The notes under the pieces are model-generated. The model saw only the letters and a program-made list of their open reading frames with translations, did not search any database and had not been told where the DNA came from. The translations under genes were made by a program, and so were the position numbers. Positions 1 through 44,290 of a DNA stretch of 44,290 bases are shown here, in pieces (position 1 is the first letter of the stretch; every line of letters begins with the position of its first letter). The DNA comes from an uncultured Pseudomonadota bacterium (GTDB lineage Bacteria; Pseudomonadota; Gammaproteobacteria; Steroidobacterales; Steroidobacteraceae): the NCBI GenBank assembly GCA_903898785.1, contig CAIUGU010000041.1:1-44290 (forward strand), in the 5' to 3' direction.

Positions 1-1967
1 AACTCCATGTCGAGCTTGCCCTCTTCGCCCGCGTCGGGACCGAAGAGATCGACGTCGACGCGGTTCTCGCCGCCCTCGAGGTTGAGATCGACCACGTCGG
101 TCGGACGTAACACCCCGGCTTCGCCCTGGAACATGGGATCGTCCGGGCTGATCTGCCGGCCCATGATCAGGATCTTGTCCCACTCGCCCGGCTCCGCTGC
201 GTCCCGGGTCTCGTAAAGGTTCCGGGCACTGTCCAGGAAGAGTTCCTTGTTGCCCCAGACGAAGTAGATCTCGAGCAGCTTGAGCTGCAGGTCGCGACGA
301 TCCGGCTGGCGCTCGATCGCAATCTTCACAAGGTCCGCAGCCTGGTCGTAGAGACCGTAGGCCATGTGGAAGTCGGCCTCTGCCAGTGCGTCCTGCTGGT
401 CAAAATGGACTGCGGTCTCGCTGCTCAGCGTGTCATCGGCGGTCTTGCCCACTGCCGCAGTCGCCGCGTCGGCAAGCCGCGAAGAACCGGAAGCCGCAGG
501 CTTGCGAACCGTCTGGATCTCCGCGGTGTCGTCGGCGTCGTGGCCTTCCTCGACGAGGAAGTCATCGTCGCGGTCGCGGGCCTTGAAGGACTGGGGCGAC
601 GTGGATGTCCGGCTGCCGAAGTCGGAAGCCGTCATGGTCTCCACCGCCTCGTCGATATCGACGGAACGGCGGCTGCGGAAGAACAGGGCCAGGCCTACTA
701 CCAGGGCGACCCCGAGACCGGCGAGCGCCCACCAGTACTGTGCCAGCAAGTCGAGAATCGACGGCTCGGGCTCAGGCTCGACCGTGGCTGGACGCGCCGG
801 GCGTGCGGGACGCTGTGCAGGCGGCTCGGCGGCGGGTGGCGCCACTGCAGGCTCGGCCTCAGCCGCGGACGCAGGGGACTCCGGTGCGGGTGCCTGGGCG
901 GGTGCTTCTGGTGCCGCGGGTGCCGGTGCCGCGGGGGCTGCCGGGGCAGCTCCCTGACCAAGGCGCCGCTGCATCTCGGCCAGTTCGGCGTTCCTGAGAT
1001 CAAGCAGGCGCTGGGCTTCAGCCAGCTGTCCTTCCAGCGTCGAGACCTGCTGCCTCAACCCTTCCGTGTTCGCGGCGGGCGGGGTTCCGGCAGCGGGGGA
1101 ACCGCTCGATTCCCCGGGCGTGACGAGCCTCAAGCGACCGCCTTCCTGGGACGCAGCGGCAGTCGCCCCGCGCCAGTTCCGATACTGTTCCGCTACTTCC
1201 GCTGCGGCCTGGGTCTGGGCGATGCTTTCGATCTCGCCGGCAGACGGTACCCGCAGCAGGCTGCCTGCACGTAACTCATTGATATTGGAATCGAACGCCT
1301 CTGGATTCGCCCGGTACAAGGCGATCATCGTCTGGTTGACAACGCGAATCGATCCAGGACGAATGCGGCTGGCGATTTGCCAGAGCGTGTCGTTGCGCTG
1401 CACGCGGTAGCTGTCTCCGACCGGAGCGGAGGGAGACGGCTGCTCCGCAGCAGCAGGCTGCGGCGCGGGGGCATCAGGTGCGGGAGCGGGTGCTCTTTCT
1501 ATCGCCCCGCCGGCAGGAGCCCCGGCGCGGGGAGCAGCCACCGGTGCAGCTGCCGCAGACGAGCCAGGCGTGAAGACGGGTGGATCGAGCAGCACGGTGT
1601 ACTCGCGCAGCAACCGGCCACGCGACCAGCTCGCTTCCACCAGCAGCGTGACAAACGGCTCCGTGACGGACGGCGACGACGATACCCGCAATACGGTGCG
1701 CCCGTCGGCAGCCCGCGTCACCCGGAAGGCGAAGTTCGACAGGTAGGCCGGACGGTCCAGCCCATACCGGGTGAACGTCTCCGCATTGGCGAGCCCGACC
1801 TGCAGCGATGACAGCTCCTCTGCCGTGGCCGACAGCAAGTCGATCTCGGCATCGAACGGCTGGTTCAGGGCTGAATTCAGCCGGATATCGCCGAGCCCCA
1901 GGGCGTAGGGGGCCGAAGGGGACAAAAGGGTGCCAATCAGCAGGAGGCGCGGGATGTGTCTTCTCAT
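1..1967 (-). CDS. fimV: FimV/HubP-family polar peptidoglycan-binding protein, 3' end outside window
   Basis: Partial: about 655 N-terminal codons are present and the C-terminus lies beyond position 1. Seen: a signal peptide (MRRHIPRLLLIGTLL..., cleavage near residue 23), the FimV N-terminal domain, a LysM domain at about residues 184-238 (YRVQRNDTLWQIA), a coiled-coil stretch, a long Ala/Pro-rich linker, one membrane helix at about residues 407-428, and an acidic cytoplasmic part with a TPR-like block at about 525-580 (ADFHMAYGLYDQA, IYFVWGNKELFL). This order is diagnostic of FimV/HubP. Family role: a cell-pole landmark that binds peptidoglycan, needed for type IV pilus assembly and twitching. 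The ATG at 1967 follows GGGAGAG at a 3-5 nt spacing. The gene lies downstream of asd on the same strand, as in Pseudomonas, and has its own candidate promoter. Confidence 0.93.
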   Translation of the reverse strand, partial: MRRHIPRLLLIGTLLSPSAPYALGLGDIRLNSALNQPFDAEIDLLSATAEELSSLQVGLANAETFTRYGLDRPAYLSNFAFRVTRAADGRTVLRVSSSPSVTEPFVTLLVEASWSRGRLLREYTVLLDPPVFTPGSSAAAAPVAAPRAGAPAGGAIERAPAPAPDAPAPQPAAAEQPSPSAPVGDSYRVQRNDTLWQIASRIRPGSIRVVNQTMIALYRANPEAFDSNINELRAGSLLRVPSAGEIESIAQTQAAAEVAEQYRNWRGATAAASQEGGRLRLVTPGESSGSPAAGTPPAANTEGLRQQVSTLEGQLAEAQRLLDLRNAELAEMQRRLGQGAAPAAPAAPAPAAPEAPAQAPAPESPASAAEAEPAVAPPAAEPPAQRPARPARPATVEPEPEPSILDLLAQYWWALAGLGVALVVGLALFFRSRRSVDIDEAVETMTASDFGSRTSTSPQSFKARDRDDDFLVEEGHDADDTAEIQTVRKPAASGSSRLADAATAAVGKTADDTLSSETAVHFDQQDALAEADFHMAYGLYDQAADLVKIAIERQPDRRDLQLKLLEIYFVWGNKELFLDSARNLYETRDAAEPGEWDKILIMGRQISPDDPMFQGEAGVLRPTDVVDLNLEGGENRVDVDLFGPDAGEEGKLDME

Positions 1968-2101
1968 CAGCTCTCCCGGAACTGCAGCAATCTCAACGGA
2001 CTTGCGGAGATGGGCCTCGCATACAGCCAGTCAGCGGCCTTGCGTGCGACCGCTCCCTTGGTCTTCTGGAGGCTCATGTGGTTCTTGACTTAATGCGTGC
2101 A

Positions 2102-2130
2102 ACTATAGCTTACAAATAATCTTTAACCAA
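2102..2130 (-). promoter_or_regulatory. Candidate sigma70 promoter for fimV
   Basis: On the minus strand, TTGGTT (2125-2130) is separated by exactly 17 bp from TATAGT (2102-2107), in an unusually AT-rich patch that overlaps the last codons of asd. The predicted start near 2095 gives a leader of about 125 nt before fimV. The spacing and the -10 match are good; the -35 is only 3/6. Inference from consensus only. Confidence 0.45.
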
Positions 2131-3132
2131 AAGTTCGGCTATCTGCACACTATTGAGCGCGGCCCCCTTGCGGACGTTGTCGGACACGATCCACAGGTCC
2201 AGCCCCCGGTCATGGCTGATGTCTTCGCGGATGCGCCCGACGTAGACCGGGTCCCGGCCGGCCCCCTCGGTCACCGCCGTGGGGTACCCCCCGGGCTTCC
2301 GGTCATCGACCACGACCACCCCCGGCGCCTTGGACAGCAGGGCTCGCGCCTCGTCGGCCGTGAGCTTCCGCTTGGTCTCGATGTGGACGGCCTCGGAATG
2401 TCCGACGAACACGGGGACCCGGACTGCGGTCGCATTCACCCGGATCGTCTTGTCCTCGAGGATCTTCTGGGTCTCCCAGAACATCTTCATCTCTTCCTTC
2501 GTGTAGCCGTTGTCGAGGAACACGTCGATCTGCGGCACGCAGTTGTAGGCGATCTGCTTCGCGATGACCTTGGGCACGGCGGCCCGGCCGGCGGCAAGAC
2601 CCGCGGTCTGCTCCGACAACTCGTTCATGGCCTTCTGCCCACCGCCCGACACCGACTGGTACGTCGCGACATTGATGCGCTCGATGCCGGCGGCGTCATG
2701 CAGCGGCTTGAGTGCGACCAGCATCTGCATCGTCGAGCAGTTCGGGTTCGCGATGATGTTGTGGCGCTTGTAGCCGGCGAGGGCGTGCGGATTCACTTCC
2801 GTCACCACGAGCGGGATGTCGTCCTGGTAACGGAACTGGGAGGTGTTGTCGATGACAACGCACCCCGCCTTGCCGGCCTTGGGAGCGTATTCCGCAGATA
2901 CGGTCGACCCGGCCGAAAACAAGCCGATCTGCGCCTTGGAGAAATCGAAGGTCGCGATGTCGAGCACCGGGTAGTCACGGCCGGCGAACTTGATGCTTTT
3001 GCCGACCGAACGCGCACTGGCCAGGGGGTACAGCTCATTGACCGGGAATTTCCGCTCTTCGAGGATCGCCAGCATCGTGCTGCCTACCAGCCCCGTCGCT
3101 CCGACCACTGCCACGTTCCAGCGCTTGCTCAT
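2110..3132 (-). CDS. asd: Aspartate-semialdehyde dehydrogenase
   Basis: 340 aa, full length for the family. It reduces aspartyl phosphate to aspartate semialdehyde with NADPH, the branch point to lysine/diaminopimelate, threonine and methionine. Seen: the N-terminal dinucleotide-binding GATGLVGSTML (11-21), the catalytic Cys132 in NPNCSTMQM, the SGGGQKAMNEL loop at about 165, and the C-terminal VGHSEAVHIE segment. The Cys position and the NCSTMQ context match the short non-enteric bacterial form rather than the longer E. coli type. The gene sits between aroC and fimV on the minus strand, the order seen in many gammaproteobacteria (asd-fimV). The ATG at 3132 has only a weak ribosome site (GTGGAACG). 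Confidence 0.97.
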   Translation of the reverse strand: MSKRWNVAVVGATGLVGSTMLAILEERKFPVNELYPLASARSVGKSIKFAGRDYPVLDIATFDFSKAQIGLFSAGSTVSAEYAPKAGKAGCVVIDNTSQFRYQDDIPLVVTEVNPHALAGYKRHNIIANPNCSTMQMLVALKPLHDAAGIERINVATYQSVSGGGQKAMNELSEQTAGLAAGRAAVPKVIAKQIAYNCVPQIDVFLDNGYTKEEMKMFWETQKILEDKTIRVNATAVRVPVFVGHSEAVHIETKRKLTADEARALLSKAPGVVVVDDRKPGGYPTAVTEGAGRDPVYVGRIREDISHDRGLDLWIVSDNVRKGAALNSVQIAELLVKDYL

Positions 3133-3216
3133 CGTTCCACTACTGCCTGTCGATGGGTTGAGGTGAATTGCAACTGCGCCAACACTACCTCAAAGGGGAG
3201 GCGCAGATAAGTGTTC

Positions 3217-3229
3217 AAACCGGCGGTTT
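3217..3229. promoter_or_regulatory. 13-bp palindrome in the asd upstream region
   Basis: AAACCG-G-CGGTTT is a perfect 6-1-6 inverted repeat. On the minus strand it lies between a TTGAAA hexamer (-35-like) and TATCTG (-10-like), that is, in the spacer of a possible asd promoter. It could be an operator or chance; no regulator is encoded next to it. Confidence 0.3.
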
Positions 3230-3236
3230 TCAAGAG

Positions 3237-3267
3237 AAAGACGTAAAGCCCGCACCCGGGTGCCGGC
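3237..3267 (-). terminator. Possible terminator after aroC
   Basis: Directly after the aroC stop the minus strand reads GCCGGCACCC then GGGTGCGGGC (3248-3267), an imperfect inverted repeat, followed by a T-rich run TTTACGTCTTT (3237-3247). The stem has one mismatch and its loop must use the central CCCGGG, so strength is uncertain. Confidence 0.35.
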
Positions 3268-4368
3268 CTAGGGGACCCGCGGCGGAATGACGGGGGTAGC
3301 CGAGCGCACATCCGCATTCTGGGCTCGGTGCCGCAGGTAGTGGTCCATGAGGACCAGCGCCAGCATCGCCTCCGCAATGGGGGTCGCCCTGATCCCGACA
3401 CAGGGGTCGTGCCGTCCGGTGGTCACCACGTCGATCGGCTGTCCCGCGAGGTCGACAGTGCGCCCTGGCAGCGTGATGCTGGAGGTGGGCTTCAGCGCCA
3501 TGCTGACGAGGATGTCCTGCCCCGACGAGATGCCCCCCAGAATGCCACCCGCATGATTCGACAGGAACCCGGCCGGTGTCATTTCGTCGCGATGCTGGCT
3601 GCCGCGCTGCTCCACCGTCGCAAACCCGTCACCGATCTCCACGGCCTTCACGGCGTTGATGCTCATCATGGCGTGGGCGATATCAGCGTCCAGGCGGTCG
3701 AACACGGGTTCCCCGAGGCCGGCAGGGACGCCGGTCGCCACCACGTTGACGCGGGCGCCGACGGAATCGCCGTCGCGCCGCAGGTCGGTCATGTACTGCT
3801 CGAGTTCGGGGATGCGACCCGGATCCGGGCAAAAGAACGGATTGGTGTCGATGGCTTCCCGCGACCTGAAATCGAGCTTCAGCGGCCCGAGCTGCGCGAG
3901 GTAGCCATAGATCGCGATGCCGAGTCGCTCTGCCAGGTACTTGCGCGCGATGGCGGCCGCAGCCACGCGCATGACGGTCTCCCGGGCCGAGGAACGCCCG
4001 CCACCGCGATAGTCGCGGAAGCCGTATTTCTGCTGGTACGTGTAGTCCGCGTGCCCCGGGCGGAAGCGATCCTTGATCTTGTCGTAGTCGCGCGAGCGCT
4101 GGTCCTCGTTCTGCACCAGCAGGCCGATCGGCGACCCCGTCGTCCGCCCCTCGAACACCCCGGAAAGGATCCTGACCTGGTCGGGCTCACGCCGCTGACT
4201 GGTGAACTTGGACGTGCCGGAGCGGCGCCGCTCGACGTCCTGCTGGATGTCGGCCTCCGCCAGCTCGAGACCGGGCGGACAGCCGTCGACGATGCAGCCG
4301 AGCGCCGGACCGTGGCTTTCGCCAAACGTGGTGACCGTGAACAGCGTGCCGAAGGTATTGCCGGACAT
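3268..4368 (-). CDS. aroC: Chorismate synthase
   Basis: 366 aa, typical length. It converts EPSP to chorismate, the last common step of the shikimate pathway, using reduced FMN. Seen: signature 1 near the N-terminus ([18 protein letters not shown], residues 16-33), the R-rich segment [16 protein letters not shown] that binds [23 protein letters not shown], and signature 2 [18 protein letters not shown]-terminal [17 protein letters not shown] completes the family pattern. It lies downstream of prmB on the same strand with a gap of about 120 nt, matching the conserved prmB-aroC order of enterobacteria and pseudomonads. A hairpin just after prmB suggests that aroC is at least partly separately transcribed. 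Confidence 0.97.
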
Positions 4369-4463
4369 GTAAGGGTGAACGTTGCGGGATCGGGGGCGTT
4401 AGTCTAACAGGGTGTTGCCGCACGCTTGGTATCGCCCGCTCACTTCTCGCAGCGGGACAGCAA

Positions 4464-4484
4464 AGGCCTGCCTGCACCAGGCCT
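4464..4484 (-). terminator. Hairpin after prmB
   Basis: AGGCCTG and CAGGCCT form a perfect 7-bp stem with a 7-nt loop, starting 5 nt after the prmB stop codon on the minus strand and followed by TTTGCTGT. It is a weak Rho-independent terminator or an mRNA-stabilising hairpin between prmB and aroC. Confidence 0.45.
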
Positions 4485-4488
4485 CGGG

Positions 4489-5415
4489 CTACCGCGCCTC
4501 CGTGAGCCGCGTCAATTCCCGCCGGTGCTCGCGAACCTGGGCCGCGGTCAGCAGGAACACCCCGCCCCCTCCCCGCTCGAACTCCAGCCACGTGAAGGGA
4601 ACACCGGGACACGCGGCAACCAGTGCCGCTTCGGAATCGCCCACTTCCACGATGAGAATGCCGTCGGGACTCAGGTGCTCGCCAGCGCCCGCGAGCAGGC
4701 GCCGCACGACATCGAGCCCGTCGTCGCCAGCCCTCAAGCCCAGGTCGGGCTCCCTGCGGTACTCATCGGGCAGTGCCGTCATCTCCGCAACACTGACATA
4801 GGGCGGATTGGACACGATGACGTCATAGCGGGCGTCGCCCAGCCCGTCATAGACGTCCGCAAGCACGGCCCGGACCCTGGCGGCGACCCCATGCCTGTCG
4901 ATGTTGATCCGTGTCACGGCAAGCGCAGCCTCCGATACGTCGACGGCATCCACCCGGGCCGCGGGCAACGCCAGCGCAGAAGCAATCGCTATGCAGCCGG
5001 AACCGGTGCCGATATCCGCGAGCCGCCTGATCTTGTCGGCATCGATCCAGGGCTCGAATCCAGACTCGATCAATTCGGCGATCGGCGAACGAGGAACCAG
5101 GACGCGCTCGTCGACATGGAACTCGTGACCCGCGAACCACATGCGTTGTGTCAGATACGCAGTGGGAACACGCTCCCGTATGCGGCGCTCGAACAATTGC
5201 AGGACGGCAGACCGCTGCGACTCGGACAGCTCTAGCGAGTACACGAGGGGGGCGTCTTCGTGACGCAGGCCCGCCGCAAAGAACACCAGCTCGGCTGCGT
5301 CGTCCACTGCGTTGTCGGTGCCGTGCCCGTAAGCCACGCCTGCCGCGTCAAGCAGGCTGGCGCCAGCCCTGATGTACTGCTCGACGGTACTGGCGTTGTC
5401 GATCGGGGACGCCAC
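4489..5415 (-). CDS. prmB: Ribosomal protein L3 N5-glutamine methyltransferase
   Basis: 308 aa. A HemK/PrmA-type class I SAM methyltransferase that methylates a glutamine in ribosomal protein L3. Seen: an N-terminal helical recognition domain (residues 1-95), a Rossmann SAM site (ADIGTGSGCIAIA at about 131-143), and the substrate-glutamine motif NPPYVSVAEM at about 205. PrmB rather than the release-factor enzyme PrmC is favoured by the length, the PTAYLTQRMWFAGHEFHVDERVL-type region (residues 79 onward) and the position just upstream of aroC, its standard neighbour. It diverges from the SCO1 gene with only 67 nt between the start codons. Confidence 0.93.
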   Translation of the reverse strand: MASPIDNASTVEQYIRAGASLLDAAGVAYGHGTDNAVDDAAELVFFAAGLRHEDAPLVYSLELSESQRSAVLQLFERRIRERVPTAYLTQRMWFAGHEFHVDERVLVPRSPIAELIESGFEPWIDADKIRRLADIGTGSGCIAIASALALPAARVDAVDVSEAALAVTRINIDRHGVAARVRAVLADVYDGLGDARYDVIVSNPPYVSVAEMTALPDEYRREPDLGLRAGDDGLDVVRRLLAGAGEHLSPDGILIVEVGDSEAALVAACPGVPFTWLEFERGGGGVFLLTAAQVREHRRELTRLTEAR

Positions 5416-5467
5416 GGAACGTCAGCGCCCGGGAACGGGTGTTCTGCTTCCCGCCCCACTGCCGTGC

Positions 5468-5473
5468 CATAAT
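5468..5473 (+). promoter_or_regulatory. -10-like CATAAT just upstream of the SCO1 gene
   Basis: CATAAT (5/6 match to TATAAT) ends 9 nt before the ATG at 5483. If it is used, transcription would start about 2-4 nt before the start codon, and no Shine-Dalgarno sequence is visible there, so the mRNA could be nearly leaderless. No good -35 is visible. Confidence 0.35.
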
Positions 5474-5482
5474 TGCATCGTC

Positions 5483-6124
5483 ATGAACAAGTCCTCTCAA
5501 GTGGTCGTCGGCGCTGCGGTCGCGATTGTAGCCGCACTGGCCGGCATGCTGTTGTCGCGTTCGCTGGTCAAGCCTGCCGCGCAGGCTCCCACGCTTGCGG
5601 TGGGCACCTGGCTCGAACCCGGGCGGCCCTTGCCTGGATTCACGCTGGTGGACCAGGCCGGCAACGCATTCGGCAACGAGCGGCTGCGCGGGCAGTGGAG
5701 CGTGCTTTTCTTCGGCTTCACCAGCTGTCCGGACATCTGCCCGACCACACTGACGACGCTCGGGAGCTTCGAGAAGTCCCTGCAGGACTTGCCGGCGGTC
5801 GACCGTCCGCAGGTGGTGTTCGTCTCGGTGGATCCACAGCGGGACACGCCCGAACGGGTCGATGCGTATGTGAAGTTCTTCAGCCCGACGATCAAGGGGA
5901 TCACCGGCGCCCCTGATGACATTGCATCCTTTGCAGACGCGCTTCACGTACCCTACGCCGTAACGGCCCTGCCGGATGGCAACTACACGGTGGATCACTC
6001 CAGTGCGCTGTTCCTGGTCGATCCCGATGGCGCGTTGCGGGCAGTCTTCTCGGCGCCCCACGACGCATCGAAGCTGGCAGCCGACTTTCGCCAGGTCGTA
6101 GGCCGTACTGCGGCTGCAAGGTAG
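5483..6124 (+). CDS. SCO1/SenC/PrrC-family copper chaperone-like protein
   Basis: 213 aa from the ATG at 5483. A further in-frame ATG at 5372 would overlap prmB and is rejected. Seen: an N-terminal membrane anchor (residues 7-25), then a thioredoxin-like fold with the copper-binding CPDIC motif (Cys82, Cys86) in FTSCPDICPTTL, SVDPQRDTPE, and the third copper ligand His172 in YTVDHSSALFLVDP. The family delivers copper to, or keeps reduced, the CuA site of cytochrome c oxidase, facing the periplasm. No oxidase subunit is in the window. It is followed 9 nt later by psd and then epmA, so it probably heads a three-gene transcript. Confidence 0.93.
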   Translation: MNKSSQVVVGAAVAIVAALAGMLLSRSLVKPAAQAPTLAVGTWLEPGRPLPGFTLVDQAGNAFGNERLRGQWSVLFFGFTSCPDICPTTLTTLGSFEKSLQDLPAVDRPQVVFVSVDPQRDTPERVDAYVKFFSPTIKGITGAPDDIASFADALHVPYAVTALPDGNYTVDHSSALFLVDPDGALRAVFSAPHDASKLAADFRQVVGRTAAAR

Positions 6125-6133
6125 GGACTCCAC

Positions 6134-7003
6134 GTGGCAGCGCATCCCGGAGACCGCGGTTTCGCGTTGCTGCAATACGTGCTGCCGAAGCACCTGCTGT
6201 CGCGATTCATCTACCACTTCATGCGCACCCGCATGCGCTGGCTGAAGAACCTCACGATCGCAGGGTTTCTTCGCGGCTATACGATCAACATGCAGGAAGC
6301 GGCCGAGACCAACCCCCTCTCCTATCCGAGCTTCAATGCCTTCTTCACGCGGGCCCTGGCCAGGGAAGCACGTCCCGTCGACGGCAGCGAAGAAGGCATC
6401 ATCAGTCCGGTCGACGGTACGGTCAGCCAATGCGGCGCCATCGACGGCGACGCGATCATCCAGGCAAAGGGCCAGCACTACTCGGTCCTGGAACTGCTCG
6501 GTGGCGACAGCGCGGCAGCAGCCCGCTACCGCGGCGGGCAGTTCGCCTGCATCTACCTCGCACCGTACAACTATCACCGCATGCACATGCCCGTTGCGGG
6601 CAAGGTCCTGCAGACCCTGTACATCCCGGGCGACCTGTTCAGCGTCAATGCGGCCACTGCGCGCGCGGTGCCGAGGCTGTTCTCCCGCAACGAACGTGTC
6701 GTCTGCGAGTTCGCCACGAAGGCAGGTCATCACGCGTTCGTGATGGTCGGCGCGCTGTTCGTGGGCAGCATCGAAACGGCCTGGAATGGCGAGATCAATC
6801 CCCCGCCGCGACCCCGCAAGGCAGTCCGGTCTTTGCCGGCAGGAGCAGGCCTTGAACTCCCCAAGGGCGCAGAGATTGGCCGTTTCAACATGGGGTCGAC
6901 GGTGGTGATGCTGTTCGAGCCTGGAAAGATCAGCTTCCACCCGGCCATGGTGCCAGGGGCCGTCGTTCGCATGGGCCAGCCCATCGGCACGATCACCGGC
7001 TGA
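6134..7003 (+). CDS. psd: Phosphatidylserine decarboxylase proenzyme
   Basis: 289 aa from a GTG start 9 nt after the SCO1 stop. It makes phosphatidylethanolamine from phosphatidylserine at the inner membrane. The proenzyme self-cleaves to form a pyruvoyl cofactor. Seen: the SPVDG segment with Asp94, the catalytic histidines in YNYHRMHMP (His148, His151), and the cleavage motif GST at 254-256, where Ser255 should become the pyruvoyl group of a small alpha subunit of about 35 residues. The length is slightly below E. coli Psd (322 aa) but all key residues are present. Start choice: GTG in CACGTGGCAG; the spacing suggests translational coupling to the gene upstream. Confidence 0.96.
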   Translation: MAAHPGDRGFALLQYVLPKHLLSRFIYHFMRTRMRWLKNLTIAGFLRGYTINMQEAAETNPLSYPSFNAFFTRALAREARPVDGSEEGIISPVDGTVSQCGAIDGDAIIQAKGQHYSVLELLGGDSAAAARYRGGQFACIYLAPYNYHRMHMPVAGKVLQTLYIPGDLFSVNAATARAVPRLFSRNERVVCEFATKAGHHAFVMVGALFVGSIETAWNGEINPPPRPRKAVRSLPAGAGLELPKGAEIGRFNMGSTVVMLFEPGKISFHPAMVPGAVVRMGQPIGTITG

Positions 7004-7019
7004 CCACCCCGCGCAGCCC

Positions 7020-7973
7020 ATGATCGACTGGCGTCCTTCTGCAACCCGCGAAACGCTGCGGCACCGTGCCCGGTTGCTGGCAGTTGCGCGCGACTACTTT
7101 GACGCCACGGGCGCACTCGAAGTCGAGACTCCGTCCCTGAGCCGGGCCTGCGTGACCGACGTGCATCTCGCCAGCGTGGCGGCCACGGTCTGTGGCGGGC
7201 GTTACTTCCTGCACACGTCGCCGGAATATGCGATGAAGCGCCTGCTGGCCGCAGGCATGGGCGATATCTGGCAGGCCGCGAGGGTCTATCGGGACGGGGA
7301 ATCAGGGCGACACCACTGCCCGGAGTTCACGCTGATCGAATGGTACCGGCTCGGACTGGACCACCATGGCTTGATGCACGACATCGAAACCCTCACGGTG
7401 TCACTGCTCGAGGGCACGCGAACCCTGCTGCCGAGCGAGAGGCTCTCCTATGCCGAGGTGCTGGAGCGCCATGCCGGACTGAACGCGTTCACCGCTTCTG
7501 CGAATGACATTACCGCAACGCTGCAAGCAGCCCACGTCGATGCACCGGCTGGACTCGCGTCCGATCGCGACGCATGCCTCGACCTGCTGATGAGCACCGT
7601 GGTGGGCCCGCGACTGGGCCAGGGCAGGCTGACGTTCGTTTACGACTATCCGGCGTCGCAGGCGGCGCTGGCTCGCGTCCGTGGCGATGTCGCATCACGG
7701 TTCGAGATGTACCTCGACGGCCTCGAGCTCGCCAACGGCTTCCATGAACTGACCCACGCACCCGAACAAAGGGAGCGATTCAATCAGGACATGCGCACTC
7801 GCGCAGCGCGTGGCCTGCCGACCAGCGTCCTGGATGAACCTTTCCTTGCCGCGCTGGAACACGGCTTGCCGGAATGTGCGGGGGTAGCGCTCGGATTCGA
7901 TCGGCTGCTGATGTGCGCGCTGCGCCTGCCGCACATCGACGAGGCCCTGGCGTTCCGCTTCGAATCGCGCTGA
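7020..7973 (+). CDS. epmA: EF-P--(R)-beta-lysine ligase
   Basis: 317 aa. A class II lysyl-tRNA-synthetase-like enzyme without the tRNA anticodon-binding domain (GenX/PoxA/YjeA). It activates (R)-beta-lysine and attaches it to Lys34 of EF-P. Seen: motif 2 (ARVYRDGESGRHHCPEFTLIEWY, residues 87-109), a GLELANGFHELTHAPEQ-type substrate segment, and motif 3 GVALGFDRLLM (288-298). The absence of an N-terminal OB fold and the total length separate it from LysS. It starts 16 nt after psd, a frequent neighbour of epmA in gammaproteobacteria, and faces efp, its substrate, in convergent orientation. Confidence 0.96.
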   Translation: MIDWRPSATRETLRHRARLLAVARDYFDATGALEVETPSLSRACVTDVHLASVAATVCGGRYFLHTSPEYAMKRLLAAGMGDIWQAARVYRDGESGRHHCPEFTLIEWYRLGLDHHGLMHDIETLTVSLLEGTRTLLPSERLSYAEVLERHAGLNAFTASANDITATLQAAHVDAPAGLASDRDACLDLLMSTVVGPRLGQGRLTFVYDYPASQAALARVRGDVASRFEMYLDGLELANGFHELTHAPEQRERFNQDMRTRAARGLPTSVLDEPFLAALEHGLPECAGVALGFDRLLMCALRLPHIDEALAFRFESR

Positions 7974-7983
7974 GAAGGCAGGG

Positions 7984-8002
7984 GACGCAGGATGCCTGCG
8001 TC
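7984..8002. terminator. Hairpin between convergent epmA and efp
   Basis: GACGCAGG-ATG-CCTGCGTC is a perfect 8-bp stem with a 3-nt loop placed in the 49-nt gap between the two stop codons. It has no clear U-tract on either strand. A bidirectional terminator or 3'-end stabiliser is the simplest reading. Confidence 0.5.
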
Positions 8003-8022
8003 ATCGCACCTTGAAGGCCCGG

Positions 8023-8592
8023 TCAGCCCTTCGCGCGCGCGATGTACTCGCCGGTGCGCGTATCGACGCGGATGATCTCGCCTTCGTTGATGAAGAGCGG
8101 CACACGCACGGTTGCGCCGGTTTCGAGCTTGGCGGGCTTGCCGCCGCCCGTGGCGGTGTCGCCACGAAGGCCGGGATCCGTTTCCACAATCTTGAGTTCG
8201 ACATGGGCCGGCGCCGTCACGTTGAGCGGCACGCTATTCCACAACATCACCGTGCAGTTCATTCCGTCCTTCAGCCAGATGGCCGAATCGCCCATCGCGA
8301 CCTTGTCGGCGGTGAATTGCTCGAACGTATCCGGCACCATGAAATGCCAGAACTCGCCGTCGGCGTAGAGATACTGCATCTCGGTTTCCACGACGTCCGC
8401 CGCTTCCACCGTGTCGCCGGACTTGAACGTGCGCTCGATGACGCGGCCGCTCTTCAGGTTGCGGATGCGTACCCGGTTGAACGCCTGGCCCTTGCCGGGC
8501 TTGACCATCTCGTTCTCGAGGATCGCATAGGGATCGTTCTCGAGAAGAATCTTTACGCCGGGCTTGAATTCGTTCGTGCTGTAGCTGGCCAT
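8023..8592 (-). CDS. efp: Translation elongation factor P
   Basis: 189 aa. EF-P binds between the ribosomal P and E sites and relieves stalling at polyproline stretches. Seen: three beta-barrel domains of normal size and the modification loop PGKGQAF, with the acceptor lysine at exactly position 34, as in E. coli. This is the site that EpmA beta-lysylates. The neighbouring epmA and epmB show that this is the lysyl-type EF-P, not the arginine-rhamnosylated type (which needs EarP and has Arg at this position). Divergent from epmB across 65 bp that hold a shared AT-rich promoter core. The start ATG follows GGTGCCTAA, so the ribosome site is weak. Confidence 0.97.
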
Positions 8593-8657
8593 TTAGGCAC
8601 CGTTATATAAGATCGGAAGTCAGTGGGACCGAATGGAGGTCCCGGCAAAGGCCGCAC
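8593..8657. promoter_or_regulatory. Divergent efp/epmB promoter region
   Basis: The only AT-rich element here is TTATATAA (8603-8610), a perfect 8-bp palindrome. It can serve as a -10 box in both directions (TATATA on the minus strand for efp, TATAAG on the plus strand for epmB). On the minus strand TTCGGT lies 18 bp upstream as a poor -35. Inference from sequence only. Confidence 0.4.
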
Positions 8658-9683
8658 ATGATAGCCGCAACATCTCTCCCAAACCAGCCGCAGGACCCGC
8701 CTCGCTGGCAGCAAGCCCTCGCCGACGCCATCACGGACCCGGCAGAGCTGCTGTCCGAGCTCGCATTGGACGCGTCCGCGCTGCCTGCGATGAAGGCGGC
8801 CGCCCGGGATTTCCCGATGCTCGTCCCCCGGGGATTCGTGGCGAGGATGCGCAGGGGCGACCCGTCTGACCCCCTGCTGCTGCAGGTCCTGCCGACAGCG
8901 GCAGAACTGCTGCTCCAAGCCGGATTCGTCACCGACCCCGTGGGCGACCTCGACAGCCGTCGGGGTGACGGGTTGCTCCAGAAGTACGCCGGTCGGTCGC
9001 TGCTCATTGCCACCGGCGCCTGTGCCGTCCATTGCCGCTATTGCTTCCGTCGTCACTTCCCCTATGACGAGGAGACGGCCAGCATCGGCTCGTGGCAGGG
9101 GGCGCTTGAGCAACTGGCCGCCGACCCGAGCGTGCAGGAAGTGATCCTGAGTGGCGGGGATCCGCTCAGCCTGAGCGACCGGCGACTCTCCCAATTGACG
9201 ACTGCGCTGCAGGCGATACCTCACATCAAGCGACTCCGGATCCACACCCGCCAGCCGATCGTGCTGCCGGAGCGGGTGGATGCCGGCCTGCTCGACTGGC
9301 TGGCAGGCGTGCCCCTGCAGAAGGTCGTCGTGCTGCACGCGAACCACGCGCGGGAAATAGATGGGACGGTCGTCAAGGCCTGTCGCGATCTCGCGGCTTC
9401 CGGAGCAACGCTCCTGAACCAGTCCGTGCTGCTTGCGGGCATCAACGATACGGCAGAGGCGCTCGGCGACTTGAGCGAAGCCCTGATTGCCGCAGGAGTG
9501 TTGCCGTATTACCTGCACGTCCTCGACCGGGTGAGCGGCGCATCACACTTTGACGTGCAGGAAAGTGTAGCGTGCGACCTCATCGACCAGCTCGCTGCAC
9601 GGCTGCCCGGCTATCTCGTGCCGAAGCTGGTGCGCGAGGTCCCAGGGATGCCATCCAAGACTCCGGTCACGAAGTCACCCTGA
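8658..9683 (+). CDS. epmB: EF-P beta-lysylation protein, lysine 2,3-aminomutase
   Basis: 341 aa (YjeK type). A radical-SAM, PLP-dependent enzyme that converts (S)-lysine to (R)-beta-lysine, the donor for EpmA. Seen: the radical-SAM cluster CxxxCxxC as Cys122, Cys126 and Cys129 in ATGACAVHCRYCFRRHFPY, the SAM-binding SGGDPLSLSD at about 160-170, and the C-terminal VPKLVREVPG. The length suits the compact gammaproteobacterial EpmB; clostridial aminomutases carry an additional C-terminal domain. The ATG at 8658 is preceded by AAAGG at 7 nt. The next gene starts 67 nt downstream across a strong hairpin. Confidence 0.96.
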   Translation: MIAATSLPNQPQDPPRWQQALADAITDPAELLSELALDASALPAMKAAARDFPMLVPRGFVARMRRGDPSDPLLLQVLPTAAELLLQAGFVTDPVGDLDSRRGDGLLQKYAGRSLLIATGACAVHCRYCFRRHFPYDEETASIGSWQGALEQLAADPSVQEVILSGGDPLSLSDRRLSQLTTALQAIPHIKRLRIHTRQPIVLPERVDAGLLDWLAGVPLQKVVVLHANHAREIDGTVVKACRDLAASGATLLNQSVLLAGINDTAEALGDLSEALIAAGVLPYYLHVLDRVSGASHFDVQESVACDLIDQLAARLPGYLVPKLVREVPGMPSKTPVTKSP

Positions 9684-9701
9684 AGTCCTCATGTAACATC
9701 A

Positions 9702-9730
9702 GCTGCGTTCCGCAGGCGGCGGACCGCAGC
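9702..9730 (+). terminator. Strong hairpin between epmB and the FimX-like gene
   Basis: GCTGCG (9702-9707), a single mismatch, TCCGC (9709-9713), a 5-nt loop, GCGGA (9719-9723), then CGCAGC (9725-9730): 11 paired bases with one 1x1 internal mismatch. No T-run follows, so it may be a 3'-end stabiliser of epmB or a leader structure of the next gene rather than a classical terminator. Confidence 0.45.
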
Positions 9731-9750
9731 CAACGTCGAGGAAGGGTAAA

Positions 9751-11802
9751 TTGGCGGAGCAAAGTGCGATCCCGATGATTGTCCTGACGCGGTCGCAGGA
9801 CCACGTCGAAGTCATCAACAGCACCCTTCGCAACGCGGGCCACGCGGTGCATTGCAGCTGGATCCGCGACCTGCACGACCTGGCGGACGCTCTCGGGCAG
9901 ATCAGTGCCGAGATGCTCATCGCGGTCATCGGCAACGACCCGGCCGAACTCTCGGCGATCATGCACGTGCGGGACCAGTGCGCGCCGGATGTCCCGGTCA
10001 TCATTGCCGGCGAGAAGGTCGACGAGGACTCGATCGCTCGGGCCATGCAGCACGGCGCTAGGGACATGGTCACGCTGGCGCACCGGCAACGCCTGCAAGC
10101 CGTTGTTTCGCGCGAACTCCGTGCCTTCCGCCTGGAACGCTCGCTGAACTCGACGCTGACATCGGCGCACGAATCTCGCGAGCAGCTGAAGGCCTTCATG
10201 GCCGGGTCTGCGGATGCGATCGCGCAGGTCCAGGAAGGCATTGTCGTCGACGTCAATCCCGCGTGGCTCGAACTCTTCGGCTATCCCGACGCCGCGGCGA
10301 TGACCGGCCAGCCCCTGATGGACACCTTCGACCAGGCTGCACAGAGCGCATTGAAGGGGGCGCTGGTCGCCTGCCTGCAAGGCAAGTGGACTGATCATTC
10401 CCTGAAGGCCAACGGATTGCTGAGCGACGGCTCGTCCGTGGCGCTCGAACTGGAGCTGTCCAGGGGCGAGTTCGATGGCGATCCCGCCGTGCGCGTGTGC
10501 GTGCCGGCACGCAAGCGTGACGTCCAGGCACTGGACCAACAGCTCACGGAAGCCATCGAGCGCGACGGAGCGACCGGCATGCTCCAGCGTCGCTACTTCA
10601 TGGAACATCTCCATGCGACCCTGAGCCGCCCGGTCAAAGGCGGCGTCAGGCAGATGCTGTACCTCGAACCGGACCGGTACGCGAAGATCATCGATGACCT
10701 GGGCGCGCTGGCAGCAGACGAATTCATGGCACAACTGGCCGCTGTACTGCGGGAGCAGATGCATCCGCAGGATCTCGTGGGCCGCTTCGGCGAAGGCAGC
10801 TTCATCGCGCTGATCGAGCGGGGCACGCCGCGCGACGTCGAAGCCTGGGCTGGCGGCGTGCTGCGCAAGATCAAGGAACATGTATTCAGGATCAACGGCA
10901 AATCGATCAGCTGCACCTGCTCGGTGGGCATCGGCCTGATGGGGGCACGGATCACCGATCCCGCCGCACCGATCAAGGATGCGATCCAGGCACGGCAAAG
11001 CGCGCTCGAGCAAGGCGGCGATCGCGTCTACGTCATCGACCACACGGACGACGACACCAAGCAGGAAGCCAGCGACAAGATCTGGGTGCGCCTGATCAAG
11101 TCGGCGCTGATGGAGAACCGCTTCCGGCTGATGCAGCAGCCGATCGCAAGCCTGCTGGGAGAGGAGAAGTCGATGTTCGACATCCTCGTCCGCATGATCG
11201 ACGAGGGCGGACAGGAAGTGCTGCCTTCGGAGTTCATGGCGGCAGCAGAACGCAACGATCTCATGAAGAACATCGATCGCTGGGTCATCGGCGCGTCGAT
11301 GTCACTCTGCGCCAATCGCCCGATCGAACGGCTGTTCGTGCGCCTGTCGCGGGACTCGGTGATCGACCGCTCGCTGCCGGTGTGGCTGTCCAACCAGCTC
11401 AAGGCCACGCGCATCGACCCGGACCGGGTCGTCCTGCAGATCAGCGAGGCCGTCGCCACCACCCAGCTTCTTGAGACCGCGGAGTTCGCCAAGGCCATGC
11501 GCGCGGCCGGGTTCAAGTTTGCAGTCGAGCACTTCGGCGCGGGCCGCGACTCGCTGCAGCTGCTTGCGCAACTGCCGCTCGACTACATCAAGATCGACGG
11601 CATGCTCATGCAGGGTCTGGCGACGGACCGTGGATTGCAGCAGCGCGTGAAGGCGCTGGTAGACGGCGCCAAGGCACGGAACATCGCGACGATCGCCGAG
11701 CGGGTCGAAGATGCCAACACGATGGCTGTCCTGTGGCAGCTCGGCATCGAGTTCCTGCAGGGCTACTTCGTCAATGAACCCGAGCAGGTCGTGCTCGGGT
11801 AG
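9751..11802 (+). CDS. FimX-like protein: degenerate receiver, PAS, GGDEF and EAL domains
   Basis: 683 aa, close to Pseudomonas FimX (about 690 aa), with the same domain order: REC-like (about 1-125), PAS (about 140-245), GGDEF-like (about 270-425), EAL-like (about 440-680). Both enzymatic domains look dead. GGDEF is replaced by GEGSF in RFGEGSFIAL. In the EAL domain the E-A-L motif reads FDI (MFDILVRM) and the metal-binding DD of DDFG reads EH (VEHFGAG). YIKIDGMLM, QPIASL and ISE remain, as in FimX, which binds c-di-GMP without cutting it. Inferred role: a c-di-GMP receptor for type IV pilus assembly, which fits FimV in the same window. TTG start, chosen because GAGGAAGGG lies just upstream; an in-frame ATG at 9775 is the alternative. 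Tail-to-tail with parC. Confidence 0.85.
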   Translation: MAEQSAIPMIVLTRSQDHVEVINSTLRNAGHAVHCSWIRDLHDLADALGQISAEMLIAVIGNDPAELSAIMHVRDQCAPDVPVIIAGEKVDEDSIARAMQHGARDMVTLAHRQRLQAVVSRELRAFRLERSLNSTLTSAHESREQLKAFMAGSADAIAQVQEGIVVDVNPAWLELFGYPDAAAMTGQPLMDTFDQAAQSALKGALVACLQGKWTDHSLKANGLLSDGSSVALELELSRGEFDGDPAVRVCVPARKRDVQALDQQLTEAIERDGATGMLQRRYFMEHLHATLSRPVKGGVRQMLYLEPDRYAKIIDDLGALAADEFMAQLAAVLREQMHPQDLVGRFGEGSFIALIERGTPRDVEAWAGGVLRKIKEHVFRINGKSISCTCSVGIGLMGARITDPAAPIKDAIQARQSALEQGGDRVYVIDHTDDDTKQEASDKIWVRLIKSALMENRFRLMQQPIASLLGEEKSMFDILVRMIDEGGQEVLPSEFMAAAERNDLMKNIDRWVIGASMSLCANRPIERLFVRLSRDSVIDRSLPVWLSNQLKATRIDPDRVVLQISEAVATTQLLETAEFAKAMRAAGFKFAVEHFGAGRDSLQLLAQLPLDYIKIDGMLMQGLATDRGLQQRVKALVDGAKARNIATIAERVEDANTMAVLWQLGIEFLQGYFVNEPEQVVLG

Positions 11803-11806
11803 ACCC

Positions 11807-14074
11807 TCAGCCCTGGGCCGTTGCGACCAGGGCCTCCGCCTCCAGCCTCTCCACCTTGCGCCAACCTCGCGGCAACACGGCGCCGCGTTGTGCGCGCTCG
11901 CCGCGGTACTCCTTCAGCTCCGCAAACTTCAGTGTCATCTTGCGATCGGCGGACCAGACCAGGAGGTTCTGTCCGGGCGCAACCACTGCCACCGCGGCCA
12001 GGATCTCGCCGCTGCCTTTGCCTGAAGGCAAGCCGAAGATCTTGTTGCCCTTGCCCTTGGCCAGCTCGGGCAAGTCCCCGACCGGGAATGCGAGCATCTT
12101 GCCTTCATTGCTAACCGCGCACAGCAACGCACCCGCGGCCTCGGGCACCGGCGCGGGGATCAACACCCCCGAGCCTTCCGGCACATTGAGGACCGCCTTG
12201 CCGGCGCGATTGCGCGAATACAACTCCTCCAGCTTGACCACGAAGCCGTAACCCGCCTCGGACGCCAGCACCCATCGGTCTGACGGGTCGCCGATCATCA
12301 CACCGGCAAACGTCGCCCCATCCGGCGGATCGATGCGCCCCGACAACGGCTCCCCCTGTCCTCGGGCAGAGGGGAGCGTGTGGGCCTGCACGCAATAGGT
12401 CCTGCCCGTGCTGTCGAGGAACACGGCTTGCTGCGTGCTGCGGCCTCGCGCGCTGGCACGGAACTCGTCGCCGGTCTTGTAGCCGAGCGTCCTTGGATCG
12501 ATGTCATGCCCCTTGGCCGCCCGCGCCCAGCCACGCGCCGACAACACCACCGTGACGGGCTCTACAGTCACCAACTCCGTCTCGTCGATAGCCTGTGCAG
12601 CGCTCCGCTCGACGATCTTCGTGCGCCGCTTGTCGCCGAACTCCTCGGCAGCCGCCTGCAGCTCGTCCTTGACCAGCTTCTTCAGCTTGGCTTTGCTCTG
12701 CAGGATGCCGGACAACTCGTCCCGCTCGGCGGCGAGTTCGCCCTGCTCTCCGCGGATCTTCATCTCCTCAAGCCTGGCCAGGTGCCGCAGCTTGGTCTCG
12801 AGAATCGCCTCAGCCTGGATCTCAGAAAGACCGAATCGCGCAATGAGCGCGGGCTTGGGCTCCTCCTCGGTGCGAATGATGCGGATGACCTCGTCGAGGT
12901 TCAGGTACGCGATCAGCAACCCGTCGAGGACATGCAGGCGCGCCTCGACTTTGGCCAGCCGCCAGTTGAGCCTGCGAGTCACGGTCTCGGTACGGAACGT
13001 CAGCCACTCCACCAGCATCGACTTCAAGTCCATGACCCGCGGCCGGCCATCGAGGCCGATGACGTTGAGGTTCACGCGATAGCTGCGCTCGAGATCGGTG
13101 GTCGCGAAGAGATGCGCCATCAGCTGCTCGACATCGACTCGATTGGAACGCGGCGTGATGACGATCCGCGTCGGGAACTCGTGGTCGGATTCGTCGCGGA
13201 TATCGGCCACCAACGGAAGCTTCTTGGCGTGGATCTGCGCTGCAACCTGCTCCTGGATGCGCGCGCCGGACACGAGGTAGGGCAGCTGCGTAATGATGAT
13301 CTCGCCGTCCTCCTGCTCGTAGACAGCACGCGCGCGGTAACTGCCGTTGCCCGTCTCGTACATCTGCTTGAGCTCGCTGCGGGGCGTCACGATCTCGGCG
13401 CCGGTCGGCAGGTCCGGCCCTTGCACATGCCGGCACAGCTCGCGCACCGAAACGTCCGGCTCGTCCAGCAGGCGAATGCAGGCCGTTACGACTTCGCGCA
13501 GGTTGTGCGGCGGAATATCGGTAGCCATGCCGACGGCGATGCCCGTCGTGCCGTTGAGCAGCAGGTTCGGCACGCGTGCCGGCAGCAGCACCGGCTCGTC
13601 CATGGTGCCGTCGAAGTTCGGCGACCATTCCACCGTGCCCTGCCCGAGCTCGGACAGCAGCAGTGCGGCGTATTTCGTCAGCTTCGATTCGGTGTAACGC
13701 ATCGCGGCAAACGACTTGGGATCGTCCGGCGAGCCGAAGTTGCCCTGGCCGTCGACGAGCGGATAGCGGTACGAGAAAGGCTGCGCCATGAGCACCATGG
13801 CTTCGTAGCACGCGGAATCGCCGTGCGGATGGAACTTGCCGATGACATCGCCGATCGTACGCGCGGATTTCTTCGGCTTGGACGACGCCGACAGGCCAAG
13901 TTCGCTCATCGCGTAGACGATGCGGCGCTGCACGGGCTTCAGCCCATCGCCGACGTGCGGCAACGCACGGTCGAGGATGACGTACATCGAATAGTCGAGG
14001 TACGCCTTTTCCGTGAACGTCTTGAGGGGCTGGCGTTCGATGCCGTCGAAGTTCAGCGTGGGTTGGTTGGGCAC
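11807..14074 (-). CDS. parC: DNA topoisomerase IV subunit A
   Basis: 755 aa, matching E. coli ParC (752). With ParE it decatenates daughter chromosomes. Seen: the breakage-reunion domain with [13 protein letters not shown] near the N-terminus, [19 protein letters not shown] at 80-98, and the catalytic Tyr127 in [10 protein letters not shown]. ParC rather than GyrA is shown by the length, the parE partner and the short C-terminal domain without a clear GyrA box. The quinolone-resistance positions equivalent to E. coli S80 and E84 are Ser87 and Glu91, the sensitive type. It starts 37 nt after parE, so the two form an operon, and it ends 4 nt from the stop of the FimX-like gene. Confidence 0.96.
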
Positions 14075-14111
14075 GGCTCTGGGTCTCTTTCGTTTGCTTG
14101 CAACCGGCGCG

Positions 14112-15998
14112 TCAGATCTGCGCGAGGTTGCCCTTTTCTTCCAGCCAGTCGCGACGGTCGCCGGCGCGCTTCTTGGCGAGCAGCATGTCCATCAGCTGGT
14201 CGACGTTGTCGGTCGCCTCGACGGTCAGCTGCACCAGTCGCCGCGTCTCGCGCGCCATCGTGGTCTCGCGCAACTGCAGGGGGTTCATCTCGCCGAGGCC
14301 CTTGAACCGCATGACCGTCGGCTTCGCACGCGGATTTTCGGCAGCGACGCGGTCCAGAATGCCCTGGCGTTCGGCATCGTCCAGCGCGTAGTACACCTGT
14401 TTGCCCACGTCGACACGGTACAGCGGCGGCATGGCGACGTGGATGTGGCCTGCCAGCACGAGCGGGCGGAAGTGCCTGAGGAACAGGGCACAAAGCAGTG
14501 TCGCGATATGCTGCCCGTCGGAATCCGCGTCCGCGAGGATGCAGATGCGGTGATAACGCAGGCCGTCGAGCTTGTCCGACGCCGGATCGACGCCCAGCGC
14601 AACGGCAATGTCATGCACTTCCTGCGACCTGAGGATCTCGGCGGCATCCACTTCCCAGGTATTGAGGATCTTGCCCCGCAGCGGCATGACAGCCTGGTAT
14701 TCGCGGTCGCGCGCCTGCTTCGCGGAGCCGCCTGCGGAGTCACCCTCCACCAGGAACAGCTCGCAGCGCTCGGGCTCCTGCAACGTGCAATCCGCCAGCT
14801 TGCCGGGCAGCGCCGGCCCGCTGACCACGCGCTTGCGCGCAACGGTCTTGGCCGCCTTGAGGCGGACCTGGGCGCTCGCGATCGCCAATTGCGCGATCTT
14901 CTCGCCGGAGTCCGGATGCTGGTTCAGCCAGAGGGCCAACTGGTCCTTGACGACACCGGACACGAACGCGGCCGCTTCGCGCGACGACAGGCGCTCCTTG
15001 GTCTGGCCGGCGAACTGCGCCTCCTTCATCTTGGTGGACAGCACGTAACTTACGCCGTCCCAGACATCTTCGGGCGCCAGCTTCAGTCCTCGCGGCAGGA
15101 GATTGCGGAACTCGCAGAACTCACGGATCGCCTCGGCCAATCCCAGGCGCAAGCCGTTCACGTGCGTGCCGCCCTGGGGCGTCGGGATCAGGTTGACGTA
15201 ACTTTCCTCGATGCGCTCGCCGTCATCGATGCGCCACGCAAGGGACCACTCCGCCGTCTCCTGCTCTCCCTGGATGCTGCCGCTGAAGGGTTCCTGGGGC
15301 AGCCACTCGCCCTTGCCGAGCGATTCCAGCAGGTACTGGTTGACGCCGCCCGTGTATTGCCATTCCTCCTGCTCGCCGGTGTGCTCGACCTTGAGGGTGA
15401 CCTTGAGTCCCGGGCAGAGCACTGCCTTGGCCCTGAGCACGTGCTTGAGCTTCGGCAGCGAGAACGTCGACGTCTCGAAATACTGCGGGTCCGGCCAGAA
15501 GCGCACCGTCGTACCGGTATTCGCCTTGCCCACCTCGCCGACCACTTCCAGCTTCGTGTGCGTCCTGCCACCCTTGAAGCTGATGTTGTATTCCTTGCCG
15601 CCGCGGCGCACCCAGCATTCAAGATGCTTCGACAGCGCATTGACCACCGACACGCCGACGCCGTGCAGGCCGCCCGCAAACTGGTAGTTCTTGTCCGAGA
15701 ATTTGCCGCCCGCATGCAGGCGGGTCAGGATCAGTTCGACACCGCTGACCTTCTCCTTCGGATGGATATCCACCGGCATGCCGCGGCCGTCATCGGCGAC
15801 CTCGAGCGATCCATCCTTGTAGACCGTGACATCGATGCGTTTCGCGTGGCCGGAGAGGGCCTCGTCGACGGAGTTGTCGACGATCTCGTGGGCCAGGTGA
15901 TTCGGCCGGCTCGTGTCCGTGTACATGCCCGGCCGTCGGCGGACTGGATCAAGGCCGCTCAGGACTTCAATATCGGAAGCGTTATAGGTCTGGGCCAT
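14112..15998 (-). CDS. parE: DNA topoisomerase IV subunit B
   Basis: 628 aa, matching E. coli ParE (630). It supplies the ATPase of topoisomerase IV. Seen: the GHKL ATP site ([11 protein letters not shown] with Glu38 and Asn42; DDGRGMP at 69-75; [15 protein letters not shown]), the transducer domain, and the Toprim metal site (EGDSAGG at 418-424; DADSD at 490-494), followed by [17 protein letters not shown]. There is no GyrB-type insert in the Toprim region. It opens with an ATG at 15998 and has an extended -10 promoter about 60 bp upstream. First gene of the parE-parC operon. Confidence 0.97.
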
Positions 15999-16058
15999 TG
16001 CTGTGTGACAGGTATGCGATTCGGGGCGCGCCGGGCGGCGGCCGGAGCGAAGGGCGGG

Positions 16059-16064
16059 ATTCTA
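16059..16064 (-). promoter_or_regulatory. Extended -10 promoter element for parE-parC
   Basis: The minus strand reads TGCTAGAAT, that is, TGn followed by TAGAAT (5/6), about 60 bp before the parE ATG. Only a poor -35 is visible (TTGCGG 15 bp upstream), which extended -10 promoters tolerate. Confidence 0.45.
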
Positions 16065-16148
16065 GCATCGACCGGCGGCCCGCAACCGCACAGACACAAG
16101 GTCAGGGCCCAAGGACCGGCGGGCGCCGGCCACCGCGCGGGGGTGGAC

Positions 16149-16730
16149 TCAGTCGAGATCCTTCACCAGCGCATCCCGCTGTGCGGTGCCAAGCAGGTCG
16201 ACGGCATGCGTGTAGTGCTCGTGATCGACGCCGAGACTGACGGCCGCGCCGCTCCTGGCACTGGCCACCATGGCAGGCGTCAACTCGAAGCGCAGGAAGT
16301 GCACGGAGGATGTCTTGTGATCGTTCTCGCGCTCGAGGTCCTCGTCGGCGATCGCATACACGCGGGCATGCCCGGCCACCTGCGCCCAGCAATGATCCTC
16401 AATGCCCTTGAGCCTTGCCAGTTCTCGCCGGCGTTCCTCCGCATCGGGAAACTCGATGAGCAGCGTGGCCTTCCAGTTGCTGCCGTCGGGGATCAGGGGA
16501 TTGTAGGCGGCCAGCTCCTCCTCGATGCCCTCCGCCTCGAAGATGCGCTCCACGCGAAGCATTTCCTGCACCTGGTACTGCACAGTCAGGCGATCCTCGA
16601 AGCACCAGGTCGTGTGCGGACCGACGGGAATCGTGCGAACCTTCTTGTGGGCAATCACCCGCGCCCGAAGGTCCTTCCGGGTCTTCGAGTACTGTTCGAG
16701 GCTGAAAAGGTCGGCAGGCTGCAGCTTCAC
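16149..16730 (-). CDS. DUF3501 family protein
   Basis: 193 aa from GTG at 16730, which is preceded by GGAG at 10 nt. The frame stays open far upstream, but that part only shadows the Fe-S gene. I recognise the DUF3501 pattern: KLQPADLFSLEQYSKTRKDL at the N-terminus, RTIPVGPHTTWCFEDR, YQVQEMLRVERIFE, NPLIPDGSNWKATLLIEF and FLRFELTPAM. No catalytic motif or membrane segment is visible and the biochemical function is unknown. It starts 26 nt after the CCG/Fe-S gene and is third in the rubrerythrin operon. The same trio recurs in other proteobacteria, so a role linked to that redox pair is inferred. Confidence 0.85.
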   Translation of the reverse strand: MKLQPADLFSLEQYSKTRKDLRARVIAHKKVRTIPVGPHTTWCFEDRLTVQYQVQEMLRVERIFEAEGIEEELAAYNPLIPDGSNWKATLLIEFPDAEERRRELARLKGIEDHCWAQVAGHARVYAIADEDLERENDHKTSSVHFLRFELTPAMVASARSGAAVSLGVDHEHYTHAVDLLGTAQRDALVKDLD

Positions 16731-16756
16731 TCTGGTCTTGCTCCGAAAAAGGCGAA

Positions 16757-18124
16757 TCAGAGGCCGTAGGCCATCCGCAGCAGCCTGAAAGGATGCTCCG
16801 GTGCTTGGGGAGTCTCGAGGCCGGACTCGATCTGGTGGCCGGCCATCGGGCAGTCGCTTGAATAATGGTCGGCTCCGCCCTCGGCCACCTTGCGAACCAC
16901 CGGCTTGCCGATTTTCATCGATACCTCCCGGTATTCGCTCTTCACCCCATAGGTGCCGTTGTGGCCCGAACAACGCTCGATGGGCTCGACTTGCGTGTCG
17001 GGCACGAGCATCAGGACGTCGCGGGTCTTGAGGCCGATGTTCTGGACACGCAGGTGACAGGGGACGTGATAGCTGACCTTGCCCAGCTTCTGCTTGAAGT
17101 CCGTACGGAACTTGCCGGCCTTGTGCCGCAACCAGAGGTACTCGAACGGATCGAACGTCGCGGCCTTGACCTTCTGCACCAACGGATCGTCCGGAAAAAG
17201 CAGAGGCAGTTCCTGCTTGAACATCAGCGTGCAGGACGGAATGGGCGTGACGATGTCGTACCCCTCGTCCACCTTGGCGGCGAGCAGGGGAATGTTGAAG
17301 TTCTTGAGGTCCTCGATGGCCTTGAGGTCGCCGAGTTCGAGCTTCGGCATGCCACAGCAGCGCTCGTCGCGCGTGAGAACCACGGGAATGCCGTTGTGGG
17401 CAAAGACCGCGGCCAGGTCCTCCCCGAGTCCGGGTTCGTTGCGGTTGCCGTAGCACGTTGCAAACAGCACGACTTTTCCGGTAGTCCCGGGCGCTGCTTC
17501 GGCCGCAGCCGGGTCGACCTGGTTCCTGTGGCGCTTGCGATAGGTATCGCTGTGATATTCCGGCACTGGGGCATCGACGTGAACACTCAGCACGCCATCG
17601 AGCACCTTGCGGCCGATGCTACTGCGATTGACGGCATTGACGATGCCGGACACGACGGGGATGCCGGCGATGTTGCCCACCACGTCGGTGGCACTCAGGA
17701 TCTTGTCGCGCAACCGCACGTTGCCCTGCTCGAATTTGAAGGCCTTGGCACGCAGCATCAGGTGCGGGAAATCGAGATTCCAGGGATGCGGCGGCACGTA
17801 CGGACACTTCGTCATGTAGCACATGTCGCACAGATAGCAGTGATCCACGACGTCCCAGTACACCTTGCGGTCGACACCATCGACCTCCCCCGTCGACGAG
17901 TTGTCGACCGCATCGAACAGGGTCGGGAACGAGTTGCACAGGCTGAAGCAGCGCCGGCAGCCGTGGCAGATGTCGAACACCCGCTCCAGTTCCTTGAACA
18001 AGGCCGTCTCGTTCAGGAACTCCGGGGCTTTCCATGGAATGGCATGACGGGTCGGGGCTTCGAGGCTGCCCTCGCGGGACCCGGCCCCCTTCGGGGGGCC
18101 TGAAGATGAAGTGCTCTCTGCCAC
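16757..18124 (-). CDS. GlpC/HdrD-like Fe-S oxidoreductase with CCG domain
   Basis: 455 aa from GTG at 18124; a TTG at 18163 in the same frame is the alternative start. Seen: two ferredoxin-type [4Fe-4S] motifs, Cys53-Cys56-Cys59-Cys63 (CHGCRRCFSLCN) and Cys96-Cys99-Cys102-Cys107 (CYLCDMCYMTKCPYVPPHPW). Two cysteine-rich repeats of the heterodisulfide-reductase type follow: one canonical (FATCYGN, then RDERCCGMP) and one altered (VPCHLR, then ERCSGHNGTYG, CSG instead of CCG). No membrane helix. It resembles GlpC, the electron-transfer subunit of anaerobic glycerol-3-phosphate dehydrogenase, but no glpA or glpB is nearby. Between rubrerythrin and DUF3501 it most likely passes electrons to rubrerythrin; that is inference. 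Confidence 0.85.
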   Translation of the reverse strand: MAESTSSSGPPKGAGSREGSLEAPTRHAIPWKAPEFLNETALFKELERVFDICHGCRRCFSLCNSFPTLFDAVDNSSTGEVDGVDRKVYWDVVDHCYLCDMCYMTKCPYVPPHPWNLDFPHLMLRAKAFKFEQGNVRLRDKILSATDVVGNIAGIPVVSGIVNAVNRSSIGRKVLDGVLSVHVDAPVPEYHSDTYRKRHRNQVDPAAAEAAPGTTGKVVLFATCYGNRNEPGLGEDLAAVFAHNGIPVVLTRDERCCGMPKLELGDLKAIEDLKNFNIPLLAAKVDEGYDIVTPIPSCTLMFKQELPLLFPDDPLVQKVKAATFDPFEYLWLRHKAGKFRTDFKQKLGKVSYHVPCHLRVQNIGLKTRDVLMLVPDTQVEPIERCSGHNGTYGVKSEYREVSMKIGKPVVRKVAEGGADHYSSDCPMAGHQIESGLETPQAPEHPFRLLRMAYGL

Positions 18125-18185
18125 AGATCCCCCGATCAGCTCGTGCTCACGCAAGCGGGACAAAGACGACTTCTGCGGTACTCGA

Positions 18186-18214
18186 GGACCGGCCGCGGCA
18201 GCCGCGACCGGTCC
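18186..18214 (-). promoter_or_regulatory. Intercistronic hairpin between rubrerythrin and the Fe-S gene
   Basis: Read as minus-strand RNA: GGACCGG, U, CGCGG, loop CUG, CCGCG, G, CCGGUCC. All 13 positions pair, including one U-G wobble, with a triloop. The wobble position would be a C-A mismatch in plus-strand RNA, so the stem is best formed in the operon's own mRNA. No U-run follows. Likely a stabiliser or partial terminator that sets a high rubrerythrin level relative to the downstream genes. Confidence 0.55.
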
Positions 18215-18241
18215 CCCAACACGTCGTACCGCCGGATCGCG

Positions 18242-18658
18242 TTACAGCGTATCCAGGGCCTTCTGGAAACGATTGGCATGCGAACGCTCGGCCTTCGCCA
18301 GCGTCTCGAACCAGTCGGCAATCTCGTCGAAGCCTTCGGTGCGTGCAGACTTCGCCATGCCGGGGTACATGTCGGTGTACTCGTGGGTCTCGCCAGCGAT
18401 GGCAGCCTTGAGGTTCAGCGCAGTGCCGCCGATCGGCAGCCCTGTCGCGGGGTCGCCCACCTGCTCGAGGTACTCGAGGTGACCGTGCGCGTGCCCGGTT
18501 TCGCCTTCCGCGGTCGAGCGGAAAACGGCCGCCACGTCATTGAACCCCTCGACGTCCGCCTTGGCTGCGAAATAGAGATAGCGACGATTGGCCTGCGATT
18601 CGCCTGCGAAGGCGTCCTTCAGGTTCTTTTCGGTCGCGGTGCCCTTCAAGCTCTTCAT
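18242..18658 (-). CDS. Rubrerythrin-type diiron protein without rubredoxin domain
   Basis: 138 aa, ferritin-like four-helix domain only; the C-terminal rubredoxin Fe(SCys)4 domain of classical rubrerythrin (about 190 aa) is absent. Seen: diiron ligands at Glu20 (FAGESQANRRYLYF), Glu53 and His56 (EGETGHAHGH), Glu90/Glu93 (AGETHEY), and Glu124 and His127 (AERSHANRF). The first three sit at the same numbers as in Desulfovibrio rubrerythrin. Family role: reduction of hydrogen peroxide in the cytoplasm. The start ATG at 18658 follows AAAAGGAGAC, a strong ribosome site; the frame is open 48 nt further upstream but has no such site. First gene of the trio; the missing rubredoxin domain means an outside electron donor, plausibly the next gene. 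Confidence 0.93.
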   Translation of the reverse strand: MKSLKGTATEKNLKDAFAGESQANRRYLYFAAKADVEGFNDVAAVFRSTAEGETGHAHGHLEYLEQVGDPATGLPIGGTALNLKAAIAGETHEYTDMYPGMAKSARTEGFDEIADWFETLAKAERSHANRFQKALDTL

Positions 18659-18984
18659 TGCGAGTCTCCTTTTGAATGTCGCGGGACCACGGTTCTCAGG
18701 CAGCATGGACGACTGGTGCAGCGCCGGAATCCGCCCGATTCCGAGGCACTCCAGACCCGTTCCACCCGATTGATTAGACTAAGTCTAACTGGCGCCAGAC
18801 TCTATTCGCCCGCTCCCCCCAAAGTCAACGCGGGGAAACCGCGCCGCAGGCGGCCACGGTCGGCGGTCGCAGCGTGTGGACTTCAAGGGATGCGATTGAC
18901 CGGCCGTACCCTGCCGTGCAAGCTTGAGGCCTGCGGCTGAATTCGCGGCCGGTCATTCCCCTTCCAGGCTCGAAGACCCCCACC
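18659..18984. other. 326-bp divergent intergenic region, rubrerythrin / xseB
   Basis: No convincing coding frame. The rubrerythrin side (18774-18801) holds overlapping palindromes described separately. The xseB side has TTGACC at 18896-18901, a possible -35 on the plus strand, but no good -10 at the right distance. The remainder is GC-rich and featureless to the eye. Confidence 0.5.
18774..18801. promoter_or_regulatory. Palindromic operator candidate upstream of rubrerythrin
   Basis: TTAGACT-A-AGTCTAA (18774-18788) is a perfect 7-1-7 palindrome. It abuts CTGGCGCCAG (18789-18798), a perfect 10-bp palindrome, and AGTCT (18782-18786) also repeats inverted as AGACT (18797-18801). The 7-1-7 geometry is that of PerR/Fur-family boxes, although the bases differ from the usual TTATAAT-type arms; a Rrf2/IscR-like site is another possibility. 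TAGACT inside it could also serve as a -10. It lies about 115 bp before the rubrerythrin start. Confidence 0.5.
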
Positions 18985-19299
18985 GTGACAATCCGCAAAC
19001 CGCGCGAACCGAACGCCGCCAGGACCACTCCCGCATCTCACGCGGAAGACGCCACGCCCATCGACTTCGAGAAGGCGCTCGCGGACCTCGAGTCCATCGT
19101 CGACAAGCTGGAACAGGGAGACCTGCCGCTTGATGAGTCACTGAAGGCCTTCGAGCGCGGCGTCGAGCTCACCCGGCATTGCCAGGTGGCGCTCAAGCAG
19201 GCAGAACAGAAAGTTGAGATCCTGCTTCGCAAGACGGGACAGCCGGAACCGTTCGCCGCGGTCGGCGATGACGACGTCAGCGCCGCCGATGCGGATTGA
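18985..19299 (+). CDS. xseB: Exodeoxyribonuclease VII small subunit
   Basis: 104 aa from GTG at 18985. Together with XseA (not in the window) it degrades single-stranded DNA. Seen: the conserved XseB core [20 protein letters not shown] at residues 28-47, then [19 protein letters not shown] and [11 protein letters not shown]. The N-terminus (about 25 residues) and the acidic C-terminal tail are longer than in E. coli XseB (80 aa) and look unstructured. It is followed 3 nt later by ispA, then dxs, the widespread xseB-ispA-dxs operon order. Confidence 0.95.
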
Positions 19300-19302
19300 G
19301 CG

Positions 19303-20244
19303 ATGATGGCAACGGACGCCTCCCTCGCCGCACACCTGACCGCGGGCGGCGACGCCGATTCGCATCAGGACCCGTTTGCTGAGTGGCAAGCGCGCGTCGC
19401 ACGGGAACTCGACCTGCGCCTGCCCGCTGCCGACACCGCACCGGAGCGATTGCATGCCGCCCAACGCTACAGCGTGCTCGGTCCAGGCAAGCGGGTACGT
19501 CCGTTGCTTGTCTATGCCACCGGCAAGTCGCTCGGCATTCCCGAGAATCAGCTGGACGCCGCGGCCTGTGCCATCGAGCTCATCCACGCGTATTCGCTGG
19601 TACACGACGACCTGCCAGCCATGGATGACGACGACCTGCGCCGGGGCCGTCCGACCTGCCATATCCAGTTCGACGAGGCTACTGCCATCCTGGCCGGGGA
19701 TGCGCTGCAGGTGCTGGCCTTCCAGATCCTGGCCCGCGACCCGGCAGCGCCAGCCGATCCGGCCCGGCGGCTCAAGTTGATCGAGATTCTCGCCGACGCG
19801 AGCGGCACCGCCGGCATGGCAGGCGGGCAAGCGCTCGACCTCGCGGCGGAAGGCCGCACACTGACCGTCGCCGAAGTCGAGGAAATGCATGCTCGCAAGA
19901 CGGGGGCCCTGATTCGGGCCAGCGTGACGATGGCAAGCCACTGCGCCGCCGTCCCGGATTCGAGGCGCGCCTGCCTTGACTTCTTCGCTGCGAAGATCGG
20001 CCTCGCCTTCCAGATCCAGGACGACCTGCTGGATATCGAGGGTGACCCCAAGGTGATCGGCAAGGCCGTCGGCGCGGACAAGGAACATAAAAAGCCGACG
20101 TACCCGGCCACGGTAGGCGTGCCTGCGGCAAGGGCCAAGCTGCTTGAGCTCCACGATGAAGCCCTCGCCGCCCTGGCACCGCTGGGTGCTGCCGCCGCCC
20201 CGCTGGTCGCGCTGTCCAACTGGCTGGTTGCGCGACGATCCTAG
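19303..20244 (+). CDS. ispA: Farnesyl diphosphate synthase (geranyltranstransferase)
   Basis: 313 aa. It condenses IPP with DMAPP and GPP to farnesyl diphosphate, the precursor of quinones and undecaprenyl phosphate. Seen: the GPGKRVRPLL substrate loop (60-69), the first aspartate-rich motif DDLPAMDDDDLRRGRPT (102-118), and the second IQDDLLDIEGD at about 240-250, followed by the GADKEHKKPTYP type C-terminal segment. The two residues between the aspartates (DDxxxxD spacing) are the bacterial short-chain type. There are two adjacent ATGs (19303, 19306). It is coupled to xseB by a 3-nt gap and followed by dxs 43 nt later. Confidence 0.95.
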   Translation: MMATDASLAAHLTAGGDADSHQDPFAEWQARVARELDLRLPAADTAPERLHAAQRYSVLGPGKRVRPLLVYATGKSLGIPENQLDAAACAIELIHAYSLVHDDLPAMDDDDLRRGRPTCHIQFDEATAILAGDALQVLAFQILARDPAAPADPARRLKLIEILADASGTAGMAGGQALDLAAEGRTLTVAEVEEMHARKTGALIRASVTMASHCAAVPDSRRACLDFFAAKIGLAFQIQDDLLDIEGDPKVIGKAVGADKEHKKPTYPATVGVPAARAKLLELHDEALAALAPLGAAAAPLVALSNWLVARRS

Positions 20245-20287
20245 TCGTCGCCATGCGGGCCGGCAGTACGGTGTAAACTCAGGCTAG

Positions 20288-22183
20288 ATGAAATCGAGCG
20301 ATTCCTATCCGTTGCTGTCCGGCATCGACCTCCCGGCAGACCTGCGCCGGCTGCCCGCCACGCAGCTCGAACCGCTTGCGGCAGAATTGCGCCGCTATCT
20401 CATCGAGACTGTCAGCCAGATGGGCGGCCATTTCGCCGCAGGCCTCGGCACGGTTGAACGTACGGTCGCGCTGCACTACGTGTTCGATACGCCCCGCGAC
20501 CGGCTGGTGTGGGATGTCGGGCACCAGGCGTACCCCCACAAGGTCCTGACCGGCCGGCGCGACCGCCTGCAGACCATCAAGCACAAGGACGGCCTCGCGC
20601 CTTTCCCGACCCGCAAGGAAAGCGAGTACGACACCTTCGGCGTGGGACATTCCAGCACCTCGATCAGTGCCGCGCTCGGCATGGCGATCGGTGCCGCGCG
20701 CGCCGGTGAACGACGGCGGGTAGTCGCCATCATCGGTGATGGCGCCATGAGCGCGGGCATGGCCTTCGAGGCCCTGAACCACGCAGGCAGCACGGACGTC
20801 GACCTGCTCGTCATCCTGAACGACAACGACATGTCGATTTCGGAGAACGTCGGCGCCTTCTCCAACTACTTCGCCCGCGTCCTTTCCGGCAAGCTGTACG
20901 CCACGCTGCGCGAAGGCAGCAAGAAAGTACTGAAGCGCATGCCCACCGTCTGGGAACTTGCCCGCCGCTCGGAAGAGCACATGAAGGGCATGATCCTGCC
21001 GGGCACGATCTTCGAGGAACTGGGCCTCAACTACATCGGACCGATCGACGGTCATGATCTCGGCGCACTGGTGTCGACGCTCAGGAACCTGCGCGATGCC
21101 AAAGGCCCGCAGTTCCTGCATATCGTCACGCGCAAGGGTAAAGGCTACGCCCCCGCCGAAGCCGACCCCATCAAATGGCACGGCCCCGGTCCGTTCGACG
21201 CCAAGAGCGGCGTGATCTTCAAGGAAAAAGCATCGGGCCCGTCCTATTCCCAGGTCTTCGGGCAGTGGCTATGCGACATGGCGGAAGCCGACTCGCGGAT
21301 CGTGGGCATCACGCCGGCCATGAGGGAAGGCTCCGGGCTGGTCGAGTTCTCGCGCCGCTTTCCGGATCGTTATTTCGACGTCGCCATCGCTGAGCAGCAT
21401 GCAGTCACGTTCGCTGCCGGCCTCGCCTGCGAAGGCACCGTCCCCGTCGTCGCGATCTACTCGACATTCCTGCAACGCGGCTACGACCAGCTTGTCCACG
21501 ACGTGGCATTGCAGGACCTGCCTGTCGTGTTTGCGGTCGATCGCGCCGGACTGGTGGGCGGCGATGGCGCCACGCATCAGGGCAGCTTCGACCTGTCGTT
21601 CCTGCGGTGCATTCCCGGTCTCGTCGTGATGGCCCCGGCCGATGAAAACGAGTGCAGGCAAATGCTCTACACGGGCGTCACGCTGAAATGCCCGGCTGTC
21701 GTGCGGTATCCGCGCGGCACCGGACCCGGTGCACCGATCGAGGCACAGATGCGTGCCCTGCCCCTCGGCAAGGCCGAAGTACGGCGGGAAGGCCGCAGCG
21801 GCCTCGCCATCCTGGCATTCGGTGCGCTGGTGCCCGCGTGTGCCGCGCTCGCAGACCGGCTCGATGCCACGCTGGTCAACATGCGCTTCGTCAAGCCGCT
21901 CGACGAGGCGCTGGTGCTCGACGTGGCGGGACGTCACGAGGCCATCGTGACGGTGGAGGAAAACGTCGTGGCCGGAGGGGGTGGCAGCGCCATCGACGAG
22001 CTGCTGGTGGCGCATGGTACGGCGCTGCCGGTCCTCAATCTGGGCATTCCCGACCAGTTCATCGAACATGGCTCCCGCGAAGAGTGCCTCGCAGCTGCGG
22101 GACTCGATGCGGCCAGCCTCGAAACCACCATTTCCCAGTGGTGGCGCGTCACCAAGCGGCCCGCCGCGGCCCGCTCTCGCTGA
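20288..22183 (+). CDS. dxs: 1-deoxy-D-xylulose-5-phosphate synthase
   Basis: 631 aa, normal length. A thiamine-diphosphate enzyme that joins pyruvate and glyceraldehyde 3-phosphate to DXP, the first step of the MEP isoprenoid pathway and also a precursor for thiamine and pyridoxal phosphate. Seen: His48, [12 protein letters not shown] (74-85), the [11 protein letters not shown] segment (117-127), the ThDP motif GDG at 150-152 ending in NDND at about 178-181, and the transketolase pyrimidine domain with [14 protein letters not shown] and the C-terminal domain [18 protein letters not shown]. The operon xseB-ispA-dxs places two isoprenoid steps together. A plausible TGTAAACT -10 lies about 15 bp before the start, so dxs may also have its own promoter. 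Confidence 0.97.
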
Positions 22184-22187
22184 CGAA

Positions 22188-22220
22188 CCCCGCAGGGGCA
22201 GGAAGCCCGGGGCTTGATTT
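22188..22220 (+). terminator. Weak terminator-like structures after dxs
   Basis: CCCC-GCA-GGGG (22188-22198) is followed by AAGCC-CGG-GGCTT (22203-22215) and GATTTAT. Both stems are short (4-5 bp). They could end the xseB-ispA-dxs transcript before folE2. TATACT at 22220-22225 is a possible -10 for folE2, giving a leader of about 130 nt. Confidence 0.3.
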
Positions 22221-22363
22221 ATACTGCGGCTGTCCGCATTGACAGGCCTTTCGGCGACCGACACCTTCCCCCCCGATCAGCACCGGAAAGCGCCGATTTC
22301 GAATCCGTCCGACCCGCGGCAACGAACCGTTGCTGGCGAACCGACCCCTGAGGAGTGAATGCC

Positions 22364-23185
22364 ATGGCTACCACCGCCGATCGTCCCGCCCTGCCAGGGA
22401 TCGAAGACGTCCAGAGCCGTGCCGATACGCGCCAGCTCCCCATCAACAAGGTGGGCATCAAGGACATCTACCACCCCGTGCGGGTCAAGGACCGCCAGGG
22501 CGGCGAGCAGCACACGGTCGCGAACTTCAACATGTACGTCGCGCTGCCCCACAACTTCAAGGGCACGCACATGTCGCGCTTCGTCGAGATCCTCAACCGC
22601 AACGAGCGCGAAATCTCGGTGGAGTCATTCCGCGGCATGCTGGCCGACATGACGAAGCGGCTTGACGCCGAATCCGGCCACATCGAGATGAGCTTCCCCT
22701 ACTTCGTGATGAAGAAGGCGCCGGTCACCGGCGTGGCAAGCCTCATGGACTACAAGGCGGCACTGATCGGGGACTTCCACGGCGGCCAGGCGGAACTGTG
22801 GATCAAGGTCGTCGTGTCGGTCACGAGCCTGTGCCCCTGCTCGAAGGACATCTCGGACTACGGCGCGCACAACCAGCGCTCGCACATCACGATCAAGGCG
22901 CGCATCGCCGACCACATGTGGCTCGAGGAACTGATTGATATCGCCGAGAAGGAAGCGTCCTGCGAGGTCTACGGGATCCTGAAGCGCCCGGACGAGAAGT
23001 ACGTGACGGAGCGGGCGTACGACAACCCCAAGTTCGTGGAGGACATCGTCCGCGACGTGGCGGTCCGCCTCAACAACGAGCCCAGGGTGCGGGCTTATGT
23101 CGTCGAGTCAGAGAATTTCGAGTCGATCCACAACCACTCGGCGTATGCGCTTATCGAAGCGGACAAGGACAGGAAGAAAACCTGA
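22364..23185 (+). CDS. folE2: GTP cyclohydrolase FolE2 (type IB)
   Basis: 273 aa from ATG at 22364, chosen because AGGAG (22351-22355) lies 8 nt upstream; the open frame's earlier GTG at 22355 overlaps that site. It converts GTP to dihydroneopterin triphosphate, the first step of folate synthesis, and works with metals other than zinc. Seen: the N-terminal [13 protein letters not shown], the [13 protein letters not shown] segment (61-73), the active-site region [10 protein letters not shown] with Cys157 and Cys159, and GAHNQRSH at 167-174. It belongs to the T-fold COG1469 family, not canonical FolE. Many bacteria express FolE2 under zinc limitation through Zur, but I see no Zur-type box in the 180 bp upstream. 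Confidence 0.95.
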
Positions 23186-23205
23186 GAACCAGGCCGGACC
23201 GGGCA

Positions 23206-24525
23206 TCAGGTGCCGGCGCGTTCGCCGCTTTGCAACCGCCCGATCAGGTTGCTGAGGAAGACCTTGTTGAAGCGCAGCTGGCAGGCGGCGGAAGCCTGCT
23301 CCAGCAGTGTTGAACTGACCTTCATCAGCGTGACGTCGGAGAGCGCCTTGATGGTCGCAAGCCGCTTGGCGCCCCTCAGGTAGCTCGTCTCTCCGAAGCA
23401 GTCGCCCATGTCGAGCTCGCCCACCGTGCGCCCATTGCGCGCCACGGCGACCTTGCCCGAGACGATGACGTAGAAGCGATCGTCCATCTCGCCCTCGCGC
23501 ACGATCTCGTCGTTCACGTCATAGTCTTGCCAGTGGCTGGCGCGCAGCACTTCCATGATCTCGGACTGCGAGAAATCATGGAAGAACTTCAGTGTCCTCA
23601 GGATCGAGAACTGCTCCTGGCGGTCAAGCTTGGCATAGCTTTCGCGCAGCCTCTGGTGGACTCGCGTCAGCGCGCCCGCAAGGTCCTGGCCGTTCTGGAA
23701 GCGATTGTCGGGATCCTTCTGCAACGCCTTGACGACGACGTCCTCGAGTTCCTCGGGAACGCCCGAGCGCAGCGTGTGGATCGGCTGTGCCGTGGCATAG
23801 ACGATCTGGTGCAGGAGCTTCGACAGGTTGCCGCCGCGGAACGGCCGGAAGCCGGTCAGCATCTCGTACATCACGGCGCCGAGCGCATAGATGTCAGAGC
23901 GGTTCGTGATGTCGGCAGACTGGATCTGCTCGGGTGACATGTAGGACGGGCTGCCGGCGATGCCTTCGATGCGGGAGATGTCGGAGTCAGCGACCAGCGC
24001 GATGCCGAAATCGATGATGCGCACGTCGTTCGACTGCGTCAGCATGATGTTGGACGGCTTGATGTCGCGGTGGATGACCCCGCGGCGGTGCGCGTAGTGG
24101 AGCGCCTTGGCGCACTTGTAGATGATCTCGACGACGTCGTCGATGGGCAGCAGGTTGTCGGGCTTGCAGTAGGCAGCGAGCGTGCGTGCGCCGTGTACAT
24201 GCTCGGTAACGATGTAATAGCGACCCTGCTCCTCGCCGGCATCGAAGATCGGCAGGATGTTCGGATGCTGCAGCATGCCGACCATGTGTGCCTCGGACAG
24301 GAACATCTTGCGGGTGACGCGCGCGCGATCCTCGTCGGTGGTCTCGATGTTGTAGACCTTGATGGCCACATCGCGACGGTAGTAGGGATCGTGCGAAAGA
24401 TAGACGATGCCCGTGCTGCCCCGACCGACTTCCTTGACGATCGTATACTTGCCTATGCGCTCGGGAATGCCCGGATCCCGGCCCCCCGCCACGTTGACCA
24501 ATGCTTTGACGGGTTCGGAAGGCAT
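23206..24525 (-). CDS. Ser/Thr protein kinase with C-terminal cyclic-nucleotide-binding domain
   Basis: 439 aa from ATG at 24525, 19 nt after pgpA; the frame extends to 24606 but that part overlaps pgpA and is rejected. Seen: a Hanks-type kinase domain (about 27-290) with glycine loop GRGSTG (34-39), Lys56 in VAIKVY, Glu78, catalytic loop HRDIKPSN (152-159), DFG (172-174) and SPE (197-199), so it should be active. A CNB/Crp-like domain follows (about 315-405) with EGEMDDRFYVIVSGKVAV and a phosphate-cassette-like FGETSYLRGAKRLAT. No membrane helix or extracellular sensor, so it is cytoplasmic. Substrate and ligand are unknown. It is the last gene of the glyA-to-pgpA run and faces folE2 tail-to-tail with 20 nt between. 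Confidence 0.9.
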   Translation of the reverse strand: MPSEPVKALVNVAGGRDPGIPERIGKYTIVKEVGRGSTGIVYLSHDPYYRRDVAIKVYNIETTDEDRARVTRKMFLSEAHMVGMLQHPNILPIFDAGEEQGRYYIVTEHVHGARTLAAYCKPDNLLPIDDVVEIIYKCAKALHYAHRRGVIHRDIKPSNIMLTQSNDVRIIDFGIALVADSDISRIEGIAGSPSYMSPEQIQSADITNRSDIYALGAVMYEMLTGFRPFRGGNLSKLLHQIVYATAQPIHTLRSGVPEELEDVVVKALQKDPDNRFQNGQDLAGALTRVHQRLRESYAKLDRQEQFSILRTLKFFHDFSQSEIMEVLRASHWQDYDVNDEIVREGEMDDRFYVIVSGKVAVARNGRTVGELDMGDCFGETSYLRGAKRLATIKALSDVTLMKVSSTLLEQASAACQLRFNKVFLSNLIGRLQSGERAGT

Positions 24526-24544
24526 CTTTAAGTGCGCAGTGGCT

Positions 24545-25021
24545 CTAGAGCAGGAGGTGGACCAGATACAGGATCGCTCCCGCAAAAATGCCTGCGAGAA
24601 CGTCATCGAGCATAATTCCGAGACCTCCCTTGAGACTGTGATCGGCCTCCCGGATCGGCCAGGGCTTCACGATGTCGAAGAAGCGGAACAACCCGAACCC
24701 GGCCAGCAGCCACAGGGGCTCCGCAGGCGCCGCCAGCATCGTGATCGCGTAGCCGACCACCTCGTCCCAGACGATGCCGCCATGGTCATGGACACCGAGG
24801 CGGCGCGCGCTTTCGCCACACACGTAGACCCCGACGAGGAAGCCGGCGAGTACCAGCGCCAGCTGCACCATGAGCCCCAAGGGAGCCATGAGCAGGACGA
24901 AGGGAATCCCGACAATCGTCCCGAAGGTCCCGGGGGCATAGGGACTCAGGCCAGCGCCGAACCCGAAGGCCACCAGGTGCACAGGATCTCGAAGGATGCG
25001 GGGGCTGGCACTCCACCTCAT
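24545..25021 (-). CDS. pgpA: Phosphatidylglycerophosphatase A
   Basis: 158 aa. An inner-membrane phosphatase that removes phosphate from phosphatidylglycerophosphate to give phosphatidylglycerol. Seen: FGFGAGLSPYAPGTFGTIVG at about residues 19-38, the acidic motif IVWDEVVGYAITM, RFFDIVKPWPIRE and GLGIMLDDVLAG near the C-terminus, with about four hydrophobic helices. All are PgpA hallmarks. It follows thiL by 51 nt, the standard nusB-thiL-pgpA order in gammaproteobacteria. The stop is 19 nt before the start of the kinase gene. Confidence 0.95.
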   Translation of the reverse strand: MRWSASPRILRDPVHLVAFGFGAGLSPYAPGTFGTIVGIPFVLLMAPLGLMVQLALVLAGFLVGVYVCGESARRLGVHDHGGIVWDEVVGYAITMLAAPAEPLWLLAGFGLFRFFDIVKPWPIREADHSLKGGLGIMLDDVLAGIFAGAILYLVHLLL

Positions 25022-25072
25022 CGGGAATGCATTCCATCTGGACCGCGGTCGGTGTGGATGGGCTCCATGTCA

Positions 25073-26062
25073 TCAGGCTCCAGCAAAGTGGTCATAGCCT
25101 GACGTCGCAACAGTCACTGCCCGCCCGCCGCGCAGGCACTGCACGACAGACTGGCCAGGATCTCGCTGCGTGATGCGCCCTATGCGAGTGCAAGCCGGTT
25201 CCAGGTTGCCACAGAGTGCCTCGAACTCAGGGACCCGCTCCGCAGCGATGGTAAACAACAATTCGTAGTCATCGCCGCCCGAGAGCGCAAAGCGCTCGAC
25301 AGCGGCGGCATCGAACAATGCGGGCATAGAAGGTGACACCGGCAGGCGATCCATCTCTAGCTGCGCAGCGCAGCCACTCGCGTCGCATAACTTGCCGAGA
25401 TCGCCAAGCAATCCGTCCGAGACATCCATCGCGGCAGACGCCAGTGTGCGCAGCGTCCGCCCCAACGCCACCCTGGGCTCCGGCGAATTGAAACGATGCT
25501 GCAGGACGTCACCCGCTGTGCCGCCTTGAAGCTGTCGCTGGATCACGGCGAGCCCAGCCGCCGATTCTCCCGGGATGCCTGATACGTAGATGAAATCCCC
25601 GGGACGCGCTCCTCCGCGAGTCAGTGCATGGTCTGCTTCGATGAAGCCCAATACCTGCACCGTGATGACGAGCGGACCTTTGACGGTATCGCCGCCGACC
25701 AGCGCGACGTTGTATCGCTGCGCCAGGTCATGAAAGCCGCTCGAGAACTCCTGCAACCAGTCGGGATTGGATTCGGGGAGTGACAACGACAGCAACGCCC
25801 ACGCGGGCTCGGCTCCCATCGCAGCCAGATCGCTCAGGTTGACGGCAAGTGCGCGATGGCCGATGAAGCGGGCCGCAGTACCGGCAGGAAAGTGGACCCC
25901 TTCGACGATCGTATCCATGGCCGCAACGAGACGACGGTCCGCAGGGACTTGCAGCAGCGCCGCGTCATCGCCGATGCCCAGCAGGACATCGCTGCGGGCG
26001 CTCCGCCTCGCGAAGTAGCGGGAGATGATCTCGAACTCGCCGGGAGGAACAGCCGAAGTCAT
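25073..26062 (-). CDS. thiL: Thiamine-monophosphate kinase
   Basis: 329 aa. It phosphorylates thiamine monophosphate to thiamine diphosphate with ATP. Seen: GEFEIISRYF at the N-terminus, the metal-binding GIGDDAALL at about 29-37, MDTIVEGVHF at 49-58, LAVNLSDLAAMGAEPAW, GGDTVKGPLVITV and DVSDGLLGDLGKL, then SGGDDYELLFT. These mark the PurM-like ThiL family. It lies 36 nt after nusB and before pgpA. Its product is the cofactor of Dxs, encoded 3 kb away on the other strand. Confidence 0.96.
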   Translation of the reverse strand: MTSAVPPGEFEIISRYFARRSARSDVLLGIGDDAALLQVPADRRLVAAMDTIVEGVHFPAGTAARFIGHRALAVNLSDLAAMGAEPAWALLSLSLPESNPDWLQEFSSGFHDLAQRYNVALVGGDTVKGPLVITVQVLGFIEADHALTRGGARPGDFIYVSGIPGESAAGLAVIQRQLQGGTAGDVLQHRFNSPEPRVALGRTLRTLASAAMDVSDGLLGDLGKLCDASGCAAQLEMDRLPVSPSMPALFDAAAVERFALSGGDDYELLFTIAAERVPEFEALCGNLEPACTRIGRITQRDPGQSVVQCLRGGRAVTVATSGYDHFAGA

Positions 26063-26098
26063 GTTGCGGCAGAGCCCGATTGGCTTGCGGCTTGGTCG

Positions 26099-26578
26099 TC
26101 AGGGAACCGAACCCGCTGCACCCGGAGCCACTTCAGCGCGGCGTTCGCGAGCAGCCTTGTCGAGCAGCGCATTGATGTATTTGTGTCCGTCCGTGGCACC
26201 GAATTTCTTGGACAGCTCGACGGCCTCGTTGATGACGACGCGGTGCGGCACGTCGGGCCGGGCAACCAGCTCATACAGGCCGAGCCACAGGATCGCGCGC
26301 TCCACGGGATCGATCTGGGCGACAGGACGATCGGCATAGCTCCCGAGTACGGCATCGAGCTCGGCGTTGCGGGCGATGCAGTTCTGCACGAGATCGGTGA
26401 AGTACTCCGCATCGGCCCCCGCATAATCCTCGCTGGTGGCGTACTGCAGCCCCAACTCTGCCGCAGCGCCCGCATCCTGCCCCGTGAGCTGCCACTGGTA
26501 CATGGCCTGCATGGCGAGCTTTCGCGCGACGCTACGTGCGCGACTGCCCCGCCCTGTCTTGCGTGCGGGTTGGCTCAA
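26099..26578 (-). CDS. nusB: Transcription antitermination factor NusB
   Basis: 159 aa from a TTG at 26578 that overlaps the ribH stop codon (TTGA), with AGGCGG upstream. An ATG at 26620 in the same frame would give 173 aa but overlaps ribH by 46 nt; the TTG gives an N-terminus like other NusB proteins (MSQPARK, then [21 protein letters not shown]). NusB binds boxA RNA with NusE/S10 and supports rRNA antitermination. Seen: the all-helical core with [49 protein letters not shown] and [13 protein letters not shown]. The ribH-nusB overlap indicates translational coupling, as in E. coli. Confidence 0.93.
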
Positions 26579-27051
26579 GATTCGAGCCGCCTGAGCAGGT
26601 TGGCGAGTTCCAGTGCGCACAGGGCCGCGTCGGCACCCTTGTTGCCGGACTTGGTGCCGGCACGATCGATGGCCTGCTCTACCGTTTCAGTCGTCAGCAC
26701 GCCAAAGGCCACAGGCACACCCGTATCGTGCGACACCCGCGCGAGGCCGCCGGCACACTCGCCCGCGACGTAATCGAAATGGGCGGTATCGCCGCGAATG
26801 ACGGCCCCGAGCGCGACGATCGCATCGTATCGGCGACTCGCCGCGAGCTTCCGCACGACCAGCGGCAAATCGTAGGCACCGGGCACCTTGATGATCTCCA
26901 GCTGTTTGTCGCTGGCGCCGTGGCGCTTGAGGATGTCGACGGCACCCAGGACCAGCTGATCGACCACGAACTGGTTGAAGCGCGTGGCGGCAATGGCGAA
27001 GCGCAGGTCGCGGACCTGCAGGTCGCCCTCGATGATTTTCACGTTGTCCAT
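26575..27051 (-). CDS. ribH: 6,7-dimethyl-8-ribityllumazine synthase
   Basis: 158 aa. It condenses 5-amino-6-ribitylamino-uracil with dihydroxybutanone phosphate; family members form large capsids. Seen: [16 protein letters not shown] with the substrate-binding Phe-Asn region at 18-33, [14 protein letters not shown] at about 56-69, [19 protein letters not shown] with the catalytic His (HFDYV) and [13 protein letters not shown]. Fourth of the riboflavin genes on this strand, 54 nt after the ribB gene, and overlapping nusB by a few bases. Confidence 0.96.
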
Positions 27052-27105
27052 GACTCTGGATCCAGGGAAGCAGACTGGCAGTATACCGGGGTTACGGTAG
27101 CGGCC

Positions 27106-28212
27106 CTAACTCTCGACGTACTCGACGACCTCGAGGTCGAACCCAGAGATTCCAAGCATCTGCTTCGGCGCCGACAGCACCCGCATGCGATTGATGCCGA
27201 GATCCTTGAGGATCTGCGCGCCGATACCGTAGGTCCTGAGCACCTTCATGCCGGTCGACTGGGCAGCGTTGGCGGCCTCTGCCGATGCCAGGCCTCCGAC
27301 GGCGTCCATGAGGTCCCGCGGGGTCTCCGTCGGGCGCAACAGCACGACGACACCACAGCCTTCTGCTGCAATCCTCTGCATCGCCGACCGCAACGGCCGC
27401 CCGAGCGATTCCAGCTGGACGCCCACCAGGTCGCGTACGGTGTCCCGCAGATGCACGCGCACGAGCGGTGCCGCCACTGCAGCGATGTCGCCACGCACCA
27501 GTGCGAGGTGAACGGTCTGGTTCACGTGGTCTTCATAGGCGACCATCCGGAAAGGCCCGAACTCGGTGGCGATCTGGCGCTCAGCGATGCGCTCGACCGA
27601 CCGCTCCTTCTCCAGGCGGTAGCGGATCAGGTCTGCGATCGTGCCGATCTTGAGTCCATGGTGCCCGGCGAACTTCTCGAGGTCCGGCCTGCGCGCCATC
27701 GTGCCGTCGTCGTTGAGGATCTCGACGATCACTGCCGCAGGCTGACAGCCGGCGAGCCGCGCCAGGTCGCAGCCTGCCTCGGTATGGCCCGCGCGCGTCA
27801 GCACGCCACCCGGCTGCGCCATGAGCGGAAAGATATGCCCGGGCTGCCGCAGGTCTCCGGGGACGGCCTTGGGATGGACGGCGGTCAGGACCGTATGGGC
27901 ACGGTCATGGGCCGAGATTCCGGTCGTCACGCCTTCAGCGGCCTCGATCGACACGGTGAAATTGGTAGCGTGCTCGAGGTGCGTATCGCTGACCATCAGG
28001 GGCAGGCGCAACTGCTTGCATCGCTCCTGCGTGAGCGTCAGGCAGATCAGGCCGCGGCCGTAGCGCGCCATGAAGTTGATGTCCTCGGCGCGAACGAACT
28101 CGGCGGCCATCAGCAAGTCGCCTTCGTTCTCGCGGTCCTCGTCGTCCATGATCACGACCATGCGCCCCGCACGCAGGTCCGCCAGGATCTCCTCGATCGA
28201 ATGCAGGGTCAT
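27106..28212 (-). CDS. ribB: 3,4-dihydroxy-2-butanone-4-phosphate synthase with degenerate RibA domain (RibBX type)
   Basis: 368 aa. The N-terminal domain (1-200) is intact RibB: DDEDRENEGDL (23-33), TGISAHDRAHT, and RAGHTEAGCDLARLAG with the catalytic His. The C-terminal domain has GTP cyclohydrolase II length and fold signs but lacks its chemistry. The zinc site, normally VHSEC followed by LRCDCG, reads VHLRD and LESLG, and the GTP-site RQEGRGIGL reads RPTETPRDL. So the protein should make dihydroxybutanone phosphate but not open GTP; a separate RibA is needed elsewhere. Such RibBX forms are known in several proteobacteria. It overlaps the riboflavin synthase stop by 4 nt (ATGA). Confidence 0.93.
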   Translation of the reverse strand: MTLHSIEEILADLRAGRMVVIMDDEDRENEGDLLMAAEFVRAEDINFMARYGRGLICLTLTQERCKQLRLPLMVSDTHLEHATNFTVSIEAAEGVTTGISAHDRAHTVLTAVHPKAVPGDLRQPGHIFPLMAQPGGVLTRAGHTEAGCDLARLAGCQPAAVIVEILNDDGTMARRPDLEKFAGHHGLKIGTIADLIRYRLEKERSVERIAERQIATEFGPFRMVAYEDHVNQTVHLALVRGDIAAVAAPLVRVHLRDTVRDLVGVQLESLGRPLRSAMQRIAAEGCGVVVLLRPTETPRDLMDAVGGLASAEAANAAQSTGMKVLRTYGIGAQILKDLGINRMRVLSAPKQMLGISGFDLEVVEYVES

Positions 28213-28823
28213 GACGCGCCCATCATGCGTTCAAGGTAACGGGCGATGATGTCGACCTCGATATTGACCCGCTTGCCCGGCACGCAGCCTCCCAGAATCG
28301 TCACGTCCAGCGTATGGGGTACCAGATTCACGTCGAAGTGCGCATCAGGTGTCCCCGCAGCGAGGTCCGTGACGCCATTCACCGTGAGGCTCACGCCATC
28401 CACCGTCACAGACCCCTTGCGAGCGATGTAACGGGCCAGCTTCACCGGCACCGCGAACTCGACGCGCCGGGACCTCGCGTCGTCTGTCACCGCGACGACC
28501 GTCGCAATGCCATCCACATGCCCCGTGACATAGTGGCCGCCGAGCGCGTCACCGGCCCGCAGTGCCTTCTCGAGATTCACCCGTGACCCTGCCTCCCAGC
28601 CACCGAGCGTCGTCAACGACAGGGTTTCGCGAGACACGTCGGCAGTGAAGGCTCCATCGACGAGTTGCGTTACCGTAAGACAGCAGCCGTTGCACGCGAT
28701 GCTGTCACCGAGCGCAGTCCCCTCCAGGTAGCCGGCAGGTGCGGCGATCGCAATTTCGACGTCGCCCGCTTTGGGGACGCACCGCGTCACGGTACCGATG
28801 GTCTGGACAATGCCTGTGAACAT
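28209..28823 (-). CDS. ribE: Riboflavin synthase (alpha chain)
   Basis: 204 aa from ATG at 28823, 7 nt after ribD; the frame extends upstream inside ribD but the family always begins MFTGIVQ. It dismutates two lumazines to riboflavin. Seen: two tandem beta-barrel repeats with the repeat motif GDSIACNGCCLTV (residues about 40-52) and KGSVTVDGVSLTVNGV in the second, plus GGHYVTGHVDG. The length is typical. GAGAAGAGA upstream gives a usable ribosome site. The stop overlaps the start of the ribB gene (ATGA), so the two are translationally coupled. Named ribC in some genera. Confidence 0.96.
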   Translation of the reverse strand: MFTGIVQTIGTVTRCVPKAGDVEIAIAAPAGYLEGTALGDSIACNGCCLTVTQLVDGAFTADVSRETLSLTTLGGWEAGSRVNLEKALRAGDALGGHYVTGHVDGIATVVAVTDDARSRRVEFAVPVKLARYIARKGSVTVDGVSLTVNGVTDLAAGTPDAHFDVNLVPHTLDVTILGGCVPGKRVNIEVDIIARYLERMMGAS

Positions 28824-28830
28824 TCTCTTC

Positions 28831-29949
28831 TCAACCTTGACTGGCTTGATTGGGGCCACGCGGCTTCCACGTGAACCGGATGTCCTTGCCCAGTTGCCGC
28901 TGCTCGACCAGGTCCAGCTCGAGCCGCCGCTGCATGTCATCAATGGCAGGCAGCGCCAGCATTGACTGCGCCTCGCTGCCCAGCACGATCGGGCTCATGT
29001 ATGTGATCAATGCATCGGCAAGGCCCAGCTCGAGGAAACGCCCGGACAGCACCGGCCCCGCTTCGACGAGCACTTCATTGCAGTGACGACTCGCAAGATC
29101 GTGCAGCACGGCAACGAGATCGACTGCCCCGCGCATGTCGGCACCGACGGTGTGCACGCGGGCGCCCGCCTCTTCCAGCGCCCCTGCGCCGGCCGTCATC
29201 GTCGTATAAACCAGCGTCGCTCCCGGCTCGCGCAGCATGCGAGCAGTGGCAGGCATGCGCAGCCTTGAATCACAGACCACCCTGAGCGGCTGGCGACCCC
29301 GCATCTCGATCGTCTGGTCACGGACATTGAGCTGTGGATCGTCAGCCAGCACCGTGCCGATGCCCGTCAACACCGCGGAACTGCGTGCCCGCAGCCGCTG
29401 CACATCGCGACGCGCCGGTTCACCCGTAATCCACTTGCTCGCGCCGTTCCTGAGCGCCACCTTGCCGTCCAGGCTCGCAGCGACCTTGACCGTGACATGC
29501 GGCAGGCCGCGAACCATCCGCTTGAAGAACCCGATATTGAGCCGCTCTGCCTGCCGGGCAAGCAGGCCGCTCTCGACTTCGATGCCGGCTGCGCGCAGCT
29601 GGTTGATCCCCCCGCCATCGACCAGCGGGTTCGGGTCGCCGACCGCGCACACCACGCGACGCACCCCGGCGGCAATCAACGCGTCAGTGCACGGCGGAGT
29701 ACGACCATGATGGGAGCAAGGCTCGAGCGACACGTAGGCCGTTGCACCTCGGCTCAAGGCACCGGCAGCACGCAACGCATTGACCTCGGCATGCGGACCG
29801 CCGACGGGATCCGTCCAGCCCTCGCCGACAATCCTCTCGCCCGCCGTGATCACGCAGCCCACGCGGGGATTCGGATCGGTCGTGTAGAGACCGCGCTCGG
29901 CCAGTTGCAGCGCGCGGGCCATCATCCGCTGGTCGAATTCGGTGGCCAT
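28831..29949 (-). CDS. ribD: Bifunctional riboflavin deaminase/reductase
   Basis: 372 aa. The N-terminal domain (1-145) deaminates the pyrimidine and the C-terminal domain (146-365) reduces the ribosyl group, steps 2 and 3 of riboflavin synthesis. Seen: the zinc deaminase motif GGPHAEVNAL, with LEPCSHHGRTPPCTDALI holding the two Cys ligands; then VTVKVAASLDGKVAL, SKWITGEPARRDVQRLRA and GIGTVLADDPQLNVR of the reductase. Both domains are complete. The last 15 residues are basic and look unstructured. It starts 2 nt after nrdR, the standard nrdR-ribD order. Confidence 0.96.
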   Translation of the reverse strand: MATEFDQRMMARALQLAERGLYTTDPNPRVGCVITAGERIVGEGWTDPVGGPHAEVNALRAAGALSRGATAYVSLEPCSHHGRTPPCTDALIAAGVRRVVCAVGDPNPLVDGGGINQLRAAGIEVESGLLARQAERLNIGFFKRMVRGLPHVTVKVAASLDGKVALRNGASKWITGEPARRDVQRLRARSSAVLTGIGTVLADDPQLNVRDQTIEMRGRQPLRVVCDSRLRMPATARMLREPGATLVYTTMTAGAGALEEAGARVHTVGADMRGAVDLVAVLHDLASRHCNEVLVEAGPVLSGRFLELGLADALITYMSPIVLGSEAQSMLALPAIDDMQRRLELDLVEQRQLGKDIRFTWKPRGPNQASQG

Positions 29950-29951
29950 CG

Positions 29952-30461
29952 CTACTTCTTGCGATCGCCGCCGGTCCAGAGCGGCAACTGGTTCTCGCCC
30001 GCCCGCCCGGGCTGCAGGCGCAGCTTCTCGATCTCTTCGCGGAAGGCATCGACGTCCTGGAAACTGCGGTACACCGACGCAAAGCGCACGAACGCCACCT
30101 CGTCCAGGTGTCGCAACTCCTCCATGACGAACTCGCCGATCAGCCGCGAAGGGACTTCACGCTCACCCAGGGTCCGCAAGCGATGGCAAATATGCACCAC
30201 TGCCGCATCGATGGCTTCGCTCGACACCGGCCGCTTCTCGAGCGCCTTCGACATGCCATGCCGCAGCTTGTTCTCGTCGAACGGTTCGCGGGTCGAATCG
30301 CTCTTGACGATCCGCGGCATGACGAGTTCCGCGGTCTCGAAAGTCGTGAATCGTTCGCCGCAGGCGAGGCATTCCCGACGGCGACGGATCTGCTGCCCTT
30401 CTCCCGCGAGCCGGGAGTCGGTCACCTTCGTCTCTTCATGACCACAGAAAGGGCAGTACAT
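29952..30461 (-). CDS. nrdR: Transcriptional repressor NrdR
   Basis: 169 aa. An ATP/dATP-sensing repressor of ribonucleotide reductase operons. Seen: the N-terminal zinc ribbon with Cys3, Cys6 and the CLACG pair at about 31-34, followed by RFTTFE; then the ATP-cone domain (about 49-139: [20 protein letters not shown], and [13 protein letters not shown]). The C-terminal tail is slightly longer than in E. coli (149 aa). It lies between glyA (30 nt upstream) and ribD (2 nt), the conserved glyA-nrdR-ribD arrangement. No NrdR box is evident next to its own operon promoter. Confidence 0.96.
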
Positions 30462-30491
30462 AAAAAGACAGGGCCGGTTGCGGGTCTTGGG

Positions 30492-31751
30492 TTACGGCTT
30501 CTTTCCGTAAACCGGGAAGCGGGCGCAAAGCTCGAGCACCTGCGCCTTGACGCGAGCAATGACGGCCTCCTCGGGCTTGTCGAGCACGTCGGCGATCCAG
30601 TTGGCAAGGTCGGTCACTTCACGCTCGCGCATCCCGCGCGTGGTGACGGCCGGCGTGCCAAGACGCAGGCCGCTCGTGACGAACGGCGACCGCGGATCGT
30701 TGGGTACGGAGTTCTTGTTGACGGTGATGTTCGCCCGCCCCAGCGCCGCATCGGCCTCCTTGCCCGTCAGCTCGCGTCCGATCAGGTCGACGAGGAACAG
30801 GTGGTTGTCCGTGCCGCCGGAGACGATCTTGTAGCCGCGAGACTGCAACGTCTTCGCCATCGTGCGGGCTTTCTGCACGATCAGCTCCTGGTAGGCCTTG
30901 AACTCGGGCTGCAGCGCCTCGAGGAAAGCCACCGCCTTGCCGGCGATGACGTGCATCAGCGGTCCACCCTGGGTTCCGGGGAACACGAGGGAGTTCAGCT
31001 TCTTCTCGATGTCCTCATTGGACTTCGCGAGGATCAGGCCGCCGCGCGGTCCACGCAGCGTCTTGTGCGTCGTCGACGTCACGACGTCGGCCCACGGCAC
31101 CGGGTTCGGATAGACACCCGCGGCGACAAGTCCGGCGACATGAGCCATGTCCACCAGGAAATAGGCATCGACGCTGTCGGCGATGCGTCGGAAACGCTCC
31201 CAGTCAATGACGCGGGAATACGCCGAGAAGCCGGCAATGATGAGCCGCGGGCGGTACTCGCGTGCCAGCCGCTCGACCTGCGCGTAGTCGATCTGACCGG
31301 TTGCGGCATCCAGCCCGTACTGCTGGGCCTTGAAGATGCGGCCCGAGAAGTTGACCTTGGCACCGTGGGTGAGATGCCCGCCGTGATCGAGGCTCATGCC
31401 GAGGATCGCATCGCCCGGATTGATCAGGGCGAGGTACGCCGCAGCATTGGCCTGCGAGCCGGAATGCGGCTGCACGTTCGCATAGGCAGCGCCGAACAGC
31501 TTCTTGGCGCGGTCGATTGCCAGCGCCTCCGCAACGTCCACGTGCTCGCAACCGCCGTAGTAGCGTTTGCCCGGATATCCCTCCGCGTACTTGTTCGTCA
31601 GGACCGACCCCTGCGCCTCGAGCACCCTCGGACTCGCGTAGTTTTCGGACGCGATCAGCTCGATGTGCTCTTCCTGGCGGCGGTATTCGGCATCGAGCGC
31701 CGCCTTGAGCTCTGGGTCGAAACCGGCGATCTGCATATCTGCTGCGAACAT
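30492..31751 (-). CDS. glyA: Serine hydroxymethyltransferase
   Basis: 419 aa. A PLP enzyme that converts serine and tetrahydrofolate to glycine and methylene-THF, the main one-carbon source. Seen: [11 protein letters not shown] at 31-41, the GGCEHVD loop (66-72), the [12 protein letters not shown] segment (93-104), [11 protein letters not shown] at 120-130, and the PLP lysine Lys230 in [14 protein letters not shown]. The length matches E. coli GlyA (417). The ATG at 31751 follows GGAG at 10 nt. First gene of the run that leads through nrdR and the riboflavin genes. One-carbon folate use links it to folE2. Confidence 0.97.
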
Positions 31752-31781
31752 GCGGGGAAGTCTCCGAAAAGAGGAGCGCGG

Positions 31782-31787
31782 ATTCTA
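31782..31787 (-). promoter_or_regulatory. -10 element for the glyA operon
   Basis: The minus strand reads CTGTAGAATCCGCGC; TAGAAT is a 5/6 -10 directly preceded by TG-type context. CCGACC 16 bp upstream is a 3/6 -35. The predicted start is about 25 nt before the glyA ATG. This is the only promoter-like site seen for the whole glyA-to-kinase run. Confidence 0.45.
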
Positions 31788-31900
31788 CAGGAAAGGGGGG
31801 GCAGGTCGGCGCCGACAAGCGCCGGCCGGACCAGGCCAACGGGGTTGCAGCCGCCGCCTGTCGACGAGGCCACATACCCAATTGAAATCAACGGGTTTTG

Positions 31901-32863
31901 TCAGGTCGCGGCCACCAGCGCCTTGACGACGGCGGTCCAGGTCCGGCCCACGTTGTCGCGGTTGTACCCACCGCCTCCGGTGGCGACGACCCGGCCGTGT
32001 CCGAACTCGTCCGCCAGCGCACACAACCGCCCGGCAGCGTGAGCATGGGCGGCCGGACTCAGGCGCAAGTGCGTCAGGGGGTCGCCCTCGATACTGTCGG
32101 CACCACACTGGAACAGGATGAACTCGGGTTCGCCCGCCCGGAGGTACGCCTCGATCTGTTCCCAGGCACCGAGGAACTCCGCATCTCCTGCACCCGGCGG
32201 CAACGGGATGTTGAGCTTGGTGCCCTTCGCGTCACCCTTGCCCGTCTCCTGGGCGGAACCGGTTCCGGGGTAAAGGTAGCGGCCGTCCTCGTGGGTATCG
32301 GCAAACAGCAGCCAGGGATCGGACTCGAAGCCGTAGAACACGCCGTCACCATGGTGGGCGTCGATGTCGACGTAGGCTATCTTGCCGAGGCCGTACTGCC
32401 GCCGCAGCAACTCGATGGCGACACCGCAGTCGTTGAAGACGCAGAAACCCGCCGCCTTGCCGCGCGCTGCGTGGTGCAGGCCCGCGATCGGCACGAAAGC
32501 CCGCCTCGCCCTGCCCGCCATGACCTCGTCCAGGGCGACGAGGGTGGCGCCAACCACATGACTTGCCGCCTCGAACAGGCCCGCCCAGGCAGGCGTGTCG
32601 CCGCCGTCGAGAAAACCCGAACCGGTGGCCGTCTGTTGCCGCACGAACTCGACGAACGCCGCATCGTGAAAGGCCGTCAGTTCCCCGGTCGTCGCGCTGC
32701 GGGGATCCGCCCAGCGGACCCGCTCGTGCATGCCGGCATTGCGCATTTCCCTGATGAACACGCCGTGGCGGTCGGGCCCGAAGGGATGTCCCTCGGGAAA
32801 GCCGTAGCGGGCGATCTGCTCGCCAGCCACCACCAGGACGTTCGGAATCGGTGTCGTGGACAA
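31901..32863 (-). CDS. Histone deacetylase-family (AcuC/acetylpolyamine amidohydrolase-like) protein
   Basis: 320 aa from a TTG at 32863. The frame is open to 33001, but starts there would run into the start of the divergent ettA gene; a GTG near 32900 is a second alternative. Seen: the arginase/deacetylase fold with the charge-relay pair His130-His131 (AGLHHAARGKAAGFCVFND), the zinc site DIDAHHGDG (Asp168, His170), the third metal ligand region CGADSIEGDPL and the C-terminal GGGGYN with the catalytic Tyr. These suggest an active zinc amidohydrolase; the substrate could be acetyl-lysine, acetylpolyamine or another amide and cannot be told here. It is the only minus-strand gene between glyA and ettA. 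Confidence 0.85.
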   Translation of the reverse strand: MSTTPIPNVLVVAGEQIARYGFPEGHPFGPDRHGVFIREMRNAGMHERVRWADPRSATTGELTAFHDAAFVEFVRQQTATGSGFLDGGDTPAWAGLFEAASHVVGATLVALDEVMAGRARRAFVPIAGLHHAARGKAAGFCVFNDCGVAIELLRRQYGLGKIAYVDIDAHHGDGVFYGFESDPWLLFADTHEDGRYLYPGTGSAQETGKGDAKGTKLNIPLPPGAGDAEFLGAWEQIEAYLRAGEPEFILFQCGADSIEGDPLTHLRLSPAAHAHAAGRLCALADEFGHGRVVATGGGGYNRDNVGRTWTAVVKALVAAT

Positions 32864-32992
32864 TCGGGCATCCGGAAACTCAGGTGACGGGGAGCGTAGC
32901 ACAGGCCCATCGGGGCGCCGGAAGCCACCCCTTGGGGCTGCGGCTCCTGATGTATCATCGGTCCCCTTTTTGACAGCTTTCAAGGTCGCGAC

Positions 32993-34669
32993 ATGGCTCA
33001 ATTCATCTTCACCATGAACCGGGTTGGCAAGGTAGTGCCGCCCAAGCGGACCATCCTGCGCGACATCTCGCTGTCGTTCTTCCCGGGCGCGAAGATCGGC
33101 GTCCTCGGCCTCAACGGGTCGGGCAAGTCGACCCTGCTGCGCATCATGGCGGGCATCGACAAGGAGATCGAAGGCGAAGCCCGCCCGCAGCCCGGCATCC
33201 GCATCGGCTATCTGTCCCAGGAACCCGCCCTCGATCCCGCGAAGGACGTGCGCGGCAACGTGCTCGAAGGCGTGGCGGAGATCCAGTCGCTCATCGACCG
33301 CTTCAATGCGGTCAGCGACAAGTTTGCGGACCCGGACCTGACCGACGACGCCATGAACAAGCTGATGGAGGAGCAGGCCAAGCTGCAGGACGCCATCGAC
33401 GCCAAGGGCGGCTGGGAGCTGGAGCGCAAGCTGGATGTCGCAGGCGACGCGCTGCGGCTGCCGCCATGGGATGCGGACGTCACCAAGATCTCGGGTGGCG
33501 AGCGCCGCCGCGTGGCGCTATGCCGCCTGCTGCTGTCGGAACCGGACATGCTGCTGCTCGACGAACCGACGAACCACCTCGATGCGGAATCGGTCGCGTG
33601 GCTTGAAAGGTTCCTCGAGAACTATCCGGGCACCGTCGTCGCGGTCACCCACGACCGCTACTTCCTCGACAACGTCGCCGGCTGGATCCTCGAACTCGAC
33701 CGCGGCCACGGCATTCCGTGGGAAGGCAACTACTCCTCGTGGCTCGAGCAGAAAGAGAAGCGACTCGCCACGGAAGAAAAGCAGCAGGAAGGCTTGCGCA
33801 AGATGCTGGCACGCGAACTCGAGTGGGTGCGTTCGAACCCGAAAGCCCGCCAGGCCAAGAGCAAGGCCCGCCTGCAGCGCTACGAGGAACTCGCTTCTCA
33901 GGAATTCCAGAAGCGGAACGAGACGAACGAGATCTACATTCCGCCTGGGCCGCGCCTCGGCGAACTGGTCATCGAGGCCACAGGGCTCAAGAAGGGCTTC
34001 GGCGACCGCCTGTTGTTCGATAACCTGAGTTTCAACCTGCCGGCCGGCGGCATCGTGGGCGTGATCGGCCCGAACGGCGCCGGCAAGACGACGCTGTTCC
34101 GCATGCTCACGGGCCAGGAAAAGCAGGATTCCGGCGAGTTGCGCATGGGACCGACCGTCCAGCTCGCGTACGTCGACCAGTCACGGCAGTCGCTCGACGA
34201 CAAGAAGACCGTCTGGCAGGAAATCTCGAACAGCCAGGACATCATCAAGGTGGGCAACTACGAGATTCCGTCGCGCGCCTACGTCGGCCACTTCAACTTC
34301 CGCGGCACGCAGCAGAGCCAGCTCATCGGCGAGCTGTCGGGCGGTGAGCGCAATCGCGTACACCTCGCGAAGGTACTGAAGAGCGGCGGCAACGTGCTCC
34401 TGCTCGACGAACCGACGAACGACCTCGACGTGGAAACGCTGCGTGCGCTCGAAGATGCGCTGCTCGCGTTCCCCGGTTGCGCCGTCGTGATCTCGCACGA
34501 TCGGTGGTTCCTCGACCGCATCGCGACTCACATCCTCGCCTTCGAGGGCAACAGCGAAGTGGTGTGGTTCGAGGGTAACCACGCGGATTACGTCGAGGAC
34601 TTCAAGCGTCGCAAGGGTGACGACGCCGACCGGCCCCATCGCATCAAGTACCGCAAGCTGAACGCTTAA
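32993..34669 (+). CDS. ettA: Energy-dependent translational throttle protein, ABC-F ATPase
   Basis: 558 aa, about the size of E. coli EttA (555). It binds the ribosomal E site and gates the first elongation steps in response to the ATP/ADP ratio. Seen: the EttA-specific N-terminus [22 protein letters not shown] site 1 (GLNGSGKST), signature [11 protein letters not shown], Walker [20 protein letters not shown], the arm and linker region ([20 protein letters not shown]), ATP site 2 (GPNGAGKTT), [12 protein letters not shown] and [14 protein letters not shown]. There are no membrane segments. Divergent from the deacetylase-family gene; 14 nt before the next gene. Confidence 0.97.
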
Positions 34670-34683
34670 GGCAGGGCGAGAAA

Positions 34684-35343
34684 ATGGATACCGATGCCAT
34701 AGCGATCACGCTCGCGGGCTTCGGTCTCATCCTGCTCATCCTGGCAGTGCAACGGCTGCGCCGGGCACGCTACCTGGCGGCCGGCAGCACGGCGCTGTTC
34801 GGGCTGCTGTTCCTGGCGGTGGCAGGCGGGTTCTTCATCGTTGCGCTGAACCTGAGGACCTACAGCCGGCTCACGTACGAGCAGCCGGTGGCCGAACTGG
34901 TCTTCGAAGCGCGGGGGCCGCAGAACTTCCAGGCGATCGTCACTCAAATCCCTTCGGGCAGCCTGCAGATCCTGCAGGTCAATGGCGACGAATGGCAGAT
35001 GGACGCGCGCATCCTCAAATGGCGGAGCTGGGCGAACGTGCTCGGCCTCAACGCGCAGTACCGCCTGGAACGGTTCAGCGGCCGCTACCGCGACATCGAG
35101 CAGGAACGGTCCGCACCGCGCAGTGTCTATCCGCTCGCGGACAATCCGGGCGTCGACATCTGGACCCTCGCGGCAAACGGTTCGCGCTGGGTGCCGTTTG
35201 TCGATGCGGTGTATGGCAGCGCCACCTACCTGCCGATGGCCAATGGCGCCCGTTTCCAGGTCACGTTGAGCCAATCCGGGCTGCTGGCGAGGCCGATCAA
35301 CGATGCCGCGTCCCAGGCGGTCGCCGGCTGGACGACCCCCTGA
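34684..35343 (+). CDS. Conserved two-helix membrane protein of unknown function
   Basis: 219 aa. Two hydrophobic segments (about 7-22 and 33-55) are followed by a soluble domain of about 160 residues that probably faces the periplasm. Within it LTYEQPVAELVF, NGDEWQMDARILKWRSWAN, LGLNAQYRLERFSGRY and VDAVYGSATYLPMANGARF look highly conserved. I recall similar proteins in Xanthomonadaceae carrying the unsupported label cation/multidrug efflux pump; nothing here looks like a transporter. It starts 14 nt after ettA with AGGGCGAG as ribosome site, so it is probably co-transcribed. Confidence 0.75.
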   Translation: MDTDAIAITLAGFGLILLILAVQRLRRARYLAAGSTALFGLLFLAVAGGFFIVALNLRTYSRLTYEQPVAELVFEARGPQNFQAIVTQIPSGSLQILQVNGDEWQMDARILKWRSWANVLGLNAQYRLERFSGRYRDIEQERSAPRSVYPLADNPGVDIWTLAANGSRWVPFVDAVYGSATYLPMANGARFQVTLSQSGLLARPINDAASQAVAGWTTP

Positions 35344-35439
35344 CGCAGGACCGGTCCGGATCGACTGACCCGCCGGCATCCCGTCTTACGTCCGACAAGG
35401 CCCGCACGGACGGTAAGCCCCTGTAGGGTCAGGAATATC

Positions 35440-35468
35440 TGTGCAGTGTGGCAGCGATTCGCTAGACT
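35440..35468 (+). promoter_or_regulatory. Candidate promoter of the DUF4145 gene
   Basis: TGTGCA (35440-35445) and TAGACT (35463-35468) with a 17-bp spacer, about 58 bp before the start codon. Match 3/6 and 4/6. The same TAGACT hexamer also occurs upstream of aroC and rubrerythrin. Confidence 0.35.
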
Positions 35469-35526
35469 GTGATCGCACGCAGTCGCAGCCCTTGCATGGA
35501 CAGTTGCAGGTCAAGGAATTCTGCCC

Positions 35527-36240
35527 ATGTCGATCCACATCGATTCGAACAGCCGGTTGCACCACGACCAGGAAGCGAGCTTTGCGCTCGTCTGCCCGCA
35601 CTGCCAGGTGCTCTCGCACATGACGGCGGTGTCCATCCCGCAGTTCGCCCAGCTCTCGGCGCACAAGCCCAATCACGTCGGCATCGTCTACCGCTGCGAC
35701 TCCTGCAACGCGCCTGTCTTCCTCAAGTTCCCGGTGAAGATCTACGCGGCCACGCGCGTCGAACTCGCCCCGAATTACCTGGAACTCGAGCGGCCGCGCG
35801 AGAAGTTCACGTACACGTACCTGCCCGAGGAAAGCGAGCTGCTCTTCAAGGAGGCGCTCAGCTGCTACGCGCACGGCGCGTTCAATGCCTTCGCCTCGAT
35901 GTGCCGGCGTACCGCGCAGTCCGTGTTCCGCGACCTGGGAGAGAACGGCAAGCTGCGCATCTTCGACATGGTGGCCGACATCCGCGGGATGGCCGAGCTC
36001 GACAACGAAACGTACAGCCTGCTGAAGAAGATCCTGTTCGACAACGATGCGGATGCATATCCGAGCCTGCCCGTGCTGACGGGCGAGCACGCGGGGATCC
36101 TGCTCGAAGTCATGAAGGACCTGCTGTACCAGTCCTACATCCGTCGCGGCAAGCTGCAGCAGGCAATGATGGTCAGGCGCTTCTTCGCCGAGGAAAGCCA
36201 GTCCTCGCGCGTCACGCCGTTCCTGAAGGCGTCTTCCTGA
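35527..36240 (+). CDS. DUF4145 domain-containing protein with zinc ribbon
   Basis: 237 aa, starting at an ATG preceded by AAGGA at 9 nt. Seen: an N-terminal zinc-ribbon-like pair, Cys23-x2-Cys26 (CPHC) and Cys57-x2-Cys60 (CDSC), then a helical DUF4145 domain at about 95-200 (SELLFKEALSCYAHGAFNAFASMCRRTAQSVFRDLG; DMVADIRGM; GEHAGILLEVMKDLLY). The domain is found alone and fused to restriction or nuclease proteins; its function is not established. Here it stands alone among housekeeping genes, so a defence role is not supported. Its stop codon abuts the purL stop codon with no gap. Confidence 0.8.
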   Translation: MSIHIDSNSRLHHDQEASFALVCPHCQVLSHMTAVSIPQFAQLSAHKPNHVGIVYRCDSCNAPVFLKFPVKIYAATRVELAPNYLELERPREKFTYTYLPEESELLFKEALSCYAHGAFNAFASMCRRTAQSVFRDLGENGKLRIFDMVADIRGMAELDNETYSLLKKILFDNDADAYPSLPVLTGEHAGILLEVMKDLLYQSYIRRGKLQQAMMVRRFFAEESQSSRVTPFLKASS

Positions 36241-40140
<3,900 letters not shown>

Positions 40141-40198
40141 TTTGAGATACTTAGACTGGCCCGCGAGGACCAGAGCCGTTGCCGCGGAAGGGGGCGGA

Positions 40199-40227
40199 AT
40201 GATACCGAACGGCGGTGCGGCTCACCA
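40199..40227 (-). promoter_or_regulatory. Candidate promoter of purL
   Basis: On the minus strand TGGTGA (40222-40227, 3/6) and TATCAT (40199-40204, 5/6) are 17 bp apart. The -35 lies inside the hairpin that ends the DUF1820 gene. The leader (about 50 nt) can form CTGGTCC-TCGC-GGGCCAG. No PurR-type operator is visible. Confidence 0.45.
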
Positions 40228-40232
40228 GCCGC
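40217..40232 (-). terminator. Hairpin at the end of the DUF1820 gene
   Basis: GCGGCT-GGTG-AGCCGC forms a perfect 6-bp stem with a tetraloop, beginning at the last base of the DUF1820 stop codon. No U-run follows. Confidence 0.35.
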
Positions 40233-40570
40233 TACTTGCCGGGAGCGGAGTCGCCGGGCGTGTAGATCGGCACCGGGAACGGCGTGACATTGGATCCCTC
40301 GACCAGGCTGACCTTGCTCACACCCTGCTTTGGCACTTCGTCGATCCTCAGGATCGAATGCAGGGGCAGGTAGGTACGCTTGACCCCCGCGAACTCGGCC
40401 TGGATCCGCTCCTCCGCCGGGTCGATGACGACGGTGGAACGTTCGCCGAAGATCAGCTCTTCGACCTCGATGAAACCGAACAGCGAGCCGTGGCTCACCT
40501 TGCGTGCATAGATCTCGTACACCTTCCCCTGGTTGGCGAAAACGACCTTGAAAATGTGACTGGCTGCCAT
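40232..40570 (-). CDS. DUF1820 family protein
   Basis: 112 aa. I recognise the DUF1820 pattern: HIFKVVFANQGKVYEIYARKV at residues 5-25, GFIEVEELIFGE, VVIDPAEERIQAEFAGVKRTYLPLHSILRIDEV. It is a small, probably beta-rich cytoplasmic protein of unknown function, widespread in gammaproteobacteria. No catalytic motif or membrane helix is visible. The ATG at 40570 follows GGGG at a short spacing; TAATAT about 35 bp upstream is a possible -10. It lies 91 nt before purL and diverges from the FHA gene. Confidence 0.85.
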   Translation of the reverse strand: MAASHIFKVVFANQGKVYEIYARKVSHGSLFGFIEVEELIFGERSTVVIDPAEERIQAEFAGVKRTYLPLHSILRIDEVPKQGVSKVSLVEGSNVTPFPVPIYTPGDSAPGK

Positions 40571-40785
40571 ATCGCCCCGGGGCTTCGTTGCTACGCTGCA
40601 CGCATATTACATAGGCCTGCGTGAAGCGCCAGCCGCAACGGGGCAGACCCGTCGCCGGACTTCTCCGACAGGCCAGGATTCGAGCAGCGCATTTCTCAAG
40701 GATCGTCGGGCCCTCGGCAGGCCGACACGGGTAAGGGACTGGCGGGTTTCTCAGGCCAAGGTGGAAGTGGCCAGGGGAAGTTAAG

Positions 40786-42129
40786 GTGGCGTTAAAACTT
40801 CGGGTCATCAGCGACCAATACCGGCAATTGGGCAAGCGCAGCTCGCGGCTGTTCGGCGTGTCCGGTGGTCGCATTGGCCGTTCCCCCGACAACGACTGGA
40901 TCCTGCCGGATCCGGACCGCTATATCTCGAGCCATCACGCGAAGGTCTCGTTCCGTGCAGGCGCCTGGATCCTCGAGGACACCAGCACGAATGGCGTCTT
41001 CGTCAACGGCTCCGAGACGCCGCTCTCCGAAGACGGCTTCCACAAACTGCTGGACGGCGACCGCTTGCGCCTCGGCGACTACGAGTTGCTGGTCAGCATC
41101 GACGAGCGCAACGACTTCCCGCCCGACGCGAGCGGGCAAATGCCCACGCCTTCGCTTGCACGCGCCAGCAGCCCCTTCGGTGAAGACCTGGGCGAAGACC
41201 TGGATATCTCCGCGCTGCTGATGGGCGGCGCCCCCGAACAGGTCCCGCGATCGCTCAAGGAAGAACCCTTTGAGCTGTCCAACGCCTACGGTATCGAGAT
41301 CCCGCTGACGCCGTCCGCGCCGCCTCCGGAGCGCGAATCGCCGGCCGGTTCCCTGGTGGGCACCCTTGCCGACCAGGGCCCGCAGCGCACGCTTGCCGGC
41401 AAGGCCACGCCGGATTGGCACCTGGCGACCCGCCCCCTCGACCGCAAGCAGGTCGCGGCACTGCAAAGCGCTTCAAGGCGGGAAACCGACTCTGCGCCGC
41501 GCATCGGACAGGGTTCGCGCGAACTGGATGCAGGCCTTGAGGCGTTCTGTCGCGGCATCGGCATCGACCCGGCGTCGCTCCCGGTCGAAACTCACGCGGC
41601 CATGCTGACCATGGCCGGACAGATGCTGCGAGAAGTGGCTGTGTCGCTGATGGACGCGCTGCAGACCCGCTCCGACCTCAAGAACCGGATGAACCTCGGC
41701 CAGACGACGATCCAGCCGGGCGAGAACAATCCCTTCAAGTTCTCGACCAGCGTGGATGAAGCCGTGCGCAAGCTGCTCGATGGCCACAACACCCGTTACC
41801 TCGGACCGATCGAAGCGATCCGCGAATCGTTCAACGATCTCAAGACCCATCAGGCGTCGTTGAATGCAGCGATGCAGGCTGCGGTGGATTCGCTGCTCGA
41901 CCGCCTGGAACCCACGGACCTGCAGGAAAGGTTCGACCGCGGCCTCAAGAGAGGCTCGCTGCTTGGCGCTGCGAACAAGATCAAGTACTGGGACCTCTAC
42001 GCAGAGTTCTACCAGGTCCTGAACCAGCGCGATGAGGCTGGCCTGCCGACGGTCTTCTCCGAGGAATTCGCGAAGGCGTATGTCGACCACTCCGCGGACC
42101 CCCGTCCGGGAGGTCGTCGCCGCGGCTAG
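40786..42129 (+). CDS. TagH-like type VI secretion-associated FHA-domain protein
   Basis: 447 aa from GTG at 40786, preceded by AGGGGAAG at a good distance. Seen: an N-terminal FHA domain (about 5-100) with the phosphothreonine-binding residues GRS (31-33), SSHHAKV (48-54) and DTSTNGVFVNG (65-75); a Pro/Ser-rich linker (about 105-240); and the C-terminal T6SS FHA domain (about 245-430) with SRELDAGLEAFCRGIGID, LKNRMNLGQTTIQPGENNPFKF, YLGPIEAIRESFNDLKTHQ and KYWDLYAEFYQVL. Family members act in threonine-phosphorylation control of T6SS assembly. No other T6SS gene, kinase or phosphatase is adjacent here, so the role is uncertain. It has its own upstream region divergent from DUF1820. Confidence 0.88.
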   Translation: MALKLRVISDQYRQLGKRSSRLFGVSGGRIGRSPDNDWILPDPDRYISSHHAKVSFRAGAWILEDTSTNGVFVNGSETPLSEDGFHKLLDGDRLRLGDYELLVSIDERNDFPPDASGQMPTPSLARASSPFGEDLGEDLDISALLMGGAPEQVPRSLKEEPFELSNAYGIEIPLTPSAPPPERESPAGSLVGTLADQGPQRTLAGKATPDWHLATRPLDRKQVAALQSASRRETDSAPRIGQGSRELDAGLEAFCRGIGIDPASLPVETHAAMLTMAGQMLREVAVSLMDALQTRSDLKNRMNLGQTTIQPGENNPFKFSTSVDEAVRKLLDGHNTRYLGPIEAIRESFNDLKTHQASLNAAMQAAVDSLLDRLEPTDLQERFDRGLKRGSLLGAANKIKYWDLYAEFYQVLNQRDEAGLPTVFSEEFAKAYVDHSADPRPGGRRRG

Positions 42130-42475
42130 CAGACCCCGGCGCCGGCTCAGGTGCTGGCGACGGGACTCGGCCTGTCTTTCGTGCCGACTGCTGCGGCTTC
42201 CCCGCCAGCAGCCTGGTTGCCGGATCGTCGCGCGCCATCAGCCGTCCATTCGTGACGGCACGCACATCCCCTGCCTCCCTTCCCGACCGCAAGGCGCGCA
42301 GGAGTGCGGCGATCGGCGGCCAATCCGCGAACTGGCCCCCGAATCCGCGCGAAGCCGGCCGCAAAGCCCGCGCCCCACCCTCCACTTATGACGAATCGGG
42401 ACGATAGGGATCCTAACGATGGCTGCCGGGCAGGGCAGCTCGGACGAAACGGATCCCTTGCCAAGGAAAGCTCCC
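42130..42475. other. 346-bp gap between the TagH-like and Hpt-like genes
   Basis: No convincing coding frame in either direction. It contains a terminator-like hairpin (42188-42211) and GC-rich sequence; the last 80 bp are less GC-rich (CTTATGAC, then GATAGGGATCCTAACG) and may hold the promoter of the next gene, but no clear -35/-10 pair is seen. Confidence 0.4.
42188..42211 (+). terminator. Hairpin downstream of the TagH-like gene
   Basis: CTGCTG-CGG, a 5-nt loop CTTCC, then CCG, a bulged C, and CAGCAG: nine pairs with one bulge. It lies 58 nt after the stop codon and has no U-run, so it is a possible Rho-dependent or 3'-stabilising structure. Confidence 0.35.
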
Positions 42476-42862
42476 ATGCACTTCACACAGGACTATGTCG
42501 CCGCGTTGGCACCGGGCTATTTCTCCCGGGTCCTGCGCCAGCAGGATGCGTTGCATCGCTACGCCGCACGCATCAGCCGCCAGGACTTCAGCTGCCTCAA
42601 TGAAGTCTTCGAGGCCACGCGACGGATCGCGCTCGACGCACCGGTCTTCGGCTTCGACGAAATCGGGGAACTGGCACAGGAACTGCACGACCTGGTCGCA
42701 AGCTTCAGTGCAGCGCCATGTCGTCCTGGCATCGAGCGTCTCGGCGCACTGCTGCTTGAGTTCGACGACGTCGTCTACGAAGCGAGCGGGCAAAGCCGGG
42801 CATCGTTGCCGACCCGCAAGCCCCTGCAGCGGATCGCTCCGCTGGAACAGATGGTCGCCTGA
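42476..42862 (+). CDS. Small Hpt-like helical protein lacking the phospho-acceptor histidine
   Basis: 128 aa from ATG at 42476, chosen because AAGGA lies 8 nt upstream; an ATG at 42419 in the same frame would add 19 residues with no ribosome site. I do not recognise a named family. The segment FEATRRIALDAPVFGFDEIGELAQELHDL (residues 45-73) follows the pattern of histidine phosphotransfer (Hpt) domains, where HxLKG is followed ten residues later by the FG of the turn. Here the expected His is Arg49 and Lys-Gly reads Ala-Leu. So it is at most a degenerate Hpt fold. No signal peptide or membrane helix. It lies downstream of the TagH-like gene and tail-to-tail with DUF2189. Confidence 0.6.
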   Translation: MHFTQDYVAALAPGYFSRVLRQQDALHRYAARISRQDFSCLNEVFEATRRIALDAPVFGFDEIGELAQELHDLVASFSAAPCRPGIERLGALLLEFDDVVYEASGQSRASLPTRKPLQRIAPLEQMVA

Positions 42863-42900
42863 TCGAGCAAAGCCTGGCGATCCGGCAGACCTCGGACGGG

Positions 42901-43719
42901 CTACTCGCCTTGCGAGGCAGTGCCTTGGCCTTCGCGCTGCCAGGCCGGCCACGCCGACGCATCGATGGTCTCGCGATAGCCGTGCCACGTCGCGTGACCG
43001 ATCAACGGCAGCAGCACCACGAAGGCCAGCATCCCGGTGGCAAAGCCGACCAGCACGGCAGCCACGATGATCATTGCCCACACCAGCATCGCAGGCTTGT
43101 TGCGCAGCACTGCATTCACGCTGGTCACGACCGCCGTGACGGCGTCGGCCTTGCGATCGAGCATCATCGGCAGCGAAAACGCACTCGCCGCGAACACGAT
43201 GGCCGAGAACACCGCACCCACCGCCGACCCGATCCCCAGGAACGGGAGGAGGCTGCGCCACGTGGGCGTGCCGCTGTTGGGAAAGAATACGTGGAGCATC
43301 GTGGCGGCGCGCGCCCAGACAAGCAGCACGACCATGAGCACGAGCCCGAACAGCAGGATGTCACGCACATGCATCCAGCCGTCGCGCAGGCAGTAACCGA
43401 GCGCAGGCTTGCGGCCGGCTTCCAGCTGCCAACTGATCGAATAGACCGCAAGCGCCACGACCGGTCCCACGAACATGAAGCCCGTCGCCAGACCCAGGTA
43501 CAGCGCCAGGGTTCCATAGAGCCAGCTGAGTACCGCGATACACACGCTCAACAGGCTCAGCACAAGGCCATACGAAAGACTCTGCCGCGGTGCGCGCACG
43601 AGATCGGCCCAGCCGAGGCGAATCCACCTTAGCGGTGCGGACGGAGATAACGCCCTGCAGGGGGCTGCGAACGGAAGCGGTGTTTCCGTCTCGCCACGAT
43701 CAGTCGCAAGGGTCACCAT
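42901..43719 (-). CDS. DUF2189 family integral membrane protein
   Basis: 272 aa from ATG at 43719 (GGGGGG 7 nt upstream); another in-frame ATG lies at 43734. Seen: a short cytoplasmic N-terminus, RWIRLGWADLVRAPRQSLSYG, and about six hydrophobic segments, for example LVLSLLSVCIAVLSWLYG, LLFGLVLMVVLLVWARAA, FLGIGSAVGAVFSAIVFAAS and MLVWAMIIVAAVLVGFATGM, with the conserved LPMMLDRKADAVTAVVTS and GHATWHGYRE near the end. This is the DUF2189 pattern; its function is unknown. A promoter with a flanking 12-bp palindrome lies upstream. Confidence 0.82.
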   Translation of the reverse strand: MVTLATDRGETETPLPFAAPCRALSPSAPLRWIRLGWADLVRAPRQSLSYGLVLSLLSVCIAVLSWLYGTLALYLGLATGFMFVGPVVALAVYSISWQLEAGRKPALGYCLRDGWMHVRDILLFGLVLMVVLLVWARAATMLHVFFPNSGTPTWRSLLPFLGIGSAVGAVFSAIVFAASAFSLPMMLDRKADAVTAVVTSVNAVLRNKPAMLVWAMIIVAAVLVGFATGMLAFVVLLPLIGHATWHGYRETIDASAWPAWQREGQGTASQGE

Positions 43720-43775
43720 GGAATCGCCCCCCATGCCTTGTCTGTCTTGTAGTTGTGATATCGAACCGGCAGTTC

Positions 43776-43804
43776 TTGATACTGGATGAGAGCGGTCCGG
43801 TAAA
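43776..43804 (-). promoter_or_regulatory. Candidate promoter of the DUF2189 gene
   Basis: Minus strand: TTTACC (43799-43804, 4/6) and TATCAA (43776-43781, 4/6) with a 17-bp spacer, about 50 bp before the start codon. Confidence 0.4.
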
Positions 43805-43811
43805 GTGGGCA

Positions 43812-43823
43812 GACTACGTAGTC
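43812..43823. promoter_or_regulatory. 12-bp perfect palindrome next to the DUF2189 promoter
   Basis: GACTACGTAGTC reads the same on both strands and lies 7 bp upstream of the -35 candidate, a usual position for an activator site. No regulator gene is adjacent in the window. Confidence 0.35.
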
Positions 43824-43844
43824 GCACGCGTGAAAAGCAGGCCA

Positions 43845-43870
43845 GTGCATGTTCGCATTGCAGCATGCAC
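43845..43870 (-). terminator. Inverted repeat after the VOC gene
   Basis: GTGCATG (43845-43851) and CATGCAC (43864-43870) form a perfect 7-bp stem with a 12-nt loop, 14 nt after the VOC stop on the minus strand, followed after 7 nt by TTTT. A modest terminator candidate. Confidence 0.4.
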
Positions 43871-43884
43871 CGCCGCTCGCGCGC

Positions 43885-44290
43885 TCAGTTCGGCTTCGGT
43901 ATCGCCTGCACGAACTGGAGCTTGAGATTGTCGGGTCCGTTTGCGATGGCGATGCGCTGCCCGCCGTTGGCCCCCATCACCGTGACGGGTTGGCCATCCT
44001 TCGATGCAACAGTGAGCCCCGCCGCCGCCGCGCGCGCGAGGATCGAATCCATGTCGCGCACTCGCAGACGCAACATGCTCGTGCCCGGATCGCGCACGCG
44101 GCTCTGGAAGCGATTCTTGTCCTGCCCCTCGAACTCGGTCATCGTCACTTCGAAGGAAGTTCCCGGAACCAGCGCAGTCGCACGACGAATCCGTGTACTC
44201 CCGGCAACACCGGCAACACGGGCCTGGGCCTGGTCCCTGGTCCACTCCCCCAGCACCGGCTCAAAACCCATCGCCTTGAACACCTCGATC
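43885..44290 (-). CDS. VOC (glyoxalase/bleomycin-resistance fold) family protein, 5' end outside window
   Basis: Partial: about 135 C-terminal codons; the frame runs open through the window edge and the true start is beyond 44290. Seen: SFEVTMTEFEG, then a second beta-alpha-beta-beta-beta unit with MLRLRVRDMDSILARAAAAG and VTVMGANGGQRIAIANGPDNLKLQFVQ, the usual end of a VOC-fold domain. The metal-binding or substrate residues lie mostly in the missing half, so no activity can be assigned. Upstream neighbours are not visible. It is the first minus-strand gene before DUF2189, separated by a palindrome-rich gap. Confidence 0.65.
   Translation of the reverse strand, partial: IEVFKAMGFEPVLGEWTRDQAQARVAGVAGSTRIRRATALVPGTSFEVTMTEFEGQDKNRFQSRVRDPGTSMLRLRVRDMDSILARAAAAGLTVASKDGQPVTVMGANGGQRIAIANGPDNLKLQFVQAIPKPN

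Follow-up and report, generated by a model that had tools for sequence, protein, structure and literature searches.

The window analysed here, a 44,290-nucleotide stretch of contig CAIUGU010000041.1 from an uncultured member of the Steroidobacteraceae, contains at positions 23206–24525 of the minus strand an intact open reading frame of 439 amino acids with its ATG at 24525 (the plus-strand frame over the same interval has two stops). The encoded protein, a kinase joined to a C-terminal cyclic nucleotide-binding (CNB) domain and referred to below as KIN, is specified by the final gene of a minus-strand run that also includes ribBA (27106–28212, named by eye and used as a query), ribH (26575–27051), nusB (26099–26620) and thiL (25073–26062), the last three identified by profile matches, and, directly upstream of KIN, pgpA (24545–25021; PF04608). 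The pgpA TAG ends at 24545, leaving a gap of 19 nt, and the convergent folE2 gene (22355–23185, plus strand; profile match) ends 20 nt past the KIN stop codon. Gene order in the window thus agrees with the original prediction that the kinase gene closes a riboflavin/nusB/thiL/pgpA run, 19 nt after pgpA. An alternative in-frame ATG at 24606 would make the KIN gene overlap pgpA; either start is possible, and conservation in alignments begins only around residue 20.

The nrdR-rib-nusB-thiL-pgpA operon of V. cholerae has a gene order like that of the window and, according to the accessible portion of one report, RT-PCR reveals a single transcript to pgpA; the operon spans proB to pgpA, and this portion of the report names no kinase (PMC5312566). 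KIN is presumably co-transcribed with its own operon. Between positions 22300 and 30700, promoter- and terminator-like sites were no more numerous than in shuffled sequences (0 versus 1.4 and 3 versus 4.3, respectively). No Rfam family reached its gathering score anywhere in the window and no riboswitch was found, so riboswitch control of the KIN operon was dropped from consideration.

Profile searches place the Hanks-type kinase domain (PF00069, 179 bits) on residues 27–277 of KIN (23695–24447) and the cNMP_binding domain (PF00027, 57.5 bits against a cut-off of 27.5) on residues 335–410 (23296–23523), the latter matched structurally as well. Every catalytic motif was found in the kinase domain (GRGSTG, VAIK, HRDIKPSN, DFG and SPE), including the catalytic Lys, the Glu, the HRD and DFG motifs and the APE-type Glu that characterise Hanks-type Ser/Thr kinases. 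The CNB domain has the expected fold and a canonical phosphate-binding cassette (PBC) of the form FGE...R, located by alignment at residues 377–391 (FGETSYLRGAKRLAT; 23353–23397), with E379 and R388 as its key positions. In the predicted structure the two domains are linked by a long helix, residues 279–311 (23593–23691). No 19-residue window has a KD value above 1.06, so a transmembrane helix is not expected, and KIN is predicted to be a soluble cytoplasmic protein. The first reading of the sequence, as a cytoplasmic protein in which an intact Hanks-type kinase precedes a CNB domain, the order opposite to that of PKG, was therefore sound, and KIN is very likely to be catalytically active.

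PKG has several N-terminal CNB domains followed by a kinase domain of the AGC type. Eukaryotic PKG and KIN both carry CNB and kinase domains in one chain, and the best PDB sequence matches of the KIN CNB are the CNB domains of Plasmodium PKG. KIN differs, however, in having the kinase first, a single C-terminal CNB in place of N-terminal tandem CNBs, and a PknB-like kinase domain. Indeed, the closest PDB folds of the kinase half are PknB kinase domains (32–35% identity), and the best NCBIfam match of KIN is the PASTA kinase model NF033483 (residues 25–304), although the score of 273.7 bits falls well below the cut-off of 450. Unlike the PknB/PASTA kinases, KIN has no predicted transmembrane helix, and a profile search found no PASTA domain in it.

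The kinase–CNB architecture has already been noted in bacteria in general terms. In the accessible portion of the survey by Kannan et al. (2007), the ‘Other_bacterial’ table lists kinases among the domains attached to bacterial CNBs, as in KIN, but gives no operon context, partner or clade (PMC2246266). In the available part of a 2024 study of Planctomycetota, the kinase-associated domains held in common with eukaryotes likewise include the cyclic nucleotide-binding domain (PMC11032199). The available text of a review of Hanks kinases in bacteria, published in 2018, contains ‘cyclic AMP’ once and none of ‘cyclic nucleotide’, cNMP, cAMP or cGMP (PMC6213207). Among the matches listed in a search of titles and abstract openings in the open-licence literature, we found no experiment on a cyclic-nucleotide-controlled bacterial Hanks kinase; nor did the matches listed in that literature include a report of the thiL-pgpA-KIN linkage or of the rph-locus kinase–PP2C pair described below.

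To place KIN among its relatives, we used a sample of 100 genomes of the family, the window’s own included, and a sample of 274 genomes of the class. KIN is present in 86 of the 100 family genomes by a count made by hand from search matches: 84 copies are near full-length (54–100% identity) and two are split over two contig pieces. The notion that a signalling kinase at the end of such an operon is unusual does not hold, then; the position is the rule among the loci examined and not an accident of one genome. Of the 14 KIN-negative genomes, six retain thiL and all belong to one genus; the other eight also lack a thiL orthologue, so these are probably assembly gaps in which the status of KIN is not decidable, and a provisional statement that KIN is missing from many family members was dropped for this reason. 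A KIN-family match at E ≤ 1e-80 was obtained in 49 of the 274 class genomes. Povalibacter uvarum (81%; Steroidobacteraceae) is the nearest isolate with a name among the 80 named loci, and the titles of further loci give Steroidobacteraceae and Woeseiaceae, many stating just Gammaproteobacteria or Proteobacteria; NCBI taxonomy assigns the two families to Steroidobacterales and Woeseiales, orders of the Gammaproteobacteria.

Linkage to the operon is conserved in these relatives. Immediately upstream of KIN lies pgpA in 44 of the 80 named loci and thiL in 33, making 77 with one or the other; of the remaining three, two begin at a contig end and one (L045) has nusB. The proposed pgpA–kinase linkage therefore stands as far as the operon is concerned, but pgpA itself is not the constant neighbour: because thiL is directly upstream with no intervening pgpA in 33 of 80 loci, it is the thiL end of the operon to which KIN is stably joined. 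Convergent folE2 and dxs genes are common downstream. In L045, and likewise in L025, no thiL match is found between nusB and KIN; the two loci probably represent one genome. The thiL-pgpA-KIN order recurs in four other families (G279, G138, G216, G332, G246 and G358), where KIN is 41–53% identical.

A quick maximum-likelihood tree of 57 sequences with the kinase–CNB architecture groups 29 of the 30 operon-linked sequences with an SH-aLRT value of 90 and leaves all 27 unlinked ones outside; the thirtieth is a tandem second copy lying next to a linked copy. From this clustering, operon-linked KIN looks like a single vertically inherited subfamily, the support of 90 being under 95. The tandem pair of kinase–CNB genes occurs in G279, where the operon ends with thiL-pgpA (L147, 6822–9600). 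Among the unlinked relatives, whose neighbours include pgi, a gene for a CBS protein and other genes, five loci were seen in which two copies flank pgi and/or the gene for a CBS-pair protein; these neighbour families were checked in one locus (L149) and assigned by clustering in the others.

KIN is also well conserved in sequence. Its median identity to the window is 70.6% over the 80 named loci, compared with 48.8% for thiL (75 loci), 47.7% for nusB (71), 57.7% for pgpA (44), 59.6% for ribH (71), 69.4% for ribBA (69), 73.7% for dxs (25) and 76.9% for folE2 (26); matches of less than 70% coverage were excluded, and the loci were selected by KIN, which may favour it. Across 44 aligned sequences, that of the window among them, K56, E78, H152-R153-D154, K156, N159, D172-F173 and E199 are invariant, with E199 present in 138 of 139 rows of a larger alignment that probably counts some genomes twice under different names. 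In the same 139 rows the PBC glutamate E379 is universal (112/112 ingroup, 27/27 outgroup) and the PBC arginine R388 is found in 136 (110/112 ingroup, 26/27 outgroup); the three exceptions include one operon-linked copy, that of G138. Residue 184 (23974–23976), in the activation loop, is Ser in all 112 ingroup rows and Thr in 20 of the 27 outgroup rows, and from the alignment Ser184 is a candidate autophosphorylation site.

An AlphaFold model of whole KIN has a pLDDT of 85 and a pTM of 0.67, a value that leaves the way in which the two domains meet unfixed. The CNB modelled separately (pLDDT 87) resembles the CNB of PycTIR (8jsk, TMq 0.76), cAMP-bound PfPKA-R (0.73) and GlxR with cAMP (0.70). 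Judged by the near-universal E379 and R388, the pocket appears competent to bind a cyclic nucleotide; a pocket unable to bind a nucleotide had been named as grounds for abandoning the original prediction. The CNB is likely to bind a cyclic nucleotide and thereby to control the kinase. In PKG, the motif table in the accessible portion of PMC2246266 has Thr after the PBC arginine. The corresponding position in KIN, 389, is dominated by Thr, Gln and Leu, and since it varies and is Leu in the window, specificity for cGMP is not indicated. Of the 100 family genomes, 96 have class III cyclases, as do G265, G279 and G138; no match was found in the remaining four family genomes, all KIN-bearing, or in G246, G358, G216 and G332, which also carry KIN. 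These KIN-bearing genomes weaken the case for cAMP as a universal ligand.

The same four genomes of other families are among the reasons to consider for the CNB either a ligand that is not a cyclic mononucleotide or a structural or dimerisation role that needs no ligand. The variability of position 389 (T, Q or L) points the same way, as does the binding of nucleosides by the CNB domains of a trypanosome PKA, described in the accessible portion of PMC10959531. Against this, the PBC Glu and Arg are nearly invariant even in genomes where no class III cyclase was matched, and most family genomes do have cyclases. We regard such a role for the CNB as a serious competitor, though on balance an unlikely one.

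Operon position raises the further question of whether KIN regulates its own operon, phosphorylating RibBA, ThiL, NusB or PgpA and so tuning cofactor supply or antitermination to the level of a cyclic nucleotide. The persistence of thiL linkage in families whose KIN is merely 41–53% identical would fit this idea. However, the six genomes that lost KIN all retain thiL, and five retain nusB, ribH and ribBA as well, the locus of the sixth (L175) being too short. In addition, unlinked relatives of the same architecture adjoin unrelated genes such as pgi and that for the CBS protein, and the presence of pgpA varies among loci that all retain KIN. Own-operon regulation thus seems improbable, markedly more so than an unorthodox ligand.

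A different kind of partner is suggested by the PP2C phosphatases of the family. Two types are seen among the family loci read (genes were named by eye or by profile), one at a radA-alr-dnaB locus and the other between yicC and rph. The radA-locus PP2C often occurs with a kinase and an FHA protein (distinct from the FHA protein encoded in the window; e.g. L196 and L198), and the stretch of ~1.7 kb fetched at this PP2C lacked a kinase match in 7 of 26 genomes. The rph-locus PP2C was matched at E < 1e-60 in 87 of the 100 family genomes, its place beside rph having been read in all 26 genomes fetched and not in most of the others. It is found in 81 of the 86 KIN-bearing genomes; in the other five, which cannot be scored for the PP2C, either there is no rph or the gene is cut off by the end of its contig. 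All six KIN losers lack the rph-locus PP2C, and in each of them yicC and rph are adjacent. Where both loci are assembled, therefore, 81 family genomes have both genes, six have neither and none is discordant. Five of the six losers retain the radA-type PP2C (G099 has no PP2C_2 match at all), which indicates that the loss is specific, although six co-losses in one genus may perhaps represent one event. Among the eight genomes in which KIN could not be scored, six have the rph-locus PP2C and two do not, one of these being without rph and the other having rph near a contig end. The window’s own genome is incomplete, and neither the rph-locus PP2C nor rph was found in it.

Beyond the family, the rph-locus PP2C was matched at E ≤ 1e-25 in 58 of the 274 class genomes. 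One stretch was read for each of 64 class-sample PP2C matches listed, and a tree of the yicC/rph region was built from 53 loci, family loci included; one of these (L210) has no rph in reach. Other loci that carry the pair but have no rph nearby were excluded, as were lower-scoring PP2C matches at other places. In 34 of the 53, a kinase gene adjoins that of the PP2C (yicC|kinase-PP2C-rph) and no operon-linked KIN is known, although two of them, G208 and G325, do encode a relative of KIN, located away from thiL in G208. The PP2C and its place are the same as in the KIN lineage, but the paired kinase adjoins its PP2C, matches KIN only locally at 24–30% and, in L204, is a 303-residue protein with no CNB match. 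Nine loci combine KIN with a PP2C that has no adjacent kinase, six are those of the KIN losers, two (G216 and G332) have KIN with no PP2C_2 match and two (G254 and G365) have the PP2C with neither an adjacent kinase nor KIN at E ≤ 1e-80. On the tree the contrast between the KIN lineage and the rest requires just two changes, that is, few independent events, so the mutual exclusivity is strong as a pattern and weak as repeated evolution.

Further observations bear on the pairing in both directions. In G246 the sole Pkinase match is KIN and the sole PP2C_2 match is the rph-locus PP2C. In G216, however, KIN is again the sole Pkinase match with no PP2C_2, and G365 has the PP2C with zero Pkinase matches. 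In the class sample the rph-locus PP2C (E ≤ 1e-25) accompanies a KIN-family match in only 8 of 49 genomes, from which it follows that the kinase–CNB architecture itself does not require the phosphatase and that the pairing, if real, is limited to the operon-linked subfamily. A mirror-tree analysis used 19 genomes (171 pairs), seven of the 26 fetched having been dropped for want of a radA-locus kinase match in the stretch. With rph and thiL removed, partial correlations were 0.50 for KIN and the rph-locus PP2C, 0.61 for KIN and the radA-locus PP2C, 0.74 for the two phosphatases, 0.54 for the radA-locus kinase and its PP2C, 0.30 for the two kinases, and 0.24 for the radA-locus kinase and the rph-locus PP2C. 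By this measure, in 19 genomes, no specificity of KIN for the rph-locus PP2C was seen. That the two form a pair split over two loci is nonetheless plausible.

The explanation that best accommodates the observed architecture, motif conservation, linkage and presence/absence patterns is that KIN is a cyclic-nucleotide-set Ser/Thr kinase opposed by the rph-locus PP2C, and we assign this reading as a whole a probability of about 0.4. KIN would act as a soluble one-chain PKG with its domain order reversed, and a cyclic nucleotide on the C-terminal CNB, cAMP being the likeliest, would govern its activity. Binding in the pocket would be relayed through the C-helix and the 279–311 linker helix to the kinase domain; KIN would autophosphorylate its activation loop, perhaps at Ser184, and then phosphorylate cytoplasmic substrates. 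The end of the nrdR-ribDE-ribBA-ribH-nusB-thiL-(pgpA) operon would supply steady housekeeping transcription without KIN having to regulate the synthesis of riboflavin or thiamine. The phosphatase acting against KIN would most likely be the separately encoded PP2C at yicC|PP2C-rph-rdgB-hemW; given that in other lineages this PP2C has its own adjacent kinase, KIN seems to have become its partner. A bolder version, in which the reversed-PKG kinase forms a core Ser/Thr circuit of Steroidobacteraceae and related families, having non-orthologously displaced the rph-locus kinase to leave split loci, is possible but doubtful.

The window also encodes an FHA protein (40786–42129, plus strand), which adjoins a long purL-like open reading frame (by eye) and is TagH of the type VI secretion system (TIGR03354, 307 bits against a cut-off of 120). 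FHA proteins of type VI secretion systems act together with a kinase, and KIN might on that account be thought to work with this one. TagH lies 16 kb from KIN, however, and not in one operon with it, while KIN is found in 86 of 100 family genomes, with housekeeping genes around it at the loci that were read. We found nothing linking the two proteins, the earlier idea having been that the FHA protein could read phosphothreonine in the same cell; a joint role in type VI secretion is very improbable. Less credible still is an anti-phage kinase of the PD-T4-6 or MADS type, since the PADLOC PD-T4-6 models that match KIN (up to 271 bits) do so at best over the kinase domain and not the CNB, and would be expected to match many PknB-like kinases. 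A PD-T4-6 system should have a mobile or defence-island setting, and KIN lies in a conserved housekeeping operon; defence genes usually lack the fixed operon place and high conservation seen for KIN, and this candidate was rejected.

Among the literature matches listed, none showed direct cyclic-nucleotide control of a bacterial Hanks kinase. With many orthologues, a soluble single chain, a candidate phosphatase and Povalibacter uvarum DSM 26723 as a named strain, the KIN family makes such control directly testable. If the split pair is real, it would be a case in which the kinase partner has been exchanged while the phosphatase keeps its place.

Lastly, two cysteines in the CNB region of KIN are near-invariant, Cys376 in 138 and Cys415 in 131 of the 139 aligned rows, and a redox switch formed by them was considered.
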